From Myxococcales bacterium (GTDB lineage Bacteria; Myxococcota_A; Polyangia; Polyangiales; Houyiibacteriaceae): a stretch of 35,722 nucleotides of DNA. The notes under the pieces were generated by a model that was not told the DNA's origin, did not search any database, and saw only the letters and a program-made list of their open reading frames with translations. Shown piece after piece: positions 1 to 35,722 of this stretch. The position numbers and the translations under genes are program-made. The stretch lies in NCBI GenBank assembly GCA_019637115.1, contig JAHBWH010000076.1, positions 1 to 35,722 of the forward strand. The letters run 5' to 3'. Positions within the stretch are counted from its first letter, which is position 1. The number at the start of each line of letters is the position of its first letter.

Positions 1-94
1 CGGGTTCGCGGCCGAGAAGATCTCCTCACCCTCCTCTGGGCCGCGCGCCGCGCGCGGCCCAGAGGAGGGTGCCGCGTCTCTGCCCGCGAACCCG
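1..94. repeat. Nested inverted repeat / long hairpin at left edge
   Basis: A perfect 21-bp stem (27-47 with 51-71, three-base loop at 48-50) is enclosed by an 11-bp outer stem (1-11 with 84-94). A short GAGA/TCTC pairing (14-17 with 77-80) lies between them. The right arm is not followed by a T-run, so it is not a classical intrinsic terminator. It could still end transcription or be a mobile palindromic repeat. The outer arm may continue left of the window. Confidence 0.7.
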
Positions 95-210
95 CCCCCG
101 CGGTGTCCCGTCCCTTGCCGTCTGGATCAGACGCCTCCGCAATCACCCGCAGGGGTCGGGGGGTGAACGCGTACGAAGGACCAGCACCTCGCGGGTTACG
201 TTCAGCAGCC

Positions 211-867
211 GTGACCGAACGTCTCCGGTACCCACGACTTCCTCACCTCGTTGACGCCAAGCCGGGTGACCTCGCGCTCACGAAGAAGGCGCGCGAAACC
301 TTCCTCGCCGAGCCGCTCGTGGTGGAGGAGAAGCTCGACGGCGCCAACGTCTCGGTGCGCTTCGACCCGAGAGCAGGTCCCACCGTGGCCGGACGCTCGG
401 GAAGCGGCTCGGATCGCGGCGGCCAGCTCGGCCGCTTGCGTGCCTGGGCCGCCGAGCGACACACGAAGCTCGCCGGGCTGCCGAGCGGCTCGGTGCTGTA
501 CGGCGAGTGGCTCTACCTCGCGCACTCGATCTTCTACGATCGGCTCCCCGACTACTTCGTGCTCCTCGACCTCAAGCTCGCGGACGGGACGTTCGTGGAT
601 CGACGACGGCGTGAGGAGCTCGCGCAGGCTCACGACCTCGCGCTCGCGCCGCTGCTCTTCGAAGGTCGCGTGAAAGGGCTCGCGCACTTGGACTCGCTCG
701 TGGGCCAGTCCGCGTTCGGCTCGATGCGCGCCGAAGGAGCGGTGTTGCGACAGGAGTCTGCCGGTCACGTGCACGCGTGGGCGAAGTGGGTGCGGCCGGA
801 CTTCGAGCAGAAGTCGGATGAGGATTGGGAGCAGGATCGACGGGTCAATCGCTTGTTGCCCCGGTGA
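211..867 (+). CDS. RNA ligase family protein (DNA/RNA ligase nucleotidyltransferase fold)
   Basis: The 218-residue protein carries the covalent nucleotidyltransferase motifs in order. Motif I is KLDG with the probable adenylated Lys41. A YGEW segment (97-100) fits motif III. EGAV (175-178) fits motif IV and AKWVRPDF (191-198) fits motif V. This matches the compact RNA_ligase family (T4 Rnl2/DRB0094-like), which seals or repairs RNA through ligase-AMP and RNA-adenylate intermediates. The start is uncertain. I chose the GTG at 211 because family homology (RYPRLPHL) begins just after it. A GTG at 163 with a purine-rich stretch upstream and an ATG at 103 are in frame, but their extra residues look non-coding. 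There is no C-terminal specificity domain, and the RNA substrate is unknown. Confidence 0.72.
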   Translation: MTERLRYPRLPHLVDAKPGDLALTKKARETFLAEPLVVEEKLDGANVSVRFDPRAGPTVAGRSGSGSDRGGQLGRLRAWAAERHTKLAGLPSGSVLYGEWLYLAHSIFYDRLPDYFVLLDLKLADGTFVDRRRREELAQAHDLALAPLLFEGRVKGLAHLDSLVGQSAFGSMRAEGAVLRQESAGHVHAWAKWVRPDFEQKSDEDWEQDRRVNRLLPR

Positions 868-934
868 CGCAGGCGCCTGACCCACTCCATCGACGCCCAT
901 CGACGCCCTCATCTACCCGGCGTGCCGGAGCGAA

Positions 935-950
935 GCGGACCTCGGTCCGC
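935..950. other. Small hairpin in intergenic region
   Basis: A 7-bp perfect stem with a 2-base loop (GCGGACC, TC, GGTCCGC) lies between the RNA-ligase gene and the next gene. No T-run follows. It is possibly a weak terminator. Nothing else is recognisable in 868-1053. Confidence 0.3.
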
Positions 951-1053
951 GAAGCTGATTCCGCCGAGACGACGAGTGCGCCGATGGCGCGCGGAGTCCC
1001 CGCCGCTTGCACGAACTGGAGCGCGGGCACGCTTCGTCTGATATCAGAGCGCC

Positions 1054-1836
1054 GTGCCGAGCGAGCCCTACCGCACCAGCTATCGGGTCGAGGAGACGAC
1101 GCGCGCTCTCCGCGCCACCGAGCTGGCGTTCGTCCGTGCGCGGCGTGAAGAGCGTGCGGCGGACGTTCACAAGCAGGAGATGAGCGGGCCCCGAGAGATG
1201 GTGATCCCGCTCACGGTCGCGGTGATCGCGTTCGCGGTCGGGCTCGCGATCGACGACCCTGCGGTGATGTTCGCGGGCGCCGGGATGGCGGTGATGCTTG
1301 CCGGGATCTTCGTCATCGCCCGGCGCAGGGCGCTCGAGCGGGTCGCCGCGTATCCGCCGGGGCCGTGGGCGCTGCCCGACGAGGCCTACTCGGTGCGCGA
1401 GATCCACATCGTCGCGCGCTCGGTGGTCGGGGCGGCGAGCGGCGACGAGGATTACGTGATCTGGGCGCTCTTCGAGATCCCGGGCGGTCGCTGGGTCTAC
1501 CTCGATCCGCTCTCGGTTCCCCTCGACGGCCCCGTGGCGAGGCTCGAGGCGCTCGCGCGCGCCGACGTGCGGCTCACACAGCTACTACCGCATGGGTTGT
1601 TCTTGTCGGCCACGGTAGCGGGGGACGCGATCCCTCACCGCGGCGCGGGCGGAGGGGCCGGCGAGGACTACGCCGACGCGATGGAGCGCGGCTTCGAGTG
1701 GCGCCCCAGCGGTCCCATCGATGCCAAGCTGGACGAGCACGGTGGGGACGACGACTCCTCGCTCGAGCCAGGGCCGATCGGGCGGGTCGCCGAGGACGTG
1801 CTGCCGGCGCGGATCCGGGAGGTGGTGCAGGGCTGA
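1054..1836 (+). CDS. Two-helix membrane protein of unknown function
   Basis: The 260-residue protein starts at a GTG. A charged N-terminal cytoplasm-like stretch (1-47) is followed by two adjacent hydrophobic segments, about 49-66 and 70-89, joined by an Asp-Asp-Pro turn. An Arg-rich stop (about 90-92) and a soluble domain of about 165 residues follow. That domain contains an acidic patch near the C terminus. I do not recognise the family. The codon pattern (G/C at third positions) supports it as a real gene. It stands alone, with the left neighbour about 190 bp away and a dispersed repeat directly after the stop codon. Confidence 0.6.
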   Translation: MPSEPYRTSYRVEETTRALRATELAFVRARREERAADVHKQEMSGPREMVIPLTVAVIAFAVGLAIDDPAVMFAGAGMAVMLAGIFVIARRRALERVAAYPPGPWALPDEAYSVREIHIVARSVVGAASGDEDYVIWALFEIPGGRWVYLDPLSVPLDGPVARLEALARADVRLTQLLPHGLFLSATVAGDAIPHRGAGGGAGEDYADAMERGFEWRPSGPIDAKLDEHGGDDDSSLEPGPIGRVAEDVLPARIREVVQG

Positions 1837-1842
1837 GGGCTA

Positions 1843-1880
1843 GTGCGCCCAACCCGAAGTTCGTTCCGGGTATCCGCGCC
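1843..1880. repeat. Dispersed short repeat, copy 1
   Basis: This 38-bp stretch matches 30720-30758 at about 35 positions, including the shared core TTCGTTCCGGGTATCCGCG. It begins 7 bases after the stop codon at 1836. The two copies lie about 29 kb apart in unrelated contexts, so this looks like an interspersed extragenic repeat rather than a coding motif. Confidence 0.75.
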
Positions 1881-1949
1881 CACCGCATGACCGCGCTCGA
1901 GTCCCCGTACCTGGCCGTAGTCACCCTACGCTTGGCCCGCGGTCCGCAC

Positions 1950-2150
1950 CGCTGGACGCGGAGATCCGGTACATGGCGATCGTTCACAGCGACGCGACGG
2001 CCGCCCCCGTATCTCCAGCACGAGATCATGATCGCCGATCTCAGCCTCGACGCGAGGTACCTCATCCGCCCCTTCGGCTCGACCGCCACGAACTGGACCG
2101 CCGTGCTCGGCATGGCGCGCACCCGCATCGAGGCGCTCCGGACGCCCTGA
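1950..2150 (+). pseudogene. Frame-broken remnant of a small gene
   Basis: From about 1950 to 2010 one frame shows a native codon pattern (reads ...DAEIRYMAIVHSD...). From about 2013 the pattern moves to another frame, which reads PYLQHEIMIADL... and ends with a TGA at 2148-2150. The second part has almost only G/C at third positions, as real genes here do. No good start is visible upstream of 1950, so a decayed or frameshifted gene is likelier than an intact one. The family is not recognised. A single sequencing error is the main alternative. The rest of 1881-2232 shows nothing else. Confidence 0.4.
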
Positions 2151-2232
2151 TCGCGTCGATCGTCGCGCGCTCACGGCCGACGACGACGACGTCACCCGAG
2201 CGGCGTGCTATCGCCCGCTCGAAAGGTCCCCG

Positions 2233-2895
2233 ATGCGCTCTCGCCCGTATCTCGCGCTCTCCCTCTTGCTCGCCGCGTGCACGTCCGACACCCCCGAGCC
2301 CCGACCAGCGGACACCGGAACGGCAGACGCCGGACCACCGGACACCGGAACGGCAGACACCGGAGCGGTCGACGCCGCGGTCTGCACGCGCATCGAGACG
2401 CTCGAGCCCGCGGCCGCGGGGAGCGTCGCCGAGCTCCCCGAGCAAGAGGGGATGCGGAGCGTCAGCGTGATCGGCGTCGCCTCGACGTACTTCAAGACGA
2501 CCGACGACGACCGCGAGCTCCGGCGCGGCATCGTCGAGATCGTCGTCCCCGCAGACGCCGCCGACGCGCTCGGAGCCACCCTCCGCTTCCGCACGTCGGT
2601 GGACAGCGTACAACCCGCGCCCCCGAACGAAGCTCACGCCGTCTTGGCCTATCGTGAGGCCGACGGCGCGCTCACCATCGAGGACTTCGACCGCGAGGCG
2701 GAAGAGATCGGCGTCGTCTCGCCCGACGCCGACGACTACGCGATCGCGCTCCTCGCGCGAGTCCGCGCGAGCGCCGGCGCACCACTCGGCTTCCGCTTCC
2801 AGCTCGCGCCCCCCCACGACACCGCGACGGAGGTTGGCGCGCGCGCCGCCGTCTTCCTCGAGGTCCGGCTCGACCTCGAGCTCCCCTGCGAGTGA
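2233..2895 (+). CDS. Lipoprotein with Thr/Asp/Pro linker and beta-rich domain
   Basis: The 220-residue protein begins with a short signal peptide ending in a lipobox (LAAC, Cys16), so it is probably lipid-anchored. Residues 17-47 form a low-complexity linker of DTGTAD-type repeats, encoded by a 27-bp imperfect tandem repeat around 2308-2370. The remaining 170 residues have alternating hydrophobic strands. The pattern of a conserved 'LRFRTSV...AVLAYREADG' core resembles beta-sandwich surface domains such as DNRLRE, but I would not assign that firmly. The start ATG at 2233 is preceded by an AAAGG ribosome site. It converges on the molybdenum-enzyme operon. Confidence 0.72.
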   Translation: MRSRPYLALSLLLAACTSDTPEPRPADTGTADAGPPDTGTADTGAVDAAVCTRIETLEPAAAGSVAELPEQEGMRSVSVIGVASTYFKTTDDDRELRRGIVEIVVPADAADALGATLRFRTSVDSVQPAPPNEAHAVLAYREADGALTIEDFDREAEEIGVVSPDADDYAIALLARVRASAGAPLGFRFQLAPPHDTATEVGARAAVFLEVRLDLELPCE

Positions 2896-2917
2896 AGTGC
2901 ATCGTCGGCGCTAGCGC

Positions 2918-2966
2918 GCCGGCGCTACGCCGGCATCCGCGCGCCAGCGCCCGCGCTACGCCGGCA
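2918..2966. repeat. Short direct repeats between convergent genes
   Basis: The 14-mer CGCTACGCCGGCAT occurs twice, around 2921 and 2952, within GC-rich self-complementary sequence containing GCCGGC palindromes. The second copy runs into the 3' end of the minus-strand gene that stops at 2956. It lies between two convergent genes and could help end transcription from both sides. Confidence 0.4.
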
Positions 2967-3570
2967 TGTGCGCCCCCAGCGCCTCCAGCGCCGAGCGCGT
3001 GTCGAGATCCTCGAGCACCCCGGGGTCGTCCACCTCGAGCTCGCGAGCGTCCGAGAGCGACCCGAAGAGTGCGCGCGGGCTCGCGGTCGGGGGGAGATCG
3101 AGCAGGGGCGCGACGAGCCGCGCGTCCACGACGTATGGGTGGCCGCGCCGCCCCTGGTGACGCGGGCGGACGAGGGACGCGCCGCTCAGTCGCCACGCCG
3201 CGATCAGCGCGCGCACCGTCCGCGGCTGCACGTGTGGGTGGTCGACGAGCGAGACGAGCACCGCGTGGTGCGCGATGGCGCGGAGGAGCGCGATCTGCAG
3301 CGACGAGAGCATCCCCCGCTCGGGCCGAGAGTTGTGCGCAGTCCAGGCGCCGCGTCGGGCGGCTACCGCCGCGATCGCCCCACCCCACGGCGCCGCGGTG
3401 ACGACGAGCACCTCTCGGCACCCTCCCTCGTGCGCCGTCCGGATCGCCCGCGCGACGAGCGGCTCTCCCCCGAAGCACGCGAGCGCCTTCGGGCCTCCCG
3501 CGCGCGTCGACGCGCCCGCCGCGAGCACGACCCCCAAGACCTCCGATCGCCGCACGGACGGCGACGTCAT
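2956..3570 (-). CDS. MocA/MobA-like molybdenum cofactor nucleotidyltransferase
   Basis: The 204-residue protein has the nucleotide-binding signature LAAGASTRAGGPKAL (about 16-30), the GMLSSLQ segment (86-92) and an LVDHP metal-binding segment (108-112). These match MobA-like NTP transferases of the MocA branch, which cytidylylate or otherwise nucleotidylate molybdopterin for xanthine-dehydrogenase-family enzymes. The ATG at 3570 overlaps the TGA of the FAD subunit gene by 4 bases (ATGA), so it is the last gene of a coupled operon. This placement supports a dedicated cofactor-maturation role for the enzyme encoded upstream. A general MobA-like sugar or isoprenoid nucleotidyltransferase is less likely. 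It is somewhat longer than the minimal fold, and all key motifs are intact. Confidence 0.75.
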   Translation of the reverse strand: MTSPSVRRSEVLGVVLAAGASTRAGGPKALACFGGEPLVARAIRTAHEGGCREVLVVTAAPWGGAIAAVAARRGAWTAHNSRPERGMLSSLQIALLRAIAHHAVLVSLVDHPHVQPRTVRALIAAWRLSGASLVRPRHQGRRGHPYVVDARLVAPLLDLPPTASPRALFGSLSDARELEVDDPGVLEDLDTRSALEALGAHMPA

Positions 3571-4535
3571 CGGCGCGCCAGCTCCTCGAGGGCGCGGCGG
3601 GTGAGCACCCGGTGGAGCTCTCGCCGGTGGGCGGGATCCCACGGCACGTTGGGGAGCGGCTTGCACTGCTCGAAGACCACCTCCGCGACCTCGGCCGCGA
3701 GGGCCGCGTCGAGCGCGCGCCCCGCGAAGCGGTCGAGGCGACCGACCACCTTGGGCTTGGCGCCGAGCACGTTCGCGACGACGCAGACCCGCGACACGCC
3801 CGCCTCCGCGAGGTCGACGCGGATCGCCAACGCGACGAGCGGGAAGTCGATGCTCTTGCGTGGGCGCCACTTCACGTAGGTCGTCCGCCGCGGTCCGGTC
3901 GCGAAGGGCACCCGCACGGCGATGAGCAGCTCGTCGGGGGCGCGCGTCGTGTTCGCGGTGCCGTCGGCGCGATAGTAGTCGTCGAGGCGCAGCGTCCGCG
4001 CGCCGCGCATGCTGGCGAGCGTGACGCTCGCGTCGAGCGCGATCAGCGCGGGGGCCAGGTCACTGCTCATCGCCGCCACGCAGCGCTTGCCGCTCGGGAC
4101 AACGTGGCAGACGTCACCCTCGGATTTGAGGCAGCCGCCGAGCGCGCCGCGCCAGAACTGGCTCTGGTTCACGTAGCGGCAGCGCGGGTCGAGGTTGAGG
4201 TTCCCGCCCAGCGTCCCCATCTCGCGGAGCTGCGGCGACGCGCCGGCCGCCGCGGCCTGCGCGACCATCGGCGCGTGCTCGGCGACGAGCGGGCTCGAGG
4301 CGACCTCGGCGAGCGAGCGGAGCGCGCCGAGCACGAGCCCCTCGCCTTCGACGTGCTCGGCCTGTAGGACCGCGAGCCGGTGCAGGCTGACGAGCCGCTC
4401 GGGGCGCCACCGGCGCTGCTTCAGCGTCGGCAGCAGATCCGTCCCTCCCGCGATCGGCACGCCGCCACGCGCGAGCGCCTCGAAGGCCTCGTCGAGCGAC
4501 GCCGGGACCAGGAGCTCGAAGGGCGCGAGGCGCAT
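3567..4535 (-). CDS. FAD-binding subunit of molybdenum hydroxylase, 4-hydroxybenzoyl-CoA reductase beta type
   Basis: The 322-residue protein belongs to the CoxM/XDH FAD-subunit family. It has the FAD loop AGGTDLLP (29-36) and the second FAD motif REMGTLGGNLNLD (about 104-116). Right after it lies an insertion with four cysteines (Cys119, 135, 143, 152), in the contexts DPRC, GGCLK, DVCHVV and KRC. Such a loop holding an extra [4Fe-4S] cluster is the known hallmark of 4-hydroxybenzoyl-CoA reductase beta subunits and is absent from ordinary xanthine dehydrogenases. The start ATG at 4535 overlaps the upstream gene's TGA (TGATG), so it is translationally coupled. It would pass electrons between the small Fe-S subunit and an external low-potential donor. 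Confidence 0.82.
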   Translation of the reverse strand: MRLAPFELLVPASLDEAFEALARGGVPIAGGTDLLPTLKQRRWRPERLVSLHRLAVLQAEHVEGEGLVLGALRSLAEVASSPLVAEHAPMVAQAAAAGASPQLREMGTLGGNLNLDPRCRYVNQSQFWRGALGGCLKSEGDVCHVVPSGKRCVAAMSSDLAPALIALDASVTLASMRGARTLRLDDYYRADGTANTTRAPDELLIAVRVPFATGPRRTTYVKWRPRKSIDFPLVALAIRVDLAEAGVSRVCVVANVLGAKPKVVGRLDRFAGRALDAALAAEVAEVVFEQCKPLPNVPWDPAHRRELHRVLTRRALEELARR

Positions 4536-6844
4536 CAGCGGGCCCCCTCGCGTCGAACGCCGCGCTCGCGGAGCGCCGCCAGGACCCGCGGGGGGTCGAA
4601 GGGGAGCGCGTCCAGCCGTACGCCAACGGCGTCGTAGATCGCGTTGGCCACCGCGGGGATGCTCGAGTGCAGCGGCCCCTCCCCGGCTTCCTTCGCGCCA
4701 TAGGGCCCGCGGGGATCGGGGGCCTCGACGATCAGCGCGTCGATCGCCGGGGTGTCGAGGAAAGTCGGCAGCCGATAGTCCAAGAGGCTCGGCCCCGCGT
4801 GCAGGCCCCCGTGCGCGACGTCGAGCTCGTGATGCTCGAAGACGGCCTCGGCCACCCCCATGTAGGTCGAGCCCTCGATCTGGCCCTCGACGAGCCGGCG
4901 GCTCAGCGCGCGCCCGCAGTCATGCGCGCACCAGACCCGCTCGACGTGCACCTCGCCCGTCTCCACGTCCACCTCGACCTCTGCGACGTGGGCCGTGAAG
5001 CTGTACGCGGGAGACGCGCCGATGGCGCCCCCGCGGTAGTCGCCGTGGCGATCGGTCGGCGAGCGATAGTCTCCGACCGCCGTGAGCAGCCCGTGCTCGG
5101 CCTCCGCCCGCTGGAAGGCCTCGTCGATCGGCATGACCCGGCCCGGCTCCTCGAGGTCCAGGGCGACGCGATCGACGAGCGCGATCCGCCGCGCGGGCAC
5201 CTCCCAAGCGCGCGCGACCGCCTCGGTGACGACGCGGCGGAGCGCGCGCGCCGCCGAGAGGCAGGCGTTGCCCACCATCAACGTGATGCGCGAGCTGTAC
5301 GCGCCGAGGTCCACGGGGCAGAGGTCCGTGTCGGCGCTCAGCACGCGGATGTCCTCGAGCGCCAGCCCGAGCTCCTCGCTCACGATCGCCGCGACCATCG
5401 TGTCCGAGCCCTGACCGATCTCGCTCGCCCCGCTGAAGATCCGCGCTCGCCCGCTCCGATCGAGCGTCACCTGCACCGCCGACTGCGGCATCTCGTTGGG
5501 GTAGATCGGGTAGTTGGTGCCCGAGATGTACGTGCTGCCCGCGACCCCCAGCCCGCGCCCGAACGGCAGCCGTCCGCGACGCTCCTTCCAGCCCGAGGCG
5601 CGCTCGACCGCCGCCAGACAATCGAGGAAGCCGCTCGAGCCGATGCGGAGCTCGTTGATGGTGCGGCTGTCCGCCTCGAGCGCGTTGCGGCGACGCAGCT
5701 CGATGGGATCGAGGTCGAGCGCGACGGCGGCCTTGTCGAGCTGCACCTCCATGGCGAAGCGTGGCTGCACGCTCCCGTGCCCACGCTTGGGTCCACACGC
5801 GGGCTTGTTGGTGTAGGCGCGGCGGCTCGCGAAGCGATACGCGCCGAGCGCGTAGGGGGCGCTCAGCAGCTGCCCCGAGTAGTACGTCGTCACGAGGCCG
5901 AAGCTCGAATACGCGCCGCCGTCGAGCGTCGACCGCGCGTCGACGCCGAGGATGGTCCCGTCTCGTCGGAACCCCGCGCGGTGGAGCATCGTCATCGGGT
6001 GGCGGCCGCGGTGGGCGTAGAAGACCTCCTCGCGCGTGTAGAGCAGCCGCACCGGGCGCCCCGTCACGAGCGCGAGCTTGGAGACGCAGAACTCGAGGTC
6101 GAAGGGCTCGCTCTTGCCCCCGAAGCCGCCCCCGAGCGGCGGCTGCACCACCCGGATGCGACGCGCGGGGAGCTCGAGCACGCGCGCGAGCTCCCGGTGC
6201 AGGTAGTGCGGCACCTGCGTCGTCGACCACACCGTGAGCACCCCGTCGCCGTCGACGTCGGCGAGCGCACAATGCGGCTCGAGCGCGGCGTGCGTCGTCC
6301 CGGCGAAGCGGTACTCGCCCTCGATCACGAGGTCCGCGCCCGCGAGCGCCGCGTCGACGTCGCCGAACGCGAGCTCGACCTCTTTCGTGAGGTTGCCCTT
6401 CTTCGCGTAGGGGTTGATCCGAACGTCCGACGCGAGCGCCTCCTCGGGATCGAAGAGCGCGGGCAAGGGATCGTATTGGACGCGGACCGCCGCCGCCGCC
6501 TCGATCGCCGTCGCCTCGTCCTCGGCCGCGACGCACGCCACGCCGTCACCGACGTGCAGCGCCTTGTCGACCGCGAGGGCGTTCTCGTCGTGCGTCCAGG
6601 GGATGATGCCGTAAGGCGTGGGCAGGTCGCGCCCGGAGATCGCCGCGACGACCCCCGGGAGCGCCAGCGCGCCCTCGAGGTCCACGTCGACGATGCGCGC
6701 GTGCGCGTGCGGGCTGCGCACGATCTTCGCGTGCAACATCCCCGGCAGCTTCAGGTCGGCCGTGTAGCGCGAGACGCCACGCATCCGGTCGTACGCGCCC
6801 ACGCGCCGGTGCGTCTTGCCGATCTGCCAGGTCGACCCCGTCAC
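4535..6844 (-). CDS. Molybdopterin-binding large subunit, 4-hydroxybenzoyl-CoA reductase alpha-like
   Basis: The 769-residue protein matches the large subunit of the xanthine dehydrogenase family along its whole length. Visible features are the N-terminal hammerhead domain with SPHAHA (44-49), the molybdopterin motif PLGGGFGGKSEPFD (236-249), the GHGSVQPRF cofactor loop (355-363) and a C-terminal KEAGEGP segment. In that segment Glu722 aligns with the catalytic Glu of this family. The GHGS and GKSEPFD variants resemble hydroxybenzoyl-CoA reductases more than purine oxidases. The GTG start at 6844 overlaps the TGA of the small-subunit gene by 4 bases. The substrate is inferred mainly from the beta subunit. 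A different aromatic or N-heterocyclic substrate remains possible, because no CoA ligase gene is present nearby. Confidence 0.82.
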   Translation of the reverse strand: MTGSTWQIGKTHRRVGAYDRMRGVSRYTADLKLPGMLHAKIVRSPHAHARIVDVDLEGALALPGVVAAISGRDLPTPYGIIPWTHDENALAVDKALHVGDGVACVAAEDEATAIEAAAAVRVQYDPLPALFDPEEALASDVRINPYAKKGNLTKEVELAFGDVDAALAGADLVIEGEYRFAGTTHAALEPHCALADVDGDGVLTVWSTTQVPHYLHRELARVLELPARRIRVVQPPLGGGFGGKSEPFDLEFCVSKLALVTGRPVRLLYTREEVFYAHRGRHPMTMLHRAGFRRDGTILGVDARSTLDGGAYSSFGLVTTYYSGQLLSAPYALGAYRFASRRAYTNKPACGPKRGHGSVQPRFAMEVQLDKAAVALDLDPIELRRRNALEADSRTINELRIGSSGFLDCLAAVERASGWKERRGRLPFGRGLGVAGSTYISGTNYPIYPNEMPQSAVQVTLDRSGRARIFSGASEIGQGSDTMVAAIVSEELGLALEDIRVLSADTDLCPVDLGAYSSRITLMVGNACLSAARALRRVVTEAVARAWEVPARRIALVDRVALDLEEPGRVMPIDEAFQRAEAEHGLLTAVGDYRSPTDRHGDYRGGAIGASPAYSFTAHVAEVEVDVETGEVHVERVWCAHDCGRALSRRLVEGQIEGSTYMGVAEAVFEHHELDVAHGGLHAGPSLLDYRLPTFLDTPAIDALIVEAPDPRGPYGAKEAGEGPLHSSIPAVANAIYDAVGVRLDALPFDPPRVLAALRERGVRREGAR

Positions 6845-7350
6845 TCGCCCTCCGGGCGCTTCGCCATCCGGACGCTCGCGTGGATCACCGCGTCGAGGAT
6901 CTTCTCGTAGCCCGTGCAACGGCAGAGGTTCCCCGCCAGCGCCTCGCGCGCCTCGGCGCGGCTCAAGGGTCGCCCGCGATGCCGGGCGAGGTGGGCGCGG
7001 ATGGAGTGCTCCGCCTGCATCAAGAGCCCCGGCGTGCAGAAGCCGCATTGCGCGGCGTTGTGCTCGGCGAAGGCGACCGGCAGCGGATGCGGCTTGGGCC
7101 CGACGAGCGCCTCGACCGTGCGCACCTCGGCCCCATGCGCGCGCGCCGCGAGCGTGAGGCAGGCGAGGACGGGCTTGCCGTCGAGCTGCACGGTGCACGC
7201 GCCGCAATCCCCCGCGTCGCAGCCGCACTTCGTCCCGACGAGGTCGAGCGAGTCCCGCAGCAGCTCGAGCAGCGTCGTCTCGGGCGCGGTCGCCACGTCG
7301 ACGTCACGACCGTTCACACGCGTCGAGATCAGGATCGGGAGTCGAGGCAT
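6841..7350 (-). CDS. [2Fe-2S]-binding small subunit of molybdenum hydroxylase
   Basis: The 169-residue protein has the two-cluster plan of this subunit. The N-terminal plant-ferredoxin-like cluster uses Cys44, 49, 52 and 64 (CDAGDCGAC...C). The C-terminal helical cluster uses Cys102, 105, 143 and 145 (CGFC and CRC). Length and motif spacing are normal for HcrC/CoxS proteins. It shuttles electrons between the molybdenum site and the FAD subunit. It is the first gene of the four-gene operon (small, large, FAD, MocA-like), with start ATG at 7350 and a GTGA overlap with the next gene. About 105 bp of unassigned sequence separates it from queD upstream on the same strand. Confidence 0.87.
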   Translation of the reverse strand: MPRLPILISTRVNGRDVDVATAPETTLLELLRDSLDLVGTKCGCDAGDCGACTVQLDGKPVLACLTLAARAHGAEVRTVEALVGPKPHPLPVAFAEHNAAQCGFCTPGLLMQAEHSIRAHLARHRGRPLSRAEAREALAGNLCRCTGYEKILDAVIHASVRMAKRPEGE

Positions 7351-7456
7351 GGCGGCGAGTCGCGGGGAGACACTTCCCCACTCCTCCCTAGTCCCGCGTC
7401 CCCATCCATCGATTGAGCGGCCGCAACTCAGTACAGCTCCCGGAAGGTCGCTGCAC

Positions 7457-7822
7457 TCAGTCGTGCGCAGGCCCTCGGTAGACGCAGCCCGACGTCACCG
7501 TCTCGCGGAGCGCGATCTGCGACAGCCCCGGGAGCGCGGGCGCGAGGCGCTCCCAGATCCAGCGCGCGAGCAGCTCACAGGTCGGGTTCTCGAGCCCCTC
7601 GATGTCGTTCAGGTAGTGGTGGTCGAGCGCTTCCAGGATCGGCGCGAAGGCGCGCGCGATGTCCGCGAAGTCCACGATCCAGCCCAAGGTCGGGTCCACC
7701 GGCCCCTCGATGTAGATCCGACATCGGTAGGAGTGCCCGTGGACCCGCGCGCAGCGGTGCCCCTCGGGCACGTGCGGCAGGCTGTGGGCGGCCTCGAACC
7801 GGAACTCCTTGAAGATCTCCAT
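7457..7822 (-). CDS. queD: 6-carboxy-5,6,7,8-tetrahydropterin synthase (QueD)
   Basis: The 121-residue protein is the usual size for QueD. It has the zinc-binding histidines His13 (AAHSL) and His28/His30 (HGH), the catalytic Cys24 (CARVHGH), the DHHYLND segment (67-73) and PTCELLA (80-86). The typical [11 protein letters not shown] tail (107-117) closes the protein. The enzyme turns dihydroneopterin triphosphate into 6-carboxytetrahydropterin in the queuosine/7-deazaguanine pathway. The ATG at 7822 has a strong GAGGAGGG ribosome site. No other queuosine genes are nearby. I looked for a preQ1 aptamer upstream and saw no convincing one. A pterin role in another pathway is possible but not indicated. 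Confidence 0.88.
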
Positions 7823-7902
7823 GCCCTCCTCATACGGGCGGCGCGGACCTTCGTCGACAGGACGGTTCACCTTCCCACGAGGGCGGCTCGGGCAGCTCCC
7901 GT

Positions 7903-8436
7903 TTAGCCCCCGTGCCGCGCCACGAGGGCGCGCCCCAGCTCGATGAGCTCGTTGCGGAGCGGCGTCGCGTCGACGATCGCGCAGCGCCGCTCGACCTCGT
8001 CCATCCCCTCGGGCGGCAGGTGCGCCTGCGCCATCGGGTAGAGGATCTGGTCCTCCTTGTAGATGTGGGGCCGCAAGAGATCCCCGTAGGCGCGCGCGGC
8101 CGCGCGGATGGTGCGGCGCTCCGTCTCCCCCCAGGGCTCGGCCCGCCCCGCGAAGCGCGCGAGGTCCGCGATGAGCTCGCGGCCCTCGTGGTGCTCGTGG
8201 AGCATCACCGCGATCGGGCCCTGATCGTGGGGGAAGCCGTGCGCGACCATCCGCTCGAAGAGGATCCCCTCCTCCTTCTCGTGGTGGATGTCGTCGACGA
8301 GCTCGCGGAGGAAACGCACGAAGCGCCCCAGCTCGGGCCGATCGTCCCCCTCGTTCGAGGTCGCCCATCGCTCGAGCGCGTTGAGGACGTGCTCGATGAG
8401 GCGGTGTTCTGCGTCGAGCGTCTCGATGGCGTTCAT
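7903..8436 (-). CDS. Hemerythrin-like domain protein
   Basis: The 177-residue all-helical protein has the diiron-type His/Glu pattern: His11, HHEKEE (51-56), HEHHEGREL (80-88) and [11 protein letters not shown] (124-134). Such proteins bind oxygen or NO, or protect and repair iron-sulfur centres (relatives of DnrN/YtfE), though it lacks their N-terminal ScdA domain. The ATG at 8436 has an AAAGG ribosome site. An FNR/DNR-like box (8471-8484) lies 35 bases upstream, suggesting control by oxygen or NO. It is separated from queD by 80 bp and probably has its own promoter. Confidence 0.8.
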
Positions 8437-8470
8437 GATCCGACCTTTCCACGCCGACCCGCGGTTGAAA

Positions 8471-8484
8471 CTGATCTGCGTCAA
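8471..8484 (-). promoter_or_regulatory. FNR/DNR-like binding site
   Basis: On the minus strand the sequence reads TTGACGCAGATCAG. It matches the FNR/CRP-family consensus TTGAT-N4-ATCAA at 8 of 10 fixed bases. Its centre is about 41 bases upstream of the hemerythrin start codon. That is close to the class II activator distance from a transcription start, which would leave almost no leader. Either the real start lies elsewhere or the activator works from another distance. Confidence 0.5.
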
Positions 8485-8719
8485 TGTCGTCGCGATGGCC
8501 CGCATCGTTGGAGACCGCTGACGCTCCTGCATCCGGCGGGCGCTCGAACGGGCACTCGGCGCGGGCCACCGTGCGCGCTCGACGAGCACCCGCACGTCCG
8601 CGGCTGGGGTGACTACGAGCGAGAGCCGCTCACGACGGACGACCTCGTCCGCCGCACTGCGGATCCCCGTCGCCCCCCGCCCACTGGCCCTGAGGCGCCG
8701 ACGGACGTACACGCGCTGC

Positions 8720-9847
8720 ATGGCGCACACGACAAGGCGTGTCCCCCACACCATCGTCGTCGGCGGCGGCATCGCCGGCCTCTCCGTCGCGTGGCACCTG
8801 GCGCGCGACGGGCGCCGCCGCGTCACCCTCCTCGAGCACGAGCTGCTGCTCGCGACGCATAGCTCCGCGCGCAACGCGCAGATCTGGCTCCCCGTCGATC
8901 CCGACGACGGGGCGCTCGCGCGACGCAGCGCCGAGCTGCTGACCGGGCTGCTCGGCCACGAGCACGGGTGGCTCTCGCGATGTGGCGCCGTCGTCCTCGC
9001 GGCCACGGCGCAGGGCGCGCGCAGCTTGGGTGAGGGAGCGCGCCTCGCGGGCCTGGCCGCCCATCCGATGACGCGAGCTTCGCTCGCAGAGCACGCGCCA
9101 GCGATCGAGCGCGAGGACTGCGGCGTCCCGCTCTTCGTCGAGGGCGCGGGCGTCTTCGACCCGCACGCGATGCTCACGGCGCTGACGCGCGCGTGCCGCG
9201 ACGCGGGCGTGACGATCCGGACGCGCGCGCACGCGACCGAGCTCATCGTCCAGGGCGGCGCCGTGCGCGGCGTCCGCCTCCGCGGCGCGCGCGAGCCGCT
9301 CGACGCCGACGAGGTGGTCGACGCCGCTGGCGCGTGGGCCGGACGCCTCGGCGCCGCCGTGGGCGCGCCCGTGCCGCTCGTCCCCCTGCGGCGGCATCTC
9401 GTGCTGCTCGCCGCGCCGCCGCGTGGCACGACCGTCTGGCGCTTCGGCGCGCCCGAGGTCTATTGGCGCCCCGAGAGCGGCGGCCTGCTCGCGAGCCCCT
9501 GCGACGAGACCCCGCACGCGCCGGGTCTTCCGCCTGTCGCCCCCGAAGCGCTCGAGCTCCTCACGCGCGCGCTCGCCCCCCTCGCGCCCTCTCTCCTCGA
9601 CGCCCCGATCCGCACGCAGTGGGCCTGCCTTCGCACCTACGCCCATGACCGCCAGCTCGTCCTCGGCCCCGACCCTCGCCTCCGTGGCCTCGCCTGGGTC
9701 GCGGGTTTCGGCGGCCGCGGCATGACCGTGGCCGTCGCCGCCACGGAGCGCTGCGCCCAGGCGCTGCTGGACGACACACCGCTGCCCGCCGAGCTCCGAC
9801 CCGAGCGCGCCCAACCGAGCGCGCTCCTTCCCGCCTTCGCCGCCTGA
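8720..9847 (+). CDS. FAD-dependent oxidoreductase of the DAO (D-amino acid oxidase) family
   Basis: The 375-residue protein opens with an ADP-binding Rossmann motif VVGGGIAGLSVAW (about 13-25). The DAO-family 'ATHSSARNAQ' segment follows, then a substrate-domain region and a C-terminal GFGGRGMT motif that completes the FAD site. Family members oxidise amines or amino acids such as glycine, sarcosine and D-amino acids. The substrate cannot be read from sequence. I chose the ATG at 8720 because the Rossmann strand begins ten residues later. An in-frame start at 8609 adds 37 Arg/Ser-rich residues of poor coding character. It diverges from the hemerythrin gene, and the 283 bp between them hold the FNR-like box and nothing else evident. 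Confidence 0.8.
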   Translation: MAHTTRRVPHTIVVGGGIAGLSVAWHLARDGRRRVTLLEHELLLATHSSARNAQIWLPVDPDDGALARRSAELLTGLLGHEHGWLSRCGAVVLAATAQGARSLGEGARLAGLAAHPMTRASLAEHAPAIEREDCGVPLFVEGAGVFDPHAMLTALTRACRDAGVTIRTRAHATELIVQGGAVRGVRLRGAREPLDADEVVDAAGAWAGRLGAAVGAPVPLVPLRRHLVLLAAPPRGTTVWRFGAPEVYWRPESGGLLASPCDETPHAPGLPPVAPEALELLTRALAPLAPSLLDAPIRTQWACLRTYAHDRQLVLGPDPRLRGLAWVAGFGGRGMTVAVAATERCAQALLDDTPLPAELRPERAQPSALLPAFAA

Positions 9848-9926
9848 GCCCCCGCGAAGATCGGGTCGGGTCCGCCCACGAGACGATCACACGCAACTGG
9901 CCGTCGTCGGGGCCGAGACGACGCGC

Positions 9927-11300
9927 ATGATGACTCCGACCTCGAACGCCGTCGCGCTCCGATGCGAACGATGCGGCGACTCTTTCTCGGCTCAGCTCGC
10001 GCCCGTTCTTCACTGCCCGACGTGCGGACATCGCCAAGCCGCGCCGACGGTGGTCGCCGCAGCGTCGGCCTACGAGCACGACGTCGCGACGTACGCGCAG
10101 GCCGCGAAGGCGGAGGCCAAGATCACCGATTTCTGGAACATGTCGTCGCTCGGGAGCCCGCTCACGAACATCATTCCGATGTTCCTCCCCCTGGTGCTCA
10201 GCGTCGTCGGGATGGCGTATTGGACCTTCATGCAGAGGTCCTTCCCGGACCTCGATGAGATCTGGCTTCGGCTCATCGGCGGCGCGCTCCTGCTGATGGT
10301 GATCGGCATCCTCGCTTGGGTCTTCCGCGAGCAGCTGCACCTGACGGGCGCCCCCACACCGACATCGACCCGTGAGCCCGCGCCTGCTCCCCCCGTCGTT
10401 CGCGTGGCCTGCCCTCGCTGCGGCGCGCCTGGGGCGCTGGGAGTTGGCGAGGGGGTCGATCAATGCCGTTTCTGCAAGGCAGCGATGGTGGCCTCCGCGA
10501 CCGTGATGCAGAAGGGCGTCGCCCTGGCGCGCGCGGCCCACGTCCGAGCCGCGCAGACCCGGCGCCGCGCAGAGCGGACCGCGATGGCCGGCATCGGCCC
10601 TTGGCGGACCTACCGCGTGCGGGTCGTGTGGGTCATCGGCGGTCCGATGCTGCTCTTCGGCCTCTCGCGCTTCGGCGCAGCAGCTGGCGTCCTCGGTACG
10701 TTCTCTGACGCCCTTTGGGGGCTGGGCTTCGTCGCGGTGGCCAGCGTCATCTTCTACGTCGGCGTCCGCGGCGCGCCCTGGGAGCGGAAGCGAGCCGCCC
10801 AATGGCGGAAGGCCGAGCTCGAGCTGTGCGCCGCCGTCCCAGGCGCGCCGTGCACTCAGAAGCAGACGCATGAGTGGCTCGATCGCAACTGGCCCGACGA
10901 TCTTCCGAACACCTGGTACTTCGAGGCACGACCGCGCGCGCGCGTGGCGCTGACCGTCGACGACTACGCCGCGTTGGTCGTGATCGATCCGAAAGCCGCG
11001 AACGAGAACGCTCGAAGGCGCGCCGAGGTCTTCCTCGCAGCGGAGATCCCCGGCGTCTCGAGCGGGCCCGGTCCCGCCCCCCACCCTCGAGGAGAGGGCT
11101 CCGCGGCGTGGAACTGGCTCCTCCAGCAGAGTTTCTCCATCCACGTCGGCACCGCGGGCCTCGTCGCGCGCGCAGACGACCACGTCGTCGCCCAACTCGC
11201 CCGTGACCCCTCGATGATTTCGGGAATGGCGACGGTGGTCACCGCGCTCGCCACGATCGCTCGGTCGATGGGCGCGTCACCCGCCGCGCCCATGGACTGA
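9927..11300 (+). CDS. Membrane protein with two zinc ribbons
   Basis: The 457-residue protein has an N-terminal zinc ribbon (Cys13, 16, 30, 33) and two transmembrane segments (about 79-100 and 115-133). A second zinc ribbon (Cys162, 165, 180, 183) and two more membrane segments (about 232-248 and 263-280) follow. The remainder is a soluble C-terminal domain of about 175 residues. The repeated ribbon-plus-helix-pair layout suggests an internal duplication. I do not recognise a named family. A role as a membrane-bound metal- or nucleic-acid-interacting protein would be a guess. The start is ATG 9927, with a second in-frame ATG directly after it. The 3' end faces the hairpin element at 11324-11472. 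Confidence 0.65.
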   Translation: MMTPTSNAVALRCERCGDSFSAQLAPVLHCPTCGHRQAAPTVVAAASAYEHDVATYAQAAKAEAKITDFWNMSSLGSPLTNIIPMFLPLVLSVVGMAYWTFMQRSFPDLDEIWLRLIGGALLLMVIGILAWVFREQLHLTGAPTPTSTREPAPAPPVVRVACPRCGAPGALGVGEGVDQCRFCKAAMVASATVMQKGVALARAAHVRAAQTRRRAERTAMAGIGPWRTYRVRVVWVIGGPMLLFGLSRFGAAAGVLGTFSDALWGLGFVAVASVIFYVGVRGAPWERKRAAQWRKAELELCAAVPGAPCTQKQTHEWLDRNWPDDLPNTWYFEARPRARVALTVDDYAALVVIDPKAANENARRRAEVFLAAEIPGVSSGPGPAPHPRGEGSAAWNWLLQQSFSIHVGTAGLVARADDHVVAQLARDPSMISGMATVVTALATIARSMGASPAAPMD

Positions 11301-11323
11301 GGCGAAGCCGGGCGGAGCCCTAA

Positions 11324-11472
11324 CAGCCCGTTGAAGAACTCTTCGAGTCCCTCAACGGACTGCCTCTTCTTTCTGGGGTCTTTCGAAAAGACCCCCTCCA
11401 GTGGGCAAAGCCCACCGAAGCCTCCCCCAAAACACGCGGCTCCGTTGAAGAACGAGGTTCTTCAACGGGCTG
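11324..11472. repeat. 149-bp element of nested hairpins bounded by 16-bp inverted repeats
   Basis: The ends are perfect inverted repeats, CAGCCCGTTGAAGAAC (11324-11339) and its complement (11457-11472). Between them lie four further stems. Stem 1 is CCGTTGA/TCAACGG (11328-34 with 11352-58). Stem 2 is a 9-bp stem at 11375-11395. Stem 3 is GTGGGC-AAA-GCCCAC (11401-11415). Stem 4 is a 12-bp stem with a GAG loop (11442-11468). It sits between two convergent genes, so it could act as a two-way terminator. The terminal CAGCCCGTTGAA also recalls ends of some insertion sequences, so a transposase-less MITE is possible. No clear target-site duplication was seen. Confidence 0.7.
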
Positions 11473-11519
11473 CTGACGGGCGAGCCATGGGGACGTCGCC
11501 GGCTGGGTCGAACGACTGC

Positions 11520-13925
11520 TCAGATCTCGCCGCGGAGACCGACGACGATCTGCCGGAACATCCCCGGCTGGATCCCCTGGGGCGCCCGGTTCGCGATGAA
11601 GCGCGTGTCCGCGAGGTTCTTCGCGAGCACGTAGAACGTGAGCCCGATCGGCGCCACGGTGTAGGCGACGCGGGCGTCGAGCAGGAAGCGGGCGGGGATT
11701 CGGCCGACGAGCCCGTCGACGCTCGGCGCTTCGGTGTTCTCGCGGTCGGTGAACTGCGCCGCGACGTAGTTGCCCGAGACCTGCACGGACACGCCGGCGT
11801 CGTGCTCGAAGCGCGCGATGGCGTTGAAGAGGTGCTCGGGCGCGTAGGGCAGCGCGTTGCCTCGGAGGTCGTCGCGCCACCCGCCGCCAAAGCGAGATCG
11901 CACGTAGGTGTACGAGAGCGCGAGCGGCACCCGGAAGCTTCGCGCACCGGCGGCCCGCGCGGGGTCGAGCTGCAGCGCAGACTCGAGCCCGACGTGGCGC
12001 GTGCGCCCGGAGTTCACGAGCTGATCCTCGGACCCCGACGCGGCGCCGCCCGCCTCGGTCGGGGCGATGATCTGGTTGCGATAGTCCAGCAGAAAGCCCG
12101 TGAGCTCCCCGTGCAGCCACTCCGCCGCCGAGAGCCTCGCGCCCAGCTCGTAGACCCACGAGTGCTCCGCGTCGAGGTCGAGCGGCGCGCCCGTCGGAGT
12201 GATCGCGTCTTTCGTGCGCGGGGGCGCGAAGCCTCGGTGTACGCCGCCGAACGCCGTGAGTTGCGGTCCCCCCTCGGCGCGGAGGAGATCCCCCGAGATC
12301 CCGAGCCCGGGGATGAGGGCGAGCGTGTGCTGGCTCGCGCGCGCCACCGGCGAGAGGTCTTCGTTCGCGTCGCGCCGCTGCTCGCGCTGATGCCAGAGGC
12401 TCTCGAGGCGCACTCCGGGCGTGATCCGCACGCGGTCCGCGAGCGTGAAGCGGTTGCTCACGTACGCGGCGAGCGCGTACCCGGTGCGGGTCTCGTCGGA
12501 TCGCAGCCGCCCGGTCGAGACCGCCGGGACGCTCCCGTCGATGCGCTGCTCGGTGGCCTGCTCGTAGTGCAGCCGCACACCGCCCGTGAGGAGCGACTCG
12601 ACCGCGCCCAGCGAGTAGCGCGCGCGCACGCGCGACTCCAGTCCGCCGATCGTGAACGATCGGTTGCGGTTGCCGTTGCCCTCGCGGAAGTAGATGCCGC
12701 TCCGGTCCGTCGGGCCCTCGGCGAGGCTCACCTCGCGACCGCCGCCGTCGATGATTCGTTCGTACGTGCGTCCGTCGACGGGCGCGCGGTCGAAGTCCTG
12801 GCGCCGCCAGTCGCGGCTCGTCTGGTTTCCGTAGAGCGTGGTGTGGAGCTGCACGCGCGGCGTGAAGGCGTACGTGTGCTGGACCGAGGCGGAGTAGCGC
12901 CGCACCGGCAAGAGATCGTTCGTCGCGAAGTTGAACGACGGGTCCGCCTCGAACTGCGGCGTGGTCAGGCCGAGGTAGGTGGTCCGCGAGCTCTCGTCGT
13001 AGAGGCCGAGCTTCACGCGCACGGTCGACCGCTCCGTGAGGTCGATGCGGAGCTTTCCCATGATGTCGGTCAGCCGGAGGTCGAAGCCGCGGTGCCCCTG
13101 GTTGCGGTGGTGCATCGCGTAGAGGAGGTAGCCGACGTTGCCGTGCGTCCCGCCCGCGGAGGCCTCCGCGAGGAAGTAGCCGAACGAGCCATAGCGCGCG
13201 TCGGCGGTGACCGTGGACTCCTCGGGCGGATCGAGCGTGACGTAGTTCACGACCCCGCCGACCGTCTGAGGGCCGTAGAGAACCGATCCGCTGCCCCGCA
13301 CGACCTCCAGACGCCGCATGCGCTCGATGCGCGGCGCGTAGTAGAGCTCGGGCTCGCCGTAGGGCGCGAGCGCCACCGGGACGCCGTCCTCGAGCACGAG
13401 CACGTTCCGACTGCGATCGGGGCTCAGGCCGCGGAAGCCGATGTTGGGCCGCAGGCCGAGGCCGTCCTCCTCGAGGACGTGCACGCCAGGCACCCGACGG
13501 AGCACCTCGTTGGCGTTCACCGCGCCCGTCGCGCGCAGCTCCTCGCGCGAGATCACGGTCCCTGCGCCCGGCAACGACGAGAGATCCTCCTCGCGCTCGC
13601 CGATCACGGTCACGTCGTCCAGCGCGAGCAGCTCCGGGTCGTCGAGCCAGTCGTCGTCTTGCTCGTCCAGCCCCTCCTGGTCGACGACGGAGGCCGCGTC
13701 ATCGACCTGCGATTCGTCGGGCCACGAAGCTTCGGCGCGCGGCGGCGCGTCGTCGCTCGACGTCTCCTCCTCCTCAGACGGCGCGCTCCAGCTCTCGTCG
13801 ACCTCTTCCTCGGTCGCGGTCGCCTCCGACGATGAGTCCGCGGCGTCCCGCTCAGGCGCTTGCGCGCACACGACCGCAACCCCGAACAGCCATACCCCAA
13901 GGCCACTAATGCATATGACTTTCAT
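11520..13925 (-). CDS. TonB-dependent outer membrane receptor (FecA/ferric-siderophore type)
   Basis: The 801-residue protein has a Sec signal (1 to about 22), a long acidic low-complexity stretch (about 24-100) and a TonB-box-like DDVTVIGE (103-110). A plug domain follows, with the typical 'GVHVLEEDG...RGLSPDRSRNVLVLEDGVPV' and 'RLEVVRGSGSVLYGPQTVGG' motifs. A 22-strand-type barrel extends to the C terminus. It imports ferric chelates or similar nutrients across the outer membrane using TonB energy. The ligand cannot be deduced. I chose ATG 13925 because a signal peptide starts there. An in-frame start 17 codons upstream would bury it. The acidic N-terminal extension is longer than usual. 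Two copies of a 37-bp repeat lie in its promoter region. Confidence 0.88.
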   Translation of the reverse strand: MKVICISGLGVWLFGVAVVCAQAPERDAADSSSEATATEEEVDESWSAPSEEEETSSDDAPPRAEASWPDESQVDDAASVVDQEGLDEQDDDWLDDPELLALDDVTVIGEREEDLSSLPGAGTVISREELRATGAVNANEVLRRVPGVHVLEEDGLGLRPNIGFRGLSPDRSRNVLVLEDGVPVALAPYGEPELYYAPRIERMRRLEVVRGSGSVLYGPQTVGGVVNYVTLDPPEESTVTADARYGSFGYFLAEASAGGTHGNVGYLLYAMHHRNQGHRGFDLRLTDIMGKLRIDLTERSTVRVKLGLYDESSRTTYLGLTTPQFEADPSFNFATNDLLPVRRYSASVQHTYAFTPRVQLHTTLYGNQTSRDWRRQDFDRAPVDGRTYERIIDGGGREVSLAEGPTDRSGIYFREGNGNRNRSFTIGGLESRVRARYSLGAVESLLTGGVRLHYEQATEQRIDGSVPAVSTGRLRSDETRTGYALAAYVSNRFTLADRVRITPGVRLESLWHQREQRRDANEDLSPVARASQHTLALIPGLGISGDLLRAEGGPQLTAFGGVHRGFAPPRTKDAITPTGAPLDLDAEHSWVYELGARLSAAEWLHGELTGFLLDYRNQIIAPTEAGGAASGSEDQLVNSGRTRHVGLESALQLDPARAAGARSFRVPLALSYTYVRSRFGGGWRDDLRGNALPYAPEHLFNAIARFEHDAGVSVQVSGNYVAAQFTDRENTEAPSVDGLVGRIPARFLLDARVAYTVAPIGLTFYVLAKNLADTRFIANRAPQGIQPGMFRQIVVGLRGEI

Positions 13926-13966
13926 TTTCGACGCGGCGTAGCGCGCCTCCGCCCCGGACCAGTTGA

Positions 13967-14040
13967 CCAAGCGCAAACCTGACGCGCTCCCCGGAGCGCT
14001 CGGCCAAGCGCAAATCTGACGCGCTCCCCGGAGCGCTCGG
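13967..14040. repeat. Two tandem 37-bp repeats in a divergent promoter region
   Basis: Positions 13967-14003 and 14004-14040 are identical except for one C/T difference. Each copy holds the hairpin GCGCTCC-CC-GGAGCGC. They lie 42-115 bp upstream of the TonB receptor start and about 95 bp before the plus-strand gene. They could be paired operator sites or just a local duplication. Confidence 0.7.
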
Positions 14041-14134
14041 CTTCGAGCGCTCGCGTGAGATACGCTTCGCCGAGATGCGCCGACCTCCCCTCGAGCGTAG
14101 CGAGGCCCCCACCCTCCCGATTGGCGGAGCTACG

Positions 14135-15334
14135 ATGGGGTCGGCCGGGCTCGCGACGCGCCAACGATACGCGGACCTCCGGCAGCTCGCGCCTCCGCGC
14201 GCGTTTCGCGTGCTCGCGGGGTCCCGCGTCCGCGACGGTCGACGGGTGGTCCTCGTCACGGCGGGCCCAGAAGCGGACCCTCCAGCGGCCCGCGAGGCGC
14301 TCCTGAAGCTCGCCGACGCGCACTCCCGGATCGCGCACCCAGCGGTGCCTCGGACGAGCGCAGTAGACCTCGGTCCTGCCCCCTCCGTGGAGCTCGACGT
14401 CCCGGCGGTCGCGGGCGGGTTCGAAGTCGTCGCGCTCCTCGCCCGCGCGGGGGTGAAGATCCCCTATGCCGCCGGAGACGCCTTCGTCGTCGGCGTCCGT
14501 GAGGCGCTCCAGGCCGCGCACGGAACCCGCGGCGGGCCCTTCTGCCTCGGTCGTCTCTCCATCGGCAACGTCCTCTTCGACTCGAGCGGGCACGCCTCCG
14601 TGCTCGGCTTCGGCGCGAACGTCATCACCGACGACGAGCATGGCCGCGCCGACCCACGCGTGCGTTACTTCGAGGCCGCAGAGCGGCTCGGCCAAGGCCC
14701 CCCGAGCCCGATGACGGACTACGTCGCGCTCCTCCAGCTCGCGCGATCGGTCCTGACACACGTCGCGCTCCCCGGCCCGCTCGCTCGAATCGTGGAGGGC
14801 CGGCCACGCCCGACGGAGCGCGCGCTACTCGAGGCGCTGCGATGGGTCGAGGCCCGCGTCATCCACGAGGCGCCCGGCATGCGCGCAGCCCTGCCAGAGG
14901 CGCTGCACGCCGCGCAGCGCATTCGTCGCTTCCTGGGCGTGACCCTCGACCGAGAGGGGTTCGCGCGGACCGTCGCCGAGCGGCTCGCGAGCCCAGACGA
15001 GGCGCTCGACGGCGCCGTCGTCGTCGTCGCCGCCGACGGCGCGTGGATCGAGCGTAGTGGTCAGCCCCGCCGCAGGGTCGGACCGGCGCAGCGCCGCTTG
15101 CTCTGCGCGCTCTTCGACCGCCACGCGCTCGGCGACGCAACCGCCCTCTCGACGTGGGAGTTGCTCGAGCTCGGATGGCCGGGCGAGCAACCCACGTACG
15201 AGGTCGGCATGAACCGCGTGCACGCGACCCTCTCACGGCTGCGACGGCTCGGGCTCGACGACGCGATCGAGCGCTGGGACGACGGCTATCGGCTCGCGCC
15301 GACGGCTTCGGTCCGCCGCGCCCGCGGCGCCTGA
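14135..15334 (+). CDS. Kinase-like (pseudokinase) protein with C-terminal winged-helix DNA-binding domain
   Basis: The 399-residue protein has a region (about 10-225) with the layout of a Ser/Thr protein kinase. The catalytic loop reads GRLSIGNVLF (139-148) instead of HRDxxxxN, and the DFG motif is GFG (158-160). It therefore lacks the catalytic Asp and the metal-binding Asp. The last 85 residues (from about VGPAQRRLLCAL to YRLAP) fit an OmpR/PhoB-type winged helix, with the recognition helix around MNRVHATLSRLRRLG. This suggests a transcription regulator whose sensory part is a dead kinase. The start at ATG 14135 is fixed by a GGAG ribosome site 5 bases upstream. It diverges from the TonB receptor gene and may regulate it. 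Confidence 0.62.
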   Translation: MGSAGLATRQRYADLRQLAPPRAFRVLAGSRVRDGRRVVLVTAGPEADPPAAREALLKLADAHSRIAHPAVPRTSAVDLGPAPSVELDVPAVAGGFEVVALLARAGVKIPYAAGDAFVVGVREALQAAHGTRGGPFCLGRLSIGNVLFDSSGHASVLGFGANVITDDEHGRADPRVRYFEAAERLGQGPPSPMTDYVALLQLARSVLTHVALPGPLARIVEGRPRPTERALLEALRWVEARVIHEAPGMRAALPEALHAAQRIRRFLGVTLDREGFARTVAERLASPDEALDGAVVVVAADGAWIERSGQPRRRVGPAQRRLLCALFDRHALGDATALSTWELLELGWPGEQPTYEVGMNRVHATLSRLRRLGLDDAIERWDDGYRLAPTASVRRARGA

Positions 15335-15341
15335 TCCACCC

Positions 15342-15866
15342 TCATTGCGCGACGTTCGCGCGCGCCGCGACGACCTCGGCCATCCCGCAGGGAACCGGCA
15401 CGCCGCCCCCCGTCCCCATCGTGGTGAGGGCGTCCGAGAAGTCGCCCCCCGACGCCTCTTGCAGGAACGTCGCGCCATACTGCCGGCACACCCCGTCCGG
15501 GAAACGCGCAATCACCGTCGCGTTGAACGCTCGGTTCATCACCTCGCCGGTCGTTTGATGACGCCCGAGCGTCCAATCCGGCGAGGCGACCTCGAGGGTC
15601 AGGAAGACCTCGACGTAGCCCCGGTCGGCGGCGTAGCTCCGCAAGGTCTGCATCGCCTGGTCGGCGAGGCCCGAGAGGTCGCCGTCAGGTGACCAGTGCC
15701 GCGCCAGCGTCCGCGCGTTCCGCTCGTAGGTCGCCTCGAGCGCCTCCGGGGAGACCTCCTCTACCCTCTCGTCCCCCGTCGACTGGGAGGACGCGCCCTC
15801 ACCCCGCGAGCTGCCCCCGCCACACCCGAGCGCCAACCCCACCACGAGCACGATCCAACGTTCCAT
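15342..15866 (-). CDS. Small predicted lipoprotein of unknown function
   Basis: The 174-residue protein has a signal peptide with lipobox LALGC (Cys15) and a short Gly/Ser linker. A domain with an 'ADQAMQTLRSYAADRGYVEVFLTLEVASPDWTLGR' core follows. Two cysteines (in GVCRQ and VPCGM) near the C terminus could form a disulfide. The family is not recognised. ATG 15866 has a strong GGAGG ribosome site, and a longer in-frame version would hide the lipobox. It converges with the pseudokinase gene; the two stop codons are 7 bp apart. Confidence 0.7.
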   Translation of the reverse strand: MERWIVLVVGLALGCGGGSSRGEGASSQSTGDERVEEVSPEALEATYERNARTLARHWSPDGDLSGLADQAMQTLRSYAADRGYVEVFLTLEVASPDWTLGRHQTTGEVMNRAFNATVIARFPDGVCRQYGATFLQEASGGDFSDALTTMGTGGGVPVPCGMAEVVAARANVAQ

Positions 15867-15959
15867 CCTGCCTCCAGACGCAGCGGCACGGCAAAAGTCC
15901 GCTGCGACCACGATGGTGCGCAGAGGACCTGGGGCTTGGGGGCGCCGCGTCAGGAAGTG

Positions 15960-17315
15960 TCAGACCGCGAGCGAGAGTCCGTCCACGCGGATCGGGTGCG
16001 AGATGCCCAGGTAGAAGCGGCTCGGGAAGTAGTGGACCATCTCCGTCGTGCCGTCCGCGACCCGGATCACCTGCGCGTACTCGCTGTTCGTCGACGTCAC
16101 GCAGAGCAGCTCGCCATCCTGCGAGGGGTAGACGCCGAAGATGATCGCGCGGTCGGTCGTCGCGTTCCGCACCTTCAGCGCCTTCCACAGCGTCATCGTC
16201 TCCGCGTCCACGAGGTGCACGATGCTCGGCGCCGTCACCGTGCAGATCAGCTTCCGACCGCGATGCATGAACGTCCAGTGGATCGAGCCCCGCGTGAAGT
16301 CCTCGCGCGTATAGCGCCCGAGGAACTTCGGCCCGTCCGGCGTGAGCCGAAATTTGTCGAGGCTCGCCGGTCCGCAGAACGCGATCGTGTGGATCTCCTC
16401 GATCCGCCAGCCCGTCTCCAGCCACCGCGGGATCCACTCGCGCATCGGGCGGATCGTGAACTTGAAGTTGTGGTTCGAGACGTAGATGACGTGCGGGTCC
16501 TCGCAGTCGATCTCCGCGTGCGCCCCCGTCGTGAGATCGCCGATCTCCCAGTGCCGCCCGCTCTTCAGGTCGACGACGAGCGCCTTCGAGGTGCTGATCG
16601 CGTTCGCGTCGGCGGTGACGTCGATCTGACTCGCGACCGCGTAGCGATGGTCGGGCGTCAGCCGGAAGTCGTCGATCACGTCCGCGTAGATCCCCTCCCA
16701 CTCGAGGTGCATCTCGTCGGTGAGCGTGTCTCTCCGCCAGATCTTCGAGCGGACGGGCCGCTGGCGGTCTTCGAGCCCCCGCCGGAAGAAATCCTCGAGC
16801 GAGTAGGACATGAACCAATCTTGGCGCCCTTCGGCGTCCCAGTAGTGGTGCGACGAGAGGAGATCGCCGCCGATCTCGGGGTCCACGTTCGTGACCGTGC
16901 GCGCGTCGAGGTCCACCTCCACGTAGTCCTTGTGCGCGAGGTGGCCGACGATGAAGCGACCTCCCCCCGCGTGTGTGATCCAATGCGGGGACGAGCCGAA
17001 GTAGAGGAAGAACACCGCGCTCAACCCCGGGGGATGGGGCGGGAAGCGCGAGGCGAGCCCACGGAGCCTCGGAAAATGGCGGTAGCCGAGGCAGCGCTCC
17101 ACGACCTCGTCGTAGAACGCGAGCCCCTTGCGGAGCGAGTCGATCCGCTTGGTGTCGACCACCGTCGCGACCGCGTTGCGCATGTCGAGGAAGTGGTACG
17201 AGTGCCGGAAGGTGTAGCCGTAGCCGTTCGCGAGGCAGAGCACCGAGTCGTGGGGCGTGCGGCACGCCGAGATCGGGCTCGTCGTGAAGTCGGCGGCGAT
17301 GGGGACGTGCTTCAC
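15960..17315 (-). CDS. Unrecognised 451-residue protein, probably beta-propeller-like
   Basis: The protein has many short strand-turn-strand units with Asp/Gly turns and aromatic residues, such as HWITHAGGGRFIVGHLAHKDYVEVD and VIYVSNHNFKFTIRP. This rhythm suggests a beta-propeller without a classic WD40 or Kelch signature. There is no signal peptide or membrane helix, so it is probably cytosolic. Its GTG start overlaps the TGA of the chorismatase-like gene (GTGA, 17312-17315), indicating translational coupling and a shared task. I considered carotenoid/stilbene oxygenases, also seven-bladed propellers, but could not find their four iron-binding His motifs. It could be an enzyme or a binding partner acting on the chorismatase product. 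Function unknown. Confidence 0.6.
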   Translation of the reverse strand: MKHVPIAADFTTSPISACRTPHDSVLCLANGYGYTFRHSYHFLDMRNAVATVVDTKRIDSLRKGLAFYDEVVERCLGYRHFPRLRGLASRFPPHPPGLSAVFFLYFGSSPHWITHAGGGRFIVGHLAHKDYVEVDLDARTVTNVDPEIGGDLLSSHHYWDAEGRQDWFMSYSLEDFFRRGLEDRQRPVRSKIWRRDTLTDEMHLEWEGIYADVIDDFRLTPDHRYAVASQIDVTADANAISTSKALVVDLKSGRHWEIGDLTTGAHAEIDCEDPHVIYVSNHNFKFTIRPMREWIPRWLETGWRIEEIHTIAFCGPASLDKFRLTPDGPKFLGRYTREDFTRGSIHWTFMHRGRKLICTVTAPSIVHLVDAETMTLWKALKVRNATTDRAIIFGVYPSQDGELLCVTSTNSEYAQVIRVADGTTEMVHYFPSRFYLGISHPIRVDGLSLAV

Positions 17316-18472
17316 CGTGCGCTCCTACCGGAGCTCACGTCCGTGACGGCGAGGCAGTCGATCTCGAAGAGCAGATCGTCTCGGCAGACGTCCGCCCACA
17401 CCGGCACGAAGGGGATGTCGTCGAGCTCGAGATGCCGGACGATGCGGCGAAACGAGTCGTAGGCGGCCTCGTCCTTGCAGAACGCGGTGGCATGGCAGAT
17501 GTCGCGCAGCCGCGTCGACTGCCCGTCGAGCAACGACGCGACGTCGAGGATGGTCTCGAGCACCTGCGCCTGCGGATCGCCGACGTGCACGGTCTCACCG
17601 CGCGTGTCGATGCTCGCCGTCCCCGAGATGTAGAGCGTCGGCATGTCGTCGCTCTGGACGCGGACACCACGCGAGAACGACGAGCCGTACTCCCACGCCT
17701 CGTTCTGGCGAGCGTTGTGGATCATCGCGCGCTCTGGCCCTCGGACGGCGAGCACGTCCATGAAGCATTCCTCGCCCTCGGCGCGACGACCGCGGATGCC
17801 CGTGCTGGCGGGGAGCAACCTCACCTCTCGCCCACCGAGCAGACCGAGCTCGCGGAAATACGCGGTGCGCACCCGGTTGAGCTCGCCGTACCACTCCAGG
17901 ATGCGCGGCACGTAGATCCAGGTCCGCACGATGTCGGTCGCCTCGAGCCCCTCCGCCACGAGCAGCGCGACCGCCCGCCGAAACATCCGCTCGGCCTGCG
18001 CGCTCACGTCGCCCGTCTCGTCGCCCCTCACGGGCGCGCCCGAGACCCCGGCGAGATGCACCAGCCGCTCGTCACCCGCGCACATCCGGCGCCCGACGGG
18101 CTCCCCCTCCGCCACGATCGTCTCGACCGTCACGTCCCCACCTGGCACGACCCCGAAGAGCTGCACCCCCGCGAGCGCACCGCCGACGCAGGGCGCCCCA
18201 TCGATGACGGTCGGTCGCGCCTCGGGATCGAAGCCCGCGGACGCGTACCCGCGGCGGCGCGCCGACAAGATCCGATCGTGGTCGGCGAAGCGACCATGGA
18301 TCTTCTCCTGCAGCGCGGCGCATCGCTGCGAAACGGCCGCGCGCCCGAGCTCCGCGAAGACGGCCACGAGGCCCTCGTCGTCGGCGACCGGCGCCGCGAG
18401 GCTCCCCGTGAGGTAGACGTCACGGCGCGCGGGGCGCTGCACCGTGCGGACATGGATGCGTTGCTGACTCAT
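17312..18472 (-). CDS. Chorismatase-like protein (FkbO/Hyg5/XanB2 family, RidA-like fold)
   Basis: The 386-residue protein shows the chorismatase plan: 'RTWIYVPRILEWYGELNRVRTAYF', 'PASTGIRG', 'YGSSFSRGV', 'LYISGTASI' and a C-terminal DVCRDDLLFEID segment. Chorismatases split chorismate into pyruvate plus a dihydroxycyclohexadienoate (FkbO) or 3-hydroxybenzoate (Hyg5), or into 3-/4-hydroxybenzoate (XanB2). Glu370 would be the catalytic Glu. A Cys seven residues before it (Cys363) is the feature I recall from Hyg5-type enzymes, hinting at 3-hydroxybenzoate. A non-enzymatic RidA-type protein is the alternative. The start at ATG 18472 drops an Arg-rich extension. It is coupled to the 451-residue protein downstream and divergent from a chorismate mutase-DAHP synthase gene, which supports the assignment. 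Confidence 0.65.
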   Translation of the reverse strand: MSQQRIHVRTVQRPARRDVYLTGSLAAPVADDEGLVAVFAELGRAAVSQRCAALQEKIHGRFADHDRILSARRRGYASAGFDPEARPTVIDGAPCVGGALAGVQLFGVVPGGDVTVETIVAEGEPVGRRMCAGDERLVHLAGVSGAPVRGDETGDVSAQAERMFRRAVALLVAEGLEATDIVRTWIYVPRILEWYGELNRVRTAYFRELGLLGGREVRLLPASTGIRGRRAEGEECFMDVLAVRGPERAMIHNARQNEAWEYGSSFSRGVRVQSDDMPTLYISGTASIDTRGETVHVGDPQAQVLETILDVASLLDGQSTRLRDICHATAFCKDEAAYDSFRRIVRHLELDDIPFVPVWADVCRDDLLFEIDCLAVTDVSSGRSAR

Positions 18473-18863
18473 CGTTCTGCTGGGCCTCCGGGTCGCGACG
18501 CGCCCTTCTCCACCCCGAGCCTTTCGGGACGAGAGGAACACGTTTCATAGACTGAACTCTCGGCTCACGTGTCTTCTGTATGCACGCAACACCGAACGAG
18601 ACGGCTAGCACGCGACACCAGACGAGCGATCTCATCCTTGATTGACCGCAACGACACCGATAGAACGCGTGCTAACCTCGATCGCCGGCGAGCGACCGCG
18701 CCAGACGCGCCCGGACGCCTCCCGAAGCCTCGAAAGACCGCAAAAACGAGGACACCGACCGACACGGAGCCGGTCGTTCGACACCTCCGCGGCCCGCTCG
18801 AGGCGAAGGCAGCTTGCGTCGCGACAACCAACCGCCCACGCCACACGTTAGCGTGCGCCTCCC
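18473..18863. other. 391-bp divergent intergenic region
   Basis: This stretch has visibly lower GC than its surroundings and no convincing coding pattern. It separates the chorismatase-like operon from the DAHP synthase gene and must hold promoters for both. Apart from the promoter candidate at 18638-18666, a 6-bp stem CGACCG/CGGTCG at about 18758-18778 lies in the leader of the DAHP synthase gene. I saw no leader peptide rich in aromatic codons and no clear terminator/antiterminator pair. Confidence 0.45.
18638..18666 (+). promoter_or_regulatory. Candidate sigma-70-type promoter
   Basis: TTGATT and TAGAAC are separated by 17 bp, each matching 4 of 6 consensus bases. It points toward the chorismate mutase-DAHP synthase gene, implying a leader of about 190 nt. 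It was found by eye, and in GC-rich DNA such matches can occur by chance. Confidence 0.3.
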
Positions 18864-20021
18864 ATGCACGGGACGGCAAACGCAGAACGGCTCATCTCTC
18901 TACGGACCGACGTCGAGCGCCTCAGCCTCGACATCCTCCGGCTCTTGAATCATCGAATTCGCGCCGTTCGCGAGATCGGCACGCTGAAGATCGCCGACGG
19001 GATGCCGCTCCGCGACCGGGAGCGCGAGGAGGCGTTGCTCCGGCGGCTGAGCGCGGACAACGAGGGCCCGCTCGACGAGCCCGCCATGCGCGACGTGTTC
19101 CATCGCATTCTCGAGGCGGGCGTTCGACTGGTCCGCTCGGGCCGCCCCGACGGCCTGCGCGTCGAAGCGGACGAGCTCCGCCGCCCCCTGCGCGCCGGAG
19201 GCCATACGCTGGACGGGCTCGCCTACGTCGCGGGTCCCTGCGCCATCGAGAGCGAGGCCCAGCTCGACGCCACCGCGGCGCGTCTCGCCGCGCTCGGCGT
19301 GCGCTTCCTCCGCGGCGGCACCTTCAAACCCCGGACGTCTCCCTACAGCTTCCAGGGGCTCGGGGCGCCGGCCGTGCGCATGCTCCGCGACGCCGGGGAG
19401 CGCCACGGGCTCGCGACCATCACGGAGGTCACGAGCCCCACTCAGGTCGAGCTCGTCGCCGAGCACGTCGACGTCCTGCAGGTGGGCGCGCGCAACATGT
19501 ACAACTACGAGCTGCTCCGCGAGCTCGGCCGCGCCGGCCGGCCGGTGCTCCTCAAGCGTGGCCTCTCGGCGACGATCGAAGAGTGGCTCCTCGCCGCCGA
19601 GCACCTCTCGGTCTCCGGCGCCGAGCAGATCGTGCTCTGCGAGCGAGGGATCCGCGGCTTCGACCGCGAGACGCGCTTCTCACTCGATCTCTCGAGCGTG
19701 CCCGTGCTCGCGCAGCGCACCGGCCTCCCCGTCATGGTCGACGTCAGCCACGCCGCCGGCCGCCGAGACATCCTCCTCCCACTCACCCGCGCCGCCTTCG
19801 CGGTCGGCGCCTGCGCGGTGATGCTCGAGGTCCACCCCGACCCCGACTCCGCCCTCTCGGACGCCGAGCAGCAGCTCTCGTTCGACGCCTTCGAGGCGCT
19901 CGTCCGCGCGGTCCCGCGCGATCTCGCCTCCGCCGCGATGGAGCTCGCGCGCGCGCTCCCCCACCCGGCCGAGGGGCGCGCTCACGCGACGAGCGCGGGC
20001 GCAGCCATCTCCGCGCCCTGA
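18864..20021 (+). CDS. Chorismate mutase-DAHP synthase fusion
   Basis: The 385-residue protein fuses an AroQ-type chorismate mutase (about 10-92: LRTDVERLSLDILRLLNHR, with KIADGMPLRDREREEALLRRL) to a class I-beta DAHP synthase (about 115-350). The synthase part shows GPCAIES (124-130), GGTFKPRTSPYSFQG (151-165), GARNMYNYELL, KRGLSATIEEWL, CERGIRGF and DVSHAAGRRD. It makes the first shikimate-pathway intermediate, and its mutase domain either converts chorismate to prephenate or serves as the feedback-sensing domain. The ATG at 18864 lacks an obvious ribosome site. The last codons run into a tandem repeat array that also holds the stop codon. Next to a chorismatase gene, it would raise chorismate supply for a dedicated pathway. 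It may instead be the housekeeping enzyme. Confidence 0.88.
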   Translation: MHGTANAERLISLRTDVERLSLDILRLLNHRIRAVREIGTLKIADGMPLRDREREEALLRRLSADNEGPLDEPAMRDVFHRILEAGVRLVRSGRPDGLRVEADELRRPLRAGGHTLDGLAYVAGPCAIESEAQLDATAARLAALGVRFLRGGTFKPRTSPYSFQGLGAPAVRMLRDAGERHGLATITEVTSPTQVELVAEHVDVLQVGARNMYNYELLRELGRAGRPVLLKRGLSATIEEWLLAAEHLSVSGAEQIVLCERGIRGFDRETRFSLDLSSVPVLAQRTGLPVMVDVSHAAGRRDILLPLTRAAFAVGACAVMLEVHPDPDSALSDAEQQLSFDAFEALVRAVPRDLASAAMELARALPHPAEGRAHATSAGAAISAP

Positions 20022-20118
20022 GCGCGACCCTCTCCGCGCCTCGAGCGCCCATCTCCGCGCCTCGAGCGCGCCCACCTCCGCGCCTGAGCGCGCCATCTCC
20101 GCGCCCTGAGCGCGCCCT
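20005..20118. repeat. Degenerate tandem repeat array, about five units of 22-24 bp
   Basis: Units of the form CATCTCCGCGCC(CT/TC)GAGCGCGC recur five times with small length and base changes. The first unit contains the last codons and the stop codon of the DAHP synthase gene. The array fills most of the gap to the U32-family gene. It is too short, too variable and without spacers for a CRISPR array. Confidence 0.75.
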
Positions 20119-20177
20119 GACCCGAGTCGTTCGATCCGCGCTGCGCCGCGACGCGCGGATCCGTGAAAGGAGCCCCC

Positions 20178-21536
20178 GTGAGGCTGAGCGTTGCATGCAA
20201 TTTCGACGAGGAGCTGCTCGATGGCCTCGTCGGTCATCCCGTCTACGAGGTCTACGGCAAGGTGACCCGCGACCACGCGGGGGGAGGCCGCCCGTCCTTC
20301 TACCTGCCGCAGGTCGACCGGCCGATGGTCGAGCGTTGGGTTCGCGAGACCCACGCCCGCGGCATCGAGTTCAACTACCTCATGAACGCCTCGTGCATGG
20401 GGAACGCCGAGTACACGCGCGAGGGTCAGCGCCACATCCGCGACACCCTCGACTGGATCTCGGAGATCGGCTGCGACAGCGTCACCGTCGCGACGATCTT
20501 CATGCTGCAGATCGTCAAGCGGTCCTACCCCAAGCTCAAGGTCCGCATCAGCGCGCATCGCTTCACCGACAGCGTCCGCAAGGCGCGCTTCTGGGAGGAC
20601 CACGGCGCGGACTGCATCGTGCTCAACGAGACCGCCTTCGCGCGCGAGTTCGCCGCGCTGCGCGCGATCCGAGAGGCCGTGAAGTGCGACCTCTCGCTCA
20701 TCGTCAACAACTCCTGCCGGCAGGATTGCGCGATCGCGGGCACGCACGCGACGAGCCTGAGCCACGGGTCGCAGCTCCAGAGCCGCGGGCTGCCGCTCGA
20801 CTATCACATGCTCTTCTGCCTCGACTACCGCCTGCGCGAGCCGGTGAACTACGTCCGCGCCAACTGGATCCGCCCCGAGGACCTCCACCACTACGAGGCG
20901 ATGGGCATCGACAACTTCAAGATCGTCGAGCGGAACACGCCGACGCCCGAGCTCCTCCGCCGCGTCCGCGCCTACGCGGCGCGCCGCTACGACGGAAACT
21001 TCTTCGACCTGGTGCTCCCCTTCGCCTACCCCGAGGAGGCGTACACCACGCGCGCCTCGCGCGACGCGTACAGCCTGAGGCGGGCCGCGAAGTACTTCGG
21101 CAAGCCGAGCCTGTTGAACGTCACGAAGGTCCCCAAGCTCGTCGCCCTCGGCAAGCGGCAGGGGCTGCTCTACCCGCGCCGCGGCGAGTCGGGCCTTCAC
21201 CTCGACAACCGCAAGCTCGACGGCTTCATCGATCGCTTCCTCTCGGACTCGTGCGTCGACGTCGACTGCGAAGAGTGCCGCTACTGCCACGACTTCGCGG
21301 ACCGCGCGCTCACCATCGACCCGAGCTACCGCGAGGAGGTCCTCGCGATGTACCGCGACCTCTTCGAGGACATGCACAGCGGCCCCTTCTGGGAGAAGCC
21401 GCGTCCCCGCGACTTCGTCGAAGTGGGCCGACTGACCATGCGCGCCGCACGGCGCGCCGCGGGCCGCGTCGTCCCCGCCCTCGCGCCGACGGAGGACCAC
21501 CTCCCCCACGTCGGCTGCCCCGCCGCCGAGCGATGA
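20178..21536 (+). CDS. U32-family protein with conserved cysteines (UbiU/UbiV/TrhP-like)
   Basis: The 452-residue protein has the TIM-barrel layout of the 'peptidase U32' family, including VRISAHRFTDSVRKARFWEDHGADCIVLN (about 122-150). Cys180 and Cys184 (NNSCRQDC) and Cys214 could bind an iron-sulfur cluster. A C-terminal group, Cys359, 364, 367 and 370 (DCEECRYC), could bind a second cluster or zinc. Known relatives are oxygen-independent hydroxylases (UbiU/UbiV) and RNA hydroxylases (TrhP, RlhA), not proven peptidases. The GTG at 20178 is preceded by AAAGGAG at 6 bases. A GTG 15 bases upstream would put the ribosome site inside the gene. Following the chorismate mutase-DAHP synthase gene on the same strand, it may hydroxylate a chorismate-derived ring. 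That function is inference. Confidence 0.6.
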   Translation: MRLSVACNFDEELLDGLVGHPVYEVYGKVTRDHAGGGRPSFYLPQVDRPMVERWVRETHARGIEFNYLMNASCMGNAEYTREGQRHIRDTLDWISEIGCDSVTVATIFMLQIVKRSYPKLKVRISAHRFTDSVRKARFWEDHGADCIVLNETAFAREFAALRAIREAVKCDLSLIVNNSCRQDCAIAGTHATSLSHGSQLQSRGLPLDYHMLFCLDYRLREPVNYVRANWIRPEDLHHYEAMGIDNFKIVERNTPTPELLRRVRAYAARRYDGNFFDLVLPFAYPEEAYTTRASRDAYSLRRAAKYFGKPSLLNVTKVPKLVALGKRQGLLYPRRGESGLHLDNRKLDGFIDRFLSDSCVDVDCEECRYCHDFADRALTIDPSYREEVLAMYRDLFEDMHSGPFWEKPRPRDFVEVGRLTMRAARRAAGRVVPALAPTEDHLPHVGCPAAER

Positions 21537-21548
21537 CCCGCCGTCGCC

Positions 21549-21812
21549 TCACCGCCCCGACGCGCGCACCTCGCAGCCGTGGCAACGCGTCGCCTCCGGC
21601 CTCGCGACGAGCCGTCGATGGCCGATCGGCTCGTTGCAGACGGCGCACTCGCCGTCGGTGTCTTGCTCGGAGCGCGCGAGCGCGGAGCGAAGCAGCGTGA
21701 TGCGCTGCTGCCCCCGCTTCTGACGCGCGCTCGCTGCTGTTGGAGCGCGTTCACCCGCGAGAGGCGGCCGATCGAGAGCCCCCAACCTCGAAGTCGGGCG
21801 AGACGCCGTCAA
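21549..21812 (-). CDS. DksA/TraR-type C4 zinc-finger protein (possibly frameshifted)
   Basis: The 87-residue frame ends in a textbook DksA/TraR zinc finger: Cys56, 59, 77 and 80, with CNEPIGHRRLVARPEATRCHGC. Such proteins bind the RNA polymerase secondary channel and adjust transcription. The apparent TTG start overlaps the TGA of the aldolase-dehydrogenase gene. The first 30 codons have a poor codon pattern for this genome. An alternative frame upstream of about 21730 reads LSRVNALQQQ, the coiled-coil style expected before the finger, so a frameshift there is likely. Without correction the protein lacks a proper coiled coil. It is last in a minus-strand pair. Confidence 0.55.
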   Translation of the reverse strand: MTASRPTSRLGALDRPPLAGERAPTAASARQKRGQQRITLLRSALARSEQDTDGECAVCNEPIGHRRLVARPEATRCHGCEVRASGR

Positions 21813-23842
21813 CGCGGGGAGGCGGCGGGGTTGCCGCCGTCCACCGTGACGGTGCAGCCCGTCGTGCTCCGCGCGCAGGCCAAGAAGAAGAACGCCTCGG
21901 CGACGTCGTCCGCGCTGACCTCGCGGCGCAGCAGGTTGCTCCGGAAGTACGCGTCCGGGTCGAGGCCGCGCGCCGCCGCCCGCGCCGCCACGAAGTCGGG
22001 CGGCAGCAGGGCGGTGCGCACGCGGTCCGCGTTGACGGCGTTGCTGCGGATCCCCGCCTCACCCTGCTCGACCGCGTAGAGCTTCATGAGCGCGATCAGC
22101 GCCGCCTTCGCGCTCGCGTAGGGCCCGAAGCCCGGCCCCGGGTCGAACGCCGCCTTGGACGCGTTGAAGAGCAGGAACCCACCCCGCCCCTGCGCGCGCA
22201 TCACCTTCGTCGCCGCCGCCGCGAGCGTCTGGTGCGCGAAGAGGTTCACCTCGAAGCTGTGGCGCAGCGTCTCGTCGTCGACCTCGTGCATCCGCCCCTG
22301 CGGCGCCGTGCCGGCGTTGCTCACGATCCCGTCGAGCCCGCCGAACGCCTCGATCGCGAGCGTGACCGCGCCCCGCAACGCCTCGGCGTGGGTGACGTCG
22401 AGCGCCACGTGCCGCGCCCCGAGCGCGCTCGCCAGCGGCGCGAGCGCGCCCTCGTCGCGGTCGACGAGCACGAGCTGCGCGCCCTCCCTCGCGAAGCGTC
22501 GCGCGCACGCCCCGCCGATCCCGCTCGCCGCGCCCGTGACGATCACCACGCGGCCCTCGAGCGCGCGGCTCGCGGCCTTGCCGAGCTTCGCCTGCTCGAG
22601 CGACCAATACTCCATGTCGAAGAGATCGCCGAGCGGCAGCACCTCGTAGCGCCCCACGGCCTCGGCCATCTCGACGATGTCCACGAGGTGCTCGTGCAGG
22701 TCCGCCGCAACGCGCGCCTCCTTCGGGCTCGCGCCGGCGGTGACCAGCCCGACGCCGGGGACGAGTATGACGCGCGGATCGGGATCGAGCGGCCGCACCG
22801 TCCGCCCCTTGGCCGCCGCCTCGCGCGCCACGTACGCCTCGTAAGCCTCGCGATAACGAGCGAGCCGCTCGTCCACGTGCGCCCGGAGCGCGTCGTCGTC
22901 CATCTCGGGTGTCGGCGCGAGCAGGAGCGGCACGCGCTTGGTGCGGATCACGTGATCCGGAGTCGGCACGCCGCGCTGCGAGACGTCCGCGAGATCTTCG
23001 CGCGCGAGATAAGCGTCGATCGCCTCGCTCTGCCGCCGGTGGAGCACCACCCGGCGGGCGTCGCTCGAGAGCGCGCCCCGCAGGATCGGCGCGAGGCGCG
23101 CCCACGCGAAGGCAGCGGGCGCACGGCGCGGGACGGAGATCCGCGCGCGGCGGGCGGCGACGAAGCGCTCGGCCCGGTCGACCATCTCCACGTGCGCCTC
23201 GTACGACGCGCGCGCCGTCTCCCCCCACGTGAAGAGGCCGTGCCGGAGCAGCAAGAGCCCGCGCGCGCTCGGGTGCGCCTCAGCGACCTCAGCCGCGAGC
23301 TTGGCGAGCGCGAAGCCCGGCATGACGTAGGGGACGACGCCAAGCGCGTCCCCGAAGACCTCCGCGGCGATCGCGTCGGCCTCGGGCTGGTCGACGAGCG
23401 CGAGGATCGCGTCGGCGTGGGAGTGATCGATGAACTTCGCTGGCAGAAAGGCGTGGAGCAGGGTCTCCACCGAAGGGTTCGGCGCGCTCGCGTCCAGCAG
23501 GCGCGTCCGCTGAGCGTTCACCATCGCCTCGTCGTCGAGCGCCGCGCGCGCGCGCAGGGCGCGCAGACCCTCGAGGCGCACCGCGGGCAGGCCCGCGGGC
23601 TCGATCTCGCCGAGGTCCCAGCCGCTCCCCTTCACGCAGAGCACCTCGACCGCGGAGCCCGTGTCGTCCTCGAGCGTCGTCTTCACCGAGGTGTTGCCGC
23701 CCCCATGGAGCACCAGCGACGGATCGCGCCCGATGAGCCGCGAGGTGTAGACCCGCAACGCGACGTCCGCGTTGCTGCCGGGCAGCGCGCCGAAGCGGTC
23801 GAGGTAGGTCTGGGCTTCTTCGTCGGAGTAGCGGCTCTGCAT
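21809..23842 (-). CDS. Bifunctional class II aldolase/short-chain dehydrogenase (rhamnulose-1-phosphate aldolase-type)
   Basis: The 677-residue protein joins an N-terminal class II aldolase/adducin domain to a C-terminal short-chain dehydrogenase (about 430-677). The aldolase part shows HGGGNTSVK (46-54), the metal-binding FIDHSHADAI segment and LLRHGLFTWGE. The dehydrogenase part shows TGAASGIGG for NAD(P), NAG, and an active-site Tyr-x3-Lys in GPYASAKAAL. This is the plan of RhaD/RhaEW-type fusions, which cleave a ketose-1-phosphate such as rhamnulose-1-phosphate and oxidise the resulting lactaldehyde. No rhamnose isomerase, kinase or transporter gene is beside it, so the sugar is uncertain. 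The ATG at 23842 has a CGGAG ribosome site. Confidence 0.82.
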   Translation of the reverse strand: MQSRYSDEEAQTYLDRFGALPGSNADVALRVYTSRLIGRDPSLVLHGGGNTSVKTTLEDDTGSAVEVLCVKGSGWDLGEIEPAGLPAVRLEGLRALRARAALDDEAMVNAQRTRLLDASAPNPSVETLLHAFLPAKFIDHSHADAILALVDQPEADAIAAEVFGDALGVVPYVMPGFALAKLAAEVAEAHPSARGLLLLRHGLFTWGETARASYEAHVEMVDRAERFVAARRARISVPRRAPAAFAWARLAPILRGALSSDARRVVLHRRQSEAIDAYLAREDLADVSQRGVPTPDHVIRTKRVPLLLAPTPEMDDDALRAHVDERLARYREAYEAYVAREAAAKGRTVRPLDPDPRVILVPGVGLVTAGASPKEARVAADLHEHLVDIVEMAEAVGRYEVLPLGDLFDMEYWSLEQAKLGKAASRALEGRVVIVTGAASGIGGACARRFAREGAQLVLVDRDEGALAPLASALGARHVALDVTHAEALRGAVTLAIEAFGGLDGIVSNAGTAPQGRMHEVDDETLRHSFEVNLFAHQTLAAAATKVMRAQGRGGFLLFNASKAAFDPGPGFGPYASAKAALIALMKLYAVEQGEAGIRSNAVNADRVRTALLPPDFVAARAAARGLDPDAYFRSNLLRREVSADDVAEAFFFLACARSTTGCTVTVDGGNPAASPR

Positions 23843-24066
23843 GTTCGCTCCGTCTCAGGTCTACCAGCAGACGCCGCCGCCGACCGGCGCTTTCTGCCCC
23901 GCGCCTCCTGCGCTCCTGCGCCGCATGTGTCGGCGCCCTCGTCGCTGGATCGAGCGCAAACGAGGCGCGAGATCGCGGTGATAACGTCCGCGGCGATCGA
24001 ATCAGCGTCTCGAACGCGCGTCGCGGCCCACGCCTCGGCGATGGCCTCCGCAATGAGGGAGAGAAC

Positions 24067-24279
24067 ATGAAGATGGGTAAGGACTTGTTCTTGGCGATCC
24101 TCGCCGCCGTCGCGCTCGCCGCGCCCGCGTGTGGGGGTGGCTCCGAAGCGCCCGCCAACGACCCGGCCGAGGGCTCGTCGGGCGACGAGTACACGGAGGT
24201 CGAACGATACGACGAGAGCGACTCGGACGGGCAGACCGACGAGGGGTACCAGGGAGAGGAAGGCTACTCGGACGAGTAG
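24067..24279 (+). CDS. Small acidic lipoprotein
   Basis: The 70-residue protein has a signal peptide ending in AAPAC (Cys22), then a Gly/Ser/Ala spacer and a strongly acidic Asp/Glu/Tyr/Gly tail with no hydrophobic core. It is probably a lipid-anchored, disordered surface peptide. The ATG at 24067 has a GGGAGAG ribosome site. A hairpin with a following T-rich stretch (24309-24336) lies just after it, consistent with a single-gene transcript. Function unknown. Confidence 0.62.
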   Translation: MKMGKDLFLAILAAVALAAPACGGGSEAPANDPAEGSSGDEYTEVERYDESDSDGQTDEGYQGEEGYSDE

Positions 24280-24308
24280 GAGTGATCTCGGACTCCCCGA
24301 TGGAAGAG

Positions 24309-24336
24309 AGGCGCCGCGGTGACGTGGCGCCTTTCT
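24309..24336 (+). terminator. Probable intrinsic terminator
   Basis: A 7-bp perfect stem (AGGCGCC 24309-24315 with GGCGCCT 24326-24332) is followed by TTCTC. It lies 30 bp after the small lipoprotein gene. The T-run is short, which is usual in GC-rich genomes. Confidence 0.5.
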
Positions 24337-24374
24337 CGTCTCTGCGCGCCGGGAGACAGGGGCTCTCGAGCGGC

Positions 24375-24492
24375 CGCCAACGGCGTCCGTCGTGGCTTCT
24401 TCGAAGGCCCCTCGCGCACCACCGGCGCCGGTCCGGACCAACAGGCAGCCAGCGATCTGCGCGACCTCGTCGCGTTCCTCGAGACCCTCTGA
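24375..24492 (+). pseudogene. Possible C-terminal remnant of a cytochrome c-type gene
   Basis: One frame reads NGVRRGFFEG...GAGPDQQAASDLRDLVAFLETL and stops at 24490-24492. The ending 'DL..LVAFLETL' is typical of the last helix of c-type cytochrome and di-haem peroxidase domains. No start codon, signal peptide or CxxCH is present upstream. It may be a fragment left by deletion, or a chance match. The rest of 24337-24532 shows nothing else. Confidence 0.3.
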
Positions 24493-24532
24493 GCGTGCCG
24501 GTGAACGCGAGGCGCGCTCGTGATGCGCTCGG

Positions 24533-25186
24533 TCAGGGATCGAGCGAGCTCGGCCCGCCGTACTCGGTGATCTCCCACGTCGTCGGCTGCCCGGCGCGTC
24601 GGGTGACGATCACGAGATCCTGGTAGCGCTCGCGGATCGTCTCCTCGACGCCGAGCGCTCGCAGTAGCTGGTTGTTGTACCCGCCCGAGTGCCCGATCAT
24701 CACCGTCGTCGTCCCGGGTCGCTCCCGGCCGAGCTGCCACGCCGCCACCGCGGCGCCGAAGTCGGGCCATGCCGCGGTCATGCGCGGCGGCGCCTCGACG
24801 ATCGGAGCGCCGGTCTGCGCTGCGAGCGGCGCGGCCGTCTGCTGGTTGCGGAGGAAGAAGGTGACCACGATCTCGTCGACGCCGCGGTCCGCGAGCAACG
24901 CGGCGAGCGCAGCCGAACGCCGCTCGCCTTCTTCGTTGATGGGCGGATCCTCGCCCACGTCGCGTTCCGCGTGGCGCACCACGTAGTAGATCGAGGACAG
25001 GTCGTCGGCGCTCGCGTCGGGGGTCGTGGCGTCGGGGCTCGTCGCGTCGGGGATCGCCGCGTCGGGGCTCGCCGCGTCGGGGCTCGCCGCGTCGAGGATC
25101 GCCGCGTCCCCGACGCCGTCTTCCGGCGCCGGGGTCGTTCGGCATGCGAGGGAGCTGAGAAGGACCGAGCAGAGGAGCAGGCGCAC
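24533..25186 (-). CDS. Lipoprotein with histidine phosphatase (phosphoglycerate mutase-like) domain
   Basis: The 217-residue protein has a signal peptide ending in SLAC (Cys15), then a linker of repeated ASPDA-type pentads (about 31-60). These are encoded by 15-bp tandem repeats near 25015-25105. The domain starts with the phosphatase signature VVRHAER, in which His72 would be the phosphate acceptor. It ends with GHSGG, holding the second catalytic His. The family removes phosphates from diverse small molecules or proteins; an anchored periplasmic or surface form is inferred. The start ATG at 25186 is set by the lipobox. It runs opposite to the small lipoprotein gene and in the same direction as the left neighbour of nosZ. 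Confidence 0.78.
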   Translation of the reverse strand: MRLLLCSVLLSSLACRTTPAPEDGVGDAAILDAASPDAASPDAAIPDATSPDATTPDASADDLSSIYYVVRHAERDVGEDPPINEEGERRSAALAALLADRGVDEIVVTFFLRNQQTAAPLAAQTGAPIVEAPPRMTAAWPDFGAAVAAWQLGRERPGTTTVMIGHSGGYNNQLLRALGVEETIRERYQDLVIVTRRAGQPTTWEITEYGGPSSLDP

Positions 25187-25237
25187 GCGCGCAACCTACG
25201 AGCCGCCCACCGGATCGTCCACCTCCAGCGCGTCAGA

Positions 25238-26008
25238 TCAGATCGTCAGCTCGAAGACCACGGTGCCGAGGTCCGTGACGTCGAAGTCGATGGTCCAAGT
25301 GCCGCCCATGTTGAAGCTGACCACGCCCTCGTACTTCCCGCTCCCGACGTAGCTCGGATCGACGCTCCCGGTCGAGCCGTGGCCGTGCGCGGGCATGAAG
25401 GGCGTGACGCCGACCTCCATCGACGGCATCTCGGGGAAGCTGAAGTGGCCGTCGCGTCGATGGATCGTCAGGACGAAGTCGTTGAGCCCGACGCGCGGCG
25501 CCTCGAGGAAGGTCAACGTCAGCACGTAGGTCACGCGCTCGTCCCCCTCGCCGACGCGGAGCATCTGCCGGAAGCCCTCACCGATGGTGAGGTCGTTGAA
25601 GGCGAAGGCATGCTCCACGCCGCCGCGGACCACCTTCACCTCGTTGTCCCAGCGGCCGTCCTCGTTCGTCATGGTGAAGACGATCTCGCCTTCGAAGAGG
25701 CCGTCGGTCCCCGCCACCGCCGCCGGATCCGAGAAGGGGCAAGCGTGGTCGTGCATTGGCATCCGCATCACCGGGCCCTGCGCGATCGTCGCGGCGAGGA
25801 CGGGCTCCTCGGTCGCGACGTCGGTCAGGCGGTAGAAGATCCGGTTCAGACCGACTCGCAGCGGAGCGGCGGCGAGCATCTCCACCCGCAGGCCGTCGCT
25901 CTCCTCGACGCCGAGGCTCACCATGCCTGCGGGATCGTCGCTGCTGCACGCGGCCATCGCCGCGACCAAGATCGGGATCATACCCAGCTTCCGAATCGAG
26001 ATGCGCAT
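25238..26008 (-). CDS. Lipoprotein with FixH/YtkA-like domain, possibly copper-related
   Basis: The 256-residue protein has a signal peptide with lipobox (AMAAC, Cys21). Two beta-sandwich halves follow. The first contains MRMPMHDHACPF. The second contains MPAHGHGSTG followed by YEGVVSFNMGGTWTIDFDV, the typical ending of FixH/YtkA-like domains. The Met/His-rich loops look suited to copper binding. The ATG at 26008 has a strong GGAGG ribosome site, and earlier in-frame starts would bury the signal peptide. It lies head-to-head with nosZ across a 501-bp regulatory region. I infer a possible role in copper handling for the nitrous oxide reductase, which no known nos gene name covers. Confidence 0.68.
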   Translation of the reverse strand: MRISIRKLGMIPILVAAMAACSSDDPAGMVSLGVEESDGLRVEMLAAAPLRVGLNRIFYRLTDVATEEPVLAATIAQGPVMRMPMHDHACPFSDPAAVAGTDGLFEGEIVFTMTNEDGRWDNEVKVVRGGVEHAFAFNDLTIGEGFRQMLRVGEGDERVTYVLTLTFLEAPRVGLNDFVLTIHRRDGHFSFPEMPSMEVGVTPFMPAHGHGSTGSVDPSYVGSGKYEGVVSFNMGGTWTIDFDVTDLGTVVFELTI

Positions 26009-26274
26009 GGGAACCTCCATCGCCGCGGTCACGGCCACGGCCAGCGTTCGTCGTCGCTCGCGGAAGAGGTCGCGGCGACTGGGGTGGCTCTCGTCACGAG
26101 CCGGCATGCCCTCCGTCTAGCAACCGCGCGCCAAGCCGCCGATGAGGCAAATGGTCGCAGCAGCGCGACCGATGGCCGCCGCCCGCGGAGAGGGCTCGTG
26201 CGCTCAGCCGCTATGCTGGAGCGGCGCACCACGAGAATCCCCGCGAAAACCGCCTTGGACCGCTCGTCCACGGA

Positions 26275-26288
26275 TTGACCGAGATCAA
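26275..26288 (+). promoter_or_regulatory. FNR/DNR-like binding site upstream of nosZ
   Basis: TTGACCGAGATCAA matches the FNR/DNR consensus TTGAT-N4-ATCAA at 9 of 10 fixed bases. Denitrification genes are commonly switched on through such sites by FNR-, DNR- or NnrR-type regulators when oxygen is low or NO is present. It lies about 222 bp before the nosZ start, implying a leader of about 190 nt if it acts as a class II site. Confidence 0.6.
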
Positions 26289-26358
26289 TTCGCCGTGATC
26301 GACCTCTCATTCCAGCGAGCTCGTCACGTCGAGCCGCGGTGTGTGCCCATCCTCTCAC

Positions 26359-26380
26359 GAACATGACATCGCTCATGTTC
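26359..26380. promoter_or_regulatory. Perfect 22-bp palindrome, candidate operator
   Basis: GAACATGA and TCATGTTC flank a 6-base spacer. The site lies between the FNR-like box and the nosZ start, where a repressor or second activator could bind, or a leader RNA hairpin could form. I do not assign it to a specific regulator family. Confidence 0.5.
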
Positions 26381-26509
26381 TCGACTGATCGTTCCGACAT
26401 GGGTGACGTGGATCATGGTGACGGCGGGGACAGTGGGTATCTGTGAGTGCGACAAAACACCGCACCAGGTCGCTCACAGCCCCTGGCTGCTTCCGGAGAG
26501 GAGCCGTCC

Positions 26510-28441
26510 ATGTCCGCATCCAACGAGAACGAGCCCGAGGGGCCCCCGCCGTCCGACGAGAGCGTCGACGACGCCATCGAGACCCGACGCAGCGGTCGGC
26601 GGTTCTTCTTGAAATCGACGACAGTCCTCGGCGCGGCCGCCATCGTCGGCTGCGGCGACGACGCCAGCTCGGGCGCGGGCGCCACCACGACTCCGTCGGG
26701 TCCCACGCCGGCGGCGCACCCGAGCACGCACATCGCGCCTGGTGAGCTGGACACCTACTATGGCTTCTGGAGCGGCGGTCAGTCGGGCGAGATCCGGATC
26801 CTCGGCGTCCCCTCGATGCGCGAGCTCAAGCGCATCGCGGTCTTCAACCGCGACTCCGCGACCGGCCACGGCCAGACCGACTGGTCCAAGCAGGTCCTCG
26901 GGGGACGCGGCGCCGGCGACACGCACCACGTCCACCTCTCGTACACGGACGGCACCTACGACGGCCGCTACATCTTCGTGAACGACAAGGTCCACGGGCG
27001 ACTCGCGCGCGTGCGCATCGACGTCATGGAGACCGACGCGATCGTGGACATCCCTCACTCGCAGGGCACCCACGGCATCTTCCCCCAGCGCCACCGCACG
27101 GGCCTCGTGCTCTGCAACAGCGAGTTCCGCACCCCCATCCCGAACGACGGCACGAACCTCACCGATCCCTCCCAATACGCCGCGATGCACACCGCGATCG
27201 ACGGCGAGACGATGGAGGTGAAGTGGCAGGTGATGGTCGAGGGGAACATGGACCTCTGCGCGACCGACTACCAAGGCAAGTACTCGTTCGCGACCTGCTA
27301 CAACTCCGAGGGCGGCGTCACGCTCGAGCAGATGATGTCGGCCGAGCGTGACCACCTCTACGTATTCAACCTCGCGAACATCCAGCGCGCGGTGGACGAG
27401 GGGCGCACGATCCGGGTCGGCCGCACCGACGTGCCCGTGATCGACGCGCGAGGCGACAACTCGGAGTTCGTCCTCCGCGTCCCGGTCCCGAAGAGCCCGC
27501 ACGGCGTGAACATGGACCCCACGGGTCGCTACGCCGTCGTCTCGGGCAAGCTCTCCCCCACCTGCTCGGTGATCGACGTCGAGAAGCTCGAGGACGCGTT
27601 CGCCGGCCGCATCCAGCCTCGCGACTGCGTCGTCGCCGAGCCCGAGGTCGGCCTCGGGCCGCTGCACACGGCCTACGACGGCCGCGGCAACGCCTACACC
27701 TCGATCTTCCTCGACTCGATCGTGACGAAGTGGAACATCGCCAAGGCGATCGAGGCCTACGGCGGCGCCGACGTCGATCCGATCCTCGACCGGATCGACG
27801 TCCACTACCAGATCGGCCACATCAACGCGAGCATGAGCGAGACGCGCGAGGCCGACGGCAAATGGCTCGTCGGGCTCTGCAAGTTCTCGAAGGATCGCTT
27901 CCTGAACGTCGGCCCGCTCAAGCCCGAGAACGATCAGCTCATCGACATCAGCGGCGACCGCATGGAGCTCGTCCACGACGGCCCCACGTACTCGGAGCCC
28001 CACGACGCGGTCATCGTCCGCGCCGACCTCATCCACCCGACCAGCATCCAGAACCGCGAGGCGGCTCGCTTCCGGCTCTACGAGCAGTGGGCGCAGGAGG
28101 ACGGTGTCGACCTGATGCGGGAGAGCAAGATCATCCGCAAGGGGCCGCGCTCGGTGCGCGTCTACATGACGAGCCGCGCGCCGAACTTCGCGATCACCGA
28201 GATCACCGTGAAGACCGGTGACGAGGTGCAGATCATCGTGACCAACCAGGACCAGGTGGAGGACCTCTCCCACGGCCTGACGGTCTCGAAGCACGACGTG
28301 CAGTTCATCGTGAACGCCAACGACACGAACAGCGCGACCTTCACCGCCGGGGCTCCGGGCGTGTACTGGTACTACTGCCCCTGGTTCTGCCACGCGATGC
28401 ATCTCGAGATGCGCGGCCGGCTCATCGTCGAGCCGCGCTGA
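26510..28441 (+). CDS. nosZ: Nitrous oxide reductase NosZ, Tat-exported
   Basis: The 643-residue enzyme reduces N2O to N2 in the periplasm. It has a twin-arginine signal (GRRFFLKST, Arg30-Arg31). The propeller holds the CuZ histidines: DTHHVH (138-142), SPHGVN, GPLHTAYDG, IGHINAS and EPHDA. The C-terminal cupredoxin domain carries the CuA site with Cys623, Cys627, His631 and Met634 in CPWFCHAMHLEM. The Tat signal and the core motifs fit clade I. IVGC at Cys48, right after the signal, could be a lipobox, so the enzyme may be membrane-anchored, unlike typical soluble NosZ. I chose ATG 26510 with its GAGAGGAG ribosome site; an upstream ATG at 26447 adds 21 residues. It leads the nos operon. Confidence 0.94.
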   Translation: MSASNENEPEGPPPSDESVDDAIETRRSGRRFFLKSTTVLGAAAIVGCGDDASSGAGATTTPSGPTPAAHPSTHIAPGELDTYYGFWSGGQSGEIRILGVPSMRELKRIAVFNRDSATGHGQTDWSKQVLGGRGAGDTHHVHLSYTDGTYDGRYIFVNDKVHGRLARVRIDVMETDAIVDIPHSQGTHGIFPQRHRTGLVLCNSEFRTPIPNDGTNLTDPSQYAAMHTAIDGETMEVKWQVMVEGNMDLCATDYQGKYSFATCYNSEGGVTLEQMMSAERDHLYVFNLANIQRAVDEGRTIRVGRTDVPVIDARGDNSEFVLRVPVPKSPHGVNMDPTGRYAVVSGKLSPTCSVIDVEKLEDAFAGRIQPRDCVVAEPEVGLGPLHTAYDGRGNAYTSIFLDSIVTKWNIAKAIEAYGGADVDPILDRIDVHYQIGHINASMSETREADGKWLVGLCKFSKDRFLNVGPLKPENDQLIDISGDRMELVHDGPTYSEPHDAVIVRADLIHPTSIQNREAARFRLYEQWAQEDGVDLMRESKIIRKGPRSVRVYMTSRAPNFAITEITVKTGDEVQIIVTNQDQVEDLSHGLTVSKHDVQFIVNANDTNSATFTAGAPGVYWYYCPWFCHAMHLEMRGRLIVEPR

Positions 28442-28484
28442 TCGAGCCACCCTGATCGAGCCACCCTGTTCGAGCCACGGCTCG
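28438..28484. repeat. Three 14-bp tandem repeats and a hairpin between nosZ and nosR
   Basis: CTGATCGAGCCACC occurs at 28438 and 28452, with a variant at 28466. The first copy contains the nosZ stop codon. The last copy forms a 6-bp stem CGAGCC-AC-GGCTCG (28471-28484). It may tune nosR expression relative to nosZ. Confidence 0.65.
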
Positions 28485-28500
28485 AGAGACGAAGGCCACC

Positions 28501-30702
28501 ATGACCATCGCACGAGCCCGAGGGGGGGTCTCCGCGCTCACCCTCGCGCTCGCCGCGATCGTGGTCGTGCTCGACTCCCACGCCGCCGCGCAGCACGGCG
28601 TCGCGCCGACCCGCCTCGACTGCCAATCGATGGCCTGCGCGGAGGTGCTCCCGGGCGCCGTCCGCTTCGTACGCGAAGAGGGCCACGCCTTCGAGACCGG
28701 CTACGACGCGGACGGGCGCCCGGTCGGCTGGGTCGCGCTCTCGAACGAGATCGTCGACGTCCCCGCCTACTCGGGGCGACCCGTCGTCGTGCTCTTCGGG
28801 CTCGACCAGGACGCGACGATCACCGCCGCGCGCGTCGCCCATCACAGCGAGCCGATCTTGCTCGCGGGCATCCCGGAGTCGCAGCTCACGGGTTTCGTGG
28901 AGTGGTACGGCGGCCACCGGGCGATCGAGCACATCTCCGTGGGGAGGGCCACGCGGCGCGGCCGCACGGCCCTCGTCGAGCGGCGCACCGATGAGGGCGT
29001 CGAGTCGCAGACCTTCGCGGCCATCGACGTCATCAGCGGCGCCACCGTCACCGCGCTCGCCGCCAACCGCACGATCCTCGAGGCCGCGCGCCGCGTCGGC
29101 GAGCAGGTCGGCGTGGTCGATCGCGACGCCGAGCGCGCCGGGCGCTTCGTCGCCGACGGCGAGCCGTGGAGCTGGGCGCGCATGGAGCGCGAGGGAGTCT
29201 TCGGGCGCCTCACGGTCACCCACGAGGAGATGGGCCTGCCGCCGCAGGGCGAGCCCTTCATCGACCTCTGGTTCACGATCGCCGATGCGCCCGCCGTGGG
29301 CCTCGGTCTGTTGCCGCGCGGCAACTACGAGCACCTCGTCGCGCAGCTCGAGCCGGGACAGCACGTCGTGGTGGTCTTCGGCCGCGGGACGACGTCGTTC
29401 AAGGGCTCGGCCTTCGTTCGCGGCGGCATCTTCGACCGCGTGCGCGTGCAACAGGGCCTGCAGGAGATCCAGTTCCGCGACACCGACTACCTCAACGTCG
29501 GCCGCGCCGCCGCGCCCGACGCGCCGCGCTTCCGCGAGGGCGCCGCGTTCATCACGCGGAGCGGGCCGCTGGATCCCGGCAAGCCCTTCGAGCTCGTCTT
29601 CCTGGGAAGCCACCACGACTCGCGGACGGCCTTCTCGCGCGAGTTCCGCTCGTTCGAGGCGACCCACCAGCTCCCTTCGAGCGTCTATTGGGTCGAGCCG
29701 CTCGCGAGCGACGATCCGATCTGGGTGAGGGCGTGGGAGCTCCGCCGCGTCGACGTGGTCGTGCTCTCGCTCTGGCTCGCGCTCGTCTGCGCGATCTTCG
29801 CGCTGCGCCGCTACACCTTCCGTGACGCGAGGGTCCTGCGCTGGCTCCATCTCGGCACGATGGTCGTCAGCCTCGCCTACGTCGGCGTCTACCTCGGCGC
29901 GCAGCCCTCGGTGACGCAGATGCTCACGCTCGTGGACGTCGTCGTGCGGGGTGGTGATCCGGCGCTCTTCCTCGTCGATCCGCTGCTCTTCGTCGGCTGG
30001 ATCTTCATCGCCGTCGTCTCGATCGTGTGGGGCCGCGGCGTCTTCTGCGGCTGGGTCTGCCCCTACGGCGCCCTGAGCGAGCTCGCCCGCAAGCTCGCCG
30101 ACCTCCTGAAGATCCCGCGCTTCGAGCTCCCAGACCGCGTCCACCGTCGGCTCCGATACCTCCGCTACGTCATCCTCGTCGTGCTCGTGGGGACCTTCCT
30201 CTACTCCCCGATCGCCGGCGAGCAGGCCGCGGAGATCGAGCCCTTCAAGAGCACCTTCCTCGCGCCCTTCTGGGGCCGCGAGTGGTACTTCGCGGGCTGG
30301 TGGCTCCTGCTCTTCGCGCTCTCGACGCTGATGTTCCGGCCCTTCTGTCGCTACCTCTGCCCGATGGGGGCGGGCCTCGCGCTCTTCGGGAGCCTACGGC
30401 TCTCGGGGCCGCGTCGACGACGCTACTGCGCGAGCTGCAAGATCTGTCAGCGCGGTTGCGAGCCACGCGCCATCGACGACGACGGCACGATCGATCCGCG
30501 CGAGTGCCTGAGCTGCATGGAGTGCGAGCAGACCTACCACGATCGCGATCGTTGCCCGCCCCTCGTGGGCATCGATCGGCTGCTGGCGAAGACACGCGCG
30601 ACGGCGGCGCGCGCGGACGACGCCCTCGACGCGCGTGACGCGGAGCGGCTCGCGAAGCTCCGCGAGCAGGAAGAGAGGGTGCCATGGCGACCGGGACGCT
30701 GA
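28501..30702 (+). CDS. nosR: NosR, membrane flavo-iron-sulfur protein of N2O respiration
   Basis: The 733-residue protein has an N-terminal signal or membrane segment and a periplasmic FMN-binding domain with ISGATVTA (178-185), a covalent flavin attachment motif. Several membrane helices follow. Two polyferredoxin CP motifs, CGWVCPYGA and CRYLCPMGA, are embedded among them. The C-terminal domain holds two [4Fe-4S] clusters (CASCKICQRGC and CLSCMEC...C). NosR passes quinol electrons toward NosZ and is needed for full NosZ activity and expression. All domains are present at near-usual length. The ATG at 28501 follows a GAAGG ribosome site. It overlaps nosD by 19 bases. The order nosZ-nosR is the reverse of the common nosR-nosZ. 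Confidence 0.93.
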   Translation: MTIARARGGVSALTLALAAIVVVLDSHAAAQHGVAPTRLDCQSMACAEVLPGAVRFVREEGHAFETGYDADGRPVGWVALSNEIVDVPAYSGRPVVVLFGLDQDATITAARVAHHSEPILLAGIPESQLTGFVEWYGGHRAIEHISVGRATRRGRTALVERRTDEGVESQTFAAIDVISGATVTALAANRTILEAARRVGEQVGVVDRDAERAGRFVADGEPWSWARMEREGVFGRLTVTHEEMGLPPQGEPFIDLWFTIADAPAVGLGLLPRGNYEHLVAQLEPGQHVVVVFGRGTTSFKGSAFVRGGIFDRVRVQQGLQEIQFRDTDYLNVGRAAAPDAPRFREGAAFITRSGPLDPGKPFELVFLGSHHDSRTAFSREFRSFEATHQLPSSVYWVEPLASDDPIWVRAWELRRVDVVVLSLWLALVCAIFALRRYTFRDARVLRWLHLGTMVVSLAYVGVYLGAQPSVTQMLTLVDVVVRGGDPALFLVDPLLFVGWIFIAVVSIVWGRGVFCGWVCPYGALSELARKLADLLKIPRFELPDRVHRRLRYLRYVILVVLVGTFLYSPIAGEQAAEIEPFKSTFLAPFWGREWYFAGWWLLLFALSTLMFRPFCRYLCPMGAGLALFGSLRLSGPRRRRYCASCKICQRGCEPRAIDDDGTIDPRECLSCMECEQTYHDRDRCPPLVGIDRLLAKTRATAARADDALDARDAERLAKLREQEERVPWRPGR

Positions 30703-32126
30703 GCGCGTGTGGGGCCCTGGTGCCCCCAACCCGAGCTTCGTTCCGGGTATCCGCGGCCAAGGGCGCGGATGTCGCTCGCCGACCTCCTCGACTGGGCTTT
30801 TGCGCGCGGCGCCGAGCGCTGGCCCTCTGGGCGATCGCGCTCGCGCTGCCCGCCAGCGCGCGCGCCGACGTCCTCCGCCCCGCGAGCGGCGAGGAACTGG
30901 TGAACACCATCGCGCGGGCGAACGAGGGTGACGTCGTCGAGGTCCCGCCGGGCACGTGGCGCGGCGGCCTGCGCATCGACAAGCGCATCACGCTCCGCGG
31001 CGCGGGTGGCGTGATCGACGGCGGCGGTCGGGGCCAGGTGATCACGGTGCTGGCGGCCGGGGCGCGCCTCGAAGGGCTCGTCGTGCGAGGCAGCGGCTTC
31101 GACCTCGGCGCCTTCGACGCCTGCGTCTGGACGGCTCCTTCCGCCGAAGGCGTCGAGGTGGTCGACAACCGGCTCTCGGAGTGCGCGTTCGGGATCTACG
31201 TGCAGGAGTCGGACGGCGCCCAGATCGTGGGCAACCACGTCGCGGGCCGCCGCGAGGTGCGCGAGCCCGACCGCGGCAACGGCGTGCACTTTCACGACGC
31301 GCAGCGGGTGCTGATCCGCGGCAACCACGTCGAGCACACGCGCGACGGCCTCTTTATCGGCGCCACCCACGACAGCGTCATCGAAGACAACCACATCCGC
31401 CGCACTCGTTATGGCGTCCACTACATGTGGTCGCACCGCAACCAGATCCGCCGCAACGTCGTGCGCGAGAGCCTCGCGGGCTACGCGCTGATGCAGAGCC
31501 ACTTCTTGGAGGTCGAGGAGAACGTCGCGCTCCGGAACCGTCGCGCGGGGATGCTCCTGCGCGACGGCCAGGACAACACCCTCCGCGGGAACGTGCTCGC
31601 CGAGAACGGGCAGGGGCTCTTCGTCTACAACTCGCTCCGCGAGCGGCTCGAGGAGAACGTCGTCGTCCACAACGGCGTGGGCGCGAAGCTCTGGGGCGCG
31701 CTGATGGTCGAGGACGTCTTCTCCGCCAACGACTTCGTCGGTAACTCCCGGCAGATCCTCTACGTGGGGCGCCGCGACCTGGTGTGGGGCGACGAGACCG
31801 ATGGGAACCACTACAGCGACTACCTCGGCTGGGACCAGGACGACGACGGCCTCGGCGACCGTCCGTACCGTGTCGACGCTTGGAGCGGCGCGCTCACCGA
31901 GCGACACCCGGTCGTCGTGCTGCTGATGCGGAGCCCGGCGCTCGAGCTGCTCTCTCACCTCGAGCAGCGCCTGCCGATGTTGCGAACCTTCACGGTGATC
32001 GATCGCGCGCCTCGGATGCGCGCGTCGCCTCGGCTGCGGCCTGCGATGGAGCGCATCCGCGAGCTCGGCGGTGGCCTCGGGCGTGTGGCGCAGCCGATGG
32101 ACTCGAGCGACCGCTTCGCCCATTGA
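30684..32126 (+). CDS. nosD: NosD, periplasmic beta-helix copper-site assembly protein
   Basis: The 480-residue protein has a Sec signal (about 43-62, RRRALALWAIALALPASARA) and a right-handed parallel beta-helix. The helix is built of repeated 'V.GN.V..' and 'I.DN.I..' rungs such as NRLSECAFGIYVQESD and NHIRRTRYGVHYMWS. NosD works with NosF and NosY to deliver sulfur or copper for the CuZ site of NosZ. The start at ATG 30684 has a GAGAGGG ribosome site and lies inside the end of nosR. A copy of a dispersed repeat (30720-30758) falls inside the first codons, giving an unusually long, odd stretch of about 40 residues before the signal's hydrophobic core. The only other in-frame start before the signal is GTG 30720. 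Confidence 0.9.
   Translation: MATGTLSACGALVPPTRASFRVSAAKGADVARRPPRLGFCARRRALALWAIALALPASARADVLRPASGEELVNTIARANEGDVVEVPPGTWRGGLRIDKRITLRGAGGVIDGGGRGQVITVLAAGARLEGLVVRGSGFDLGAFDACVWTAPSAEGVEVVDNRLSECAFGIYVQESDGAQIVGNHVAGRREVREPDRGNGVHFHDAQRVLIRGNHVEHTRDGLFIGATHDSVIEDNHIRRTRYGVHYMWSHRNQIRRNVVRESLAGYALMQSHFLEVEENVALRNRRAGMLLRDGQDNTLRGNVLAENGQGLFVYNSLRERLEENVVVHNGVGAKLWGALMVEDVFSANDFVGNSRQILYVGRRDLVWGDETDGNHYSDYLGWDQDDDGLGDRPYRVDAWSGALTERHPVVVLLMRSPALELLSHLEQRLPMLRTFTVIDRAPRMRASPRLRPAMERIRELGGGLGRVAQPMDSSDRFAH
30720..30758. repeat. Dispersed short repeat, copy 2, inside the 5' end of nosD
   Basis: This is the second copy of the 38-bp repeat at 1843-1880, with three substitutions. Here it lies in frame within nosD, encoding residues 13-25 of an atypical N-terminal extension. 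The two copies are in different reading contexts, so the conservation is at DNA or RNA level. Confidence 0.75.
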
Positions 32127-32240
32127 AGGGCGCCGGCGTGAAAACTCACACGTCCCCGTGAGGCCTGACTCAGGTCATGGAGCCGAGGCGCGAGGGGGAC
32201 TACCCCGAAGACACGAGGCACCCGCCTCGCGAGCCGGCCG

Positions 32241-33155
32241 ATGCAGACCTTGACCATCGATGACGTGACGGTGCGTTTCGGCAAGGTCCGGGCGCTCGAG
32301 TCCTTCGCGCTCGAGCTCCACGCCGGCCAGGTCGTCATGCTCGCTGGCCCCAACGGGGCCGGGAAGTCGACGCTCATCCGCGTGCTCCTCGGCCTCGTCT
32401 CGCCCGACCGAGGCGCGCTGCGAGTCGACGGACGGCTCGTGCGCGTCGACCGCGCGTTTCGTAACCGCCTCGCCTACCTGCCAGAGTCGGTCGCCTTCGC
32501 CGAGTCGCTCACCGGCCGAGAGGTCGTCGCGTTCTTCGCGTCCGCCCGGGGTGTCGCCCGGGCTCGCGTCGACGAGGTCCTCGAGCGCGTCGGTCTCGCC
32601 GACGCGCGACGCCGGGCGGTCCGCGGCTACTCGCGCGGCATGCGGCAGCGCCTCGGGCTCGCGGTCGCCCTCGTCGCGCCGAGCGATCTGCTCATCCTGG
32701 ACGAGCCGACCGGCGGGCTCGACCAGGACGCGCTCAGCCTGCTCTGGTCGGTGCTCGACGAATGGCGCGCGGCGGGGCGCATCGTGCTGCTCGCGAGCCA
32801 CGAGATCGCGCTGCTCGAGCATCGGGTCGATCGCCTCGCGCTCCTCTCGGAGGGTCGACGCGTCGCTGAGGGCACCCCGGCCGATCTGCGGCGAACGGCG
32901 GGGTTGCCGCTCCGCGTGCAGCTCGAGCTCGACCCCGCGGCTCCGACGCGCGACGCGCTGAAGGCCGCGCTCGGCGAGATGGGCGCGCCACGCTTCGACC
33001 ACGACGCCACGCACGTCGAGCTCGAGCTAGAGCCACACGCGCTCGTGCGCCTCTTCGAGCTCGGCGCCGAGCGCCGCGCCGCCATCCGCGACCTCCGCGT
33101 CGTGGCCCCACCCTTCGACGAGGTCTACCGTCGCTTGCTCTCGGAGGCCGCGTGA
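32241..33155 (+). CDS. nosF: NosF, ABC transporter ATP-binding protein
   Basis: The 304-residue ATPase has Walker A GPNGAGKST (36-44), the signature YSRGMRQRL, Walker B LLILDEPT and the switch His in ASHE. A C-terminal extension of about 90 residues follows. It powers NosY, and the NosDFY complex supplies the CuZ site of NosZ. The ATG at 32241 is separated from nosD by 114 bp in which nothing is recognisable except a small CCTGA-C-TCAGG palindrome. The stop codon overlaps the nosY GTG start (GTGA), so the two are translationally coupled. Confidence 0.9.
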   Translation: MQTLTIDDVTVRFGKVRALESFALELHAGQVVMLAGPNGAGKSTLIRVLLGLVSPDRGALRVDGRLVRVDRAFRNRLAYLPESVAFAESLTGREVVAFFASARGVARARVDEVLERVGLADARRRAVRGYSRGMRQRLGLAVALVAPSDLLILDEPTGGLDQDALSLLWSVLDEWRAAGRIVLLASHEIALLEHRVDRLALLSEGRRVAEGTPADLRRTAGLPLRVQLELDPAAPTRDALKAALGEMGAPRFDHDATHVELELEPHALVRLFELGAERRAAIRDLRVVAPPFDEVYRRLLSEAA

Positions 33156-33958
33156 GGATCCCCTTCCCCGTCGGCCGCGCGCTCGCGCTGCACGAGCTCC
33201 GCGAACGCACCCGCGACCGCTGGGTGCTCGTCATCAGCGCGCTCTTCGCGCTCCTCGCCTCCGCGGTCGGCCTCTACGGGCGCAGCGCCGAAGGCAACGT
33301 GACGGCCATCACTGGGCCGAGCCTGGTCACCCTCGCGAGCCTCTTCGTGCCGCTCGTGGCGCTCGCCCTCGGCTACGACGCCATCGTCGGCGAGCGCGAG
33401 CGCAACACCCTCGGCCTGCTCCTCTCGCTGCCGGCGTCCCGCGTCGAGGTCGTGCTCGCGAAGTTCGTGGGCCGCGGCGTGGCGCTCGCCGCCGCGGTCG
33501 GCGTCGGGCTCGGCGGCGCGATGCTGGCCGCCGCCCAGGGCGAGGCGCGGACGCTCGCGGCCCTGATCGGCCCGACCATCGCGCTCGGCCTGACCTTCGT
33601 CTCCGTCGGCATGCTCGTCTCGTCGCTCACGAGCCGGCAATCGACCGCGGCGAGCTTCGTCATCGCGCTCTGGTTCTTGCTCGTCTTCTTCTACGACCTC
33701 GGCCTGCTCGCGCTGCTCGTCGCGACGGACGGCGCGGTCGGGGACGGCACCATCGCCTCGCTCGTCGTCGGCAACCCGACGGGCCTCTACCGCGTGACGC
33801 TGCTGAGCGCGCTCAGCGGTCCGAGCGCGCTGCCGGATCTCGGGCTCGACGTGAGCCTGCCGAGCTCGACGGGACGCGCGGCGCTCTGGCTCGCGTGGAT
33901 CCTCGGGCCCCTCGTCCTGAGTGGCCTCGTCCTGTCCGCGAGGAGGGCGTTGAGATGA
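33152..33958 (+). CDS. nosY: NosY, ABC transporter membrane protein
   Basis: The 268-residue protein has about six hydrophobic membrane segments, starting near residue 24 (WVLVISALFALLASAVGLY) and ending near the C terminus. It belongs to the ABC-2 permease type, with the characteristic 'YDAIVGERERNTLGLLLSLP' coupling-helix segment. It is the membrane partner of NosF in copper-site maturation. The GTG start overlaps the nosF TGA and its own TGA overlaps the nosL ATG (ATGA). The tight packing indicates co-translation of nosF, nosY and nosL. Confidence 0.9.
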   Translation: MRIPFPVGRALALHELRERTRDRWVLVISALFALLASAVGLYGRSAEGNVTAITGPSLVTLASLFVPLVALALGYDAIVGERERNTLGLLLSLPASRVEVVLAKFVGRGVALAAAVGVGLGGAMLAAAQGEARTLAALIGPTIALGLTFVSVGMLVSSLTSRQSTAASFVIALWFLLVFFYDLGLLALLVATDGAVGDGTIASLVVGNPTGLYRVTLLSALSGPSALPDLGLDVSLPSSTGRAALWLAWILGPLVLSGLVLSARRALR

Positions 33959-34467
33959 GCTGGATCCGAAGAGGGGCCCTTCTCCTCGCGATCGGCGCGA
34001 CGATCGGCGCGACGATCGCGTGCAACGAACGAGAGGTCGAGCGCGTCGACGTCCGCGCGATCGCGATCGAAGGACACCACGAGTGCGCGAGCTGCGGAAT
34101 GATCATCCGCGAGCAGCCCTCCCCACGCGGCCAGCTGGTCCATCGCGACGGCACGCGCGCGTTCTTCTGCTCGCTCGCCGATCTCGCGGCCTACCACGAC
34201 ATGCCCTCGCCGCACGGGCGCGTGCTCGGCGCGTGGGTCGAGGCCCTGCCGGTTGAGCTGGATCCAGCAGCCCACGACGTCGCCGAGCAAGCTTGGATCG
34301 ACGTGAACGCAGCGCACTTCGTCGTGGGCGGCGCGCCGCGGCGCGTGATGGGAATCCCCGCGCTCACCTACGAGTCGGCGGACGACGCCAGCCGCGTCGC
34401 GGCTCGTTCGGGCGGACGCGCGCTGCGTTGGCAGGAGGCGATGCGCGCCCTCGGCGGCGCGCACTGA
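33955..34467 (+). CDS. nosL: NosL, copper chaperone lipoprotein
   Basis: The 170-residue protein has a signal peptide ending near IAC (Cys23), a somewhat atypical lipobox. The NosL copper motif CASCGMII (44-51) follows, with Cys44, Cys47 and Met49. The domain continues with 'HRDGTRAFFCSLADLAAYH', typical of the family. NosL binds Cu(I) in the outer periplasm and feeds it to the NosZ assembly complex. The start at ATG 33955 has an AGGAGGG ribosome site and overlaps the nosY stop. It is the last tightly coupled nos gene; a 240-bp gap with a large inverted repeat follows. Confidence 0.9.
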   Translation: MSWIRRGALLLAIGATIGATIACNEREVERVDVRAIAIEGHHECASCGMIIREQPSPRGQLVHRDGTRAFFCSLADLAAYHDMPSPHGRVLGAWVEALPVELDPAAHDVAEQAWIDVNAAHFVVGGAPRRVMGIPALTYESADDASRVAARSGGRALRWQEAMRALGGAH

Positions 34468-34569
34468 CCCAGCGCCCATTCGATCCCGTCCCATCCGCCT
34501 CCTCTCGCCGACCTTCCAGCCGCCACGAAACCCGAGCCCCCGAGAGCCCCGATGAAGAACCACTCCCCA

Positions 34570-34696
34570 CTCCCGCCCGGAAGCCCGAGCCGCGTCGCGC
34601 CGCCGTCTCGACCTCAGAGCTCGCGCTCGCTGCCCTGCGACGCGAGCGCCATCCTCCGCCTCCTCTCGCGAGGCGGCTCGGGCTTCCGGGCGGGAG
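34570..34696. repeat. Perfect 24-bp inverted repeat with inner stem before the cytochrome gene
   Basis: Positions 34570-34593 pair perfectly with 34673-34696. Inside the 79-base loop another 8-bp stem (GCGCTCGC 34624-34631 with GCGAGCGC 34642-34649) can form. The right arm ends 12 bases before the ATG at 34708 and contains GGGAG, the only ribosome-site-like sequence. Folding would therefore hide it. It may be a terminator or attenuator after nosL, or a translational switch. Confidence 0.7.
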
Positions 34697-34707
34697 CGCT
34701 CGGCGCC

Positions 34708-35145
34708 ATGCTCCTCGCGCTGGCCTCGTGCGGCGGCAGCGAAGCGACCTCCGAGGAGCCCGCCGCCGAACAGGCCGCGACAGCGAGCGCGACGAGCATG
34801 GCCGGCGCCCGCGGCGGCGCCGCCGCGTTCGATCCGAACGCCCCCGAGTACCAGGGCGACCACTCGCTCACCGGCGACCCAACCGCGGGCGCGGCCGTCT
34901 ACCAGGCGAACTGCGTCGCGTGCCACGCGGCGGACGGACGGGCGAACGGTGGCGTGACCGGCGCCGACCTGGTCGGGGATCCCCGCCGGCTCGCGAAGAA
35001 CAACGACACGCTCCTGCGCGCGATCCGCGACGGCGTGCTCGACGCGAGCCCGGCGATGCCACCGCACCGCGACATCCTCACCGACGAGCAGATCTGCGAC
35101 GCCCTCGCCTACGTCCGGTCGACCTTCGGCGGCACGCAGGAGTAG
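34708..35145 (+). CDS. Lipoprotein cytochrome c (single haem)
   Basis: The 145-residue protein has a lipobox (LASC, Cys8) directly after a short hydrophobic segment. An Ala/Glu/Ser linker and a class I cytochrome c domain follow, with haem motif CVACH (Cys69, Cys72, His73) and likely axial Met117 in SPAMPPH. As the gene after nosL it probably delivers electrons to NosZ, like the cytochromes of other nos clusters. The start is uncertain. An in-frame ATG at 34552 would give 197 residues, but the added part is encoded by a large inverted repeat and has no signal features. From 34708 the signal peptide is very short, so an intermediate start cannot be excluded. Confidence 0.78.
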   Translation: MLLALASCGGSEATSEEPAAEQAATASATSMAGARGGAAAFDPNAPEYQGDHSLTGDPTAGAAVYQANCVACHAADGRANGGVTGADLVGDPRRLAKNNDTLLRAIRDGVLDASPAMPPHRDILTDEQICDALAYVRSTFGGTQE

Positions 35146-35182
35146 CGGCGGACGGCCCGCGTCCGCTTCGAAGCACCGCGTG

Positions 35183-35299
35183 AAGGAATCGGTACTGGGT
35201 ACGGGTGAAGGAATCGGTACTGGGTACGGGGTGGAAGGGGGTCGGGGTTGGGATAAGGAATCGGTACTGGGTACGGGGTGGAAGGGGGTCGGGGTTGGG
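35183..35299. repeat. G-rich tandem repeats with G-quadruplex potential
   Basis: AAGGAATCGGTACTGGGTAC occurs at 35183, 35208 and 35255. The last two belong to longer 45-bp copies (35208-35252 and 35255-35299, period 47). Each long copy carries five G-runs in about 30 bases on the plus strand (35222-35252 and 35269-35299), which fits a G-quadruplex pattern. It lies between the cytochrome gene and a convergent partial gene. The remainder of 35146-35434 shows no gene. Confidence 0.75.
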
Positions 35300-35434
35300 T
35301 GGCGCCGGGGGCGCGTGGGGTTGGGGGACCCCCGTCGGGGGGTAGTCGGGCTCGGATCCGGCGGTGACGGACGGAGGGATGCCCGGCTCGGGCTGGTGCC
35401 GGGCCGGGCAGCGCGCGCAGGCGCGCCTCTGCGC

Positions 35435-35722
35435 TCAGTCGGGTGGGTCGCCGCTCCGGCGGCCGGCCTTGGGGCCGGCTTGTGCGCCGTCGGCGATGTC
35501 GTCGTGGTCCGCGACGTCGTCGTCAGCATGGTCGACCGGTGAGTCGTCGTTGGGCGCGCGGCGTGCGCCGCGTTTTGCGGTGAGGGACGCGAGGGCGTCG
35601 GCGTCGAGGTCAGCGCGCGGGGCAAGGTCGCTTTGGAGGGTCGGCACCCAGGGGACGACCGCTTCGCGGCGCTCGGCTTCGCGCTCGGCGGCCTCTAGCG
35701 CTCGGGCTCGCCGCGCTTCCTG
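35435..35722 (-). CDS. Partial gene, C-terminal part, family unknown
   Basis: The minus-strand frame is open from the right window edge to a TGA at 35435-35437, giving about 95 residues without a stop. The start lies outside the window. The visible part opens with an Arg/Glu/Ala-rich helical stretch (RALEAAEREAEAERREA), likely a coiled coil. A linker with LQSDLAPRADLDADALASL follows, then a His/Asp-rich disordered tail (VDHADDDVADHDDIAD). No domain is recognised. A GTG at 35647 could start a 70-residue version, but the coding pattern continues upstream of it. Confidence 0.45.
   Translation of the reverse strand, partial: QEARRARALEAAEREAERREAVVPWVPTLQSDLAPRADLDADALASLTAKRGARRAPNDDSPVDHADDDVADHDDIADGAQAGPKAGRRSGDPPD

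Follow-up and report, generated by a model that had tools for sequence, protein, structure and literature searches.

To our knowledge, the known substrates of U32 proteins are aromatic rings and nucleobases, never alkenes. The U32 hydroxylases UbiUV, TrhP and RlhA do not need O2 for their reactions. According to the textbooks, sterols cannot be made without O2, since O2 is a substrate of the known squalene epoxidases; steranes in the fossil record are taken as a sign of ancient oxygen. Chorismate mutase makes prephenate. For ubiquinone made anaerobically, prephenate is the reported source of the hydroxyl (PNAS 2024, as cited in PMC11574389), and for the U32 proteins TrhP and RlhA there is a genetic requirement for prephenate (PMC6599085). 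When bacterial sterol makers were surveyed, an oxidosqualene cyclase (OSC) was not found in any anaerobe, but the authors allowed for the later discovery of another pathway (PMC4919349). For chorismatases, the role of the catalytic glutamate and the Cys/Gly marks of class II have been described (PMC7170507).

We analysed a window of 35,722 nucleotides from a Myxococcales bacterium (contig JAHBWH010000076.1 of assembly GCA_019637115.1). The features considered here are as follows.

15960 to 17315, minus strand: X451, an open reading frame for a 451-residue protein
17312 to 18472, minus strand: chorismatase-like gene, 386 residues from ATG
18473 to 18863: divergent intergenic region of 391 bp between the two modules
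18864 to 20021, plus strand: CM-DAHP synthase (CM-DAHPS), an AroQ-type chorismate mutase (CM) fused to DAHP synthase (DAHPS)
19999 to 20118: GC-rich imperfect tandem repeat with a period of about 23 bp/44 bp
20163 to 21536, plus strand: putative iron-sulfur protein of a new clade within the U32 family, assigned from PF01136, the 5d88 fold, invariant cysteines and the tree

Two modules back to back

The four genes were as an earlier note on this DNA had described them, with all frames open, and the GTGA overlap between the chorismatase-like gene and the X451 gene was seen; X451 is translationally coupled to the chorismatase-like gene. The 391-bp gap reported in that note is correct with the ATG start of the chorismatase-like gene, which the figure assumes; the same frame opens upstream at GTG 18541, giving a protein of 409 residues. 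A search for a sigma-70-type promoter in the divergent region (18473 to 18863) gave no match. The tandem repeat covers the end of the CM-DAHPS gene and the gap before the U32 gene.

The chorismatase-like protein matched PF01042 with 53 bits, above the cut-off, whereas its score for the FkbO/Hyg5 subfamily model TIGR04444 (56.1 bits versus a cut-off of 325) and its match to PF21168 were below theirs. Alignment to FkbO (4bps), a check that the earlier note had proposed, located E393 (409-residue numbering) as the catalytic glutamate, equivalent to E338 of FkbO and E334 of Hyg5. Cys386 and Gly307 in the same numbering occupied the two marker positions of the 3-hydroxybenzoate-forming Hyg5 class, which we take to be C327 and G240 of Hyg5. 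The equivalents of all three residues were kept in 12 of 12 chorismatase-like family members, with the glycine lying within SGTA. Because the glutamate and the Hyg5-type cysteine and glycine are kept across the 12 relatives, 3-hydroxybenzoate is the likely product, and the enzyme probably forms it from chorismate.

X451 matched no Pfam or NCBIfam model, in agreement with its earlier description as a protein of no known family. Only one of 145 relatives (G110) carried a relative of it, with 68% identity, and among 379 genomes of the phylum G110 was again the only one besides the window's own genome. In G110, X451 adjoins a chorismatase-like gene (51%) and its own CM-DAHPS, and a B12-radical-SAM gene follows. 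X451 did not resemble the larger proteins that neighbour the other chorismatase-like genes. An AlphaFold2 model from two sequences had a pLDDT of 47.5, and its Foldseek matches were assorted beta-propellers with a TM of about 0.2; because of these values we limit the fold, with low confidence, to beta-rich and perhaps a beta-propeller. X451 may modify or bind the product of the chorismatase-like enzyme.

The four genes had earlier been read as one pathway, in which a chorismate boost would lead to 3- or 4-hydroxybenzoate and then to ring hydroxylation by the U32 protein. The genes are indeed adjacent and divergent, the chorismatase residues are intact, and hydroxylation of aromatic rings is a known U32 activity. 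In addition, DAHP synthases adjoin the chorismatase-like genes of G110, G169 and G329, so a chorismate boost toward hydroxybenzoate is reasonable for the left half of the locus. However, G110 carries the U32 gene and the chorismatase/X451 genes on different contigs, and each group has a CM-DAHPS of its own. Five of the seven U32 genomes tested apart from G110 had CM-DAHPS/U32 but no chorismatase-like match, and the other two (G148 and G151, the latter being G329) had a distant chorismatase-like gene elsewhere in the genome; the X451 gene was absent from all seven. The DAHP synthases beside the chorismatase-like genes of G169 and G329 showed no CM domain, a chorismate mutase would draw chorismate away from the chorismatase, and the U32 protein has a triterpenoid context (see below). 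The neighbourhood check suggested in the earlier note found separate modules in related genomes; a lack of co-occurrence of the four genes was the outcome that the note itself had named as refuting its reading. Since the two pairs of genes are found apart elsewhere, the single pathway was rejected as the main reading, and we consider it improbable. The four genes form two adjoining modules, one of the chorismatase-like enzyme and X451, the other of CM-DAHPS and U32. As to which module the window CM-DAHPS came from, the support in a DAHPS tree was too poor for an assignment.

The U32 protein and its chorismate mutase partner

The window U32 protein matched PF01136 with 43 bits (cut-off 22.4), the match covering only 88 residues. 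Its AlphaFold2 model, built with 20 sequences, had a pLDDT of 87 and resembled the solved U32 structure 5d88 (Foldseek 1.8e-13; Z of 21.4 over 232 residues). The domain and the predicted TIM-barrel fold place the protein in the U32 hydroxylase (U32 oxidase) superfamily. It does not appear to be a plain TrhP or UbiU orthologue, scoring 17.1 bits for TrhP (curated cut-off 534) and 12.4 bits for UbiU (440). Relatives with 54 to 75% identity were found in at least 16 other genomes, of which 15 were Myxococcota or 'Deltaproteobacteria' and one was labelled Flavobacteriales. In the tree, the window U32 formed a subclade with those of G430 and G008 (support 100/100), G008 being one of its two nearest relatives, and this subclade grouped with G153 at a modest support of 81/68.

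Eight of the 13 cysteines in the window U32 are invariant across the clade: C12, C185, C189, C219, C364, C369, C372 and C375. Position 215 is a cysteine in 12 of 17 clade rows, as at the equivalent position of the E. coli U32 enzymes, a histidine in the window subclade, and a serine in G153. The spacing in the clade is CX3C...CX3C, as opposed to CX6CX15CX3C in characterised U32 members, and C12 and a C-terminal CX4CX2CX2C are extra relative to the characterised four-cysteine pattern.

The CM-DAHPS showed clear CM_2 and DAHP_synth_1 domains and scored 402 bits for the bifunctional model PRK12595 (cut-off 279). All mapped catalytic residues are intact in the window protein (RRKDRE in the CM and CKRKRRHEHD in the DAHPS). 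CM-DAHPS directly adjoins U32 in at least 12 genomes (the window, G430, G008, G282, G148, G149, G153, G110, G317, G325, G159 and G254). In G354 and G209 a DAHPS lies beside the cyclase on the contig of U32, and the contigs of G329 and G150 stop at U32. The pairing shows a dedicated genetic link between the U32 enzyme and the proposed oxygen donor. Of the ten active-site positions mapped in DAHPS, five are lost in G008 (LGEERRHRHN versus CKRKRRHEHD), whereas all six mapped in its CM half are kept (RRKDRE), and R, R, K, R and E are retained in almost every other CM domain. Because G008 loses DAHPS sites and keeps the CM, the retained function beside U32 looks like prephenate supply. The linked chorismate mutase, kept even where the DAHPS is dead, may indirectly point to a prephenate-dependent hydroxylation by the clade.

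Sterol gene context and squalene epoxidase

The earlier note had assigned the U32 protein a role in ring modification, but its genomic context points to squalene and sterol synthesis rather than a hydroxybenzoate ring; that interpretation was partly right for the chorismatase half and probably wrong for the U32 half. In G282, HMG-CoA synthase, oxidosqualene cyclase, U32, CM-DAHPS and FPP synthase are followed by HpnC, HpnD and a truncated HpnE. In G159, FPP synthase, CM-DAHPS, U32, a GGR-like reductase and oxidosqualene cyclase are surrounded by HpnD/HpnE and mevalonate genes. The G153 cluster begins with HpnE/D/C, HMG-CoA reductase, mevalonate kinases and decarboxylase, an IDI-2-like gene and FPP synthase, and continues with U32, CM-DAHPS, a FadL-like gene, oxidosqualene cyclase and a GGR-like gene. 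The isoprenoid context in G209, G354, G148 and G149 is similar in part.

The U32-linked cyclases carry a DCT(A/S)E motif (TDCTAEG in G282). The G282 cyclase aligned over its full length with human lanosterol synthase 1w6k (595 bits, E of 1e-177), as opposed to only 170 bits for squalene-hopene cyclase, and scored 742 bits for TIGR03463, below the cut-off of 851. By sequence, these cyclases belong to the oxidosqualene cyclase class and are lanosterol-synthase-like. In a sample of 379 genomes, all 14 core-U32 genomes had an OSC-class match compared to 49 of the 365 others (p of 3e-12). Score bands defined the class, and a closer look showed two of these 49 not to be OSC. The Bacteroidota bin with a core U32 likewise had an OSC-class match.

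We looked for squalene epoxidase (SE, PF08491) in 54 genomes that had an OSC-class match, and afterwards in G150. It was present in all 38 OSC-class genomes without core U32 and in eight of the 17 core-U32 genomes (G000, G008, G110, G430, G254, G260, G325 and G150). It was not found in the other nine (G282, G317, G153, G159, G209, G329, G354, G148 and G149), and is thus missing from half of the clade. The difference between 9 of 17 and 0 of 38 gave a Fisher p of 4e-6, with the 38 controls picked from the printed OSC-score class and all genomes being incomplete draft assemblies, several of them metagenome bins. Several of the SE-less assemblies are 89 to 99% complete, which makes a chance loss of SE in all nine unlikely; one is 68% complete and two have no estimate. 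A further 11 cyclase genomes fell outside the genome-wide search. Their loci showed an adjacent or fused SE in five and a cyclase that is not a true OSC in two, and those of the remaining four (G170, G048, G331 and G248) give no SE answer. What the SE-less clusters have beyond the usual pathway is the pair of U32 and CM-DAHPS, in most cases together with a GGR-like flavoprotein.

This flavoprotein lies beside or near U32 in eight of the nine SE-less genomes, and could point to a different assignment. The U32 enzyme may be a prephenate-fed, O2-independent oxygenase at a later sterol or triterpenoid step, acting for instance on the ring system or a methyl group, with squalene epoxidised by some unrecognised enzyme, of which the GGR-like flavoprotein or a PF04116-type alternative epoxidase would be examples. 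The linkage of U32 to the whole pathway, beyond the cyclase alone, and its occurrence in both SE-plus and SE-minus genomes are consistent with such a role. However, a reductase motif, YxWxFP, is present in the GGR-like proteins, whose best solved match is digeranylgeranylglycerophospholipid reductase; with this motif and their closeness to archaeal lipid reductases, they more likely saturate a double bond. Moreover, G110 has a GGR-like protein beside an SE-OSC fusion, and the SE-less G282 cluster FPPS-CM-DAHPS-U32-OSC has no GGR-like gene in the stretch read. We regard a later step as unlikely for U32; the GGR-like protein is disfavoured as the missing epoxidase by its motif and best match, and is still a candidate.

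The window genome has a conventional sterol locus on another contig (C2), with OSC, HMG-CoA reductase, a Rieske oxygenase, a 3-beta-HSD-like enzyme, a sterol-methyltransferase-like enzyme and a squalene epoxidase/squalene synthase fusion. Given this locus, the window pair may be a low-oxygen back-up or may have changed its substrate. In the latter case the U32 of the window subclade would still depend on prephenate but have a target other than squalene, which would account for the retained SE and for the pair lying outside the sterol cluster. His215 replaces cysteine in the window, G430 and G008, all three genomes keep SE, and their neighbourhoods contain no triterpenoid gene. However, an OSC-class gene is still present in all three, the subclade groups (81/68) with the SE-less G153, whose Ser215 U32 lies in a full sterol cluster, and SE also coexists with Cys215 U32s in G110, G254, G260 and G325. 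A changed substrate is, in our view, quite unlikely.

A proposed oxygen-free route and its known counterparts

Squalene is the substrate that we favour for the clade. In the proposed route, DAHP synthase would raise the flow of carbon through the shikimate pathway, the fused chorismate mutase would convert chorismate to prephenate, and the U32 protein, a putative iron-sulfur enzyme, would take oxygen from prephenate without O2. The substrate would most likely be squalene, and oxidosqualene cyclase would receive 2,3-oxidosqualene or a comparable product oxygenated at position 3; the outcome would be 3-hydroxy-triterpenoids or sterols formed without O2. We infer this oxygenation from the isoprenoid clusters, the co-occurrence with OSC, the absence of SE and the prephenate supply. 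An O2-independent U32 reaction, as the earlier note had supposed, agrees with the literature on U32 hydroxylases. The window copy would share the substrate of the clade, and in its genome the pair would be active at low oxygen beside the O2-dependent SE, as UbiUV backs up UbiIHF. The left module, chorismatase-like enzyme and X451, would separately turn chorismate into 3-hydroxybenzoate.

We have moderate confidence in the division into two modules with these functions, the right one a self-fuelled, prephenate-fed unit for O2-free squalene oxygenation and the left one a separate 3-hydroxybenzoate maker. More tentatively, the U32 fed by its own CM would be a prephenate-using, O2-independent squalene epoxidase, with which a number of Myxococcota lineages, and perhaps also one relative in the Bacteroidota, may make oxidosqualene-derived triterpenoids or sterols without O2, and of which the window carries a copy.

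Several observations count against this proposal. The window U32 is outside any sterol cluster, the OSC of its genome being on another contig with SE. In the window subclade position 215 is a histidine instead of the usual cysteine, although it is a serine in the SE-less G153. The DAHPS adjacent to U32 in G260 lacks a CM domain. The GGR-like flavoprotein near U32 in most SE-less genomes is also a candidate for the missing step, alkenes are not among the known U32 substrates, and the genomes are drafts.

In our literature search, no paper connecting U32 proteins with squalene, hopanoids or sterols was found. The genomic case for a putative oxygen-free entry into oxidosqualene metabolism is strong, while the chemistry is what we infer. 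The U32 and prephenate-supply pair in SE-less but otherwise complete routes to OSC provides a named, expressible candidate and makes the question directly testable. If the proposal is true, an alkene lipid would join rings and nucleobases among the targets of U32 hydroxylases.

Each part of the locus has a described counterpart. The chorismatase-like protein shares the Rid-type fold, the catalytic glutamate and the Hyg5-type cysteine and glycine with the FkbO/Hyg5 chorismatases (CH-I to CH-IV), but it falls under the subfamily cut-off, its N-terminal domain is under the cut-off, and X451 is an unusual partner. CM-DAHPS has the two-domain architecture of the B. subtilis/Listeria-type CM-DAHP synthases (5j6f, 3nvt), whereas here it is tied genetically to U32 and one relative combines a dead DAHPS half with an intact CM. 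TrhP and RlhA share with the clade the U32 domain and the aligned first cysteine, and both require prephenate; unlike the clade, they act on tRNA and rRNA and have a different C-terminal region. UbiU and UbiV have the U32 domain in common with the clade, and their conserved cysteines serve an iron-sulfur cluster, as those of the clade may do. They are O2-independent ubiquinone hydroxylases, with oxygen reported to come from prephenate, and coexist with O2-dependent counterparts in one genome. However, their substrate is a polyprenylated phenol ring, they form a two-subunit enzyme and they lack the C-terminal CX4CX2CX2C region; a linked CM-DAHPS was absent from the E. coli region read. Finally, the bacterial squalene monooxygenase (SE/SQMO, PF08491), acting with oxidosqualene cyclase, would occupy the same pathway position upstream of the cyclase, but is an FAD- and O2-dependent flavoprotein unrelated to U32.

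Architecture of the CM-DAHPS/U32 pair

At the junction of the chorismate mutase-DAHP synthase (CM-DAHPS) and iron-sulfur U32-family genes, the window carries the following feature:
19999-20118, imperfect GC-rich tandem repeat (period ~23/44 bp) at the CM-DAHPS end and within the gap before U32

Unlike this repeat-bearing gap, the two genes overlap in L006 and L007 (L, a DNA stretch from one of the genomes, G). The CM-DAHP synthase adjoining U32 in G008 (L007:8907-10016) showed a destroyed DAHPS active site, with the chorismate-mutase residues intact. The DAHP synthase adjoining U32 in G260 (L062:1010-1822) has no chorismate mutase domain, an exception to the CM-DAHPS/U32 pairing rule. Two distant U32 relatives (40% and 32%) are encoded by tandem, overlapping genes in G268 (L064:375-2773), a genome without an oxidosqualene cyclase (OSC)-class cyclase.

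Possible regulators and squalene epoxidase fusions

A GAF/PAS histidine kinase and a sigma-54 response regulator were recurrent neighbours of the squalene-pathway gene HpnE or the U32 pair, typed by Pfam in L010 (1817-5175) and matched in size by the proteins in L009, L061, L145, L201 and L055 (2708-5964). This kinase/regulator pair possibly exerts oxygen- or redox-responsive control.

Several genomes encode squalene epoxidase (SE) and OSC as one fused protein of ~1,130-1,160 aa. A different SE fusion is encoded in the window's own genome:
L141:8184-11600, SE-OSC
L156:747-4175, SE-OSC
L194:6372-9854, SE-OSC
L195:1414-4794, SE-OSC
L140:14899-18000 (window's own genome), SE-squalene synthase, at least 1,033 aa, extending beyond L140

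Neighbours of the chorismatase-like and 451-aa genes

Proteins with CxxCH haem motifs recurrently neighbour chorismatase-like genes of the same family as the window's (L149:1064-7491, L150:4837-12011, L151:2489-7362, L020:7591-11532 and L159:6131-9358):
G091 and G169, ~1,000-aa CxxCH proteins, 47% identical to each other
G315, adjoining HZS-alpha-like CxxCH protein
G329, adjoining di-haem oxidoreductase
G205, adjoining protein with four CxxCH motifs

FGE/SUMF1-like proteins also adjoin the chorismatase-like genes in G091 and G169.

Downstream of the 451-aa gene in G110, with overlapping reading frames, lies a gene (L004:1069-2658) whose product is a B12-binding radical SAM protein carrying DUF4070. 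This protein weakly matches the NCBIfam models for P-methyltransferases, for a ladderane-type lipid protein and for BchE.
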